Made by a program: the position numbers and the translations under genes. From assembly GCA_007644065.1 (NCBI GenBank), contig VJWN01000006.1, positions 248,001 through 312,000 of the forward strand: 64,000 bases of DNA. The letters are read 5' to 3'. A model generated the notes under the pieces. The model was not told the origin of the DNA. It did no database searches and saw only the letters and a list, made by a program, of their open reading frames with translations. Position 1 is the first letter of the stretch. Every line of letters begins with the position of its first letter. The stretch comes from Margaritispora aquatica (taxonomy: Eukaryota > Ascomycota > Leotiomycetes > Helotiales > Discinellaceae). Shown piece by piece: positions 1 to 64,000 of this stretch.

Positions 1-48
1 GTTAAGAAGGACTTCGGAGTCAAGAAGTTCTGGTGGTCTACCGAGTAA
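1..48 (+). CDS. 3' end of an unidentified gene (partial)
   Basis: Frame 1 from the first base reads 15 codons, ending in KKFWWSTE, and stops at TAA (46-48). The lysine- and tryptophan-rich tail looks like the end of a real protein because it runs straight in from the window edge and is followed by AT-rich, stop-dense sequence. There is too little sequence to name a family. Confidence 0.45.
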   Translation, partial: VKKDFGVKKFWWSTE

Positions 49-554
49 TCTAATTTACTTTTCCCATCTTGTTGTTTCTTTACCCTTTTTTTTTTCTTAC
101 GCACACGATGTCGAGTGGAGGGGATGGGTTCGCAAGCAGGCGGCTCTTCGTTGCGACGCTGGGAGCCCTGCGGAGACCACTAATTATGATGAAGTTATGC
201 TTGGTGTATAGAATTGAACGATACATTATCCAATTATCAAGAGATTATCTGCTTGAGCTCATTTTCCGTATAATTCAAACAATTGTCATGAAGTTCAGTG
301 TACCTTGTAAACAGACAAGACGTCTGTAGCTCGCATACTCATTGGTTCTCTAAACGAAACTTGAATGCCTGCAGATCACAATCCTCGAGTCAGCCCAAAC
401 GATCTTCAACAAGGATTACGACCATGTCAGCGCTAGACGGCGGAGGCTGAGTTTCTGACCACCATCTAAATAAAGAGTTAAGATATCTACATAAGGAGCG
501 CAATGTGAACCGTTACTGTTTTATTTACATTCTCTTGCTCTGAAGAAAAACAAA
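49..554. other. intergenic, no gene seen
   Basis: AT-rich sequence between the partial gene and the next start codon. A poly-T run near 86-95 may belong to the 3' UTR of the first gene. Short open frames here have no coding character. Confidence 0.5.
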
Positions 555-1877
555 ATGTGCACACTCACTCCGCAAGCACGTGCCTTCAGTTCCATTCTCT
601 CAGCACTCGTCGGGTCTGTTGTGAACGGGCTTTCGTCTGGCTGGCTGATAGCTTTTATAACTGGATGGATAACTTGGTTCGCGTTCTTTCGTGTGACGAT
701 TGGAGGGTCATATATGCTGTATCGCAGCTTAACGTCAACGTGGCCACCAGAGGGAGCAAGCGAGGAATATGAAATGCTGAGCAGAATAGCTTCCCCAGAT
801 CCCGAATCGACTGCACAAGAACACCTAATCAATCAAAATTCTCAAGATCAGTTTGTCGAAAACGAACTTGGTGTTGGAAACGCACTCTCAAATAGTCCTC
901 CTTCCTTAAGCGAGCTATCAGCAGATGGCGTCTCTGAAGAAGCATACCACCGCCACGTCTATACTATTGTCTTTCTCAATGGGAATTCAGCTTCCGGCAA
1001 TCCCCTCAAAGAGTCTGCTTTCAGCACATTCTGGCCAAACCGATCAGATCTCGCTATTAGACAGCAAAACTACCGATATGCAAAGCAGAAACGTACCGAG
1101 CTTCGCAAACACTACGCTTCAGACAACGATCTCAAGAGAGGCCTCCAAGCCTACTCGGTCATGATCACAACAGGCAGACTTCCAGGACCGCTACCAACCC
1201 TTTCTACCCCTTGGTTATCGTTGAATCGCGAAGTGACTATCCTGGGCTGGATTGGATGGGTTTACAGCGCTGTGTACTCACCCATATCACAAATCCTTTG
1301 GGTTGCGTCGAATTCCTCTGCAAGCTCTTCAACTGGTCTAGGTAAGATTGTCAAAGGTATATCAATAGCCGTTACAGCTCTACCACTTTGTCTGGACTCG
1401 CACGTTCGCTTCGCGGAGAAACTTGAAAGAAAACGATGGGGAGGGAAGTGGGCTTACAGGGCCTTCAACATCACGAATGGAACCAGCTGCACCTTTCAAG
1501 GTTTTCTTTGTGGGACACTGCTTATATGGGGCGTTGTACAAGCTCGAAGCCAGACAAGCGACTTTTTCGCATCGAGCTTCCCCTGGCCACTAGTGGGCAT
1601 TTATCCTATCTTCTCGCTGATTTGGGCGTGGGCGAGTTTTAAAATCGTCCCGATGATGGACGGTGGCCGAAAGAGAGCAGCGCAGAGCCATTGGGCTGGT
1701 TACTTTGTGGATATTGGGATGGGGTTATTTGCGGGATTGTTTGTGGCGGCTCCAGCATTTGCGTTGTATTTTTCCAGTGTTTCGCCTGGGGAGAGCGATA
1801 CTGGTGCAAGTGATTTAGGCGAGTTCTTGAGGTGTGAAGTTCCCGTGTGGGAAAAGTTTTCTGCGATATTCCCTTAG
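555..1877 (+). CDS. multi-pass membrane protein of unknown function
   Basis: Single-exon frame of 440 codons, starting at an ATG preceded by an A-rich leader (caaaATG). Hydrophobic stretches that look like membrane helices lie near residues 12-52, 222-252, 262-282, 308-330, 340-362 and 380-408. A polar, glutamate-rich loop (about 60-215) sits between the first helix and the rest and probably faces the cytosol. The C-terminal half ends in a short polar tail. I do not recognise the family. The length, uninterrupted frame and patterned hydrophobicity support a real gene; the function is unknown. Confidence 0.75.
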   Translation: MCTLTPQARAFSSILSALVGSVVNGLSSGWLIAFITGWITWFAFFRVTIGGSYMLYRSLTSTWPPEGASEEYEMLSRIASPDPESTAQEHLINQNSQDQFVENELGVGNALSNSPPSLSELSADGVSEEAYHRHVYTIVFLNGNSASGNPLKESAFSTFWPNRSDLAIRQQNYRYAKQKRTELRKHYASDNDLKRGLQAYSVMITTGRLPGPLPTLSTPWLSLNREVTILGWIGWVYSAVYSPISQILWVASNSSASSSTGLGKIVKGISIAVTALPLCLDSHVRFAEKLERKRWGGKWAYRAFNITNGTSCTFQGFLCGTLLIWGVVQARSQTSDFFASSFPWPLVGIYPIFSLIWAWASFKIVPMMDGGRKRAAQSHWAGYFVDIGMGLFAGLFVAAPAFALYFSSVSPGESDTGASDLGEFLRCEVPVWEKFSAIFP

Positions 1878-2346
1878 GTTTTCTTAGCGTATATCAATTC
1901 TCTTGAAGTCGTTGTCATCCAAGATGCAAGAACAACAATTCTGCTATCGGCATGACTATTTCGACATATTACCTCAATTTCCTCAATGTTTCTTTTCTAT
2001 TCGCACATTGAATATACATCTCCATCACCTTTGTCCCCAAGACCACCAGTCGCTAGAGCAACAATGACCTTCTTTTTCCACACACTAGATGTATGCAATC
2101 CACTACCCTCGCTCTTACGATTGTTGATTGCTGACATGTGCTCTTAAAATGTCCAAAGTAATGTGTCATTGTCGGGCACGCATTCATAATATACATGTCT
2201 CTTCCTGCTTCGGTATTTTCGGCTAAGCAAAAACACTGGAAGTGATTAAAGCCAGCCTAGCGGTGAAGCTAAGACGAGCCTTACCCACGCCCACCATTTA
2301 TGCCAATTGCTAAATTTATGACTGATTTGCATCGACTGCTCCAGCA
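1878..2346. other. intergenic, no gene seen
   Basis: Region between two genes on the same strand. It is AT-rich with scattered stops and probably holds the 3' UTR of the membrane protein and the promoter of the F-box gene. Confidence 0.5.
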
Positions 2347-3375
2347 ATGGCTTCATGGATACGATGGGTTTCAACTCGGATCTTCAGGCGGAAGTCAACC
2401 TCACCGTCGGACTCCTTCGCGTGTTCAACCATGGCCAATCTGCCAGCTGAAGTACTGTTTTGCATCACAGAATTTCTCCCACCAGAGTCAGCTGCCGCCT
2501 TTTCTCTGTCTTGCAAACATCTTCAATACGTTCTTGGAACACATCATTACACAAATATAGCTCATAACTTGGCTTCTCTCCTGGAACTCTTGGCTCGCGA
2601 TTTGCCCGACCAAATCTCAAGCCGTCATTGCAAGAAGCTGCATCGCATGAAGCACATTGGCCGATATTGCAATACCCGGGAGCAGGCTCGTCACTATCGT
2701 CTTTTACGTTGCAACCAAGTCAACGTTGCAGTTGTTACCTCTCAATTTAACGTAACAGCTTTTGATATAGTTATGAAAAGATACCGGAACGATCCAGGCT
2801 ACACCAAGTTGTTGAAGGTTATGTGGTCAGAGAAGGTAGAGAAGACTTCTGTCTGCGGCTATACCATGTACCGTCGAGAAGAATGCCGCATTGTAGGTGG
2901 CAGCTTGATGCATCGCCAGCAGGTCGCGTATGTCCCATTGGAGGCGGTCAACTCCAAAGAGTCTTCAAGTTACCGCCATGGACCTGCGAGTAGCTCCAAT
3001 GGGCCTCCAAAATGGTTCGTGCTTCTCAGCCCTTCCCATCTCCATACGACAATATGTCCACACAACTCCATCGGGGTCAACACTGGAGCTGTTTCTCCAG
3101 GAGCTCAATTTTGCCCAAAGTGCCGTACAGAGTATCGCGTAGATTACAGCGAGCAGGACGGAAAATTAGGCATGTTTATCACAAGATGGAAGGACTTGGG
3201 GCCTGGGTCAGACAAACCAATTTGGAAGCAGCATCAATTGGTTGACCCCTTGGAAAACTTTATTTGTTCATTTAGGAGGCGGAGACAAACGGTTGAGGTG
3301 GATATTAGGTCAGAATATGGAGACCTGTCGTCTCTTTTCGGCGATGGAGACGACTTCGATTTCAGATTTATATAA
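2347..3375 (+). CDS. F-box protein
   Basis: 342 codons in one exon. Residues 30-62 (ANLPAEVLFCITEFLPPES and onward) match an F-box: the LPxEVL start, a hydrophobic helix and a conserved SLSCK end. F-box proteins bring substrates to SCF ubiquitin ligases through Skp1. The C-terminal half has paired cysteines (CPKC near residue 257) followed by a TRWKDLG segment, an arrangement I associate with a class of fungal F-box proteins. The start could also be the internal ATG at 2431 (MANLPAEV), which would place the F-box at the very N-terminus. The substrate is unknown. Confidence 0.8.
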   Translation: MASWIRWVSTRIFRRKSTSPSDSFACSTMANLPAEVLFCITEFLPPESAAAFSLSCKHLQYVLGTHHYTNIAHNLASLLELLARDLPDQISSRHCKKLHRMKHIGRYCNTREQARHYRLLRCNQVNVAVVTSQFNVTAFDIVMKRYRNDPGYTKLLKVMWSEKVEKTSVCGYTMYRREECRIVGGSLMHRQQVAYVPLEAVNSKESSSYRHGPASSSNGPPKWFVLLSPSHLHTTICPHNSIGVNTGAVSPGAQFCPKCRTEYRVDYSEQDGKLGMFITRWKDLGPGSDKPIWKQHQLVDPLENFICSFRRRRQTVEVDIRSEYGDLSSLFGDGDDFDFRFI

Positions 3376-4209
3376 TCAGAATCAAGAATTTCAGTGCATG
3401 GATAGGAAGATGTTGAGTGTCATGGTCACAGAGCACCGCTATCATTCGGAGAATCCAGAATATACAATTAGATTGACCAATTGCAGAAATGGCGCCTTCT
3501 ATAAAGTAACTCCTTGAAATTGTATACCTTTTCAAACATTAATCTCAAACAACGCACTCCTTCGTCCTCTCCAACTGAGCAGAATGATAAGGAATATGAA
3601 CGTAAATTTGTATTTGGAACATCTTTGCAATCCGGTTGCACTTTCAGACCCCCAAACTTCTGTACTCTATCAAAGAGCCCAGCGCAGATAATTGGAGTAT
3701 TATGCCTTTGCCATAAAAGTAGCAGTCCAATGGGTCAGAGTCACTCCGAAGACATGTACAACCATCTTCAGGGTAATTCTTCAATTTAGTATCACCCCCA
3801 GGTCTCCAGACCTGCAGCCTTCATACCTCTAGGTGCTCAGGGCCCAGATCTCTATAGTCAATTGCAGCCCAATCCAAAATCTTAGCACAGACAGTCAGAT
3901 GGTCTCTGTCAGTCCATAGTCGGCGCATAGGCAAGGATTCCCAGAGGCTCAATTAACAGCTGGTGCAGATCCAATCTGTATGATTTATGGGGAATACAAT
4001 ATGTAAAATGCACACAGATTTATCCTTGCAGTCAAATTCCCCTGAAAGATATATACTATATGAGCTTGATACTCGGAAGAGTATACTTTTCCAGGAGCCA
4101 TTTGGAAAAGTATGTTATGCCAACGCTTAGCCGTAGTTTAAATACTCAAAATCTCTTGTTATGAACCTCAAAAATCAATTTAAAATATTCATTCTATGAG
4201 ACTAGATGA
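3376..4209. other. convergent intergenic region, no gene seen
   Basis: Lies between the 3' ends of the F-box and bystin genes. It is AT-rich, with open frames up to about 90 codons that lack family resemblance or splice structure. Confidence 0.5.
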
Positions 4210-5731
4210 TTAATCTACCATCATAGTATCATCACCACCAAAAGTGGGCTCCGGCTCCGCCAACACACCTCTGCCCCTCCCCTCCAGCAACTCCCTCCTA
4301 ACCTCCGGGCCAATCTTTGAATGTCCCTTCGTAAGCAGCAGATCCAACAACGCCTCCCTCTGATCCTCCGTAACATCATTTCGATACCTCTGCGCAAAAG
4401 CCAGCAGGCACTGGTGCCAAATAACGGGCAATTTCGTGTCCTTTGATCCAGCACTCGTAGTGTTCTCACTGATATCCATCTTCGTCGCATCGACGGTTCG
4501 GAAGCGCAGGAAATGGAAGACTAACGCGTCGATGACTTGGTAGGGGAGTGCGTATTTCTTCTCGAGGAGTGCGCGAATGAAAATGTTGGTTGCGCCGCCT
4601 CCTTCGGTGTCGGCGGAAGACTCTTGGGCAGCGATATCGCAAAGACCCTTGATGGCTGCTGCGGAATGGAGAACTGGGACAGAGACTCGAACAAGGACAC
4701 CAGAGATGGTATGTGCTTCCCTCAAGGTACATGTGCCACTGCGGACTAGTGGAAACAGAAAGCCCTTGAACCATGCTGCAGGCTTGTACAGTCCCTTCTT
4801 CAATGCGTTGAACAGATGTACATTCAGGTGCTTGGTCTCGTGAATATCCTCCCGTACTTTGTCTAAGAGGACCATCTCAAGGAATCTTTGGGCTGTGGCT
4901 GGCTTGCTGGAAATGAAGATCTTGGTTGCTTCGTAACATGCATTTGCTGTCCATTTTTCGGGTGCTGTGATTTGGAGAATATCTTCCCAGCCAGGTACTG
5001 AAGGTAGAATTTTGAATGGCTTTGGCAGTTTGCCGGACTTGTACCTCGACAAGAGCATACCAACCCTGTTAGTGTTAGCACGCGCACATCCAGGTATTAA
5101 AAATCTGCGTATTCAATACGTACTTTGTATATACTTCTACGACCTTTGCAGGAATCTCATAGTCCTCATCAATTGGTCCAGGCTTATTCCCCATCCCTCC
5201 ACCATTTGCCGCTTGGGCAGCTTCATGTGCTGCAATTTTAGCCAATATCAATTCCGTCAAATTCGTGCCCTGTTCCTCTTCGGTCTCGTCCTGACCAGTA
5301 CTCGCACCCGGCCAGCCATGTTGTAGCAAAGGATCCTCATGACTCGGGAAGAATTTATTGAAGGTCTCCAGATCTCCAGGCGCTAGCTCAATCTCCTCCA
5401 CATCGCCCTCCTCGTCCCACTCCTCATACTCCTCCACTATCTCCTCATCATTGTCGTCTTCCGATCCACCGTCCAACCTCGACTCGAAATCAAACGCTGT
5501 ACTTGCTGCCTTGACAGCTCCACTGTTCGCCTGATCTTCATCAGCTAGCTCCTGTCCCATCCGCAGAATCTTCCTCGATGACTTCGAGTCCACGAATTGC
5601 TCGCCTTCATCTTGGTGTCGCGACTTTCGTTTCTCGCCCTTTGGTGCCTTGAGAAGTCCTGTCGCAGTGATATCGTCTTCGAGGGGGTTGTGTCGTGTGC
5701 CCTTGCGGCGAGAGGAATTAGATTTCGGCAT
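4210..5731 (-). CDS. ENP1: bystin / Enp1, 40S ribosome biogenesis factor
   Basis: Two exons, 5124-5731 and 4210-5065, joined over a 58-nt GT-AG intron; the join restores KVVEVYTKVGMLLSRYKSGK, a hallmark stretch of the bystin family. The protein is 487 aa, close to yeast Enp1 (483 aa). The N-terminal third is basic then strongly acidic (Glu/Asp run around residues 100-125). The C-terminal two thirds is the conserved alpha-helical bystin domain (KLPKPFKILPS, ATKIFISSKPATAQRFLEMVLLDKVREDI split across the family signature, and YALPYQVIDALVFHF). Enp1 acts in the nucleolus and cytoplasm in pre-40S processing and export. The assignment is firm. Confidence 0.95.
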
Positions 5732-7550
5732 TTTTTATAATGTGGAGGGGTTGCGATTGAGTTTGGTGAGGCTGTGGAAATAATTTCAAAAATTGAAAAA
5801 GATATGACCGATAGTGCGATGGCGCTAAGATAAGCTTATGCGGGGATTTTCTTCTGCCTAAGGCGTCAATGTATCGCTTAAGTCCCAAACAGGAAGTCAA
5901 TCCACCTCAATAACCACCTTGAAAAATATATGGCAACAAGCTGGCTGTTAATTCGAGAATGAACCAAACGCAAATGCACTTCGAAGGAAATAAGGTATCT
6001 TTGATACAAGAATGTCCTCCGCTAGATTTCCTGGACGGCTACGGCTAATAACTCATCTTTGACTACGCTGCGTATGTAGGATCTCCGCTGAGCAGAACGA
6101 TTTCTATCGTTGAAAACCTTGAGTAATGTTGCAATAATCCATATCGTCTGATCATGTAGCCACTTCTCTCCTCTTTCCAATGTGCCTGCCAGCCTCAATC
6201 TTTCGCAACATCAGTCGAACTCTTATTTATGTACAAGCAACATTTCCCCCATCTAGCACCTTCCTCATCATTCTCGCGACCCCCAAATCTTTTTTACAAC
6301 GTCCTTGGACAAAAAATACTTAAACTAAAGAGTATGACATTAGGCAATCAAACAAGAAGCACCAAGGACCTCGACGATATCGAAACTCTCTTTGTCGAAC
6401 CAAGACACGTCAAAAGTGCAACCAACCTTGCTTGACGAAGGTGTTCTGAAAGAGTTCACAGAGAAAGCTCAGGACACCCTAAATGTCGGAGATGAAACCA
6501 ATCTCAGTGATGACTACAATGTGTTATATTGTTTGATAATCTATTGTTTCTGAATTTCCTGACTGCATCAAAGTATTTTATGGAAGCGATGATACCTGTT
6601 AAAGCTACTCGATTTCTAGCAGCCAAGCTGGACAGAGTGACGATGAGCGGCGCTGTCGTGTCGATGACGTGAATGATAAGTATGATGAAGGAACGGCAAG
6701 AATGACCACAAAGATGTTGAGAGTAGCATGTGCCTTCGGCTTAAAGATGCACCAGCCTTTCGAACTCGTGCATCCCAATCATCTTAATCTGCAGCTTGCA
6801 CAACAGCTATCAAGAACTCCAGACTCATGGGACAGAAATTTAGGCCATCGAGCTCACTCTCAGTATAACCTCGCCACCGATATGCAGCTCGACTGATAGT
6901 TGTACCTCACAATGCACCAGGCCATGCCCTCGACAAAGCCGACATCCAACACGATATTTCAATCAAATTGTTGGCTCACATCAACCACACTGGGTTGTTG
7001 ATAAAGCAATCAAATGATCAAGTTGCCGATAGACATGCTACTGCTGTTATCGATGATCTGAAGGATAAAGAGCGCTCTCGAGTATTGATGGAGGTAGATG
7101 AGCTGTTCAGTAAGATGATTTGCACAGAGGAACGGCAACGTAACTTGTATTAAGGGACAAGTGAGAGAGTGCAGAGCAGACTGAATGATGCAGATAAAGC
7201 GCAAGCGTGCCATGTTCAAGCAGGTTGGCAATGCCCCCTAGGAGAAGAGCTCGTGGTTCTCAATTCCAGGTCGAGATCGATGGAGTCATTTTGGTTCAGC
7301 AGGTTCCTGAATCATATTCTCTACAAGACGTGACGGACTTGTAATTTGCTTTACATGAGGCAGCACAACGATCGCGTTTCTAGCTGTTCAGAGAACAGTT
7401 TAAACTTCATCTGGCAAGTTGCATAACTGGAGATGTCTTTGAATTGGTGCATGATCATATCATGGTTTCTTTGAACCCTCATGTGCCATGTATTAGAGGA
7501 TGGATGATTGTGCTGGTGTTGAATAGCATAGCGATAAAACAGAAATTGTT
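5732..7550. other. gene-poor region with possible decayed coding sequence
   Basis: Contains the bystin promoter and about 1.6 kb without an intact gene. On the plus strand, 6330-6435 reads as plausible protein. A different frame then continues (about 6411-6540, an acidic stretch containing EGVLKEFTEKAQDTLN) before stopping. Further frames at 6669-6896 and 6968-7153 also look protein-like but do not join cleanly. This could be a degenerate gene or chance open sequence. Confidence 0.3.
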
Positions 7551-10500
7551 TCATCTGCCAGATCTGACATCTTCAGCTGCACTTAATGCCTGAAGGATCT
7601 GACCTGCTTCGATGCCCTCACTCTCCTCTCCGATCCCACCTAGTCCACCAAATGCAGCCATGGCACCGAAAGCTGTACCATCAAAGAAATCAGTAGCCTC
7701 AGCGTTGGAATTCGCAACGAGTTGCTGGAAAACATTGTTTTGGTGGAGAGGGTCTGGCTCCTGACAGAAAGTAACAAAATCTTGGTTCATGTTATCCGAG
7801 TCGGTGAATCCTAGATTCATAAGACTTTGATCCCAATTACCAACCCCTCGAAAATGTTAGTAACCATGAGTTCAACGCACGACGAAAAGACTTACATTCT
7901 GTCGCATCAAGGCGCATCAGCTCGTTGAACATTGGGTCGAACTCTACATCTGCAGAACTCATTGTTAAAGACCGATGGAATTGAGGATTATCAGGTGGGA
8001 TGATTTCAAAGGACGGACGATGCGAGCTGGACGAATCCATGGCACCTTTACTAGCCATCTTGTTGGCAATCATATGTGGTTGAGCATTGCCCCATTTAGC
8101 ATGAGCACTTTGATAGATGCTAAGTGGATTTGAAGGTAAACCGTGACCAGAAGATTGGGTATAAGAAGAACTTCTGTTGACAAAGTGGGCTGGTAGATTC
8201 CCCTGCACAAGAGCGCGTGCTGGGGTAATATCGCTTGTGTTCTGTGGCCTCATGATGTGAGAACTATAGCTACTCATTAAATCGTAATTATTCATGCTCT
8301 GAGGCGTTCTTCCGGATATCGAGGTTCCAGTATCTTGACTGATACCGCCCATCAAGTCGTATGACACATCGCTCTCGCGCCGAGCATGAGACAGGGACTG
8401 GTAAGACGATGAAGCCTTGAAAGCCTCAAAAACTGACCATGCATCTTCCATTCCACCTAGACAATTGTCAAGACACTGCTTCCAGTCATCAAGAACAATG
8501 TGTGTGTGCCCTATGCTCCCTTTCACGGCATGAACTACATCGAAGGCTGTTTTGATAAAAAACTAGTTGAGGGACAAGTCAGTTCCTATTGGTTGTCTGA
8601 GATGACAGCACAAGACAAAGATACTACTACTGCGAAAGTGGTAACGAGAGGGCGCAGGGGACTCACTTCATATGTTGGCGGTACTATAAGTAAGCCAAAG
8701 GTGGATGAATGCTGGCTGATTAAGGAAGCTATCTGGCGTGCCGATCTAGTACATGGTTCTAGATTTACAGATTCTTGTCCATAAACATGGGAGAGTAATT
8801 GCGACACGGCTAATGTTGTAAAATAGATATTATGAAGGTGGTATTGGTGTGGAAGCAATGACAGGGCTTGCTCACTGCCGCTCGCAGTTGAGTCGAAATA
8901 CAACGGTGGACTTTGAGCTTGACTCCAGATATGCAGCTTTTGCAACAGTACCGTACTGGCTTGGAGGACATTTGAGGTGCTGGGAAGACAAATAGCTTCA
9001 TTCAAAATTTTGAGAACTTGAATAAGTTGGTTGTAAGTGCTCAAGGTGGAGGCCGGAACGCGCGAATTGTTCAAATTATTCCTACGGACATTAAGACAAT
9101 CTGTCCATGGATCCCATTCCTCGAGCCCATCTTCATCAATAAGGCCAAGATGGTCAATATCTTCGGATCTTAGGTGAGGTCGTCGGCCCAGTCGAGCCGC
9201 CATAATCGTATCCAGGGCAAAACAACCAAGAAGTGTATGTTTCGCCCTCGGTTTCGACTTGGATTTTGAAGTAGAAGTTGCGGGTAACTTATCAAGCTGT
9301 AGATCGATAGCCACGCGGACAGCCTGTCCAACAAGAGACCACGCCCGACTATATTGGCCCAAACCCATATTAGTCAGACTCAAAATAAGAAGCGCTTGCA
9401 CATGTCCTAAAGTGAAAAGTCAGCCAAGACTATACAGCAAATAAGAAAATCGCTTCTACCACACCCCACAATGTCGATTTTGCTCAAGGAATAGAAATAT
9501 TCAACGAGCTAGAAACCACATGTTAATCACACAGATCTGACAATATCTTACCTATCTCAAGAGCACCTTCCTCATTTGGTACTAGTCTTCTTGCCTGAGC
9601 ATACATTTTTTCAGCAGTCCATACCATATCTGCCGCATTACCTAAAGCGCGAGGGATGTTGTTAATTGCTCGGTGCTGAAACTTTGCGTATGCCATTGTT
9701 GCCCACAGTACCGCATAGTCGCCAGATAAGCTAATCCTGCCAGAAGTCAGAAATCGTTCCTGAAGCTAAATTTTCAGGAAGATGGCTCAGAGTCCTTACG
9801 ATAAGGCCGAGGTACGGGTTTGTGAGTAATGGTACGACGTTCTCAGAAGGTCGTGTTTCTCTAAAATTGGAAGCCACGAATGTGTATATGAGAAGTAGAC
9901 GTCGATGAGGTGCCATGTCTCGGACGGGAGCTCTGATGTGTCGTTATTAAGTGATGGCAGGAAGCCATCGGATGTAGCAACGTGAGGAGTTGATGGTGTC
10001 AATATGGATTCAAAGCCATCGCCCAGGAACATAGCATTGTCCTGTACATTATCAGCTTCGCTTTTGTAACAAACTGAATCTAAGTTTGAGAGAAAGGCAC
10101 GAAATGCTGCTCCCGGATAGCTTACTTCAAAATTTGGCAGCCTTGGAGAAGGTTGGAAGTCATTGGTCAATTTACCATCAAATTGTTTCTCGGGCCAGAT
10201 GGGTTTTTGAGAAGTTCCAGTCTCACCCTGGGCTTGCTGATACCGGTTTGATGCGGTTGAGCCAGTGACTTTCAAACCTGGGTCAACTGGGGTTGGAATA
10301 TCAACATCAAGGCGCCGCTTCTTAATTTCTCCACTTAATTCCTGTGAAGAAAGTAGCCTCTCGAGTTCTCTGGATATCTGTGATTTCCGCCATAATTCTA
10401 CTAGAATTTCCGAGCTTGCTTCGTCATTCCATTTAGTAAGAGGTGTCTCGAGACCTGGTCATGTTCAGTAATTACTCTTGAATACCTTCCCTAATGATAA

Positions 10501-11058
10501 TTATGCCGCCACATTACTTTCAAGTATGCAAGATGAGAAAGCTTTACGTACTCCCCTCGTCAACTGCTAGGGCGTTAAGAACATTATCTTCCACGGAATC
10601 CACATCTCTTATGGCTAAACCCCATAGCTTCTCCAGTCCTCGTACATATCCTTCCGGCAGGCCCCGTTTCTTGACATTAGCATCGTAGGAACAAATGCGG
10701 CCATTTAGGGTACAAGTTGAGCAAGTCTGCAAATGTAAATTAGCATTGTTCATATTGTAATTCAAAAACGTTTGAAAGACACACTACTAAACATTTCCAA
10801 CGTGCGAGATGGGAATTGCACATAGAATTGCGAAGTTCACCTGCAGAACCACAGCAGAGGTGTAATGCACACAAAACTCACTGGCTTATTGCCATCGCAT
10901 TTATCTTTTCGCGATCGACATTTGTCGCATGCCTGGGAGACACGTTTTCGAGGTCCTTGCTTCGGCTTCTTATGCATATCCTCTTCACCCTTTCCACCAT
11001 TCTCTCCATCCATATCATGGTTGCCTATTTGCAGAGTCTGTGACACCTTTTGTGCCAT
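7551..11058 (-). CDS. qa-1F: quinate pathway transcriptional activator, Zn2Cys6 (QA-1F/QutA-like)
   Basis: Seven exons (10882-11058, 10552-10726, 9800-10454, 9552-9736, 8667-9406, 7896-8562, 7551-7846) join in phase to a 964-aa protein. Residues 44-71 form a perfect zinc cluster, Cys-X2-Cys-X6-Cys-X6-Cys-X2-Cys-X6-Cys; the fourth to sixth cysteines come from exon 2. It is followed by KKRGLPEGYVRGLEKLWGL, which I associate with QutA/QA-1F activators. A fungal transcription-factor homology region follows (about 285-600: HLIDVYFSYTHSWLPILEKHD, then GHVQALLILSLTNMGLG). The C-terminus (WDQSLMNLGFTD) is likely an activation region. Known members switch on quinate-utilisation genes and are restrained by QA-1S/QutR, whose homologue lies immediately upstream and divergent, supporting the call. 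It is longer than the roughly 820-aa relatives. The start is the ATG at 11058. Confidence 0.9.
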
Positions 11059-12070
11059 GTCCACTACGTCTCCTCGTTATAGCAATGAATGAGTGAGGTA
11101 GCCATGGAGTTGTGTCGTTGATCCCGCGCTTGCGGCCAGCAATTCGGATACACTGGAATCGGAGGGGCAATTGATGTTCTGAACGGGGTGCGACTAGGAA
11201 TGCATGGGCGTGCTTCCAAGCCGTTGCTGGTAAGTCGTCCACGGCTAACAGCTTTCCTATATGCAATTGGAGGTATAGAAAGATGCTGAAGCAGTCGTTG
11301 TGGTTGTTGTAGATCTCGTGGACGAAAGTCCTCAATGTCTTGCCAAGTCTGCCGTGAGAAGCAAGCTCGCAAGCAATTGCAATGTTCTAATTGGCGAACC
11401 CCAGCTTCCAGCTTTCCCCACCCCAAGAAAAGTCGAAGCAGCTGCGCCAAGTCAAGGCTAAGCTTGTTCCAGCCAGAATCTGGAGATTCGGGAAAAGATT
11501 TACCCAGACCTGCTTTTGTACTATAACCTCGACCTTAGTCAGCAATGGCGAGGGAGGAATTTTGGACACCATCAAATGATGGACTCTTTTGGAACGAACC
11601 ATACTCTACTGCTCTTCAACTCGCATACCATAAATTTGTATTGAAAATTCCAACAACAACATCAGTATCAAATATGATCTAGATCTGTTCCTGTCTCAAG
11701 TAAGTTGTGTTGTTGTGAGAAAGCACAACCGGAATCGTCAAGTCGCCTATCGATCGCATGACATACCACCAAGGCCGTCCTTACCTCTTCTGATCATCCA
11801 ACATCCAATCCATTCTTTTAGAACATTGAGAACGTCTCAATAAGAAATTGGATTCCAAGTCGGCATATTCGATCACGTGGGAAAGCAACAATTCCAGACG
11901 CCTGTTCATCGTGAATGACATCAAGAGCTACATGCGCTTCGCCTTTAGCCATTTAGACAATACAAAAGAATCTTGGTTAGCTTGGAAAAACATATCTGGG
12001 ATCTTACGTGTTTGATCGGCTTCCGGTACGGGTGTGTTTGAGTTTCTAGGTCAGAAGGATTGGTACCGAA
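11059..12070. promoter_or_regulatory. divergent promoter between activator and repressor genes
   Basis: 1.01 kb separates the start codons of the qa-1F-like and qa-1S-like genes, which point away from each other, so it must contain both promoters. By eye I found no 16-bp GGRTAA/TTAYCC-type quinate activator palindrome. A CACGTG core (E-box) lies at about 11874-11879. A minus-strand open frame (11064-11450) lacks an ATG-supported coding signature and was not called. Confidence 0.5.
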
Positions 12071-14790
12071 ATGTCCGCATCTACAACTCAGATACAATAT
12101 GTAACTCCGTCGTGGAATCTGGAAACACGGCCCCCACCAAGCACAAGAGATTTTCACCCAGATGCCTCGATTATTTTGATCGGATCGAGAGGCTCCGGCA
12201 AGCGCACACTAGGCTTCATTGGAGCAACACATCTAGGGCGAAGATTTATAACAGAAGACCATTACTTTCAACAAATCACTGGGACGTCTCGAGGTATATT
12301 CCTGCAGCAAAATGGAAGCCAAGAATTTCACAGGAAGAACATTGAAGTTCTGAGGCGCATGCTAGATGAGAACCGAACAGGCTGCGTGATTGAATGCGGA
12401 ATGGGAAGTCTATCAACTTCAGCTCAGAAAACTCTTTATGAGTACACGAAAACCAACCCAGTGATCTATATTACCCGCGAGAGTCGAAGAATCCGCTCGC
12501 TACTGAGGCTGGGAGATGAAGAAGCATCACGTTTGAAACTTGCAGACTTGGCTCATCGCCATTGCTCGAACTTAGAGTATTACAACCTGCACGATTCAAG
12601 CTGTGATGGAGCTGAAACCCCACTAGAGAATAGTTCCGGGAACGTATCTTCAAGGTTGAAGTATGCCAAAGAGGATTTCTCAAATTTCCTTGATTTCCTG
12701 ACTGGACTTGGAATTATTCGCAGTGGTTTTGAGAGCCCTTTCTCCATCGGTGCATTGCCACCAGAGTGTAGATCCCATACATACGCCCTATCTGTTCGTC
12801 TCTCCACAATATCTGATCTGGATTTGGTTGAACTTGAGGCGGGAGCAGATGCTGTTCAACTCAAAGTTGATGTGTGGTCTTCGGATCTCCAAAAGCTGAT
12901 TGGAAAGCAAGTAGCAACTATTAGAAGAAGTCTCGGGGTCCCAATAATATTCCAGGCAAGAAACTCTTTCAGTTGTCTCTCCTTCCATCACAAGCAATAT
13001 AGATAGACCTTTGCTCATGTAGTTGGTATTCAAGATTGATTTCTGTTCAGCCATCTTCGTAGAGATGTCAAAAAAATGTCGAAATATGTTAGTCAAAACT
13101 AACAGCCTCTAGGTTGAAGATTACGCTTTTGATGGTACTCAACTTTCCATTCAAGATCAGGAGAATGCTTACTTCATTCTTATGGAGTATGGGTTGCGAC
13201 TCGGTGTCGAATACATTGTTGTAGACCTGAAATACTCCTCTGACCGTGTAACACATCTTGTGCAATGTTCTGGCCGCACAAAGATCATTGGACACCACCT
13301 TCACCGCGAGGAAAACAGCTGGGGCTGGGATGATGAATCTCGTACTATCCAATATCGTAGAGCGAAGAATTTGGGGTGTGATATGGTTCGGTTTGTTCGA
13401 GCGACTTCGAAGCCGACGGACAACAATACGGTTCGTGAGTTCTTGAGAAATATCGAAGCAATCCCTGGCCATCTTCCGATAATTGCCTATAACATTGGAC
13501 CGCATGGACGAACCTCTTTGATTGAAAACCGAATATTCACACCTGTGACTCATCCTATTATGCAAAACACTGTTAGCAAAAGCCAAATCAGACAATTCCT
13601 TCCCACCGCTGCAGAGGCCATGGAAGCACTATACCAGTAAGTCACATTCATTCTTGAGCATCGGAGCAATAAGGCCTACGTTTTCATCCAAAAGCTGCTT
13701 GCTAATATCTGCTGAAAATATCTAGGTCTCGCATTCTTGATCCGTTGCACTTTTATCATTTGGGAGCAAGCGTCTTCTACTCTTTATCTCCCGCGATGCA
13801 TAGTGCTGCATATCGGGTCTGTGGCATGAGTAACGATTTTCAATCTTTGCAGGTGTCTTCTTTGGATGACATCCATAAACTGTGCCAAGATCCAAATTTC
13901 GGTGGTGCGGCGATCACACAGCCTTATAAAGTGCAGATACTTTCACGCATAGCTGCTCGAAGCTATCATGCCAAAGCTATTGGTGCGGTCAACACTCTGT
14001 TGCCATTGCGGATGCTTCCTCATAGCAAGCCGTTAGATGGGAGCACTCAATCTTTACTACGTCACGCAAATCAAAGGAGCAAAGCTGGCCCTGTCTATGC
14101 TTACTATGGCGATAATACTGATTTCATTGGGATCATGATTTGTTTGAAACGCAACATGTCTCCGAGGAACGCCATTCAGCCGTCGAAGACTACTGGCTTG
14201 GTTATCGGTGCTGGAGGTATGGCTCGAGCAGCAATTTATGCTATGATTCAACTTGGGTGCAGGAAGATATTTCTTCTCAATCGTACGGTCCAGCATGCTG
14301 AGGACGTGGCTCGGCATTTCAATTCTTGGGCCTCAGGCCTCAGCATCGATGGAGACATTGTCAAAGTTTTGGGGTCAATCGATGAGCCATGGCCATCCGC
14401 ATGCAGGCAGCCAACCATGATTGTTTCATGTGTTCCTGCGAGGAGCATTGGCAGTGAATCTCCAGCCAAATTCGAAATGCCATCTCATTGGTTAGGAAGC
14501 CCAACTGGTGGCGTTGTGATTGAAGTGAGTTTTCTGATCATGAATTTCAGAGCAGGACTAACACGCTCTCTCAGCTTGCCTATTTACCTTTGGACACTCC
14601 ACTTCTGAAGCAAATTCGTCGTGTTCGAGAAGAGACAAAGCAAGCATGGGTCATTGTTAATGGCCTTGAGGTTCTGCCAGAGCAAGCAATTGCACAATTT
14701 GAGCTAATGACTGGAAGAAAGGCTCCGAAGCGACGCATGCGGCTTGAGGTGATGATGAACTATCACAGATACGAAGAGAATGTTGGTTAG
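12071..14790 (+). CDS. qa-1S: quinate repressor protein (QA-1S/QutR-like)
   Basis: Four exons (12071-12955, 13113-13636, 13726-14524, 14575-14790) give 807 aa. The first intron uses a GC donor (CAG|GCAAGA); the others are GT-AG. The order follows the C-terminal three domains of the AROM protein. A shikimate-kinase-like domain (about 30-190) has a P-loop reading GSRGSGKRT, with Arg where kinases have Ser/Thr. A type I dehydroquinase-like domain (about 235-470) follows: the His region reads IIGHHLHRE, and the Schiff-base Lys position appears to be Arg in MVRFVRAT. A shikimate-dehydrogenase-like domain (about 475-800) ends it, with SLSPAMHSA, ITQPYKVQ, GDNTDFIG and VIGAGGMARAA. Known QutR/QA-1S proteins are non-enzymatic sensors that bind the activator and block it until quinate or shikimate is present. 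The altered P-loop and dehydroquinase residues fit that role. It is slightly shorter than the roughly 920-aa relatives. Confidence 0.92.
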
Positions 14791-16004
14791 TCAATTGGAA
14801 AATAAGTCAAATCATGTCGTTCATCAAAACTCAATGTTGCAAAACCATAACGCAGCGCAAAACATTCAACCATCTTTCTCATTTAAATCCTACTCAAATC
14901 ATCACCTTCGCTTGTTGCTGCAGTCAACCGACGCGGTCTCTGCACAGAGTGATGGTTTCGGTGCAAATTTCCCGCCTCAAAAATATCTATCATATCCCAG
15001 AGGTTTTTCACATATACCGATGCTTTACTACAGGGAACTTACCACCATAGCACGACTAGACTATAGGTAACAGTCGCTCTGTATCGCAAATGATATTGCT
15101 TCACAGGTACCTGTAGATACGGTTCGGAGATCGTATTGCTGAGTATGTACCACGATGAGTAATTGCTTCACTAGCGCTTCCTGCCTCTCGAGCCAACTCC
15201 ACGTTTTTCCAGCACATGCCTTTTCATTTGCACACAAAACACAAGCTGGGTCCCAGATTCCACAACAGTACAAGTGCGGCTCAATTCAGCATATTGTCAT
15301 CCTGACAACTCTAGCTTCTCATCGTTGTACAACTTTGTCATCACAAGTCTGCAAATTTTCCATGCGTCAAATGCAATTACTCATCAGACACGAGAAGTGG
15401 GTCTCCTTCAAAATCTCGCTTCCACATTGACAAACATTCCAGCCACGGCTATATCCGCACAAAAGATCGTGTTATGTGGAGAATGTGGAGTTGTAAGTTC
15501 ATTACCTAATATTACAGATGCTGATTAAATTCATCAAATGCCGGGGCGGGCCTGCATGTATCCTTCTTATGCAGGAACCTTATTCCGAGGTCTCCAATCG
15601 ATTTCCAAATGTTGTGTTAATTGGCAAGATGGTACGCACAAGGTTAGCCTCTTCCGCCATCTGGTGCTACTTCGCTACTCCGCTGCTTCGAGTACCGCTA
15701 TGATAAACATGCATATTTAATTCGTCAGCCTTCCTAATCCTGACACTCCACCAGCGCGAAAGTATTGTTGCGGTGAAAGGATTTCTTGTTACAGTGCTTG
15801 CTGTAAAAGCAATTCGCAACCAAGACCTTGGCTTTGCGACGGCATACTCCACATCTCAACTTCTCAAGCACGTAGTCGCTGCTGGTGGATACAAGTGTAC
15901 ATGCAATGCAATTACTTTGATGACAAACTAGCGAGTGTCCCTGTGCTGAAGATTTGTGATGATGCCGATTTTTTGAAAGCATTAGGTTGGCGAGCAACTC
16001 CATG
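14791..16004. other. intergenic, no supported gene
   Basis: About 1.2 kb. Several short frames exist on both strands. A plus-strand frame around 15440-15500 (VLCGECGVV) meets a GTAAGT donor and an ACAG acceptor that opens onto 15518-15703, and a minus-strand frame 15734-16003 is cysteine-rich. Neither extends into a recognisable protein. Confidence 0.4.
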
Positions 16005-16012
16005 TATAAAAG
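16005..16012 (+). promoter_or_regulatory. TATA box of the isochorismatase-like gene
   Basis: TATAAAAG lies 117 bp upstream of the ATG at 16122 and is followed by a CT-rich leader, a layout common for strongly or conditionally expressed fungal genes. Confidence 0.55.
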
Positions 16013-16121
16013 GAGATAGAAGCACCAACTACTCGAACTTCACCTCATCCTCATCACTCTCAACACAGACTTCAGATCATCTTCATCAGTCTTGCTCTTC
16101 AGATCGTCATCTTTCGCAAAT

Positions 16122-17037
16122 ATGAGATACAGTACTATCTTCGCAGCTCTCGTGGCTGGAGCTTCCGCTACAGGCACGTTTTATGCTCCACAAGACTTTC
16201 TTCGCATTTTCTAACATAATATCAGGCTTCACCTTCACTCGCCTCAATAAGACTGATGCTGTAAGTCGATTAAATCCTAATCTCTAGCTATTATATCTGA
16301 CAAAGCTCTCAGGCTCTTATTGTTGTCGACCATCAAATTGGCCTTTCTCAACTCGTTCGTGACTACTCAGTTGTGGAGTTCCGCAACGCTGTCCTTGCCC
16401 ACGCTGCCCTTGGAAAGCTCTTCAATCTTCCAACCATCTTGACCACTTCTGCTGACACTGGTTTGTGACTATGTTTCTCCCTGATTAACATTACTAATAC
16501 TAGATAGGACCAAATGGAGCGCTGCCCCATGAAATTGTTGATGTAAGCACAGTTTTAGTCTCCAACAGAAATCCCAACTAACCTAATTCACAGATGCACC
16601 CCACCGCCCCCTTCATCCACCGTCAAGGCGAAGTTGACGCCTGGGACAACCCTGAGTTCCGCGCCGCCGTCCGCGCAACCGGCAAGAAGCAGCTCATCAT
16701 CGCCGGTATTGTCACCGAAGTCTGCACCTCCTTCCTCGCGCTCTCCCTGCGTGCCGAGGGCTACGAAGTCTTTGCCAACACAGACGCCTCGGGTACCTTC
16801 AATGACAAACTCGCCGCGGACGCAAACCGCCGCATGGAGGCTGCAGGTGTTCACTTGATGGGTATGTTTGGTATCGCGATGGATCTGATGCGCGACTGGC
16901 GTAACACTCCTGGTGCCGGAGAGGTGCTGCCATTCTTGGATGTCTATCTTCCCCAGTATAGTCTTGTGGCTAGGGCGCATGGTAATGCGGTCCAGAACGG
17001 AACCTTGATTCCTGGGGAGGCGCAGATCTTGGTTTAA
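16122..17037 (+). CDS. secreted isochorismatase-like (YcaC-type) hydrolase
   Basis: Five exons (16122-16173, 16226-16260, 16313-16460, 16508-16542, 16594-17037) encode 237 aa. Two exons are only 35 nt, and the first intron has a GC donor (ACAG|GCACGT). Residues 1-17 (MRYSTIFAALVAGASAT) look like a signal peptide. The rest is a cysteine-hydrolase fold: an acid residue in ALIVVDHQIGL, then PFIHRQGEVDAWDNPEF, then KKQLIIAGIVTEVCTSFLAL with the expected nucleophile Cys. The family hydrolyses isochorismate or related small amides and vinyl ethers; the YcaC subgroup has no firmly established substrate. Because the gene carries a signal peptide, the enzyme probably acts outside the cell. Family assignment is confident; substrate is not. 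Confidence 0.85.
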
Positions 17038-18234
17038 TTGTTTGCGATTTATCGCAAAGGATGTCCTACAGAAAAAAAACTGAGAGATCGTAGAAGAATT
17101 GGCAAGATCGGGCGCTGGGTGGTGGTATGAGGCATGGAATGGAGCTTGTGTGCTTAGAGAGTGGGAGCGTAAAATTCGATGAAACTTCAATTCTAGGCGG
17201 ATAGATTAATTAAGATGCTTTGACTTATGAATGTCTACTTCGGCGGTAGCTTACCACTGATGGTCAAGGTTTCTTCCTTGTGATTATTCTTCGAGTACAA
17301 TAACTCGTGTCGAAACCTACTGTATTCTCGTTTCATTCCCAAGTTTCTTTGTTCTATGATTCGAACTAAGATGATGGTTGTGATTATACTTCAGATTTCT
17401 CCGTCTCTCGATCCTAGAGGATGAAAGCTACGGCCATTGTAACTCATTCTAGGCTTGAAGGAGTCCACAACAAGGTCAGTAGAGAATACGCGAGCAGTTA
17501 GGGCAAAAGCTTTAATCCCGAAGCAGTTCCGTAACCGATGCAAACCACATGCGAGTACACGCTCACTAAGCACCACCTTTGTCATTCGCTAATAGTGCTC
17601 GAATTGTTTATTTTAGTCTCTTCTGTGTACTTAATCGCAAATTTAATGAAAGCATTTAGGACGAAAGCTTTAATCCAAAAGGAGCTAGGTACCTCACCGC
17701 AAAAATCAAATGTGGACACGTGATTATTTTATACCCTACCTAATCCCGTCCGAATTGTCCGTTTTGGTGCTCAGCTACAGATTCTTGAGTAGGATACACC
17801 TCTAGATATCATTTGGATATCTACGAAAGGGGAAATGGAGAGAGAAGCAAGAGACACGAGATTAGGTGACATGAACTTGAAGTCATAGGGTAGTGAATAT
17901 CAATGTCTCGCTTCGCAATACGCGAGCATAGGAATAAATTTAACACAACTCTTATAATAGCGAAGTTTGAGACTTCTTCTTTTACATCTATATACTCACT
18001 TGCGATAGTCACGATTTAAGATACGGCAATCAATTTCTCAATAGCTAAGAGTTTTATTAGCTACTTCGGTTTCGTGTCTTCATAGGATCTAAGTACAAAG
18101 AACTTGTCCGATAGCAACACTATCCTTGAACACCGAAACTCCCCGTGTATCAGAACTCCTCAGATTTTGCCAAAACAGACGCAAAGTAGCGATCTTGAAA
18201 GAGCTAGTCGAGCGATACTTGGAATTATGGATGT
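17038..18234. other. convergent intergenic region, no gene seen
   Basis: AT-rich stretch between the 3' ends of the isochorismatase-like and 2EXR-like genes. No frame over 65 codons has coding character. An 8-A run near 17073 is the only homopolymer noted. Confidence 0.5.
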
Positions 18235-19639
18235 CTAGGCAGGTTTTGGACGGTGAGCCTCGACAACCATTCCTTGAACCAAGCCGTTGTGGAGAATGAT
18301 TTCAATTGAAGGAATACGCCACTTTCTGACAACCTTTCCTTCAGCCTCCCAAACTAGGAGTATATCAGTATGGAATACAGGGAATAAATAATTCGGGGCA
18401 GAGAATTGGCGTACCTTGCCAGTTAGTCCGAGCCTTAGCCATCTGATCGTCAATGGAATTTTGAACATTATCCTTCACGCCTCGCATGACGTCGAAATCT
18501 CGCTCTCTACCTGCAAGCAAGTACAGGATTTCCACGCTTCCAAACGTACGGACAATCTTCGCAACAGTATCAGAGTCCTCAAAGGCTCCAATTGCAAGAT
18601 AACGAACGCCTGCCTGACGAGCGGAGTCGAAGTGTGGATGACGAAGGCTGACGCAATCTTCATATCCCTCTTGTAGGTGCAAGATGTCCTCGTCGCGATT
18701 GAAGAGAATTGGGCTACCAAAGATTTGACCAAAGGCAGGTTGATGAGTCTTGGTGGTCTCTACATGTGCGGCCTTGGTCATGAACAAAGCACCGTGAACA
18801 TGACGTGACAAGGTGGGATCGAGACGCATGCCTGCAAAATTTAAGTTAGCATTTTGTTTTCGAAAAAAAAAAAAAATAACAAGAAAATGCGAGCATCTGG
18901 AATAAACTGCTAATGCTCAGCTGGGGAGGCATACCTTGCATAGTACCAATGATCTTAAGGACACGACCATGGGCAGCGTGATTCCAAATCTTGACCCACA
19001 GTTCCATTGGCAGGATATCCGTGACCTTGATAGGTATTTCTAAACCAAGCTCACCGTAGACCTTGGCACGCATAGCTTTCGTCGCATTCTTGATACAAGA
19101 TTCATTGGGTTTGAGGACTTGGCACTTTGACTTCATCGAAGCCTTCTCGATGTCGTTCACGGCTTTTAAGACTAAAGTATTTTCGTTCAGGTTGTTCTCG
19201 GCAGCAGCTTTTTCAAGATCGGAGACTGGCCTCGTAACAAGAAATTCGAACCTGTTAGGTCCAAAAATCTCGACGATACCAAGCTCACGACTGACTTTGA
19301 CAAGCAAACGTTGAAATCCAGTCCCTAAGAGTTGGAGAAGTCAGTAAAACTTTCAACTGTTTTGTATATTTCAAAATTCCCGAGGGATTGGTGTAAGGCT
19401 CTGCTTGTGTTTGAGTTTGCTCTAGCATGAAAGATAGGCTCCGCGATTCAAGCCCCCGCATAAATTTAATGCGACGTGGTACGGAAAGAGATCTAGGAAG
19501 CTGTAGTTAACGGATTGGATCGCAACTACATACCTGAGAATTGAGATGAACGAGAGATTGAGCGACCTTGAGCTAATACCTTAGGTCCATCACCATCTGT
19601 CTTGCGCTTCTTTAAGGCGCTTGAAGGAACGTCGGCCAT
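18235..19639 (-). CDS. 2EXR-like domain protein, function unknown
   Basis: Four exons (19534-19639, 18935-19324, 18415-18831, 18235-18353), all joins in phase 1, give 343 aa. The N-terminus is short, basic and Ser-rich. The central motif DILPMELWVKIWNHAAHGRVLKI resembles the start of the fungal 2EXR domain (LP.ELR..IW..A...R.V). The rest (PAFGQIFGSPILFNRDEDILHL, YLAIGAFEDSDTVAKIV, LYLLAGRERDF) is predicted globular and resembles the body of that family. 2EXR proteins are numerous in filamentous fungi and have no established role. The first intron is long (209 nt). Confidence 0.7.
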
Positions 19640-21920
19640 GCTGGGACTTTTTGGGGATAGAGGAGCGAGGGAGGAACTAATGGTTGGTTGTTGGGATAGC
19701 GGGAAGATAAGTAGGTGCGAAGAAGCGCTAGATTTATACTTAGTAGCGCATGAGGCTACGAAACGATAAGAGGCTTATCGGAAAACTCGAAGTGAATATA
19801 TAATAAGTGAATCAGGCTATCTTTAGTCACGTGTGTACCGTGAATCAAGTCTTATATGCCAATCAAGGTGAATAAGTAGAAGATTTCTGAGGCTAATTCT
19901 ATTCTCGAGTACCCTTTCATACTTCGACTCAAAGTATTTGTCCTCGGTCCGGCAACTGTGGAGGCGTTCGTTTAATTTGGAGTTCAACTCCTTCAGACTT
20001 AGGAGGTGATAAGCGAAGCTCGGTAACATCATCTGATCTGTTTTTGTTGCTTCTGTTGGATGTTATACGTTCTGAAGTTTAAGCAGACGTCTACGCGAGA
20101 TTTTAGGCGAGATTTCTGCACATACCCCACCAAGCCCGCTTCTCCTTTGTGCTGTCAACCTTTGTACTCGATAGATTCTATCAACAAATAGATTGTGTCG
20201 CACAGTAGTCTTATCTTTCGTAGAAACCCAGAACAAAACCCTCATTTCACGCAACTAAACTAATTTACGAATATTTCTTCAATCTAGCTTCCGTCATTTG
20301 ACATCGCAATCGTCTCCAACACACCTGTCGAATTCCTAACGCATATTAAATCTTGGGAGTTTTCCATCAAATTATCTGTAGAGATCTCGCAAAGGATTGC
20401 TTGAGACGAATCTTCAACGTTGCGCGAAACTCTCTTGTATCCCTACGTACCAAAAGCAGCTTTGCGACGCCCGATTTTCTCCATGATCTCCGATGGGTAA
20501 TAAAGCAGATATAATATCAGCTTTTCCATGCTCAGTAGCAGTGCAGGATTGATTTAGTTCATTTAGGCCAACTTCCTACCTGCCGGACAAAACCGATCCG
20601 ATCGGATCAGTTCGTGGACACCACGTGACTTTAGTGATAATAGCTTCGGTTTCCAAGCACTTTTATAAAGAATCCCAATTCTATAGCCCTTCTAAGAAGG
20701 CAAAAATAAGGTTTTTGATCTAAAATAATAGGAAACACAAAAAGCAACCTAAATACCTACCTATTTCTATGTATTTGTTGCACGTGCCACGATTTTCCTT
20801 CTAGAATTATATTCAGTTAGTAGAATTTATCTATAGCTGTTGATAAGCAAGAACATTATTAGATTTAAAAGAGGCTTACATGATTTATAGATGTCTGCTG
20901 CCAACGCAGGTTATATGGCGGATAGTTATCATTGGAATATTTAGAACTTGTCGACTGATTTGCTTGTCAATAAGACATCTTGCAAATGTTCACAGAATTC
21001 GGTATATTTATCAGAGCAGCAGCCTTGAAAACATAGAATCATACCTTTCCAGGGCCAGTGAGTTCTTCATCAAAGGATTTCAGCCAAAATAAAATAAGGA
21101 CTAGAACCAAAATCCTAGTGTCTAAGAGGGGTTGATAACAAATGCGAGAGGCGAATTTGACCAAGTCTCTTTGGTGCTTTGTGATAAAGAACAAAGTAGT
21201 AACATCTATGTCAAATGCGCCACTCTGCTACTTTACGACAAGAAAACTCTTGAGGCTTATGTCATCTCCGCTGGCAAGAAGTGCTCCATCGTTCTGACTT
21301 CATGTATTACAGCTAGTGCTTCTGACTTAGAACTGAACCTATGTAGACAGCTCTAAAAGCAGACGAGACGGCCAATTCCCAGCTTCCCAAACCCTGTATT
21401 CTCGAAGCAGACGATGAGTTGAACCATCGGCTGCATCAAACAATGACGTCTCCACTCTCATCACTTGGCGTGTCGAAAATGGGATGACACCCGCTGAGAC
21501 AAGGTATGCAACAGCCAAGCTTTCGATATTCCGCAAGCGAAGCTCTCAGCAAGCTCAGCAAGCAACAATTTGCGCACATTGGCACATAAAGCCAAGCGAT
21601 GTCCATCCCTTTCTCGTCTGGTCTCCGTCTGGTGCCCTTGTGTCCAAGATATTGGCAGTCCGAGATGTTCGTGTCAACTGATCTGATGGGACGGCAAAAA
21701 TTAACTTTACGAGGCAAAACGCCTCAACCGCAGAATCCTCGAGGGGATGTGAGAAATCACGCCACTGAGATCTCAAGCCAAGAGATCTCATCTTTCCAAA
21801 GCCATTGCAATCGTTGGAGACCAAGAGAATTGGCAGTTCGAAAGTTAGGCACCGGATGAGCTGGTTTGCTGAAGTCTTCTCTTGTGGCAAAGACTTGCCA
21901 GAATCGCTAATCTCAGCATG
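19640..21920. other. long AT-rich intergenic region
   Basis: About 2.3 kb with no convincing gene. Open frames at 20880-21092 and 21132-21356 lack splice partners and family resemblance. It contains the 14-bp palindrome noted separately and a CACGTG site near 20621-20626. Confidence 0.45.
20595..20608. repeat. 14-bp perfect palindrome
   Basis: GATCCGATCGGATC reads identically on both strands and lies 13 bp before a CACGTG core. It could be a dimeric transcription-factor site, but no factor is known for it here. Confidence 0.5.
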
Positions 21921-21928
21921 TATATAAT
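21921..21928 (+). promoter_or_regulatory. TATA box of the small secreted protein gene
   Basis: TATATAAT lies about 260 bp before the ATG at 22182. The leader is pyrimidine-rich and has a CACT repeat near 22105-22121. Confidence 0.5.
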
Positions 21929-22181
21929 GAAAGCATTGTGTACGACCTATAGCTTTTTTCTCCAGTCCACTCAATCATTCAATCTTTAATCCTTCTCTTT
22001 CCAATACATTCTCAATACAGCTGTGCTGTTGACTATTACCACTTTCTTTCAATCTAACTTTACTATCTTTTGAACATTCCATCTTCGCTCATTTCCAAGT
22101 AATTCACTCACTCACTCACTCATCCCAAATAACCAGTCAGCCTACCACCCAATCAACCAATCAACTTTACACTCTCTCAAA

Positions 22182-22795
22182 ATGCAATTCTCCACCGCAT
22201 TCGTTGTCTGCTTTGCTGCTCTCGCCATCGCTTCTCCAATCCAAAAGCGTGCTGGTGTCCTTGGTACCAAGACCTACAATGAGTATGCACGACAATTTCC
22301 CCCTCTGCTCGGAGGATTCTTTTGCTAACTATCCGTAAGAATCTCGATCTCCGGAGGTGTTGCCGGTAATGGAGAGGCCGAGGCTCTTGCCACATTCTCA
22401 GCACTCGATCTCAACGATATGGCAAATGTCGATCCAGCTGATATCGCTTTCCTCGGAGCTGTAAACGATATTGCCAATGCAGCCGAAGTTGGCGCCTTCA
22501 ACCCAGCAATTGAGAAGGCTACTGGAGATGAGAAGGTTGCTCTCGTCAACGGCAAGATAAAGAACAGTATGCTACTTCCACATCGTAGGCGCACATAACA
22601 AACACTAACAACCCACCAGAGATCGAGAAGTTGACAGCCACCAAGCTTGAGCTTATGATCAAGGCCGCTCAAGGAGAAGACACTAGCGCCAAACTAGCCG
22701 CTGAGCAGAAGAAGCTGGACAACAACATTGCATTGGACAAGAAGGCTGCTGGTCAACCTTCCACTAAGCTGTCCTTCGATGCCACAACTGGTTAA
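22182..22795 (+). CDS. small secreted protein, cysteine-poor
   Basis: Three exons (22182-22282, 22340-22566, 22620-22795) give 167 aa. Residues 1-18 form a signal peptide (MQFSTAFVVCFAALAIAS), followed by a Lys-Arg Kex2-type site (IQKR, residues 20-23). The mature part lacks cysteines and is Ala/Lys/Asp-rich and probably helical (EAEALATFSALDLNDMANVD, VALVNGKIKNKIEKLTATKLE). It resembles the widespread, uncharacterised fungal 'small secreted protein' group. The strong TATA box and long CT-rich leader suggest high expression. Confidence 0.82.
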
Positions 22796-23260
22796 AGCAT
22801 GTAATAGGAAACAGAGGAAGGGCGAAAGAGGGTGTTTGTGACTTCCTGGAGAAAGTCCAAATAGTGGAAAGAGAAGGAAGAGATTGAGTGAGGACAGGAA
22901 GGTAGAATAAATCTAATTTGTTCTAACATCTGTGCTATGATCAAATTCGTGAATTAAAATTGAAATAAGCAAACATCAAGAAGAGACTTTAATATGTCAA
23001 ACTGATTATGCGAGATTAATTGGAGATTAAGATCTCATTATTTGCAAATGACCATGAACAGATTTTGTTCGAAAGTAGTTGGTTAAGGGCGGTGTGTCGG
23101 GGCAGTATATTAGCACTACAACGACATCATGACTTCATATACCATCACTTTACAGTTTGAATTAATAGAACATCACAAGGAAAAACAAAGCACAGCCGCA
23201 TTGAAAGAGCGAGTTTGGCAACCTCATTGGAATACAATATCTAGCATTATTGTTGGCAAG
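22796..23260. other. intergenic, no gene seen
   Basis: 3' UTR of the secreted protein and promoter of the next gene. An in-frame ATG at 23129 lies upstream of the chosen start at 23261 but would add a non-conserved extension. Confidence 0.45.
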
Positions 23261-24441
23261 ATGTCATCACCGGATTTCGATCATTTCAGGTTCATGGACC
23301 TCCCAGGTGAACTTAGGGATCAGATTTGGGATCATACATTAGAGCCAAGACGGATTACACTAACCTGTAAGACGGTGAGTTCTGCTCTCTATATTTCAAT
23401 TTGAAATAAGCTGGATTCTTTTGCAATTAGTTGAATGGTCTGGGCCAACAGCGATTGGTTTGGGTTTTCATGCACAATCGCATCACTATGGAATAGTGTC
23501 GACCAAAACCTCAGAATTACGATGAATCTCTTGACATATGAAGGCTGATCTCCAATAGGTCTCATCTATGTCAAGATACAAGCCTGTCCCTCGTCCTTTT
23601 GCGTTCTTCCCACCTCCAAGGTCTCCAGATCACCCAACCCAACATTTCGCATGGTTGACGTCTGAAACGACTGCCCCAATGGCCCTCCAAATCTGTCGAG
23701 AGTCTCGCGGCTATGCCAAAAGGTCGTATAAGTCTTGGCCAATCTGGAAACAGATGGCTAGTGTCATGTACTTCAGAAATTTGGTGTGGGATCCCGCTGT
23801 TGATGTTGTTGTTTTCAGCAATATGAGCGATTGCCCTTTGCCAATTGAAAGATTTCTTCCGCTATTCGTCAAGCAGTTTCCCGGGCAGGCCACTCAAATC
23901 CAGCGTATTATGATTCAAAGCAGTATCTGGAGAGACTTGAATCACGATGTGGTTGCTCGCATATGGTCTCTGATTGAATGTCCTCAGCTAAAGGAACTCA
24001 TCATTGAACTTGATGAGGTGTACGAGATGCAAGTGGTGAGTTATTTCCTATCATCTTATATTATGGCGAGTGTTGGGCCGTCTTTTCCATCATTTTTCCT
24101 ATCAAATCTTGAGAAGAACATCGCCCCGCCGATCGGTATGATTATGTTACGCGGTCCCCGACCTATTGATGTTAAAGCTGATTCGATTTTTGTAGATCGA
24201 GTGGTGCAAATTTCTTTCAAATCACCAAATGAAACCTTGGAAGCTACCCAACGATATTGAGAGCCAGATCAAAAATTTAGATGCACATTATACCAAGCTG
24301 CAGCTGAGTAGCTACAAGCCTGGTTGGAAGCCGGTAGTAAGAGTTGTTAGGGAAGGAAATGACATATTTGATGCAGACAAGGATAGCGAAATTGTGCTCC
24401 GCAAGTTCCCATGCCCAGATTTGGATATTGCCAATACATGA
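23261..24441 (+). CDS. 2EXR-like domain protein, function unknown
   Basis: Proposed exons 23261-23374, 23559-24035 and 24196-24441 give 278 aa, all joins in phase 0. FDHFRFMDLPGELRDQIWDH followed by LEPRRI matches the N-terminal 2EXR signature, and ALQICRESRGYAKRSY matches the family's second conserved block. The second intron (160 nt; GTGAGT to TTTGTAG) is chosen because it moves the frame onto a clearly coding 3' part (KPWKLPNDIES, YKPGWKPVVRVVRE). Without splicing, the frame reads through the intron and stops at 24260. An upstream ATG at 23129 is also in frame. Function is unknown. Confidence 0.65.
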
Positions 24442-24692
24442 AGACCAATCTACATTCAATCATCCGAACTGTTCAGACCGGTTCGCACAATCTCAAGATA
24501 GAGATCTACATTTTCACAAAGCTTTAGTCAACCTACTACTAGGAAGAGGATGTCAACACTGTTTCTCTCGGACTCCATGCACTTAGGGGAGATAACTTCA
24601 TTCGACCGCAAAGCAAGCATTTTTCTCACCAATACCTTAAAATCTAAGGTGAAATTCTTCAACACCAGTATAACGTCGCATTCTTCTGCAAT

Positions 24693-25107
24693 CTAGCCAC
24701 GCTTCATGCTTCTCTTTGCCACCAACCACTCCACAGAACCTTTACCACCTCCCAACAACCCAGCAAGCTTGGCACCCCATCCGCTTTTGGCTATCGCATC
24801 GGTCATCTCTGGCTGAAAGCGAATATGACTTTCCATATCACCCAAGATCAAATCCTGGGTAGAGGAGGATGTTGTTACGGTTGTGCGGAAGCAGTTTTGA
24901 TAACGTGGTGGTACTGGTATTGGTCGAAGACACCTTTTTGGTTGTCGCTGGAAGTATGAAGATGCTTACTAGGGATTCTGGGAGGCTAGTGTTGCGGAGA
25001 GCTTCGGGGAGATAAAGCTTGAAGGTGTTTGCGAGTCTCTCGGTGTCCATTGCCGGCGCTGGTGATTTGGCGGTCATGATGTAGATGATGGAGTACGATC
25101 TCGACAT
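24693..25107 (-). CDS. small conserved-looking protein, function unknown (99 aa)
   Basis: The frame from the ATG at 25107 runs into a stop unless a 115-nt intron (24855-24969, GTAAGC to CCCAG) is removed. Exons 24970-25107 and 24693-24854 then join in phase 0 as LPESL-DLILGDMESHIRF. The product has a hydrophobic start (SIIYIMTAKSP), amphipathic middle and a Gly-rich C-terminal segment (GWGAKLAGLLGGGKG). There are no known motifs. The clean phase and continuous coding character on both sides support a gene, though a frameshifted relic is possible. Confidence 0.5.
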
Positions 25108-25765
25108 CCATACGCTTGCTATACTCGCACTATAGATGAAGACTTTAAAAGGATTGATGATCTCTTATATGCTGATTATACTATCATCCAGGTAATGATT
25201 TGAATACGAATCATCGATCCACTCGGCCTCATAATTTGCGGTACTAATGGCCATGGAAATTTGTCTCAACCAGTCAAAGGCAACGCGGCGGTGCACAGCG
25301 TCCCTAGCAGCAAGAATTCTCTATCCTTTTGTGTGCCAGAAGGAGGCCAATCCGATTTTTCTTCATCAAGGCTACTCTTTTAACATTCGGATTGAAATGA
25401 CTGACAGGGTAGGTTATAAACTCCATAGTTAGTACGCCTTGACACCATGACATTCTTTCAGTGTATGAATTAATATGACACTCCATACCAATTGCTTGGA
25501 TGTACATTAGTTTTAACATTTGACATCTCACAGAAAAAAATTGTGTCACTCTCAGAAGTGTAATTTCATACTTCAAAGTTCCGTATTCACTATCTAGACA
25601 CCATTGTTCAGCTGCATTGTAGCAAATTTGTCATCAATCGTAATCCCACTCCCTTCCCAAAATTCTATTGTACATATCATTGTCTCTGATATAGAAGACA
25701 TCCTGTGTGTTCCATCGCTATCCTCTCCCTAATTTAATCTCATCCATCACATCAGAACCGCCCAT
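25108..25765. other. intergenic, no gene seen
   Basis: AT-rich. It holds the promoter of the 99-aa protein gene and the 3' flank of the defensin-like gene, which lie on the same strand. Confidence 0.45.
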
Positions 25766-26150
25766 TTACATGCAAGTGCACGTTCTGCATCACTCGTCAG
25801 CTACTTCAAACTTCACGCTCGACGTGACAACACCACAAAACTCACCCATCAGCAGAGCACAGCCCACCATTAAGATGCCCAGCATTCACGCAACCCACCG
25901 AGCACGTCGAGTAGCAGGAGATCAAATCCGGACTCGCGACAGGCATCGCCTTTGCCTCAGCATCTCTTGCCTGGATGCCAGTCAAGCAAGTACATGTGCC
26001 AGCGGAGTCGCAAAGACCGCCTTGGAGCAGCCCAGCTTGCACGCAGGAGAGAGAACAGGTCGACCAGCACGAGATGAGATCGGGAACTGGTGCGGCTTGT
26101 GTTCCTACAGCGAGGAGGAGGATAGAGGAGATGATGGTGTAGAATTGCAT
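25766..26150 (-). CDS. secreted two-domain cysteine-stabilised (defensin-like) peptide
   Basis: Exon 1 is 25846-26150 and exon 2 only 19 nt (25766-25784), separated by a 61-nt GT-AG intron; the product is 107 aa. Residues 1-20 form a signal peptide. Two near-identical six-cysteine domains follow (about 24-57 and 75-107), each with spacing Cys-X3-Cys-X3-Cys-X10-Cys-X5-Cys-X-Cys. This includes the C-X3-C, GLC-X5-C and C-X-C elements of CS-alpha-beta peptides. The last two cysteines of domain 2 are supplied only by exon 2; without splicing the frame stops after SADG. The linker contains DAEAKA but no Lys-Arg site. CS-alpha-beta peptides are often antimicrobial or channel-active; the role here is inferred, not shown. 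Confidence 0.8.
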
Positions 26151-26289
26151 ATTGGTGATTGTCTTGTCTGAAGCGCGAGTGGCGTGGAGTTTGAGGTTGA
26201 ATTTGAAATTGAATCTGGTTGATAGTTGTACTTGGTGTGCTGATCTCGATGTAATATGATGAGTTTGGGAACGGAGGAATTGCAAGCTC

Positions 26290-26296
26290 TTTATAT
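26290..26296 (-). promoter_or_regulatory. TATA box of the defensin-like gene
   Basis: On the minus strand this reads ATATAAA, about 140 bp upstream of the ATG at 26150. Confidence 0.5.
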
Positions 26297-28982
26297 CTTT
26301 TCCTGTCTCTAGCTATTCTCCGTTGCGAGACTGCCATTGTGTCATCAAGCCTCTCTTTGATCATGATGATTTGCACAACCAATGCTCGGAACTGTCGAAG
26401 CTGAAGATCAATTGTGGGCTTCTATCGAATTTGAGGCTCTTTGCTTCCTTACTTCTCTCCCGAAATTGTCTAGCCTCCCGTTCATCAGCGGATGTAGCGA
26501 CGTTGATCTATGTTCTAGCGCAGGCCCTGGGGATCGCCTCAAAACTAGCAATTTCTGCGAGTGGTCACACCTGTGTGCCAAAGATCTTGGTCATGAGAAT
26601 ATGATCAGCCATGGCGACGATCCCGGATCTGCTGTTATGCAAGACATCCTTTCTCCGATTGGGAGGCGCTCTTAGCTTCAGATTGGCGGAAGGTCTAATG
26701 AAGAAAGGTAGGCAAAGTAAGGTTATGGCTCTAAGCGAGCCATGTCGGACTGGATGAAATCACTACCCCTGTGGAGGCCTTCCAACTAAATTTCCCATCC
26801 CAAAAGTATATTGCTGGGGAATGAGAACAAACTCCCGCGAGAGGCTCGGAAGAAGATTAGAGTTAAAGCTTCAAATGGAATGAAGACTTATGGCGGGAGG
26901 ATCAACACTAGTAGTGATGCAGATCAGCCTCCCGTGCCGCTGGAACTAGAGAGCCGGTGCGGGAGGCGGTGGATCTCCACTGTCAAACTATGTAGTAAGA
27001 TTATGACAACATAGGAGGTACTTCAGCTTTGTCGCTATGACACTGCGAGGTTTCGCGTTTACCCTATAGAATTGAAGATGGTAGTACTGTCGAGGCTCCC
27101 CCTACTGTGGCTTACCTCAACCGATGTATTTCTCGCTTAGCACAAAGGTTAAGTCATGGTCAGCTAGGTACATTTGCACGAGGACGGGGACTTTCTAGGG
27201 AGACGGGAGGGAGAGGAACGCATGTATCCTGATTAAGACAACAAGAGCCGATGATCCTTTGAATCGCTACCCCACTCTGCTCAGGAAGATCTTTCAAGTG
27301 GGGGTTGGTGATAACACTCGACTGCAAGTAGCCACTTCCGTAAGGCTTCCAAATCCAACTCCTATAGGTGAAATAATTTCAAGTATGGAGATGTTTGCGG
27401 TCACTCTCGCGCTCCTGCTCGATTCGCCAGATATTATGCAGTGTTGACTCTGTATTCTGATACCCATACGCAACCACTTGACCTTCGAAGAGCTTCTAAG
27501 TAATCGAAAAGCCTTACCAAGCCTACTCACAAACCTATGTATTTAACTTTCACTTGATATTGTCTGAAAATAATTCTACTATCAAAGCCGAGGAACTCGG
27601 TAGTGCTTCTTCTAGGTAATCTTACAACAGTGTAGATCCAATCTGACGACAATCATTATTTAGCTTCTCGGCGATTAAGTCAAGGATGATGGGTGAAAAC
27701 TAGCGTTATAGCATAAGATATGCGCAATGTTTTTAGTTTATGCCTTGTCTCTCGATTGTCTGCCTCTGACATTCAATTCTCTTAACCGCAGGGAAAATGG
27801 AGAAGATTTTCGCTCCCCCCCCCCTCCGCTTAAACACCACTTAAGGGTGAGTTGTTCCATTTCAAGTGCACTATTATCACCTAATCAATGTATGCATGGA
27901 CTCGAAATGCTCAACCTGATTGACAAGTGCAATAAATCGGCCAGGACCGAAAACCGCCTTCTCCTATGACCCAAATATTAAATTCTCTGAGTAGATACAG
28001 ATATTAAATATAAAATTGACATGTCCGGCCTTGGGCTTTGAGTTTTGCTTGATCCAAAGCCATTTGTCAGTTCAGAGTCAGATTCAGACTCGGTAGAAGT
28101 CATCTATTCCTTTGGATTTACAGCTGCTACAGCCAGGATTGTGCGTCACGTTTGAAAATAGACACCTTAAAGCGTGACGTGAAGGAGGAACAACATAAAA
28201 TAGTCGAAGTCCAGAGTAGAAGAATCGTATCGTGTCGTGTCGTGGGTAGCACTTGCCTCCCTCTTACCAGCCGTGAACACCCATCCAGACCGACCTGTGC
28301 TGAGTCTGTCAACTCGAGCCTTGCATTCTCAAAGAACTAAAGAAATAGCAGGCAGAAGATAATCTCACTCTTCACTCCTGCAATCTCTCTAGAGCCACGG
28401 ACTCGCCTTGGTTCACTAACAAGCCATGATTTTCAGGCTCGAATTTCTCTTAAACCCACACCTGGAACTGCTGGCATCAGCTAGTTAAGTATTGAGGAAG
28501 TAGTGGCCTTATCCGCTAACTGAACGCGACGTGCGACTACTGAGTAAGCCACACACATCTCAGAAATATCACCCAACTGTCGAAACTCGAATGCCTTCCT
28601 TTCATGCATCTGTGTCTAACCTTGATGATGGGGTGTCATTGAGCAGCGGTGGTGTTTACGACTCTAACGGCGTCGATGGTGTCCCATTGGTTGGACCCAA
28701 CTGTGCCAGTCTTCAGTTTTTAGCCTCTGCTGCTTGTGCTGCTCTTAGCGCATCTATATCCATTTGTGTCCCTGAGACTAAGCCTTTCGACATAGAAAAT
28801 ATATGTCTCCGGCAACAATCCATTATTCCGAAATCGCTTACACATTGGTACCCACGAATCCTTAAACTTCGAGAGCTTTCACAAATCCAAGGTCAAAAAA
28901 TATTGAAAGAAGCAATGAACACTCTATTCCCACCATCTACCGGCCTCGCGACTCTAATATACCTTTCTCCCTGTCTATCTAT
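26297..28982. other. long intergenic region, no supported gene
   Basis: About 2.7 kb. A run of nine C sits near 27817-27825. The longest ATG frame (28591-28986, 131 codons) slightly overlaps the LYS2 stop on the other strand and has no recognisable domain. No terminal repeats or transposase motifs were seen. Confidence 0.45.
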
Positions 28983-31900
28983 CTAAGCAAGTGCACCTCT
29001 ACCACCAACACTAAGCAACGCCTGCTTCTGCTCCTTGCTGATCACCGCAGCTGTCAAACCCCCATTCTCAGGCGCCTTCAAGAATCCAATACCCACGAGA
29101 TAAGCAAGATATTTACCCATGATCTCCTCCGTGACAGCACCACCAGCAGACAGATCCTCGTTCGTGAACTTGGTGTCGGCCTTGAGGGTAGCAGCCGCAT
29201 TGACATCGTCCATTTCAGGCGCGATGGTGTCGGCTGGGAGGTCGGTGGTTGCGAAGTGGTAGAGTGGCATTCTAAAAATCGTTAATATGTGATACTGTGT
29301 GTGACGTTGCGGGAAGAGAAATTTGAGAAATTGGGGTTGTGAGATGTAGTACTAGAACAAGAGCGGTGAAAGAAACTTACAAAGCGTGCTGCTCGTTGCC
29401 CTCAACAGCAGCGTACTCCTCCAGCTTTGCCTTCCATACCGAATACTCAACCTCAGGAACATCGTACCCGTATTTTTGCAATGTGGCCAAATACTCGCTG
29501 AATGTCAGGCGTGGATGACTTGTAACCTGGGCAACACCGAGAGGCTTCTTAGGTGGGCTCAATGCAGCAGCAATCACGATGCGTGCTACGTGGTTGACAG
29601 GAACCATGTTGACAGTATTAGAGATCTTAGGCCGACAGCCGAGTTGAATACATCCCTTTGCCATACGGATCAAGAAATCGTCCGTGTTGGCCACACCTGA
29701 TGTTTTGTCGCCAGTGATATAACCAGGACGAATGATGGTACCACGAAGACCACGAGCTCCAGCTTCGCGAACGAGATACTCGGATACCCACTTGGATTGA
29801 CCATAACCCGTCCCAAGTCCCTTCGCACTTCCCGAAAGATCATCAGCTTCTGAAACAGCAGTGCCAGCCTTAGATTGATCAACGAAATACTGAGTGTCAA
29901 GGACAGAGGTAGAAGAGACAAATGACAAATGCTTTGGTGTGCCAATAGCGCAAAGAGCGAGGACATCAAGTGTTCCTTGGACGTTGGCAGGTTTGAGATT
30001 TGAGTATGGATACACCCAATGCACCTGGGCACCATTGTGTACAATCACATTGATGTCTCGAGAAAGTTGCTTCCATTCCGACTCACTGAGACCAAGACGT
30101 GGATCACCAAGGTTTCCAGTCACGAAGCTGAGGCGAGAACCCCAAGAAGGGTTCCAGACGCCATATGCCTTGCAAGTTCTCACCACTCGATCGTAAGCGG
30201 CAGGGCCATCGATAGCTCGAACATGAGCAACAACATGGATAGAGGGTGACTCTCTTGTTAGCAAGTCTCGAAGAAGATATGCTCCCAAGAAACCAGTAGC
30301 GCCAGTGAGCAAGACCTTCAGCGGAGTCTTTGCTGTGATCTCATCATCAGCTGAGGGGAAGGATGAAGGAAGAGTCTTAGCAAGTGCAATAGCATCTGCT
30401 TCATAATCCTCAACTGTCTCTGCGTGGCCATTGATATCACCATTCGTAGAAGACAATCGAGCATCAATCTGGGCAGCGAAGCCCTTCAATGTTGGGTTCT
30501 GGAAAATAAGACTCATGTTGACTTTGACAGTGTCCCATCTCTTGTTTATTCTGAAGAGCATCTGCTGAGCCAGGATACTATGCCCTCCAATGTCGAAGAA
30601 AGAATCATCGGGACTGAGTGTTCTCTCATCGATGGTTGAGATCAGAGAACCCCAAATCGCAGCAACCTCCATCTCGGTTTCCGATAACTCTGCGATCTTG
30701 CCCTTGGGTCTTGCCGCAGCATATTGAGCTGCATCGGGGAAGGGAAGTGCTGGCTTGTCCTTTTTGCCATTAGGGTTCAGGGGAAATTTCATCAATGGAA
30801 TGATGACTTCCGGAATTCCGTAAGCTGGCAGTTTGGTCTTGAGATATGTCTTGACATCATCTCCGAGGGGCCAGAATCTACGGAGCATCCCCTGGATATC
30901 ATCGCCCCCAGAAGTATCGTCTATCAGACCGTGCTTCTCTAGCCACTTTGGCCACTTTTTCATATCTGGAACAAAATAGCTGACCAAAGTCTGCTCTTCA
31001 TCCTTATTTCTTCGAACAAGAGTGACGTTGTCTAGGACCATCTCGTGGTTCGAGATGAAAGTGTCAATCTCAGTAAGCTCGATTCTAAAACCTCGAATCT
31101 TGACTTGATCATCCGCACGGCCAACGCACTCAACATCACCAGTCTCCATGTATCGACCAAGATCACCGGATCTATACATACGATCTCGGGGACCCTTATA
31201 AAACTCCCTCCATGGCTCCTCAGAGACAGACTTTGCAGCTTTCTTGTCTTCCTCGATCCACTTGGCGTTATCTACGAACCAGCTGTCAACAAACTTTGTC
31301 TTTGTGAGCTCGTCGCTACCAAGGTATCCTTCCGCCAGTCCAGCAGCCCGAACATATATTTCACCAACCTCACCCACATTGCAAATCCTGTCTCTGTTTT
31401 CTCGATCTACAATCAGAAGTTGAACATCCTTCATGCCTTTGCCAGCAGGAATGATGTTGCCCATATTCTCCAAGTATTGAGGGTCGGCAGCTCGGCTTGG
31501 GATTTCAAAGTAGCTAACAGCACGTTGCGTCTCCGTTGTTCCGTACATATTCACAATAAAAACATTCTCAGCCAGGTTCTGCAATGCCTTGCAATCTCTC
31601 TTAATCAAAATATCTCCCACAAAGAAAGAATGGTGTAGTGCTGGAAACTCAGCACTAGCTCCTCCAACAAGAATCTGTCCCATGGCAGGTGTCAAATGTG
31701 TCACAGTGGCTCCATGCTCCCGCATCCACTCCGCCAACTTTTCATGCTGGATGTCATCCTTGGAGGGAACCAGAAGTTGAGCTCCCAGGAATAGGGGTGT
31801 GAAGATATCTCTCTGGATAGGATCGTGGGCAATCCCACTTAACATAGTAAACTTATCATCCTTGGTCAATTTGAATTGCTCGGCCATCCAGTCAAAGTAG

Positions 31901-32577
31901 TAAGCTAAAGAGAAATGTCTACCTCGTACACCTTTTGGTCGACCTTCAGATCCTGAGGTGAAGGACAGTGTGGGAATCGAGTCTGGTCCAACGACAACAC
32001 CGGCAGTCTGGGACTTCAGTGATAATTGTGGAGTAAGCACATCTGAGCCATCAAGAGTGCCGCCCAACAAGGTTCCATCGTCTTTGAGTTCCAGTCCTGG
32101 TACCTCAGTCCTAAGATCCAAGTTCTCCTTGATCCAAGTCCGAACTTTCTTGGTCAATTCTCCAGCCTCTCTTGTAGCTTTGTCAATAACGACTAAAGCA
32201 CGTGGCCTGGCAACATCCAGATAAATGATCTGACGATCTGGAGGGTAAGAAGGATCAATAACGGAAAATGTTGCTCCAGCCTTCAGAATACCCATCACAG
32301 TGACGACCAAGTCCACACCTCTGTGGCTATAAGACATGACAACTTCTCCACGCTGAATTCCCGACTGCACCAAATGGTGAGCCAGTAAATTTGACGCTTC
32401 ATTGATTTGACGGTAGGTAAACTCTCTTCGTGGTGATGAGCCTGAAGCGGTCTCTACCACACAGAGTCGATCTGGGTGTGCTTCTGCATTCTTTTCGAAG
32501 ATATCTTGAATTGCACCACGGAAAGCAGACCAGTGAAGGTCTGCTGTGGGATCGGGGATTGCTGATTGTGAAGCCAT
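28983..32577 (-). CDS. LYS2: L-2-aminoadipate reductase (Lys2)
   Basis: Exons 29381-32577 and 28983-29271, separated by a 109-nt intron, encode 1161 aa. The start is the ATG at 32577; the open frame extends further upstream without an ATG. Domains in order: adenylation (LSFTSGSEGRPKG near 200, MYGTTETQ near 344, YRSGDLGR near 469, VKIRGFRIEL); peptidyl carrier (FDIGGHSILAQQ near 660, Ser for phosphopantetheine); NADPH-dependent thioester reductase (LLTGATGFLGAYLL near 762, YGQSKW near 924). The enzyme activates 2-aminoadipate as AMP ester, loads it on the carrier Ser and releases the semialdehyde in fungal lysine synthesis. It needs a separate Lys5-type transferase, not in this window. Confidence 0.97.
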
Positions 32578-33462
32578 GATTTGACCAGTTTTCGATAGCA
32601 AAGGATATGTACCTGTACCAGTCTCTAGACCTTGGTAGAAAAGAATTGCTGAATCTTTCTATAAATTCGACTTTTATCTAAAACTACCCCGCAGGTGCAG
32701 CAATGATTCAGAGAGGTAGAAGGGAATTGATAACTGAAACGAGATTTAAATCGGAGAGTGGGCCACCAAAATCATGGAAAGATCGTTGGTTGAGTTGATA
32801 AATATCCACGAAGGTAAAGTGAAGGTTTTATGTAATACTTCCAATTCGAGAAGAGTCATACATGCTGTCTGGTGGGGTTGGTGGTTTTTGTGATTTTTTG
32901 TGGATGACGACGGGCAGAATCTTCCCCAGATTATTTTTTTTTCCTTCACCGCAATCGGACAGCCCAAAGCAGACACTACGTACTGTGACACGTGATGGTT
33001 TCATCAACCCCTGCGGTACGAGTACGGAGGGACTGTCCAGCTAAGACTAAGGGACATTTTTAGATGGATCCCGACCCATTGAAGTGGAACGAACATATGA
33101 GGAAGATCAAGTTCAACTCTGTCAAAGCTGGATCCTGTCAGTGATTTGAATTCATTTCTAATTCTTTCCTTCATTCCTTCACTTTCGGAATCGAACGTGC
33201 ACCTATTTGCTTTGGTGTTTGGTGCTTGGCTATTTCGACGTTCCTCTTTATCCAGAGCAAGCAAGCCCTTGAGAACACGGTTGGCTTTGGAACTAGATCC
33301 ACGAATCGCGTCACCCAGACTGGAAAGGAGAGCAAGTTGCATCTATACTTCATCACTAGAAGATAGGGTGTGATATCCTTTTGACTTTTCAATGCCATCT
33401 TAATTGATAGGCAATCTGCGAACCAATTCCATAAATTACAACGGTTGACAACCATCGACGAA
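32578..33462. promoter_or_regulatory. divergent promoter of LYS2 and a type II membrane protein gene
   Basis: 885 bp between two start codons pointing away from each other. An AGAGTCAT at about 32850 resembles a degenerate Gcn4/CPC1 half site, but no full TGACTCA was seen. Confidence 0.4.
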
Positions 33463-35325
33463 ATGCCCGTCCAACGAAGCATCCTTGGGAGGCCAGTCCC
33501 AGCTATTCCTCCTCGGCGAATGGCAATATTGCTTGGGACAATTGCTGTATTCGCTGTCTTCACACTCGTATTCACACTTCCCAACTCGATACCAGCCGGT
33601 CCATCGCTGGGAAAATTCACGGACCATAAGATTTCTATTCCAAAAATCCCAAAGACTTTCTCGCCGAGTCTCTTGAACCCTTTCAGATCAGCAGCCCATC
33701 CTCCACCAGTTCAAAAGAACAGCACAAGTGGAGAAGCATCTTGGTACAGCGATTGGAAGTGGTTGAGTCCATTCTCATCTTCAGTGACGCTCGATGAGAA
33801 CCGCTCTTTGCTACCACCCATTCGTGAACGACCACCAATCTATACATACTATGACCATACATTGTCGAAGGATGAAGGCATCAAAAATGCAGAGAATGCC
33901 TTGCTGGTCACTTGGAGAAGAGCTTGGTGGGCACAAGGCTTTAAGCCAATTATTTTGAGCCCAGCAGAGGCTATGAACAATCCATTGTACGCAGAGCTAC
34001 AATTGCTTAACTTGGAGCCAGGATTGAAGATCGATATTTCCAGGTGGATGGCATGGGAGAATATGGGAACAGGAATGCTCTGCAACTATCTTCTGTTACC
34101 GATGGGCTCACACGAAGATCCTTTGCTAGCATACTTGCGAAGAGGTGATTATCGGCTATTGACGAGATTTGAGAAGCTTGGGAGTGGACTCTTTGCAGGT
34201 TCAAAGGCAGACATCACAGCCGCAGTCAAGCAAGCTCTATCAAACAAGGAATTGCTAAAGACCGCAAAGGATTTCATAACCGCTGTCACGCCAGAGACTT
34301 TCGAGGTCGAGCCAAAGCACGATGCTTTGGCTTATTACGACGCGACCGTGATCAAGGATAAATATAGCAAGATTTCGGAGACCATCATAGCTGGTGGAGC
34401 GGAGGGATATATGGTTCTCAACCAGCTCACCATAGCACATCTACACAGCACTTGGCAAAATATTTTCTCCAAAGGAATTGCGGTTCTCAAGCCGCAGGCA
34501 GACCATATGACAGAAGCTATCAATCCTGCATTAACGCTTGCCAGATTCCTTGCGCAATGTCCGGAGTCGCCTCTACCAGCATCATGCCCACCCAATCGAC
34601 CACGTTGTACACCCTGCGTTGCCTCGATTCCATTGAAGATTTCCACACCCCCTGCATACCGTAACACAACAGATTTGTACACCATCGGCACGGTACCGCA
34701 TCCTTATACAATGGCTCTACTGAGCTCATTCCGTGATGACATTGATGTGCGATGGATTCGACGAGATTCTCAGCGTGATCCCTGGCTGTCCACACTTACC
34801 AAGGAGCTTTTGGGAACGGGCGTCTCTGGCGCCCCTCGAGTCATTAAGTTCAAGGAAGCCGTAGCCTCCCAATACGGCACAGCACACTCCCTTTGGATCA
34901 CAGCCGAGAAAGAAGTCCCAAGTGATCTCGACTGGTATTTCGGCTTTGAAATCCCACGCAATGCAACTGATACCGGAAAGTCAGAAACTCCCGTCCCAGG
35001 ACCAGAGCGCAGGCCCCAGACCAAACCCGATCCCAAAGACGGACCAATACCCAACCCCGAGGACGCAAAGAAAGAGCAAGCTCTGCTTGCACGAGCCAAA
35101 GAATTTGGAGCCGCAAGGACAGCAGCGGAGGAAAAGATCAAGGGCGCCATTGAGGCGTGGAACCTTGCAGACACGGAAGCATGGCGGTTCGCTAGAGCAT
35201 TCCTTGCGAGAAGCAGGGTAGAGAGGCTGAAGTGGGAGGAAGAAGAGAAGAAATACGCAGGTGGTGCAGGCGCAGAGAGGGGCAAGAGTGAGGGGTGGGG
35301 AAGGTGGTTTGATGATCGTCGATAG
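33463..35325 (+). CDS. type II membrane protein, possible Golgi glycosyltransferase-like
   Basis: Single exon, 620 aa from the ATG at 33463. A short basic cytosolic tail is followed by one transmembrane anchor (about 20-42, MAILLGTIAVFAVFTLVFTL) and a large luminal domain. Conserved-looking segments include PPIYTYYDH, VTWRRAWWAQGFKPIILSP, ISRWMAWENMGTGMLCNYLL and a four-cysteine stretch (CPESPLPASCPPNRPRCTPC). The C-terminal 130 residues are Lys/Glu-rich and probably a helix. Topology resembles Golgi glycosyltransferases, and the 'FKPIILSP...AE' region is reminiscent of nucleotide-sugar enzymes, but no DXD motif was found, so catalytic function is unproven. Confidence 0.8.
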   Translation: MPVQRSILGRPVPAIPPRRMAILLGTIAVFAVFTLVFTLPNSIPAGPSLGKFTDHKISIPKIPKTFSPSLLNPFRSAAHPPPVQKNSTSGEASWYSDWKWLSPFSSSVTLDENRSLLPPIRERPPIYTYYDHTLSKDEGIKNAENALLVTWRRAWWAQGFKPIILSPAEAMNNPLYAELQLLNLEPGLKIDISRWMAWENMGTGMLCNYLLLPMGSHEDPLLAYLRRGDYRLLTRFEKLGSGLFAGSKADITAAVKQALSNKELLKTAKDFITAVTPETFEVEPKHDALAYYDATVIKDKYSKISETIIAGGAEGYMVLNQLTIAHLHSTWQNIFSKGIAVLKPQADHMTEAINPALTLARFLAQCPESPLPASCPPNRPRCTPCVASIPLKISTPPAYRNTTDLYTIGTVPHPYTMALLSSFRDDIDVRWIRRDSQRDPWLSTLTKELLGTGVSGAPRVIKFKEAVASQYGTAHSLWITAEKEVPSDLDWYFGFEIPRNATDTGKSETPVPGPERRPQTKPDPKDGPIPNPEDAKKEQALLARAKEFGAARTAAEEKIKGAIEAWNLADTEAWRFARAFLARSRVERLKWEEEEKKYAGGAGAERGKSEGWGRWFDDRR

Positions 35326-35861
35326 ATGAAGAGTATATTGTGGTGATCCTTAGCGAGCTTGTGCGTGTTAGGTAGCCTCGTGGTCAGGCTTGGGGTCTCA
35401 ATGGATGATTACATAGAGGGATGGCGTCTGTGGAGTTTTCCGTTTCTGGATGTGTGGGATAGTAGCTGTACGATAGATACAACAACAACAACGAGCATTG
35501 GGGTTATGGGTGTAAAATCAAAGTGTTTGGCATTTCATTGGAGTCACTTTTCAAAGCATTTGCCCTTGATATGAATAAATTTGAGAGGCTGATAGTCCTA
35601 GGACTGGCTACAATTTAACCTGTACGGTAATGACAGAATATAAGGTATAGCATAACCAAAAGAGCTCGAAAATCAAACTAGATGTTGAATCTAGCACCAA
35701 TCCCTAGACAAGCGTATTGTTGAAATCTTGGAGTGACATTCACCACCCATCCAAAGTTTTCCACCTTTTCCAATCCACCTCTTCAAAATCCAATGCAGCA
35801 CAATCCCATACCAAAGGAAAAAAACAAAAAGAAACCACCCCTAGCTCTCTCGCACCAACAT
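35326..35861. other. convergent intergenic region, no gene seen
   Basis: Between the 3' ends of the type II membrane protein and the SET gene. No coding frame was recognised. Confidence 0.5.
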
Positions 35862-36787
35862 CTACAAAGTATCCCCACCCATCTCGCCACTCAGCTCACG
35901 ACTACCGACGCCATTCTGGCGGACTGATCCCTTCTGCGCAGCGGTCTGTCCCGCGTCGTTTGGATGCCCGTTGGAGCGATTGTCATTGTGCAATGCCTGG
36001 TACGTTTCGAGCGCCTTCTGCGTGCTCGCTACAAGTGCCTGCGCTTGGTGCAGGGAAGCGGTGAGAGTGGTTAGCAGGACGTCCTTGGTGTCAATCGTCT
36101 TGTTTGCTTCTGTGAGGTAGTCATTGCTCTGGCCATTTGTCTCGGCAACGACGACAGCCTCGGGTTTCAAGCCCACAACAACGCCCTCATCCACTTTCCC
36201 CAAGCCATCCCGCTCCTCGAGCAGCTGCCGAATATGTGCGTTCAGGAACATGCCCTCGAGCTTTCTGGCTCCCATGCTCTTGGCGCCTGAGATGTAGCCC
36301 TTGCAGCTTGCGGTGCCGCAGAAGCAGGTGAAGCCCTGCGCCATGTCCCATTCGGTGGAGGGGTAGAAGAAGGTGAGTTCTTGGTTTGGAGCGAGGCCGT
36401 TGGGACCGGCGAGGATGGCGAGGGAGGAAGTGTCGAATATCTGTTTTTGGAGTGTTAGTACTGTGTTCTTGTGTTCTTGGTTTCTGAGTGAAAAGGTAGT
36501 GTGGGAAGTGCACTTACGACGCTCGGCTCACATGAATGGTTGATATACACCAAATCCGAGTTCAGGTTCAGATGCTCGTCCTTCCCGCATTGCACGGTTG
36601 CGTATGTTGGTTTGGTAGCAGGTGTGCATGGTGGGTAGCTGAGTTTGGCGAAGACGGCGAAGGGAGGGAGGGCGATCAATGAGATGGATTTGGTGGTGTA
36701 CTCTTCTTCTGCTCCAGCTTGACTGAAGAGGACTTTTTGGATTTGAGGATGGGAGGGCTGGATCCAGTGGGGTGTGAGGGGTGCCAT
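35862..36787 (-). CDS. SET-domain protein (putative lysine methyltransferase)
   Basis: Exons 36518-36787 and 35862-36440, with a 77-nt intron in phase 0, encode 282 aa. The core signature NHSCEPSV is followed after the splice by IFDTSSLAI, then ELTFFYPSTEWDM, and then a post-SET-like FTCFCGTASCKGYISGA with three cysteines. These are the cofactor and zinc-binding parts of the SET fold. The N-terminal SET strands are short, so this is a small, single-domain member. The C-terminal third is helical and ends in a polar low-complexity tail. The substrate is unknown; it may methylate histone or non-histone lysines. Confidence 0.82.
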
Positions 36788-38014
36788 TGCTTATTGATGA
36801 GGTGAGTTGACTTGGAGTAGTTGGGAGATTTTCGAGAGCTTTTGAACTGCTGACGTTGCTTGTCGTTGAGGTAATACAAAAAGTTGTATGCACGTGTGCT
36901 ACAATAGATTTAAAGAGAATTTGAGATATGTTTAAAAGAACAAGACGAAGTGGAACTTTCCAAATATACTGCAGCTACGAAGCTGGCTGTAGTCAAAGCT
37001 CTTGATTCAGGACAAGAAGCAAGAGAAGATATTTCAATCAGAAGGACAGAGTGACTGTATAAACCACATGGAAACCCACCTCAAAACCTCTACCTACCAT
37101 GCATGAGACCTAAACCGGGTAGAAGGAAGCCCCAAGTCAGAAGCTACCTATTCGCCGGAGGGATGTCGTGAAAGGCTACGGCTATACCGGAGAAAGCAGA
37201 GTGATCCAAATGTTCTCCATCATTCGCATCATGTGCGTGGAGAATCATGCAGGAACACGGTGGATTCAGATGCATTGAGAGGAAGTTGTTGGATGCTGAA
37301 GAAATGATGTGGAGGTGGAGGTGGATGTGGAGAGAGAGGGGTGCAGAGAGGTGTGTTTTGTAACTTTTTGGCTGGTGAAGATGACAAGGGAGCTAGCTGG
37401 TTGGGTGGATGACCGAGGTTCGGAAGGAGGGAGCGTGTGACCCGCTTTCATTTCGTCTAGGTAGGGGTAAGTTTCTCTGTTCTGTCCCACCTCACACAAT
37501 ATAGTCGAACCAATTTGAAAGTAAACAAACCCTCGCTTGGGATCGCTTCTCCTTTCACAGAAAGGGGGTGCACTGGGTTGGATGACTGGATGGGCAAAGC
37601 CTCTGGTCAAGCGAACGAATGATCGACGGGGTCAGGGATCGAATCTGATGCACAGAATCCTCAAATCTTGGCTTTTGGTTAAGCTTTCCTTGGTTCTGTC
37701 TCTGTTCCATGATAAGGAAGCTGGATTCTATCAGATAATGCTATTTTGAGATATCCAGATGGGATTTCAGTAGTGTTTAGACAGGAAATGCATGTGTTCC
37801 TGGAAAAGAAGCATTCTAGCTGCTCTAGTCTAGAAGCTTAGCTACGTCACCACCAGTGACGTCTGGCTGCTTGCACTTGATGGAGGGGGTGAATGGAACG
37901 AATGTGGGGGGGATAGATGTCTTTATATCAATATTTGATCATCTGTCGAATTTCTTTCTGTTCTGTTTTAATTCTTCGAGAAGATTCAGTTAACTTGAGG
38001 CATCAAATTTCATC
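36788..38014. promoter_or_regulatory. divergent intergenic region
   Basis: 1.2 kb between the SET gene and the 6PGD-like gene, so it holds both promoters. Minus-strand frames here have Ser/Thr low complexity (near 37270-37320, a GGTGGA-type repeat) and were not called. Confidence 0.4.
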
Positions 38015-39689
38015 ATGGCTATCAAAGGCATTGAGACGGTAAAGCGCTTATCTTGAGCTTTTAAACTTCGCTAATGATATCATTCAGGTCGCAATGATTG
38101 GAGCTGGGAGTATGGGAGGTGGAATGGCTCTTCTCCTTGCTGAGAATGGTGTCAATGTTTCGGTCCAAGATCCTTCTACAGAAACAGTTGATGCACTCAT
38201 CAGATCTGCCTCCGACCAGGGCATCACTTCCGCCAAAATTGCCAAGTATACAGACTATAAATCCCTTTGCTCGTCCCTCTCCTCGCCAAAATTGATCTTC
38301 TTCTCACTCCCACATGGCAGCGTTGGGGACACAGTTGCAGAACGCCTACAGCTCTACCTCGAGAAAGGCGACATTATTGTTGATTGTAGTAATGAGGAGT
38401 GGGAGAATACACAGAGAAGACAGGGAAAGATGATTGCTCAGGGTGTGTACTATATTGGGTGCGGAGTGAGTGGTGGCTATCAGGCTGCGAGAAGAGGGCC
38501 AAGTATGTGTCCTGGTGGCGATGATAGGGGGTTGGATATCTGCATGCCATTGTTTGAAGCAATGGCTGCGAAAGCTGAAGATGGGTTACCTTGTGTTGGG
38601 AAGATTGGAATGGGTGGTTCAGGACATTATGTGAAGATGATTCATAACGGCATTGAGCAGTGAGTCTTGCCTTTTATCCCCTAGTGGACCGAGACTGACC
38701 AGAACAGCGGCATGATGAGTGCCATCAGTGAATCTTGGACGATCATGACCAAACAGCTGAATATGAGCTACGACGAGGTGGGCGAGGTATTCGAGAAGTG
38801 GTCCTCGGAGGGCGAGCTGGTAAGCACCGATCCTCGGAGAATTTAGATGAGCTAACATTCACAGAAAAACACTTTTCTCGTCAGAATTGGGGCTGAGATA
38901 TGTGAGAAGAAAGACAAAGAGGGGCATCATATCCTCGGCGACGTCCAAGACAAAGTAGTACAAGACATTGACGGCGAAGAAGGAACTGGAATCTGGTCCA
39001 ACACGCAAGCGACATCACTCCACGTCCCCGCCCCCACGCTCTCAACCGCACACTATCTGCGCATCGTATCCGCTTACCGAGGACAGCGCGAGCACGTTGA
39101 AAGGACATTCCATGGCTCTTTCCTGCCAACAGAGATGAAAGTCATCGATGCGAAAGAGAAGGAGGCTTTGATCGAGGATCTCAGACGAGCTGTGTATACG
39201 ACATGCCTTGCTGCCTACGTGCAAGGGATGAGCATCATCGACGTAGCGAACAAGCAGAACAAATGGTCCATCTCCTTCCCAACCATCGTTCAAATCTGGC
39301 GCGCCGGCTGCATCATCCAAGCAGACCACATCTCGTCACTCCTCTCGCAAATTTTCAACGCGCCCAAGTCCGCTTCGTCGCCTCACAAGGACGACCACAA
39401 CCTCTTATTCGAGCCTCTGATTGTCGATGAGCTTAAAGCAGGCTTCGAGTCTCTGAAGAGATTGGTCGCGAGAGGTGTGGAGAGTAATGCAATTATACCG
39501 AGCATGAGCGCTACGCTGGAGTGGCTGAAGTATAGTGGGAACTTGGAGCTGCCAACGCAGTTTTATGAGGCGGAGTTGGATTACTTTGGGAAGCATATGT
39601 ATGATAGTAAGCGCAAGGACGGGGGCGTGGATGATGAAAAGATCGAGCCGCATACGGGGAAGAGGCATACCGAGTGGAAGGCTGCATAG
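38015..39689 (+). CDS. divergent 6-phosphogluconate dehydrogenase family protein
   Basis: Four exons (38015-38038, 38088-38659, 38708-38819, 38865-39689) give 510 aa. The first exon is 8 codons. The dinucleotide motif is AMIGAGSMGGGM (about 10-21). The substrate motif reads GCGVSGGYQAARRGPSM (about 131-147), where canonical enzymes have SGGEEGA. The catalytic Lys region is GHYVKMIHNGIEHG (about 187-200), and the C-terminus keeps the DYFGKH segment. Canonical enzymes oxidise 6-phosphogluconate to ribulose 5-phosphate with NADP in the pentose phosphate pathway. The altered EEG residues and DCSNEEW in place of DGGNSEY suggest a paralogue that may use another 2-hydroxyacid or be a pathway variant. 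Confidence 0.88.
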
Positions 39690-41438
39690 GTTTATTTTGA
39701 TAAGTGCTGTAATGGGGTTGGGGATTAAGAGAGAGAGAGACAGAATACTGTAAAGATTTTGAAGCACGTACATACCTTCTTAATCGTACCTAAATTAAAG
39801 TAAAAGAAAAACAAACAACTTTCCTGCCTTGCAAAGACAAACATTACTTAGCCTCAGCTAATCAGAGACAGGGCTAAGATTTTGTTGCACGACGCACCTT
39901 CGCTGCAATTAATTTGGTCTAAAAGACATGAAATTCTTGTAGCCAATCAGGAAGATGATCAAGATTGTAGTTGCACTTCGTTGTCCCGCAGATTTGACGC
40001 TATCTGGCAGTTCGCTTAGGCTAGTTGAGGTCAACATGCTTGGAATACAGCTCACAAAGAAAACAACTTCCAGACCATGTAGCTATTTACCTAGGATTAG
40101 GTGTCAGGTACTAAACATTAGATGTTAATTCTGCTCAGCTAACCAAGAAAAGACTCAGCAGTTTTGTTGCCCATCGCAGCCCTATAGGTTCAAATATGAA
40201 ATATATTCGCTTAAACTAGCTGAAGACAAATCGCTGAAAATAGGGATCCTGAAGAGATTGACTTTTAAGCCACTTTGACCTTTCAGATATCAGACATCAG
40301 ACGAAAGAAGCGATTGTTTCATCATATGCAATATTCTTAAGACAGAAAAACAGAGGTGATGGACCATCTAATGGCTCTTTCTGCACGGGCAGTCTTGTAG
40401 ATGGTAGTAAAAAAATAGTTAGAGTTCACGGCTTATTCACAACCAAAAGCTTTAGAAGCGCTGAATTGATAATCGTGATGTTTCCATGACTCCGTTTTCC
40501 TCGGCAGTGTATGCCATCAATTGCAATTGTTGTGACTATCGAGGATTTTGAAGCTGTAAGTATACTGTCCTTAGGTATATCTCAACTTAAAGAACGAGTT
40601 AAAGGAGCAAGCTTGTAGACAAGACACCACTATTGATTCTCAATTAGAAACTTTTCTATTAAATAGTGTTTGCGCAAGAGGTGAAAGTAGATCAATTACT
40701 CTGGTTGTAAACTTCGAAAAAAAAAGTGAACTGTGTTCTCCGAAAGCAAACAAATGTGAATTTTGAAAACAGAGATTTGCTATTTTTGTAGAGTGAGCAA
40801 GAAATTCATTATATCTTCTATCTTAGAGAAGTTTCAGCGTCGACGAGTTTGGAGGTTTGTGGCCAGACATTGCTACAGACTTTTGTAGCTTATGTCTCAA
40901 AAACATAAAATATCCAAGAGGATACAACCCGAACTTTCAATTGCCTTCAATATCATTGGATCGCTTTAATAACACTCAACTCTTTTGTTGCACGTCGTAC
41001 TTTGCGAAAACGCCATAATTTAAGCAAGCCAAATATATACTTCTCAAAAAGTAGAGAATCTGATTTACAAGTTGATTTACTTTCTCTTGAGATACTCAGG
41101 GAAGAAAAATATGAAAGGATTGAGTTGGAGGTTTTAAATGGTAGCCTGACTTTTATTTCATATCGTAGCTTAGAAAAAAAGTGAAGATATTTTTTTCGCT
41201 GAAAAGATACACTTCAAAATTAAAGTGGTGAAGGAGTTAACGTCTGAGCTGTTGGTTTATATTCATTCAAAGCTTCAAAATACTTTCCAAATCAAAAGGA
41301 ATCTTTCCCCTACAGTTTTAATTCACTGCTAAGCGCTTGATTGAATTTCAAACGATGAAACAGTTATAAGCCTTTCAGCTTTCACCTTATCCAGCTTTCA
41401 ATCATCCAATCCTACTCTGCACATCCAACCAACCACCT
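39690..41438. other. AT-rich, gene-poor region
   Basis: No recognisable gene. The sequence is rich in A/T and TpA. Short degenerate direct repeats containing TTTTGTTGC occur near 39890, 40163 and 40983, which could be relics of an old element. Confidence 0.4.
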
Positions 41439-41636
41439 ATGGTGTATAAATACCTAAATACCCCCCAAAAACCATCATCAGAAGGCGCTAAGAACGAGTT
41501 CTCTTGGTCAGGTCAAACTGGTGTAGGTGGAAAGGTACTAAATTCGACTGGTCACCAATTCAAAATTCACCAATCCGCCAATTCAGCTGACTCACCAGCC
41601 GCCCCATCTTCAAAACCCCTCTGGGGTTCTCTATAG
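41439..41636 (+). CDS. possible small protein, function unknown (65 aa)
   Basis: ATG-initiated frame after a pyrimidine-rich leader (CCAACCAACC). The product is polar, Ser/Gly/Lys-rich (SWSGQTGVGGKVLNSTGHQF) and ends in SKPLWGSL. There is no signal peptide or motif. The leader composition is gene-like, but the length is close to chance. Confidence 0.25.
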   Translation: MVYKYLNTPQKPSSEGAKNEFSWSGQTGVGGKVLNSTGHQFKIHQSANSADSPAAPSSKPLWGSL

Positions 41637-42146
41637 GCCCTTCGGGGCCTGGAGTTTTGCTGCTTTCTGATTTGACTTTTTGGTAGTTCTGGGTGCAGTT
41701 TTGGAAGAGCTCGCTTGAGGTTTTTTTCTCTTGGAGGGTCTTAACACAGATTCAAGCTCATTTTTGGCCAACCGTCGAGTAGAATATGCTTGCTACAGTT
41801 ATAATCTTGTTTTCTTTCTCATCCCAACGAAGGCAAGGCCAAGGAACGAATATCAGAAAATGAAAAGCTTGGATGGCTGAGATAGCTCATTCAACAAACC
41901 CTCATTGCTAAAAGTCGACGTGTAATGAGCGTCTCAGTCATAATCTCAGTATGCGCAATGGTGTGTCAAGGAGCTCCATTGTGACCCAATCTACTACTAT
42001 ACACATCCTCCCACCATTTCTCTTCCATCTCCAACCCCCTCAACACGTCCGTGGCCAACGTTCTCGAAACAAACACATCATTCCGCTAAAGCGCAACACG
42101 AGCACTGCTTAGCAGGGGAGCTTTGATACTAGACCGAGCTCTCAAT
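41637..42146. other. intergenic, no gene seen
   Basis: Between the small frame and the QCR8 3' end. A short inverted repeat (GGCCCTTCGGGGCC) lies near 41636-41649 and could be a transcription terminator-like hairpin. Confidence 0.4.
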
Positions 42147-42786
42147 TTATTCTGCCGCCTCACCAAATTCCAGACGTCCGGCCTTGCTGTTCAAGTAGTG
42201 GTTTCTACACTCCTGTTAATCCCAATACAAAGGCAAAGGTGTAATGGGGCAGAACAAACCTCTCGATAGCCCATTGCATGGCGGAGTAGCCGAGGATCAA
42301 AGGAGGAGCAAAGTAAAGGACCTGGTGGCTGAAGCGTCTCCAGACATTGAAGATGGCTGCGTGTGCGGTGCCAGCAAGAGGACGCTGTCGGTTGGGTGCG
42401 ACGGAGTAGGAGACGACTCCTTTTTGTGTTTGCGAACCTGTTCAATGCATATCAGCCTCCACGCTCCCCTCTATAGATTCCTAGATCCTTCTCAAGTGCC
42501 CATGCAATCTTCATGTTGAGTTTGCCGTGGTCCCTCTCTGGCAAATGCGGTGTCCAAGATGAAGCATCTAAAGAGCTCATAACATACCTATGTTACCCCA
42601 TTCTCCCAAGTACCTATAAGGAACAAAAATCAGCATCTGCTACTCCTCAATCTACAATCGCAATTCCCAAGCTGCCAGTGCCACCTCCCCAAATGTCTCC
42701 TTCCATCCCAGGACCATGAGCACTCACTTTCCGTACTTTCCAATCTCTCCTCCACCACCAGATCGCATAATAGAAGTAGGACGCAT
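42147..42786 (-). CDS. QCR8: cytochrome b-c1 complex subunit 8
   Basis: Four exons (42728-42786, 42588-42613, 42260-42437, 42147-42204) join in phase to a 106-aa protein. None is long enough to stand out as an open frame, so the gene is easily missed. It starts MRPTSIMRSGGGGEIGKYGK and continues YLGEWGNIGSQTQKG. The core RQRPLAGTAHAAIFNVWRR is followed by a single transmembrane stretch (FAPPLILGYSAMQW) and ends LEFGEAAE. This is a small inner-membrane subunit that binds near cytochrome b in respiratory complex III. The 26-nt second exon and 150-nt second intron are notable. Confidence 0.93.
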
Positions 42787-43070
42787 CGTGAATAAGGTAC
42801 GAGTTGAAGCGTGGTTGTTCAATTGAGTCGTGAAGTGCTTGAAAATGCAAGCTTCGTCGTTCGTTGAAAGTCGGGACGGGTTTGGTCGTTCTTCGCCAAG
42901 CCTCTCGCGGCTCTGCTCCTTCCCCGGCACGGCCGCTAGCGCAAAAATGTAAAGAAGTCCATTGAGCATCAACATCAACCAAGAGCTTCAGGTCTACCTA
43001 GCATACGAACCCAAGCTCCATCTCGTCTAACTCCGTATCCTCAAACACAAATCTACCTCCAAAATACACC
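42787..43070. promoter_or_regulatory. 284-bp shared promoter of QCR8 and PHB1
   Basis: The two start codons point away from each other with only 284 bp between them, so both nuclear-encoded mitochondrial genes are likely served by one bidirectional promoter. Confidence 0.6.
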
Positions 43071-43970
43071 ATGGCAGCCTTACTCCAATCCGCATACCGC
43101 TGGGCTGTCCCCATCGCCATCGGTGGCTCCCTCGTTCAAGCTTCCATCTACGATGTTAAAGGTGGCACTCGCGCCGTCATCTTCGACCGTCTCTCAGGAG
43201 TCAAGGACACCGTCGTGAACGAGGGAACACATTTCCTGATCCCTTGGCTACAAAAGAGCATTATCTACGATGTCCGCACGAAGCCACGGAATATTTCCAC
43301 AACGACTGGTTCCAAGGATTTGCAGATGGTGAGTTTGACTCTCAGAGTCTTGTCTAGGCCAGAGGTTGCACAGCTGCCCAAGATTTATCAGGTACGTTCA
43401 CATATTCCTCTCTCAAATTCTAGCTTCAAATAGAATCATTGCTAACGTACGCAGAACCTCGGCCAAGACTACGACGAAAGAGTCCTCCCCTCCATCGGCA
43501 ACGAAGTCCTCAAATCTATCGTCGCCCAATTCGACGCAGCAGAGCTTATCACCCAGCGTGAAGCAGTGTCCAACCGAATCCGGACAGACCTTCTCAAGCG
43601 AGCCCAGGAATTCAATATCGCCCTCGAAGACGTCTCGATCACACACATGACATTCGGCAAAGAGTTCACACGAGCCGTCGAGCAGAAGCAGATCGCACAG
43701 CAGGACGCTGAGCGTGCCCGCTTCATCGTCGAGAAGGCAGAGCAGGAGCGCCAGGCCAACGTTATTCGTGCGGAGGGAGAAGCTGAGTCGGCGGACACGA
43801 TTAGCAAAGCTGTGGCGAAGGCAGGAGATGGCTTGATCATGATCCGGAGAATTGAGGCGAGCAGGGAGATCGCGCAGACGCTGGCGGGCAATCCGAATGT
43901 AACATACTTGCCGGGTGGTGGAGAGGGAGGCAAGGAGGGAGGCGGCAAGTTCTTGTTGGGTTTGAGATGA
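43071..43970 (+). CDS. PHB1: prohibitin-1
   Basis: Exons 43071-43391 and 43455-43970, with a 63-nt intron in phase 0, give 278 aa, the usual PHB1 length. A short N-terminal anchor ([18 protein letters not shown]) is followed by the SPFH/prohibitin domain ([48 protein letters not shown]). A coiled-coil region ([39 protein letters not shown]) follows, then the tail [11 protein letters not shown]. Prohibitin-1 assembles with prohibitin-2 into inner-membrane rings that scaffold and protect newly made respiratory subunits. Confidence 0.97.
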
Positions 43971-44519
43971 TTAATGAATGGCTTGTATCAAGTGTAACAA
44001 TAGCGATAGCAAAATGTAATCTCCTCTGGCTGGGAATTGGAAGGCAAAAGAAACGGAACCAAATACAAGATATCCGACATTAAACATATCATTCTTTGTC
44101 TCTTTATTGGTATGGACGTACAGAAATGCTGGTTAGAATATGTGTGCAAAAGAAGGTCGCAAAGATGATACGATATTTTCAAACACTATTTGACTATGAT
44201 ACAGTATATATGCAGGACTCGCTAGGTATGCAAATATGACCGATCGATTTAGGGACGCAGAAAGGAAAGCTACAATACCAAATGGGAAGGACCAGACACA
44301 AAAGTAATTGACAAGTCCTCCCTCTAAAACGCCAATCGCTAAGCAAAAACGCAACGCTACCGCCAACATACGCCCACTCGTCCGCTTTCTATGTAAACAT
44401 CAAACATGTCAACGTCAACTTAGCTATATTTTCAAATTTTCATCGTCTCGTTTGTGATTCTCATTTCGTCTCGTTTTGCGGAAAGAAGATCGTGGTGCTC
44501 AAATATTAGGTTGGGCTTA
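43971..44519. other. convergent intergenic region, no gene seen
   Basis: 3' flanks of PHB1 and the lipase gene. No coding frame was recognised. Confidence 0.5.
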
Positions 44520-46117
44520 CTACACAAGAAACTCCTCGTCTAACCAGTGCTTCATCACAAGCTTGCCTTCGGAAAAGCTTTCTTTTTGCATACGCACAAT
44601 GATTGCAGCATGGCTGTGTCGGACTTTGTGAATCCAGACTGGATATTTGCGCCAGCCCACAGCATCCAGTGCTGAGATCATACGGAATTGATAAGGAGCC
44701 AATGCCAGAGTCGGCACATCGTGGTTGCGACCTGACTTAGTCTTCTCAAGATGATTCCCACTAACAGGAGTATCACCCTTTGCAGATTGGGGTCTTTCAA
44801 GCGTAGGCGACCCTGGCTCCTCAGCTGCTTCCTCCTCCGTCCCTGCTACGAGATATTCGTGGGTCTGGGCGCTGTTTAGGTTCTCGTAAACGCTTTCGGC
44901 TGCCTCACGCACGCCTGTGATGAGCAGGGGTACGCGATAATTGCCTGGCTGGATGCCTGCGAGACCACGCTCATGGAGACGAATTCTGCGGTTGGAGCGG
45001 AGGGACTGGACGCCGGAGTTGATGAGGAAGGCGACTACGCCGATTGGGATGAACACAATCATCGCGAGTAAGAGGGGTAGACGTCCAATTGTGGTTTGAG
45101 TGTTGCGTATCATGGTACCGTAGAAAGACATGTCTGTTTCCTCTGGGTCTGCAGGCGCTACTGGTTGCTCTGGGTCCAAGATCACATCCTCATACCCTTT
45201 CACGTATTTCATCTTCACACTCTCCAAGTCAACATATGGATCTGTTTTAGATATTCCAGTTGTGTAGTATACGGCACTTCGATCGTTCACGATATTCGCG
45301 TACAGAGTTCGACGCTTGAAGAGTGCTAGACCTTTGATGAATATTGAATCGGGTTCTGCGAGAATTTCGAGTAATGGCTTTCCAGTGTCTCTGAAATTGT
45401 CGATCGTGAATAGTTGTCTGCCAGATGTGGACAATGTCCTCGCTCCAAGGACGTTCCAAACATGGTTGTGCCATCCACGGAGAGGAGTCCGTACACCGAG
45501 ATGTGGTGAAGCGAAAGTGGTGAAGTTCTATCAAAGTCAGCCATGGTCTCTTGCCTCAGTACGCCATCCACACTTACAACAGGCTGTATCTTATCAAAGA
45601 AGCCTTTGCTATATAGTAAGCCGCACGCATACCTAGCAACAAGACCACCGAGAGAATACCCGACCAGCGATACCCTCTTGATTTCCTGCCCTTCCTTGGC
45701 CAATTTCTCTATCTCTTCCTCAATCTCTTGACACACCCGTTCGCCTCCGAGTTCGATGCCATCGTACGTGAAGCTCCCGCTGTTGCGCTTAGCTACGAGG
45801 ATATGCAATGTTTCTTCTGGATGTTTGGTGCGTAGGGCATTTGCCATGTAAAGAAGATGGTTTGGGTTGCCCCATAAACTGTTGGTTGTGCCACCATTAG
45901 CCACGATCCGAGACTCGACTTGGGCGGGACCTGCATGATAGCCAGAACAGGACCACGGACATAGCAAACTATGTATACACGTAGGCCGTTTGCAATTGTG
46001 TAGATGTGATATTCATAACAGATCATGCAAATGGGCTATGCGCCAGGAACCAGAGTCAGCTTACCCATGGACGAGGACGCAGAGATGTTGCGCCTCTTTG
46101 TTGCCGGTGAACTCCAT
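44520..46117 (-). CDS. serine lipase/phospholipase, DUF676 (Lpl1/Rog1-like)
   Basis: Three exons (46065-46117, 45578-45878, 44520-45527) give 453 aa, close to yeast Lpl1 (450). The oxyanion segment is LVHGLWGNPNHL (about 15-26) and the catalytic elbow GYSLGG puts Ser at residue 93. After the second splice comes NFTTFASPHLGVRTPLRG, highly characteristic of this family, and later YANIVNDRSAVYYTTGIS, near the catalytic His/Asp region. One or two hydrophobic segments (LPLLLAMIVFIPIGVVAFL) suggest membrane or lipid-droplet attachment. Family members hydrolyse phospholipids or triacylglycerol. An acidic, Pro-rich insert (about 340-385) is probably disordered. Confidence 0.9.
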
Positions 46118-47836
46118 CTTTGTGTTTGCAAAGAAGGCCCGGTCAAGGGAGGAGAATGAGAAGGGAAGCAATGCGACTGTAGGTGGTTATGCTGGTCGGA
46201 GGTCTGTCTCGAACCAAAGTCGAGACAAACTTCTGGCCAGTGGTAGGTGGTAGCGTCGGCCCGTGGGAGAATGAATGAACCTAGTAGATTAGAAGGTTAG
46301 GCTGCACGATGACGATATCCAGTCTCGGGTGCTTGCTGTCTACTTGCTCGCACGTGCATGCATCAACAATGGATGAGGGGGTCTATATTGATATTTTGTA
46401 CTCTGTACTTGATATCTTGCAATTGTATATACAAAAATCTAAAGGAAGAATCATTCACAGAGCTGATTTATGTGTGGGAAATCCTTAGCGTGTTTTCCAC
46501 CAAACAACCCCTCGTCACTCTGCGGATTCACGATAAGGAAGTTGGCTGGCACGGCCACGACTGCTCTCCAAAGATAACAACACCAGGAGGAGGACCGGGA
46601 GGATAGGTCTCACCGCTTGTGACTGGTCTTGGCTTCACCTTGAGTTTGAGCCCTACCATCGAAGCTCATCAGGCCATTTGTACTACGGATAGAGATGAGA
46701 GATGATATAAACCTGTGTTGGGAGGCTGTTATCAGCCTCTGATGTTCCACGAGTGTAGAATTTGCTAACATGTTCCCGCAGTTTGGTGTTGTCATTGAAA
46801 CATGAAACTACAAGTGGGCCATGAAGATATACTTCATAAATGGGGCTGAAAGAGCATCCAGTCATGGAAATGACAAAGGAATTTGAAAACCCAATCTCTT
46901 GTATGGATAATACTCGCTACATCGATCACTGGCGAGAGTGGAAAGCGTCATCTCTAAGCATTGATAAGATACATGGAGCGAAATGTATCAAGTTAATGAA
47001 TAAGGTAATACAGCAGCACACTGACAACTGCGTTTGATGGCTGCTCATTACATGATTGGAGAAGTTGCGACAAAAATGCAACATAAACTCGGAAAACGGT
47101 TTAGCGAAAGCCTCACTTTCTTCAATTCCGAAGCCCTTGCATTTGACAGCGGACAGGGATCAAACCCTATCACAACGTACTCTTCTTCTACATTTCACCA
47201 GAGAGGATACACAAAATCATATCCATATACGTTTGAACCAGCTTGGGAGTCTTGTAGTAGTGTTCTCCATTGAAATTAATTTCCATCGAATTTGGTTCTC
47301 TAATTAGGAGCAATGCGGCTCTTCTGATGTCTCCAAATTGGAGATCAGAACCCATGTTAAACTGCTTGACACATCTTACAGTCTTTCTAATGTAGGATTA
47401 ACATCTGATCCGAGCAATGGTGTTACACCTCTATCCCTTCAGAGTCGTTGCCAATCCTAATCTGTACAATAACAGACTCACTTTTACTTACACCCCTCCA
47501 AAAACCCTGCCACAATACATCTGTATCAACCAGGTGCTCTTCCAAGTACTCTTATCAGAAGCACATTTTATCTCCTGTTGTTTTAAACACTTTCAAAGTA
47601 CCCTAACAGATAAGCTTGAAACTCCTTGAAGTTTAAGCGAGAAGATGTCTCCTTCTCTAACTGATTTGCAACCTAGGCAGAATAGTCTGATTGAATATCT
47701 AAACAATATTGTCACTTAATTATAAATAGCATTTATCTAACGCAGCATCAATGTTTGCATAATTTAAATTTCCAGCTCTGCCTATAAAGCATAAAAATCC
47801 AGGCCACTAATTGCTTACACTCCCAAATTTACTCGC
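46118..47836. other. intergenic, no gene seen
   Basis: 1.7 kb, AT-rich towards the right. Short frames at 46840-47037, 47034-47273 and 47417-47629 have no splice partners or motifs. Confidence 0.45.
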
Positions 47837-49231
47837 TTAAGTGACTCCCAATCGAGTTCCACAACTTCCACAGCGTGTACAATCGCAATTGTTTCTGTCT
47901 TCCTCGCTATCTCTATAGCTCTCATTCCGTCCCTCGCTCTGTCCACTACCAGCTTCTTCTCTTCGTCTACTTCGTCCCCCAACCTCAACCAATCCATTTC
48001 TTCTTTGCTCAACACGTCGTGTCTCCACACCCAGAGACTCTTGCCTTCCACGCCGACTCGAAGGACCACTCGACGAATGCTCAGTCGCCGCCCTCCTCGA
48101 TGATGGCTTAGATCTCTTCTCCCTGACGACATCTGTATAAGTAGTCTCCCCAAACGTCCCAGCACGCTGAGGATCTCGAGAGGGAAAATACTCCGTCGAG
48201 ACGGTTTTTGTTCGGTTCCAGAAACCAGTCGATGGTGTCTTCGTCCGAGTTGTCGAAGTAACACTTCCAGTGCTCACTGCTTGAGGGACGCCGGGCACTA
48301 CATAACCACAGCAACAGCGGCAATTGCAGCGATGTCTTTCAACAGCAGTCATGGCAGCAACAGCTGGCGTCTCAACCCTGCCTGCTATGTCTCCGATTGC
48401 TCCGGCTAGTGCCCGCATGTTCATATTGTCTCGTTTCAGTTCTCGGACCGCAGTGCTTCGGATGAGTGGTCCTTGAGGTTGCTGTGGTTGTGGCTGTGGG
48501 AGGTAGAGGGAGGAATAAGACGGCGTGAGGGATCGTGGAATACGTTCCACACCACCACCGCTGCCATCGCCGTTTCTGGGTTGATAGGGAGGGACCGACT
48601 CATTCTGGTTGGCTCGATTTTGTGGACTTACATGCCTGATGGTGATTCCGGGCAATTGTGTTGTGTATGCAGGCTCCAGATTACCTCTTGTGACAATATT
48701 GTCTCTACTTCGCGTTGTGATGTTTGCTGGTTTAGGGCGGATTCTGTATTGAGCCGTTCCGTAAACGGTGTTGGCGCTACTGCGATTGTCTGTACCACCA
48801 CTTGCTCTACCGTTATTTACTCTGGGTTCGCCGCTGGTATTGGATTGATAAGAAGGTAATACATCATCTTGAGCGGCTGGTTCATCTCGGTGTGCATGTC
48901 TGATGGTGATTCCGGGTAACTGTGCTCTATGTTCAGGCTCTGAATCGCCTCCTGTGCCGTTGTTGTTTTCACCATATGCTCCTATGTTTACTAAGGTTGA
49001 ATGATTTCTATGTTGAGTCACGCCGTGGTTGCTGCCTCCGCTGTTATTACTTGGTCCGTTGTTACTTGCTCTGCTATTGCTCGCTCTGTTACTATTCAGT
49101 CTACTGCCACTTGCTCTTGTTCCACCGGTCCTGGTACCACTTGCTCCTTGGTCTAAGCCTCCAAATCCAGAAAACGTAGGGGAATAGACAGGCACAGGTG
49201 CGGAACTGTTGGGATCACCAGTAGTTGCCAT
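47837..49231 (-). CDS. low-complexity protein with an 88-residue internal repeat and Cys clusters
   Basis: Single exon, 464 aa. The N-terminus is rich in Ser/Asn/Gly/Arg repeats (about 30-70). A roughly 26-residue motif occurs twice, 88 residues apart (104-129 and 192-217): QLPGITIRH in both copies, then LPSYQ or VPPYQ. The [LV]PxY ends resemble WW-domain (Rsp5-type) docking sites. Two cysteine clusters follow: CNCRCCC (302-308) and a terminal CDCTRCGSC (449-457). The C-terminal half is Arg/Ser/Glu-rich. There is no signal peptide or transmembrane segment. Function is unknown; it may be a disordered scaffold or metal-binding protein. Confidence 0.65.
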   Translation of the reverse strand: MATTGDPNSSAPVPVYSPTFSGFGGLDQGASGTRTGGTRASGSRLNSNRASNSRASNNGPSNNSGGSNHGVTQHRNHSTLVNIGAYGENNNGTGGDSEPEHRAQLPGITIRHAHRDEPAAQDDVLPSYQSNTSGEPRVNNGRASGGTDNRSSANTVYGTAQYRIRPKPANITTRSRDNIVTRGNLEPAYTTQLPGITIRHVSPQNRANQNESVPPYQPRNGDGSGGGVERIPRSLTPSYSSLYLPQPQPQQPQGPLIRSTAVRELKRDNMNMRALAGAIGDIAGRVETPAVAAMTAVERHRCNCRCCCGYVVPGVPQAVSTGSVTSTTRTKTPSTGFWNRTKTVSTEYFPSRDPQRAGTFGETTYTDVVREKRSKPSSRRAATEHSSSGPSSRRGRQESLGVETRRVEQRRNGLVEVGGRSRRREEAGSGQSEGRNESYRDSEEDRNNCDCTRCGSCGTRLGVT

Positions 49232-50070
49232 GTTTTGGAGGATGACTGGAAGTAAGGCAGTCTGTTTCGAGTATGGGTTTGTGTCCGAGACGTGAGAAAA
49301 AATGGAGATGAGGATTAGAAGGTAGACTGGAACAAGTTCAGGGAAGGGGACGTAAGAGTGATATAGAGGAATGGGCGATTCACTTAATGAAAGGAAGATT
49401 CTGGATGATGTAGCTGGAAGTGTGATTCTAGTAGGCAGAATCTACTCATTGATTCACGGTCAACACATCTCTCCATTACAGTAATGAACAAGACAATCAT
49501 ACCTAAGTATCTCGTTACTTTGTTTCACAGTGCAATCTTTTTTAAATGACTCTGATACGCTAGAACGATGTGATATATGAGAATCAAAGCTTGTGAATAA
49601 AGACTGAGAAATGACAGCGAACATCAAGGCAAGCCAAGTGTATCCCATTGAGTCAAAGTCAAAGAGTTACACCATGACGAAAACAACGCATAATGATTAA
49701 ATACAAACGACATACACTACAAAGTGTAGTCCAACCAAAGAGTGAAGATTCAACTTCCAAAATACAGGTACAACATGAACAAAAGAAAGAAGAGCAAGGG
49801 TATATTAAACCAGAACCAGACCAAATCAATAGACAAATGAAAGTTTTCCCAGCACCAGCCAGGTGAGTGTTCATCCGTCCAAGTCCTTCCTGATGATGTT
49901 GTCATTGCCCTCCTTTCGTTAGTCATTAAAACAAACACAATTCTCAAAGATATTACCACCAGCTTCCTATAATGAGTCAAAAAATCTTCAAGTATCATCA
50001 GAGCCCAGTTCAATTCAACAAAGAGACACTCACTTTCCAAATCACTCCTAAACCTAATTCCAAACCTATC
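49232..50070. other. intergenic, no gene seen
   Basis: Promoter of the low-complexity protein gene and 3' flank of the next minus-strand gene. Confidence 0.45.
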
Positions 50071-50838
50071 CTAAGCAACAGGCGCAGGTGTAATCTCATC
50101 GCTCTCACCATCAACGGCAACAACAGCAGCAGGAGCTTCATTCTCATCAGCACCTTCGTCTTTCTTCGCCTTCTCCGCTGCTTTCCTCGCCTTCTCCTGC
50201 ACACGCACGATGGATCAGCCTTGGTTCAATTTTGAGAAAATGATGAGAGATAAAAATAAGATTGAACAAACCTCAAAGATCACTCTCTCCTTCTCGGCAT
50301 TCTCCCTCTTCTTGCCCTCAGCTTCAACACGATTCCTCTCTCTCCGTTCCCGCAATACAGCCGGGCCGGCGCGGACGGCTTTCCATCCATAGACCTATTT
50401 TTTCTTAGTATAATTCTTTGTACGACCGTAGCATTTCTCAATCAACCGCTTTCAGATCGGTAGCTTTCAAACCGCCCGTTCTCAACTCAACCTCTCAATC
50501 CCGCGAGTGAACAAAGTGAAGAAAGAAGAACTCACGACACCCAACTTCAAACTCCTTCCGATACCACCCAGCTGGCCCTTAACCTCACCCAGATGCTCCC
50601 TCGCAGCCTCGATATCCTTCCTCGCATTATTCGCCTGCCTTCTTGCGCGATACGCCTGTTCTGCTCTCTGGGCACGCTGATACGACGTTTGTGCTCTCTG
50701 ACGGTTCGTCCTGAGATTGAGTTCTGTGCCTGAGGTGCCTGGACGGACGGGAGAGCGGTCCTTTTGTCTTCTCTTGGATGGCAGGGGATCTTTGGGCGGG
50801 AGGAGGGGTGGTGTTTCTGTGAGTGAGGCGGCGGACAT
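50071..50838 (-). CDS. charged coiled-coil protein, function unknown
   Basis: Three exons (50536-50838, 50272-50394, 50071-50196), all phase 0, give 183 aa. A Pro/Lys-rich N-terminus is followed by a long helix rich in Arg/Ala/Gln (about 45-90), GIGRSLKLGVVYGWKAVRAGPAVL at the first splice, a second charged helix (RERRERNRVEAEGKKREN) and an acidic/Ala tail ending TPAPVA. The conserved-looking Gly/Val centre between two helices suggests a small structured unit. I do not recognise the family. Confidence 0.7.
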
Positions 50839-51711
50839 TTTGTGGTTGTGGAGGAGGTGGTGTTGGATTTTATTAGAAAGAGTGTGTGGATTTGGATTAA
50901 GTTGTGTATGTGTAGTATTAGGAAGGTAAGCAGGGGAATATTATGTATGGTGGTAAAGACTGTGTAATTCCAAAAGGGAAATCCGAAGGGGTGTGTTGGG
51001 AAACGGTGAGGAATATATCATCCACTGGAGATATCGAAGCATCCTTCACTCCACATGACACTGGCCAAAGCTTCTAGAAGAGAGATTGAATATCATGCCC
51101 AAACCACAATTGCTAGCTGGAAGACTCTTCTCCGTTGAGAATATGCCAATCAAATTCTCTCGCAATGAACTTTGCATGAATCGAAAAAACGTTGATCCTT
51201 GTCAAATATACAGTGTCCGCTGTCAACGTGAAGAAAACGTGCTTCAGCAGGGAGAAAGCCTGATTGTGCAAAAGCAAAACGCGCTTTCGTGTTGTCTGGA
51301 CGTGTGTTTGTTGTTTCTGTGAACGCGTTTGGTAGAACTGTGAAAAGAGGAATCAAATGATGAAGTGAGGTTGATATGAGAGGAAGTGCTCAGGGGTAAT
51401 TACCGAGATCATGCCGCATTGGGTAAAAACACCAACATCTGAATGAAGCACACGAGAGGCTAGCGAAGACTCACATAGACTCACAGAATGCTCAAAGATG
51501 AGCTGAAATTGATTGAAACTTCAAGGTATTGCTTTTTTTGCCCTTATAGACCTCTGAATTTCTTCTATCGTTTGATCATTCTAGTGGTGGCACCATTGAC
51601 TCGCCTATTAAGATAGGAAATATGTAAAGAGTAGGAGCTCAGCATTTTAGAGTAGTAAAATGACTGTTTTGAATACTCGAAGCTAGCTTTGGCTATTCAG
51701 TAATCAGAACT
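50839..51711. other. intergenic, no gene seen
   Basis: Promoter of the coiled-coil gene and 3' flank of TRP2. Open frames here are short and unsupported. Confidence 0.45.
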
Positions 51712-53461
51712 TCAGCCAGCAGCAAGATCGATATGTGCAGATTTCGCAGCTTTCGCCGCCGGATCAATCTTCTCGAGGTCTCCATTCATCTTCTTGTTTG
51801 ACTCCATCCTTGAATATTTCTGCTCCGCTGTCTTCAAAGTAGCCATGTTGGCACCAAGTTTGTTGATCGTCTCAATGTACTCGTCGTATGGATCTGAGTC
51901 AAAGACAATTCCACCTCCTACCGACACATTAGCATCTTTCAAACCCTTCACGCACATGGATAATACCTACCGGCTTGAAGATATGCAACATCGTCCCTGT
52001 AAACCATGGTCCTGAGGGCAATACATGTATCCATCTCACCTTCTTTCTCAACACCTTCAGAATCAACACTGCCATATCCAAAATAACCAACCGCACCAGC
52101 ATAGACACCCCGTTTCTCCTTCTCCAGCTCGGCAATCAGCTCCATTGCCTTGACTTTTGGTGCACCCGACACAGTACCAGCTGGAAAGATTGATCTGAAG
52201 GCATCAAACCTCGTCATTCCCTTTCTAAGAACGCCCGAGACCTGAGAGACAAGATGTTGGACGTGGCTGAACTTCTCAACGACCATTAAGCGATCGACCT
52301 TAGTCGTCCGAGGATCACAGACACGGTTTATGTCGTTTCTCGCTAAATCAACGAGCATGACGTGTTCGGCTCTATCTTTCAGAGATTGTCGGAGCTCATC
52401 AGCTAATGCTTCGTCCTCTTCTGGGGTGTCGCCTCTCTTCACAGTACCGGCAATTGGATGAGTAATGATTCGTCCGGCCTCTCTCTTCACTAAAAGCTCT
52501 GGAGAAGCTCCTATTATCTGAAAGTCGGCACAGTTGATGTAAAACATATAAGGTGACGGATTCACGGTCCGTAAGTGTCGGTAGATGTTGAATGGATGCA
52601 GTGATGTTGGCCGAGCAATCCTTTGTGATGGCACTGCCTGAATGATATCTCCTTTGATAATATGTGCCTTGAGATCTGTCACATGTTTCTCATAACCAGC
52701 CTGTCCAATGTTGGACGTATATTCCTGGTCCAGCTTAATTGGAGGCTGGGGTGGTAAAGGTGTTTCTTCTGACCGTAGAACTTCCACGATCTCGTTGATG
52801 GTAACCTGTGCCTTCTCATACGCCTGCTCGAGTCCCGACAGATCTTCCGGAACATGAAGGTATGTTATGACTTTGATCTTCTCATAGAAGCCATCAAATG
52901 CGACCACGGTGTCGAAGAGCATGAATAATGATTCCGGGACCTTAAGGACATCCTTCATGGGCCTTGCAGTCTTGGGCTCAAAATACCGCACACAATCGTA
53001 TCCTACATATCCAATTGCACCTCCAGTGAGAGGAGGCAACTTCAACTTGGGCACTTCCGCAACCCTGCACTTCGAGAGCTCTTCTTCCAGTGCTGGTAGC
53101 GGATCGACCGACTCGCCGTGTCCTTCTCCTGTCTTCAACACCTTCCGGGGTCCAGCACCAACAAAACTGTATCTGCCGACTCTTTCTGTAGCGGCACTTT
53201 CAAACAGAAACGAGTAGTTTGACTTGAAATGTGCAGATATCTTCAGGTATGCGGCGAATGGCTTGAGGAGGTCGGACGGGATCTCTGCGAAAATAGGTAC
53301 GAGATTGGGAGGATTTGGTTTGCCATTGGCATTCAATAGGATCTCCCGGATTGTCTCCAAGGAGGGTTGGAGGTCTTCCTGGAGTATTGTGAGCAACATG
53401 TTGTCTGTTGTGAGCTTTATGGAAGAGTCATAATCATAGACAAACTTACGCCCACGGCCAT
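51712..53461 (-). CDS. TRP2: anthranilate synthase component I
   Basis: Three exons: a 12-nt first exon (53450-53461, MAVG), 51971-53378, and 51712-51917, giving 541 aa. The tiny first exon is chosen because its GTAAGT donor and the CCAG acceptor at 53379 put MAVG directly before EDLQPSLETIREIL; a start inside the intron at the ATG of MLLTILQED is the alternative. The feedback region reads FLFESAATERVGRYSF near the N-terminus. The chorismate-binding core follows (PIAGTVKRGDTPEEDEALAD, MLVDLARNDINRV, SIFPAGTVSGAPKVKAMEL), then AGGGIVFDSDP across the last splice. The protein converts chorismate plus glutamine-derived ammonia to anthranilate with a TRP3/TrpC-type partner not in this window. Confidence 0.95.
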
Positions 53462-53980
53462 CGTAACTGCTAAGCGGGAAGAGGTCTTTCCTGGAGTCCG
53501 GTTTTATATGTAGAAAATTCACCCTTCTTCTTCTCTGCACATTGAGGAATCCAAAAACTGCCAACAAAACTCAAATGTGTCACACAGTCTTTGTTGAGAA
53601 CCAAAAGAAGCACTTATGGTGCGTACCTATACGACGGTAGAAGCCAAATAAAACACCCCTCACCGCCGGCAGAATCCAAGGGAGACCCACTTCGAGCCAC
53701 CTTTCGATAGCGGGGCATCTCACCAGCCTCGCCGACTTTGTGGCGCCTCGCCTCGTCATAAAATCGTCCAATGATCCAATCTCATCTCATAAATGTCTTT
53801 GGCCAAAAATAAACAGCTCACAATCAATGTCTCATAAAAAGCGATGCTCATTTCATAACTCAACTGTCTTCCATGATCCTACATAAACGTACCTTAGCTT
53901 GGGAAGCTCCACCGTCTTGCTCATGACACCACGATACGTGTACTCGTAAATGTAACAACCATCTGGAACACACCACGAAA
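53462..53980. promoter_or_regulatory. divergent promoter of TRP2 and a coiled-coil gene
   Basis: 519 bp between divergent start codons. No perfect TGACTCA general-control element was seen. Confidence 0.4.
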
Positions 53981-54960
53981 ATGAGTTACCACCTCGGCAT
54001 CTCGCACCACTTCCCAACTCTGCATCGTCAACTCACATCCCCGACCCCAAGCTTCACGCACAGCTCCCCTAGGTCGACGCGCAGCCCCCAATTCGAAGAC
54101 GATCTCACAGAGGACAGCAAAGACGTGCTCATTGAACGCCTGAACGACCTTGTTTCCCGACTCTCAACCGCGAGATCACTAGACGATGGAGCTGTGACGG
54201 CGATTCACGCTCAGGTGGATAAGATCGAGGTGTTAGTGAGGAAAGAGGAGAGACAGCAGAGCCCATTGGCAGCAATAGATGAGAGGGTATCCACGCCTAC
54301 AGGATTGGGTATCTCGAGGGAAGATGATAATTTCTGGGGTCCTCCCAGCCCCTCGGTTGGATTTAGAATGAGAATGCCTGTACGACCGAAACTCCGGGAG
54401 CTACCACAGCACGAAGTGCCTAAAACGATGTCCACAGAAAGAGCAGAGCAATTGGCCAAGGAAGCCGAGGAACTAGCTGAACTACTCGCTTCCACAGTCG
54501 CAGACCTCCAAGCGCGGAGGGAGGAATCAGATGTACATCCCCCCTCTCCCCTCCCACCTTTCTGTCTCTCTCTCTACTCCCAACTAACATCAACCAGCAC
54601 ATCCATGATCTACTCCTCACGCGAGCCGAAAAGGCAGCTGAACGGATCCTCTTCCTCGAATACCGCATCTCAGAAATGGCTGACGACTTCGCGGCCAACA
54701 GCTCTGAGCTCAAGTTCCTTCGCATCCAGCTGCAGGCCATCGAGGCGCAGTGCGTGCCGATCTATCAGGACCCGCTGCTAGCGGAGAGCATTGCAAATTG
54801 GCGGGTGGATTGGGAGGATATTGATCGGAGGGCTAGGGGGAGGAGGAGGAAGTTTGCTAGTGGTGGTGGTGTTAATGGTGTTAATGGGACAGAGGCGAAT
54901 GGGATGAATGGAAGTATGCTTTGCGAGAGCAGCATGCTGAGCGATGTCAAGAGTCCATGA
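53981..54960 (+). CDS. coiled-coil protein, function unknown
   Basis: Exons 53981-54532 and 54598-54960, with a 65-nt intron in phase 0, give 304 aa. The N-terminus is Ser/Thr/Pro-rich. The region 45-75 and the region 150-240 are heptad-like helices (ERAEQLAKEAEELAELLAS; HIHDLLLTRAEKAAERILFL), followed by LKFLRIQLQAIEAQC and a WRVDWEDIDRRARGRRRK segment. The C-terminus is Gly/Asn low complexity. It probably works as a structural or adaptor component; no named family was recognised. Confidence 0.78.
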
Positions 54961-56046
54961 CTACTTGAAGGACGGAAAGTCTCATTCATGAGCTCCGTCA
55001 AAGCAGCTGCAAATGGACCACGAGAGCAACATACCCACTGAGTGACCTCCGGAGTCCATGACTCTCAGAAGACGAGGGCCGGTTCTGACAACAGAGCTGT
55101 CAATGGACCACGAGACCGAGAGCGCGAATGAGAAGAGGTTGGGAGTTATCTTTTACAGTTATGATACCCTCACGAGACACGAGAGACGAGAACAACAGCA
55201 GACGATGACCGACTTGTAAATTTATACACTGTAAATAGACTGTAGGGGATTCTACATACGGCACGACAATGCGCAAGCATCTACCTTATCTACTGTCCTA
55301 TACATCAGTTTCAGGACGAAAAGTGAACTTACCTTAAAGACCAGACTTGAACCCCCACATTCACGTCTCCATCCACATGTTGTTGAAATTAAGCGAGTAG
55401 TCTCAATTATATGTATACCTGTACTTACTTACTACTTACCTACCTACCTACCTCTCTATCTAATGCAATGCATTCCCTCCCTCCCTCCCTCCTCCCTTTA
55501 GACCTACCTCATATTATCACCACCATCACATCAGTAAATGATTGCCGCAACTCCCAATCTAGGGGGACCCAAGTAGAATGTGATTTGGAAAAAGCTGCAA
55601 TTGCAACTATTCTCATTTTCATAGGTAGAGAGCACAAGGTAGAGAGCTCTAACGCATCCTTCCTAAGGTTTTTATTCTTCCCTTTTCAGTGAGCTGGTTG
55701 GTCTTGGATCCACTGTCTCTCTAGGTAAGGTAGGTAATCTTCCGGGTCAAACTCCACTGTCATTGCCACTGCCGCCTGCTGAAACTTGATGCATTTCACA
55801 ATATTCTGCAAAGTAACAGCCTCTGCTGCTCAGACTTCCTCTCCTCTCCTCTCCTCCGCTCTCCTCCGCTCTCCTCCGCCCCCATGCCGTTCCCCAAATC
55901 GCTTCACCTCTCACCTCAGCTCACCGCTTCTCAACGAACTGCTTCTTACTCACGCCATGCAAACCAATCACCTTTTTTTTCTCCATCCGGACTCCATGTC
56001 CATTATCCCTTTCAAGTTTTGATAGGTAGGTAGATATGAGCCCCAC
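54961..56046. other. intergenic with simple repeats, no gene seen
   Basis: Contains TACC repeats near 55427-55453, CCCT repeats near 55470-55497 and CTCCTCCGCT-type repeats near 55840-55880. No coding frame was recognised. It lies between the convergent coiled-coil and LSM1 genes. Confidence 0.5.
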
Positions 56047-56903
56047 TCAAAGGATAATATCCAGCCCACCCTCCCCTTCAAAGCCCATCTCCCTCAACCT
56101 TGCGCCCCTAACCTTCTCCCTCTTGGCCTCCTCGATCTTCCTCTCCTTATTAAGGCGCTGCACGAGCACCGCGTCCGCACGCTCATATCCTGGCGGCGCA
56201 TCATCATCTTTATCGAGATCGATCTCGCCCAGCAACAGTACATTCTCGCCGCGCACCAGGAAGAGACCCTTGGGGATATCGGCGTAGAGACCTGGTTGTG
56301 GTGGGGTAGCGGGGGGTGTGTTGTTGCTGGTGCGAGGTGGTGATGGTGGGGGAACGAAAATCCGCTCGATGGTCGATTGGAGGACGAGGTTTGCTGGGAG
56401 GGAAGAGTGTTAGCTTGGTTGGTAGGAAACGTATAGAGGTTATGCTGGTAGGGAAGAAAGAACATACCGAATTGGTCCCAGCTACGAAGGACGCCTATGT
56501 ATTTCCTGCCATCTCTCAGGGCGACCATTAGTTTTTCTGCAGAATAGCAATGTTAGCAAAACTCTATTCCTATTCGTCTCTCTTCCTATTCTTTATCCCA
56601 TTCCCAATCCCATCTCATACACCCAAGGATCCCCAAAACTCCAAGCTTTCAACACCATGCTCAAATCCCCTCTTCTCTTCTTCCTCCCTCTCCAACCCAA
56701 CCCAGCCCATATACATGTATGAAAAAAAAGTCCTTACTATCAGTCAAATCCAGCAATTGCGCAGCCGTCGTGAACATCTGCGGCGGCAGCTGCTGATTCG
56801 GCTGGGGCGGCATGCCCAACGAGGGAAACCCGGGTCCTGAAGTCGTTGGCACTGGGCCTCCTCCTATGCTCGCAAGCTGGTCCTCTAAACTTAGACCCTC
56901 CAT
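56047..56903 (-). CDS. LSM1: U6-like snRNA-associated Sm-like protein Lsm1
   Basis: Three exons (56738-56903, 56468-56536, 56047-56393) give 193 aa. After a Pro/Gln-rich start ([12 protein letters not shown]), Sm motif 1 reads [20 protein letters not shown] and [15 protein letters not shown] across the splices. A Pro/Ser/Thr-rich insert follows, then Sm motif 2 ([20 protein letters not shown]). The C-terminal helix is charged ([16 protein letters not shown]), as in Lsm1 rather than other Lsm proteins. Lsm1 caps the cytoplasmic Lsm1-7 ring that binds deadenylated mRNA 3' ends and promotes decapping with Pat1. Confidence 0.93.
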
Positions 56904-58150
56904 TGCGCAGTGTTCGTTTGTGCGTACGGGGACCGCTCGACACGGAGATGGTAGAAGACGAAAGTCCGGAAGGGTGTTAGGACGTTTGAGTGAATGACAG
57001 TGAGTGCTATCGCATTGACTCGTCCATTACGCGTCGAGGCTGGTGTGGTGGTGAGAGTGTCAATATAATGGGCGCGTTTACAGGTGGGAGACGATGCTTG
57101 CGCACGATGCGGGCGGGAAGCGGGCTCACGTGCCGAGGGGTTGAATTCCATTCCAGATTCAAGTCTGAAATATTGGTGCAAGCATTTGAGGGATAGGTAA
57201 GTTTGAGTGAATGATTATGCATTGATTTGTAGTAAATCAAACTCTTGCATTATTCTCAATGCCTTCAGAAATCTTGGTGATATCTCTCTAATATAATGCG
57301 AATTCGCAGTGATGGAGATTTTACCATCACTGTTCATCGTTGTCTATGTTCAATTTACAGTGCTGGTTAGTCTAATAGCAAAATTCCTCCACAAATAGAC
57401 CATACATAGTTGTGACCTCTGTGTCTCATTCTCAACCTCTCAGTCACCAACCAACTCCTAATTTTCGCCATTAGATTTGGCATGAACAGACTCTGAAGAT
57501 GCCTCAATCACATGTGTGAAGTCGCTTTGGAGTGTATAGCAATTGTGACCCTCAGTAAACCATCAGGCCAACAAACCAGATTTCGGTTTGGAATATGCCG
57601 TTCGAGCAAGTACTCGTATAACATGATCGAGCACATTCAAGACGGAACCAAGTCAAGTGAGAAATCCACATCAATGAGACCAAACAAACCATAGGATCAA
57701 AGTCAACCCAAGAGCGCGGTAGAAAAACCATCCGATTTGTCTCTCTGTCTACGCAAGCAGCTTTGAAAGAAAACAGAGGCAAAAGATCACTCCTCGCATG
57801 ACGATTGATTGAAAAGTACAAACAAAGCAAACCGGCCGGGGTAATTTTTTTTAGAAGATCCTTTTTTTCACCGCGAATTGCTCTCTCGTTTTCTTTGACG
57901 AACTCAATATCCCATTTTCTCTCGATCAACTGCTGGCGCAAGAAACCTCGAAGTATGTTCAGAATGTAGTGTCCCACGCGATCGCTCATCCGAATTTAGA
58001 ATTGCTCGATGAATGGATCGCTGGCCATAGTGGGTAGTGTGTATGTATAGTTTGGTATGGCACAAATCGGGGGTGGGTTGGTAGAGAGGTGTCAGGTAGG
58101 TATCTTCTTCTGCCGCATGATGAACGTAATGAAACATTGAGCCCGCAAAG
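56904..58150. other. intergenic, no supported gene
   Basis: LSM1 promoter and the 3' flank of the Nudix gene. The ATG frame 57552-57989 (minus, 145 codons) was rejected. Confidence 0.45.
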
Positions 58151-58743
58151 CTATTTGCGAATGGTACTCCTGTTCAAGGCTTCGAGCAGTTCCGGCCGCG
58201 CCTTGAGAGCTTCCGCCGCCTCGGCGTAACTCGCCCATTGTCGTGTCCTCTTGTGCTTCTCTGGCCAATCTGTCTCTTCCCGTGTGACTGTGACTTCGTA
58301 GAACTGGTAGAGAGCCTTTGGTGCTTCTTTTGACATGTGTTTCGGGGCTCTGGTCTCCTTGATGGTGCCTAGGTCGTAGTCGACATTGCAAGTGATGCCC
58401 GCCTCTTCCCATGCCTCTCGTTGTGCAGCCTCAGTGCACGACTCGTCAGACTCCCATCCGCCCTTTGGGAGGACCCAGCCATTCCGCCGAGTAGATTGGA
58501 TCAAGAGAACGTGTGTTTTTGCTTCGTTGAGAGGGACAACTCCTGCGACTAGTCGCTCTCCTGTGTCACCATAACCTGGAGGTAAAGACAGTGGTCAGCG
58601 AATGGTCGCGTTTCTCGGAAGCTCAAAAAAAGTTGCCCCACGTGCATTGGTTTTCTACCCATTCAAAAAAGAATAAAAAAACAAGAAGACTTACGTTGAT
58701 TCTTTCTCCCCGTACGTGACTCCATGGAGCGACTTGCTGCCAT
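58151..58743 (-). CDS. Nudix hydrolase, diphosphoinositol polyphosphate phosphohydrolase-like
   Basis: Exons 58695-58743 and 58151-58575, joined in phase 1 over a 119-nt intron, give 157 aa. The Nudix box runs from GGWESDESCTEAA through REAWEEAGI and matches GX5EX7REUXEEXGU. It is preceded by RRNGWVLPKGG, typical of the Ddp1/Aps1 group, and followed by KALYQFYEVTVTREETDWPE. Members of this group hydrolyse diphosphoinositol polyphosphates and diadenosine polyphosphates. The size (yeast Ddp1 is 188 aa) and motif context fit that subgroup, although substrate preference cannot be read from sequence. Confidence 0.9.
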
Positions 58744-59801
58744 GATGAAGACACTGCTTCACCTAATTTGGTGCAAAGCTCGAATCCGGAGCACAATGGC
58801 GGATTTTGTGGAGGGAAACTTTCAGTGGGTGAGGTGAGGTGGGTTGGAAATTCGGCTGGGAAGGCAGTCGGTCTTAAAGCTCGGGAAGCGTCATTGTGTC
58901 TAGGTAGGTAGGTAGGTGGGGTGATGGGTATGTTTAGTTGTAAAAGTAAAGTAGAAAGGTAGACCGGAAGTTCCAGTGAAAGATCTCCCAAGGTGAGGTA
59001 AGAAGTCGGGAGGTTGCAAGTCGTACAGAGAGAGATCCACGATCAGACGACGTAGGTGGGCAAGGTACGAAGGAAAAGGGTCCCCAGGGGAAAAGAAAAG
59101 AGGGTGTGTGGACGGAACAGTATAGTAGGTAGGGAGGTAGTCGTTTGTGATCAAGGCTGCTTGGGGGGGCAAGGTAAGCCTTATAAAGATTAGAGCTTAG
59201 CTTGGTAAAGTAAAGCCAGGCAGAAAAGGGAGAGAAAAGAGTGGAAGCTAAAGAGTTTATAGTAGTGTGATAATAGTAGTGTGGTGGGCGGTTTTGGCTC
59301 TGGTCTTTGACCGAATATTTATTTCGGATGCGTCCTCCCAAAGGAAAAAAAAAAAGTCGCGCGACTTGGGACGGGACAGATCCGAGAAGAGAGACGAGAC
59401 GAGATATATAAAGGCCAAGTAGTATTTAGCTTAGTAGGTAGTAGGGGCTACTTACCGGAGCAATAAGGAAGGGTAGGAAGGGTAGATAGGGGAGGTAGGG
59501 TAGGAGGGTTTTATTTACACTTTTATAAGCCCTTTTACTCAACCTTGCCAGAAGAGGCAAACCCATTGATCTTTTTTAGACCTATTAGCGGCCCTTGTCT
59601 CGTGCTCATTTTTGCTGGCATGGCTTTCGCCGTTTCGGCATCTGTGCCACCGTAGGTTGGATAGTGTGGTGTGGTGTGGTGTGGTGCTGATGTTTGAGTA
59701 GGTACAGTAGTGAGTAAGGTAGTGCAAAAGGAGATGGGAGATGAAAGATGGGAGATGAGAAATGGGGAAACAAAAAGGAGGCTTTGAAAACGCCCGCCAT
59801 G

Positions 59802-59864
59802 GGCTTGTTTGGCTTGTTTGGCTTGTTTGGCTTGTTTGGCTTGTTTGGCTTTGTTGGCTTGCTT
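59802..59864. repeat. 9-bp tandem repeat, about 7 units
   Basis: Unit GGCTTGTTT occurs five times perfectly, then twice with substitutions. Since the unit is a multiple of three, it reads as Gly-Leu-Phe repeats on the plus strand and Lys-Pro-Asn on the minus strand without being a gene. Confidence 0.9.
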
Positions 59865-60234
59865 GGGGTTCGAGACACCCTTTGCTTATCCTGCTGGTCC
59901 TGTTCGTCTTCTCTGCAGTACACTACAGTACGCCGTTATGGCAATGGTAATATCAATGGCATGTCAACGAATATTATAGTTGACTAACTACAATATCCTA
60001 CCTAATTCATAAGATGTTCTATCGAGGTAATGAACTTCCATGTTATATTGTCCAGCTTTTCAATACGTTCATTACCTGAGATATTCAAGAAAGAGTAACC
60101 AGCTTGAGTCTTTAATAAGATACCCAGAATGAGAATTCCTATTACAGTATGTACTATACTATACGATTCAGGAAAGGAATAGAAAGCTGTAGGCGAACAA
60201 GGTAGACTAATCCGGATTAGTCGCTTAGGAAAAG

Positions 60235-60288
60235 CTACCTACCTACCTACCTACCTACCTACCTACCTATCTACCTACCCTACCCTAC
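60235..60288. repeat. CTAC tetranucleotide microsatellite
   Basis: CTAC repeats, perfect for about 9 units and then with a few substitutions. Confidence 0.9.
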
Positions 60289-60316
60289 TTGTACTTGTAT
60301 TTGATATAAAACTACC

Positions 60317-60370
60317 TAGATGTTAGATATTAGATGTTAGATGTTAGATGTTAGATGTTAGACGTTAGAC
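60317..60370. repeat. 7-bp tandem repeat (TAGATGT)
   Basis: Seven or so copies of TAGATGT/TAGATAT/TAGACGT in tandem. Confidence 0.88.
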
Positions 60371-60961
60371 GATAACCCTTACCGGGTGAGAGTGAGACTC
60401 GTTTCGCAGTTTCAGGACTAGACGCCGTTCCAATTCCAGTTTCTTAGCTTCGTCACACAAACTGGCCATTGGGGGTCTTTTCTTCCTCGTGTCTGGTGTT
60501 TACAATCCTACTATCCTCCTCCTGTCCTACTGTAACGCATCATCATCATCATCATCCGAACGGCAACCCCATTCCCATTCCCATCCCACGCTGTGACGCC
60601 AGCTTCCCACCGTTCGCTTGAGGCCCCACGATTCTTGTTACGTTGAGGTGGGGGTTCTACTCTTCTTTTCCCCTCCTCTGCCAATCGACCTGGAATTAGG
60701 CGATTTCCCTGGCTTGACCTACTATTCTGCCCTCCTTCAGCTCGTACTTGACCTACAAAGCACAGCAGCAGTGAAGAGTGCCATCCGGATTGCTGGATCA
60801 CTGCCTACTGGCTGTCTGACTATGGCACTTGATATCGTTGAGGTGTTACCATACCAGCCTTCGTCATTGGTATGTCCTGTATTGGTAGGGTAGGGTAAGG
60901 TAAGGTGAGGTGAGGTAAGATATTGATGGCAAATCATGAAGAATTCTTTAATCTTTCTGGT

Positions 60962-60996
60962 CTTCAGTCTTCAATCTTCAATCTTCAATCTTCAAT
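60962..60996. repeat. 7-bp tandem repeat (CTTCAAT), 5 units
   Basis: CTTCAGT followed by four perfect CTTCAAT units; a second ATTCATC heptamer array lies just downstream at about 61027-61052. Confidence 0.9.
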
Positions 60997-62232
60997 CTCT
61001 AGGTCCTTCACTCACCACTCACCACTCATCATTCATCATTCATCATTCATCACGTACCCCTCACTTGGAGCTGAGATCAAACCAAACACAAACTCTGTAC
61101 CCCAGGAAATGCCGTGCACTACCACCGCCTTCGTACTTGTCTCCGTCCCTTAGTCTGCTTTGACTTCCTATCAACTGCGTCTGCGTCTACCGCTTCTACA
61201 CTCCTCTACCTCCACCTCTACCTCTACCTCTACCTACCTAGTTTCTTCTCACCGCAAGACTTGCTTGGCCAAATCCAAACCGTGCCTGCACTAGTCAAGT
61301 CAAGACACTGCTCATTGGTGTTGGTACGTGTTGCTCGCCCTTTTTATGCTTCCAAGACCACTACCACTACTCATCACCCACTCACTCACTCACTTCCTTG
61401 CCCACTTTCCACAACTCCCTAGCCTCCGAGCTTCAAGTAACTCCGTCGCCTCCATCCATCAAGCATCGAGCAAGCGCCCAGTATTCCTTCCTCGATCTGC
61501 AGGCTCAAATCGCACAGATCTCTTTCTCTGCCCCTCTCACAGTCGCTCTAGGCTCCATCTCACACCTGCTCACACCTTCTCACACCGTCACCGTCACCGT
61601 CTTGTCAGCCTTGCAAAACGGCTGGATTGGCGTTCATTTGCCTACCATACTTACTCACCTACGACGAGGCGGGTGACAGCGCAATATCCAGAGTTGACTC
61701 CTTTTACAGGGCAACATCAGAAGAGGTGCACTTTGCACTTTGCTGCTTCACCGCCCGAGCCGCCGGCTATTGTGTTATACCTTACAATATCCATGGTACT
61801 TTTACTCATACACAGACCACAGACTACCAGACTACCGTATAGTATCCTCGCTTGCCTCCTTTTCAGGCGACATATCTAGAGTACACTATCCACTATCCGC
61901 TATCCACTACAGAAGAGGTCATTTGGCAGCTCCGGAAACAACTCAGGGTCGCATATTCGATACTAGCTGGGTACCCACAGCAATACCTAGCATTACCTAT
62001 CAATTCTCATGATATCGGCCGTTTGCTCTTCCTTGACCAGAATCGAGAAAGGCTCCAGCTCAAACACAGCTGCCACTGGCTTCTGACACCGGCATACGAA
62101 GCCGCCAAAATTCGCCGCTCCGATCCACTGGGACAATTTCATGCACCAGCTGCAGCAAAAATCTGCCCTTCACCTGCAACTGCAACATCTGCAAGCTGCA
62201 AGCTGCACCCGTCAAGCTCACGCCTGTCCGTC

Positions 62233-63809
62233 ATGCAAACCCAAACCCAATCAGACTCGCTCTTGACGCCTATAGGTGAGTGCCTGGCAAAGCCTATTTC
62301 ACCACTTTCGCACCCCACCCCATTCCTGAGCTTGAGCTCTTCTCCAATTATCTCCCCTCGTGTTCCATCGGCTCGATGTCGTTGATTTCCAAAGCTTCTA
62401 GAAGGTGTTGTGTGTTGTAACACTTCTTTCTGCCAGGCCATTTTTTTCCTTTTTGGTCCTTCCGGTTCGTGTTCCCTCGGGCTCGGGCTCAGGTATATGC
62501 GCATGCACATAGCACATATGGTATGAAGAAGAAGAAGAAGAAGGAGAAGAAGAAAATGCGTTCCATTTTTATGTTCCATGTACACTCACTGATGGATGAG
62601 GACTTTCATGTACGATGAGTTGCGAAATTTCTGCTTCAAAACCCTCGGTCCTACATGGCACGACATTTATCATGTTCCCACATTTGTGCTTTCGAAGCTG
62701 TCGAAAACCCCTCGTGGTTGAACGTGCTGTTTCGCTGGCTATCTAGCCTTGCTACCCATATGATTACCATCCATTCATTGTCAAAATGATCCAAAACACA
62801 AAGGTGATTGGTGTAAAGCATATCACCAAGTGGTCGCATGCGAGAGGCTCAATCAATACCGTCATACTTTGAATATTCAGGTGCATATGGACCGTGGGAT
62901 GCAAACATTTCCCGACCCCGCACTAGTAGCAAGTCGCTTCTATTCTGACGAGGGGGTTGTGATATTACAATGGTATTGCTATGATATTGCTATTCACGGC
63001 TCGGAGATGAGACATTCAGAAAAAGCATGACCAACTACATTTGCTAATATTTTCATAGGCTACATGAATGGTAGCTGTGGCTATTGTGGTAACAAATCTG
63101 GAAGTAAGTCAGGAAACCCCAAGACCATTACGTTTCACCAGAGACGACTTCCAGTACCATGCATCAAAGACAAGCACAACTGTGACTGTGACCTGAAAAT
63201 ATCAACTCGTTCAAATTTATCCCAAGTTATGTATTTACTTTTTACATCTAGGCTTCTCCTACTATGCCGCTTCCTCGTCATTGAGTCCTGAATTCTACCT
63301 TGCCCTCCTCGATCGAGGGTGGAGAAGATCCGGCACCACGCTCTACAAACCGGACCTGGCAGCATCATGCTGTCCCCATTACACAATCCGACTCAACTCC
63401 CACGAGTATCATGCGTCCAAGACCCAACGACAGACACTGAACCGGTTCAACCGACATATTCTCGGAGATGAGTACGCCAAAGAAGCAGCCAGGCTGCATC
63501 CCAAATCCCGCGAGGAGGCCAAAAAACGTAACGTCGACTTCGATTTAGTAGAGCGAGTCCACGAGCCCGAGAGCAAAACCATTGATGAAACCTCGCGACG
63601 CCCACCCGAGCCAGCCCACGAGCTAACCGTCACGCTGGAGCCGGCTGAGTTTACGGAGGAGAAATATGACTTGTTTGAGAATTACCAGCGGACGGTACAT
63701 CACGAGCCACCAGCGAAGATTAGTAGGACGAGCTTCAAGAGCTTTTTATGCATTTCGCCGTTGACGCGGGTGACGAGGACCGTGAATGGCAAAGACCGCA
63801 AATTGGGAT
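62233..63809 (+). CDS. ATE1: arginyl-tRNA--protein transferase (partial, 5' part)
   Basis: Exons 62233-62275, 63059-63103 and 63252-63809; the gene continues beyond the window. The first intron is 783 nt, the second 148 nt, and a third starts with GTAAGT at 63810. The joins are supported by phase and by the family: LLTPIGYMNGSCGYCGNKS across introns 1 and 2, then SFSYYAASSSLSPEFY and LLDRGWRRSG, a hallmark of ATE1, then CCPHYTIRL. The N-terminal CGYCG and CC pairs bind metal or heme in the family. The enzyme transfers arginine from tRNA to N-terminal Asp/Glu (or oxidised Cys) to mark proteins for the Arg/N-degron pathway. About 215 residues are present. Confidence 0.92.
62525..62554. repeat. 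GAA triplet repeat inside ATE1 intron 1
   Basis: About 10 GAA/GGA units within the 783-nt first intron. Confidence 0.85.
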
Positions 63810-64000
63810 GTAAGTCATCCGTCCCCGTCGATCACTCCCGAGATCCCGTTTCACTTGCCTGTTTGGTCGCGTGCCCTTTTTGCATTTCACATTTCACATG
63901 TTAAGATCTTACATCTTACACCTTACATCTTACATTTTACATTATGACCCCCATGGTTTTGAATTTGAATTTTCAAACTTGGCATGCGATAGTCCAAATC
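63810..64000 (+). other. start of ATE1 intron 3 and window end
   Basis: Begins with the GTAAGT donor; contains a run of CTTACAT-like heptamers (about 63907-63943). I could not recognise the acceptor or the next exon before the window ends. Confidence 0.5.

What the first reader, a model, noticed from the sequence alone, without database searches (positions are those of the whole stretch)
25766..26150. Secreted protein built from two tandem defensin-like (CS-alpha-beta) domains, completed by a 19-nt exon
Seen directly: a signal peptide, then two six-cysteine domains with identical spacing (C-X3-C-X3-C-X10-C-X5-C-X-C) and near-identical sequence (DLISCWSTC versus DLISCYSTC). Domain 2 is cut off after its fourth cysteine in the unspliced frame. 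A 61-nt GT-AG intron adds a tiny exon carrying exactly the missing Cys-X-Cys. That match in register is strong evidence for both the gene model and the fold. Fungal CS-alpha-beta peptides are usually single-domain; a tandem dimer with a linker lacking a Lys-Arg site suggests a two-headed peptide or one processed differently. Activity (antimicrobial, host-directed or signalling) is inference.
Basis: partly seen in the sequence, partly recalled or inferred. Interest (0 to 1): 0.78.

Follow-up and report, generated by a model that had tools for sequence, protein, structure and literature searches.

The report
Fungal defensin-like multi-peptide precursor gene
A fungal gene encodes a secreted protein with two small defensin-like units joined by a linker laid out like the yeast mating-pheromone precursor, so it is probably cut into two free peptides rather than acting as one two-headed molecule.

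Summary
On the minus strand, 26150-25766 encodes a signal peptide and two C-X3-C-X3-C-X10-C-X5-C-X-C domains, the second completed by a 61-nt intron (GTGAGT, branch site GCTGAC, CAG) and a 19-nt exon. Eight relatives have frames ending at the same residue; four annotated relatives end in the matching short tail.

The interpretation changes. Tandem form is normal here: 17 of 27 proteins (26 relatives plus this one) have 2 to 4 strict domains; the 11 relatives with organism names are from Helotiales genera. Most linkers carry a Kex2-type site, then X-Ala/X-Pro dipeptides in register, as in alpha-factor precursors (35 linkers scored: 89 dipeptides in register, 17 one residue off, shuffle mean 18.8, maximum 39 of 5,000). 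This linker lacks Lys-Arg but reads IQAR|DA-EA-KA-MP-VA-SP|DLISC.

Best reading: a precursor of separate defensin-like peptides, neutral to acidic in most of the family. Cleavage, fold and activity are not shown experimentally; structure models are weak. Two-domain fungal defensins have a precedent (Bizyarsin, PMC5234102). New variant of a known kind.

The parts
25845..26150 (-). Exon 1 frame: signal peptide, domain 1 complete, linker, domain 2 up to Cys4-X3-Gly
   Evidence: Open frame of 102 codons; homologues over the full length. The last base of the range, 25845, is the G of the donor GT and belongs to the intron; coding exon 1 strictly ends at 25846 with the first two bases of a Gly codon.
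26094..26150 (-). Signal peptide, predicted cleavage after Ala19 (T-Q-A|A-P-V-P)
   Evidence: Hydrophobic stretch read from the sequence. The simple rule gives two candidate sites, after Gly16 and after Ala19; Ala19 is my choice. No signal-peptide program was run.
25986..26069 (-). Domain 1, Cys28 to Cys55
   Evidence: Spacing C-X3-C-X3-C-X10-C-X5-C-X-C; modelled helix 25-38, strands 45-47 and 53-55, low to medium confidence.
25917..25985 (-). Linker LTGIQAR|DA-EA-KA-MP-VA-SP|DLIS: putative Kex2-type site and Ste13-type dipeptide spacer
   Evidence: Run of 6 X-Ala/X-Pro dipeptides right after Arg, printed frequency 0.0001 in 200,000 shuffles of the tail.
25846..25916 (-). Domain 2 up to the splice donor (Cys79 to the split Gly codon)
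   Evidence: 19 of 28 residues from DLISC to Gly identical with domain 1.
25785..25845 (-). 61-nt phase-2 spliceosomal intron, donor GTGAGT, branch GCTGAC, acceptor CAG
   Evidence: same break residue in relatives. Not tested with RNA.
25766..25784 (-). Exon 2 (19 nt): last base of Gly, then Thr-Cys5-Thr-Cys6-Met-stop
   Evidence: four annotated relatives end TCTCL, TCTCYE or DCTCYE.

Best explanation
The gene encodes a secreted precursor of two near-identical small disulfide-rich peptides of defensin-like (probably CS-alpha-beta) type, laid out like an alpha-factor precursor. Steps: the signal peptide is removed (inferred); a Kex2-type protease cuts after the Arg of IQAR in the linker (inferred); a Ste13-type dipeptidyl aminopeptidase removes X-Ala/X-Pro dipeptides from the new N-termini until it meets DLISC (inferred, with a strong register signal for the linker); a Kex1-type carboxypeptidase may trim the C-terminal Arg of peptide 1 (recalled pathway, not looked for here). 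Two free peptides starting DLISC result, one ending in the linker shortly after Cys6, the other at the stop codon. As far as relatives are named, the family lies in Helotiales; unit number varies from 2 to 4. Most of its domains are neutral or acidic without a basic residue in the Cys4-Cys5 loop, so a membrane-attacking role is less likely than a binding role (another microbe's target, a receptor of its own or of a host); which one is open.
For: Linker register: in the full set of 37 linkers from 24 of 27 proteins, 35 have a basic residue in the first 12 positions; X-Ala/X-Pro runs directly after the first Arg (else Lys) total 89, against 17 one residue off and a shuffle mean of 18.8 (max 39, 0 of 5,000 reach 89); 25 of 35 have at least one such dipeptide, against 10 of 35 one residue off; cutting after the last K/R instead gives 88 against 24. 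A first, stricter set gave 74 against 15 on 26 of 28 linkers. The site is Lys-Arg in 19 of 35 and a single-basic X-Arg in 13. Kex2 is described as wanting Arg at P1, tolerating several residues at P2 and preferring an aliphatic P4 (PMC8528282, passages); the window site IQAR has Ile at P4. X-Ala/X-Pro after Kex2 sites is the published Ste13 signature (PMC6339444, passages). The genome holds frames with Peptidase_S8 and proprotein-convertase P domain side by side and a 915-aa protein with DPPIV_N and Peptidase_S9 domains and, by eye, one N-terminal membrane stretch. Fold: CX3C/CXC motifs and GxC; PF01097 at 22.4 bits over its 20.4 cut-off in P0016, and matched at E<=1 by 9 of 12 members; helix-strand-strand in both domains of the P0016 model. 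Charge: 35 of 39 complete domains net 0 or negative, 38 of 39 without K/R/H in the Cys4-Cys5 loop.
Against: No peptide, transcript or protease data. The window's linker has Ala at P2, which is not among the five best alternatives (Arg, Thr, Pro, Glu, Ile) named in PMC8528282. Two of 37 linkers (P0005 third, P0007 first) have no basic residue where expected and 10 of 35 have no dipeptide in register under the rule. The aliphatic-P4 point is weak: in the first set all 8 single-basic sites had I, V or A against 7 of 16 Lys-Arg sites with L, I, V or A (Fisher p 0.0095 on counts I entered by hand), but in the fuller set it is 10 of 13 against 9 of 19 (read, no test run). The linkers are related, so shuffles overstate independence. 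The match of the two N-termini depends on choosing Ala19 as signal-peptide site. Fold models are weak (mean pLDDT 55.6 and 66.4) and Foldseek finds nothing significant. The window protein reaches no Pfam cut-off.
Confidence: 0.6

Rival explanations
1. The mature product stays one chain, a two-headed (bivalent) defensin-like protein; the linker is a flexible spacer that no longer is, or never was, cut here.
For: No dibasic site in this linker. The four-domain P0005, whose domain 1 shares 23 of 24 residues with the window's (the best of six relatives compared), has two TR sites and one linker without any basic residue, so cutting sites may be decaying in this branch. MtDef5 of Medicago is a two-domain defensin (PMC5700942, abstract seen in the listings).
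Against: Six X-Ala/X-Pro dipeptides remain in register after an Arg with aliphatic P4; a plain spacer has no reason to keep that register.
Confidence: 0.25
2. The peptides are classical antibacterial fungal defensins of the plectasin/micasin kind, made in two copies for dose. This concerns activity and can be true together with the best explanation.
For: Defensin_2 match over cut-off in one relative; an anionic fungal defensin, AfusinC, is active on Gram-positive bacteria (PMC6181372, passages).
Against: No basic residue in the Cys4-Cys5 loop in 38 of 39 domains; Zytrisin-1, which lacks such a residue, was inactive in the inhibition-zone assay reported (PMC5234102, Results part 1).
Confidence: 0.3
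3. The six-cysteine unit is not CS-alpha-beta but another disulfide-rich fold (for example CFEM-like, as the cut-off label 'Extracellular membrane prot' on P0009, P0014 and P0017 may hint).
For: Cys1 lies only three residues before Cys2, closer than in insect defensins as I recall them; low-confidence models; the labels seen.
Against: No CFEM match among Pfam hits at E<=10 for the window protein, at E<=1 for 12 proteins or for the three so labelled; six cysteines, not eight (CFEM count recalled). Pfam and PDB profile hits are to defensins, in register; helix-strand-strand order.
Confidence: 0.12
4. The gene model is wrong: no intron, and domain 2 ends after Cys4-X3-Gly.
For: No RNA evidence; frames of eight relatives also stop at that residue when unspliced.
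Against: Donor, branch and acceptor signals and restored Cys-X-Cys; four annotated relatives continue TCTC/DCTC and stop; in the window the stop is the TGA inside GTGAGT.
Confidence: 0.02

Closest known systems
Fungal defensin-like peptides (fDLPs), including Zytrisins and two-domain Bizyarsin of Zymoseptoria (PMC5234102; Results part 1 and Discussion read)
   Same: Secreted six-cysteine units with CX3C and CXC; two domains in Bizyarsin; many said not to be cationic; a phase-2 intron inside the domain.
   Different: The Zytrisin intron splits the Cys4 codon and a phase-0 intron lies at the end of the signal peptide; here the intron splits a Gly codon four residues after Cys4, and in the window only domain 2 has it. 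Two to four domains with protease-type linkers. Bizyarsin's linkers were not seen (supplement not readable).
Kex2-processed repeat proteins (KEPs) and Ascomycota alpha-pheromone precursors (PMC6339444, passages and pipeline section; PMC7329392, passages)
   Same: Signal peptide, repeated units, basic site followed by X-Ala/X-Pro dipeptides.
   Different: Units are six-cysteine domains of 28 residues from Cys1 to Cys6; one to three linkers; the window's linker has no KR, RR or KK. The published pipeline of PMC6339444 asks for at least four fragments cut at KR/RR (or KK), so the window protein would not pass it.
Insect defensins (PF01097; 2ny8, 2nz3, 1ica)
   Same: Cys2-X3-Cys3 ... GG-X-Cys4-X5-Cys5-X-Cys6 aligned in register for the chains printed.
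   Different: Sequence match not significant (E 0.33 to 1.7 for the defensin rows). Single domain, longer Cys1-Cys2 stretch and basic charge are recalled.
Two-domain plant defensin MtDef5 (PMC5700942, abstract in search listing)
   Same: Two defensin domains joined by a short linker.
   Different: Plant, 50-residue domains, highly cationic, 7-residue linker.

Membership tests
CS-alpha-beta fungal defensin-like peptide | Six cysteines with Cys2-X3-Cys3 and Cys5-X-Cys6 | tested here: met
   Domain 1 directly, domain 2 after splicing; 39 complete domains in 21 of 27 proteins.
CS-alpha-beta fungal defensin-like peptide | Gly two residues before Cys4 | tested here: met
   G44 and G45 before C47, invariant in the 12 sequences of alignment A3.
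CS-alpha-beta fungal defensin-like peptide | Helix joined to a two- or three-stranded sheet | tested here: inconclusive
   Helix-strand-strand in order, low to medium confidence, no significant structural match.
CS-alpha-beta fungal defensin-like peptide | Disulfides 1-4, 2-5, 3-6 | not testable with these tools
   Needs mapping on the peptide.
Pfam PF01097 Arthropod defensin | Score over the gathering cut-off | tested here: not met
   Window protein 8.7 bits against 20.4. The relative P0016 passes with 22.4; P0014 and P0017 do not, 15.7 and 17.9. The window protein is not filed under PF01097.
Kex2-processed repeat protein (definition of PMC6339444) | At least three repeats set apart by KR, RR or KK | tested here: not met
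   Two repeats, no dibasic site in the window linker. Some relatives have three or four domains and KR linkers; none was run through the published pipeline.
Kex2-processed repeat protein (definition of PMC6339444) | Signal peptide and repeated similar units | tested here: met
   Signal peptide read from sequence, no program run; two units, 19 of 28 residues identical.
Ste13-type spacer (works like) | X-Ala/X-Pro dipeptides in register after the cut site | tested here: met
   Six in the window; family totals.
CFEM protein | Match to a CFEM profile | tested here: not met
   No CFEM family among Pfam matches.

The most novel reading that the evidence does not exclude
A Helotiales-wide family of fungal polyprotein genes that use the mating-pheromone maturation route (Kex2, then dipeptide trimming) to release two to four folded, six-cysteine defensin-like peptides from one chain, with unit number changing by gain or loss of domains, and with some linkers having drifted to single-basic sites that may still be cut. 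This would join two peptide classes that the papers seen here treat apart.
Probability: 0.55. Interest if true: 0.65.

Novelty: new variant of a known kind. Interest (0 to 1): 0.52.

Why it matters
If true, a genome survey for Kex2-processed peptides that asks for at least four dibasic fragments passes over precursors like this one. The family gives ready predictions of mature N-termini that peptidomics can test directly (DLISC in the window; Gln in 13 of the 21 linkers with a dipeptide run, counted by eye), and a natural series of linkers from Lys-Arg to Ala-Arg to none in which to measure how Kex2-type specificity and precursor design evolve together.

Tried and rejected

Considered and rejected: wrong gene model; CFEM. 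A single-domain member: the third homologue search, with candidates of single-domain length, returned 10 proteins and by eye none is a complete single-domain precursor; P0021 is nearest, one domain on a 560-base contig. The second search scored only the 7,997 candidates sharing most words, so the count of relatives is a lower bound.

Positional identity of first and last domains: small but beyond every permutation (0.0354, 0 of 2000), on related proteins. Against it, the window's domain 2 is nearer the first domain of P0002 (20 of 24) and the middle one of P0001 (19 of 24) than their last ones (18 and 15).

Literature: whether this family is in print was searched only, and I saw only the listed top rows of each. 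The word defensin has 0 occurrences in the main texts of PMC6339444, PMC7329392 and PMC9769878. Supplementary files could not be read, so members may sit unnamed in their tables. PMC8877149 had none of the six terms looked for.

Full report
Observation. The minus-strand frame from ATG 26150 reads a signal peptide, a six-cysteine domain, a linker and a second domain that stops after Cys4-X3-Gly. The stop is the TGA inside the donor GTGAGT. Taking 25845-25785 (61 nt, ending CAG) as an intron joins a 19-nt exon and gives Thr-Cys-Thr-Cys-Met-stop, in register with domain 1. With that donor no other acceptor listed gives Cys-X-Cys. A branch-site consensus GCTGAC begins 17 nt before the intron end. 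The two domains share 19 of 28 residues from DLISC and 54 of 84 bases, dN 0.30, dS 1.78, which fits selection keeping both.

Relatives. Three searches of the large protein collection found 4, 24 and 10 proteins at E<=1, 26 different ones. With the window, 27 proteins were examined; 17 have two or more strict-spacing domains up to Cys4: eight with two, six with three, three with four (counted; some of these are themselves incomplete). The other ten are fragments, have a changed or lost cysteine, or show one domain (by eye). Nine frames (the window and eight relatives) end exactly at Cys4-X3-Gly; four relatives (P0004, P0006, P0007, P0016) run on as TCTC or DCTC and stop within two residues; P0018 ends ACTC plus four residues; P0012 and P0013 turn into unrelated sequence right after that Gly, as a read-through intron would. 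So the terminal mini-exon looks like a family trait. Organism names were given for 11 of 26; the nine genera are Halenospora, Coleophoma, Mollisia, Cudoniella, Hyaloscypha, Lachnellula, Cadophora, Oculimacula and Rhynchosporium. One species of each was looked up, all Helotiales, in seven families. In its 42.4-Mb genome four protein queries found this gene alone.

Linkers. A first set took 28 linkers from 16 of the 25 proteins then held; 26 could be scored and gave 74 X-Ala/X-Pro dipeptides in register against 15 one residue off, shuffle mean 14.1, maximum 32 of 10,000. On checking I took every stretch between a Cys-X-Cys and the next Cys in all 27 proteins: 37 linkers from 24 proteins. Two have no basic residue in the first 12 positions (P0005 third, P0007 first). 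In the other 35, starting after the first Arg (or Lys if no Arg), runs total 89; one residue later 17; shuffling each tail gives a mean of 18.8 and never more than 39 in 5,000. Runs of at least one: 25 of 35 in register, 10 of 35 off. Cutting after the last K or R instead gives 88 against 24. The site is Lys-Arg in 19 of 35, single-basic X-Arg in 13 and Lys without Arg in 3. Ten of 35 have no dipeptide in register under the first rule. In some of these, by eye, a later basic residue fits (P0012 second after its second Lys, P0014 first after its second Arg, P0009 after its second Arg); in others nothing fits (P0010 first, P0015, P0017, P0018, P0024, P0026). The window has the longest run, six, shared with two others: IQAR|DA-EA-KA-MP-VA-SP|DLISC. 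On the other side a simple rule gives two signal-peptide sites: after Gly16, with no dipeptide in register, and after Ala19, which I prefer and which reads A|AP-VP|DLISC. With that choice the same trimming would give both peptides the same first residues.

Proteases. Kex2 is described as wanting Arg at P1, preferring Lys but tolerating others at P2 (next best Arg, Thr, Pro, Glu, Ile), and preferring Leu or another aliphatic residue at P4 (PMC8528282, passages read). The window's P4 is Ile, its P2 Ala. In the first set all eight single-basic sites had I, V or A at P4 against 7 of 16 Lys-Arg sites with L, I, V or A (p 0.0095 on counts entered by hand); in the fuller set this falls to 10 of 13 against 9 of 19 (read). 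Ste13 removes X-Ala/X-Pro after such sites in alpha-pheromone precursors (PMC6339444, passages and pipeline section read). The genome has adjoining frames with Peptidase_S8 and the proprotein-convertase P domain, a 915-aa protein with DPPIV_N and Peptidase_S9 domains and by eye one membrane stretch near its N-terminus, and a second, secreted-looking DPPIV-type locus. That these are the fungus's Kex2 and Ste13 is inference. A Kex1 was not looked for.

Fold. Motifs CX3C, CXC and GxC are met. The window protein stays below every Pfam cut-off; the relative P0016 passes Arthropod defensin (22.4 over 20.4) and 9 of 12 proteins match it at E<=1. A profile of ten N-terminal parts finds insect defensins first in the PDB, in register but at E 0.33 to 1.7, with a venom polypeptide among them. 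Models: window exon 1 mean pLDDT 55.6, domain 1 with helix 25-38 and strands 45-47, 53-55; there domain 2, which lacks Cys5 and Cys6, shows only a helix. P0016 mean pLDDT 66.4 with helix-strand-strand in both domains. Foldseek gave nothing significant; the first row for the window model was a mosquito defensin mutant at E 3.8, probability 0.13, and the P0016 model had one unrelated row. I take CS-alpha-beta as likely, not shown.

Activity. Of 39 complete domains in 21 proteins, 35 have net charge 0 or below between Cys1 and Cys6 and 38 have no K, R or H between Cys4 and Cys5. AfusinC shows that an anionic fungal defensin can still be antibacterial (PMC6181372, passages). So the charge lowers but does not exclude an antibacterial role.

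Evolution. First domains resemble first, and last resemble last, slightly more than expected (0.0354, none of 2000 label swaps as high). The window's domain 1 shares 23 of 24 residues with domain 1 of the four-domain P0005, and of that protein's four domains its domain 2 is nearest the fourth (19 of 24). With P0001 and P0002 domain 2 is instead nearer a non-last domain. Gain or loss of middle domains between near relatives is the likely reading, not proven.

Comparison. A fungal defensin-like protein with two domains is known: Bizyarsin of Zymoseptoria ardabiliae (one paper holds that name). What I did not see in the listings of the searches made is a fungal defensin-like family with Kex2/Ste13-type linkers. 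The KEP survey asks for at least four fragments cut at KR/RR or KK; the window protein would not pass. Verdict: real, family-wide, a new variant made of two known kinds.

Surroundings. Of 33 long frames in the window, 10 were scanned and four matched Pfam: a shikimate dehydrogenase, an AMP-binding/carrier/reductase protein, 6-phosphogluconate dehydrogenase and anthranilate synthase. Nothing there points to a shared function.

Noticed in passing
L002 (G000:C45:61952-62029, minus): A stretch scoring 20.0 bits to Arthropod defensin, just under the 20.4 cut-off, in a 103-residue open frame; possibly another defensin-like gene of this genome, or chance.
   Followed up: partly
window 29380-32658, minus: 1093-residue frame with AMP-binding, carrier and NAD-binding reductase domains, about 3.2 kb upstream of the gene.
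   Followed up: no
P0007 (Oculimacula yallundae), about residues 52-65: Domain 1 carries an insertion just before Cys5-X-Cys6; could be an intron annotated as coding, which would place an intron in a first domain too.
   Followed up: no
P0023 (Rhynchosporium agropyri): Only relative labelled with that genus; its domain has lost Cys1 and upstream units are not recognisable, a decaying copy or a wrong gene model.
   Followed up: no
window 58001-62000: GC skew swings from +0.237 to -0.259 between adjacent 2-kb stretches.
   Followed up: no
linkers of relatives: After the dipeptide run the next residue is Gln in 13 of 21 linkers, so many mature peptides could start with pyroglutamate (chemistry recalled).
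   Followed up: no
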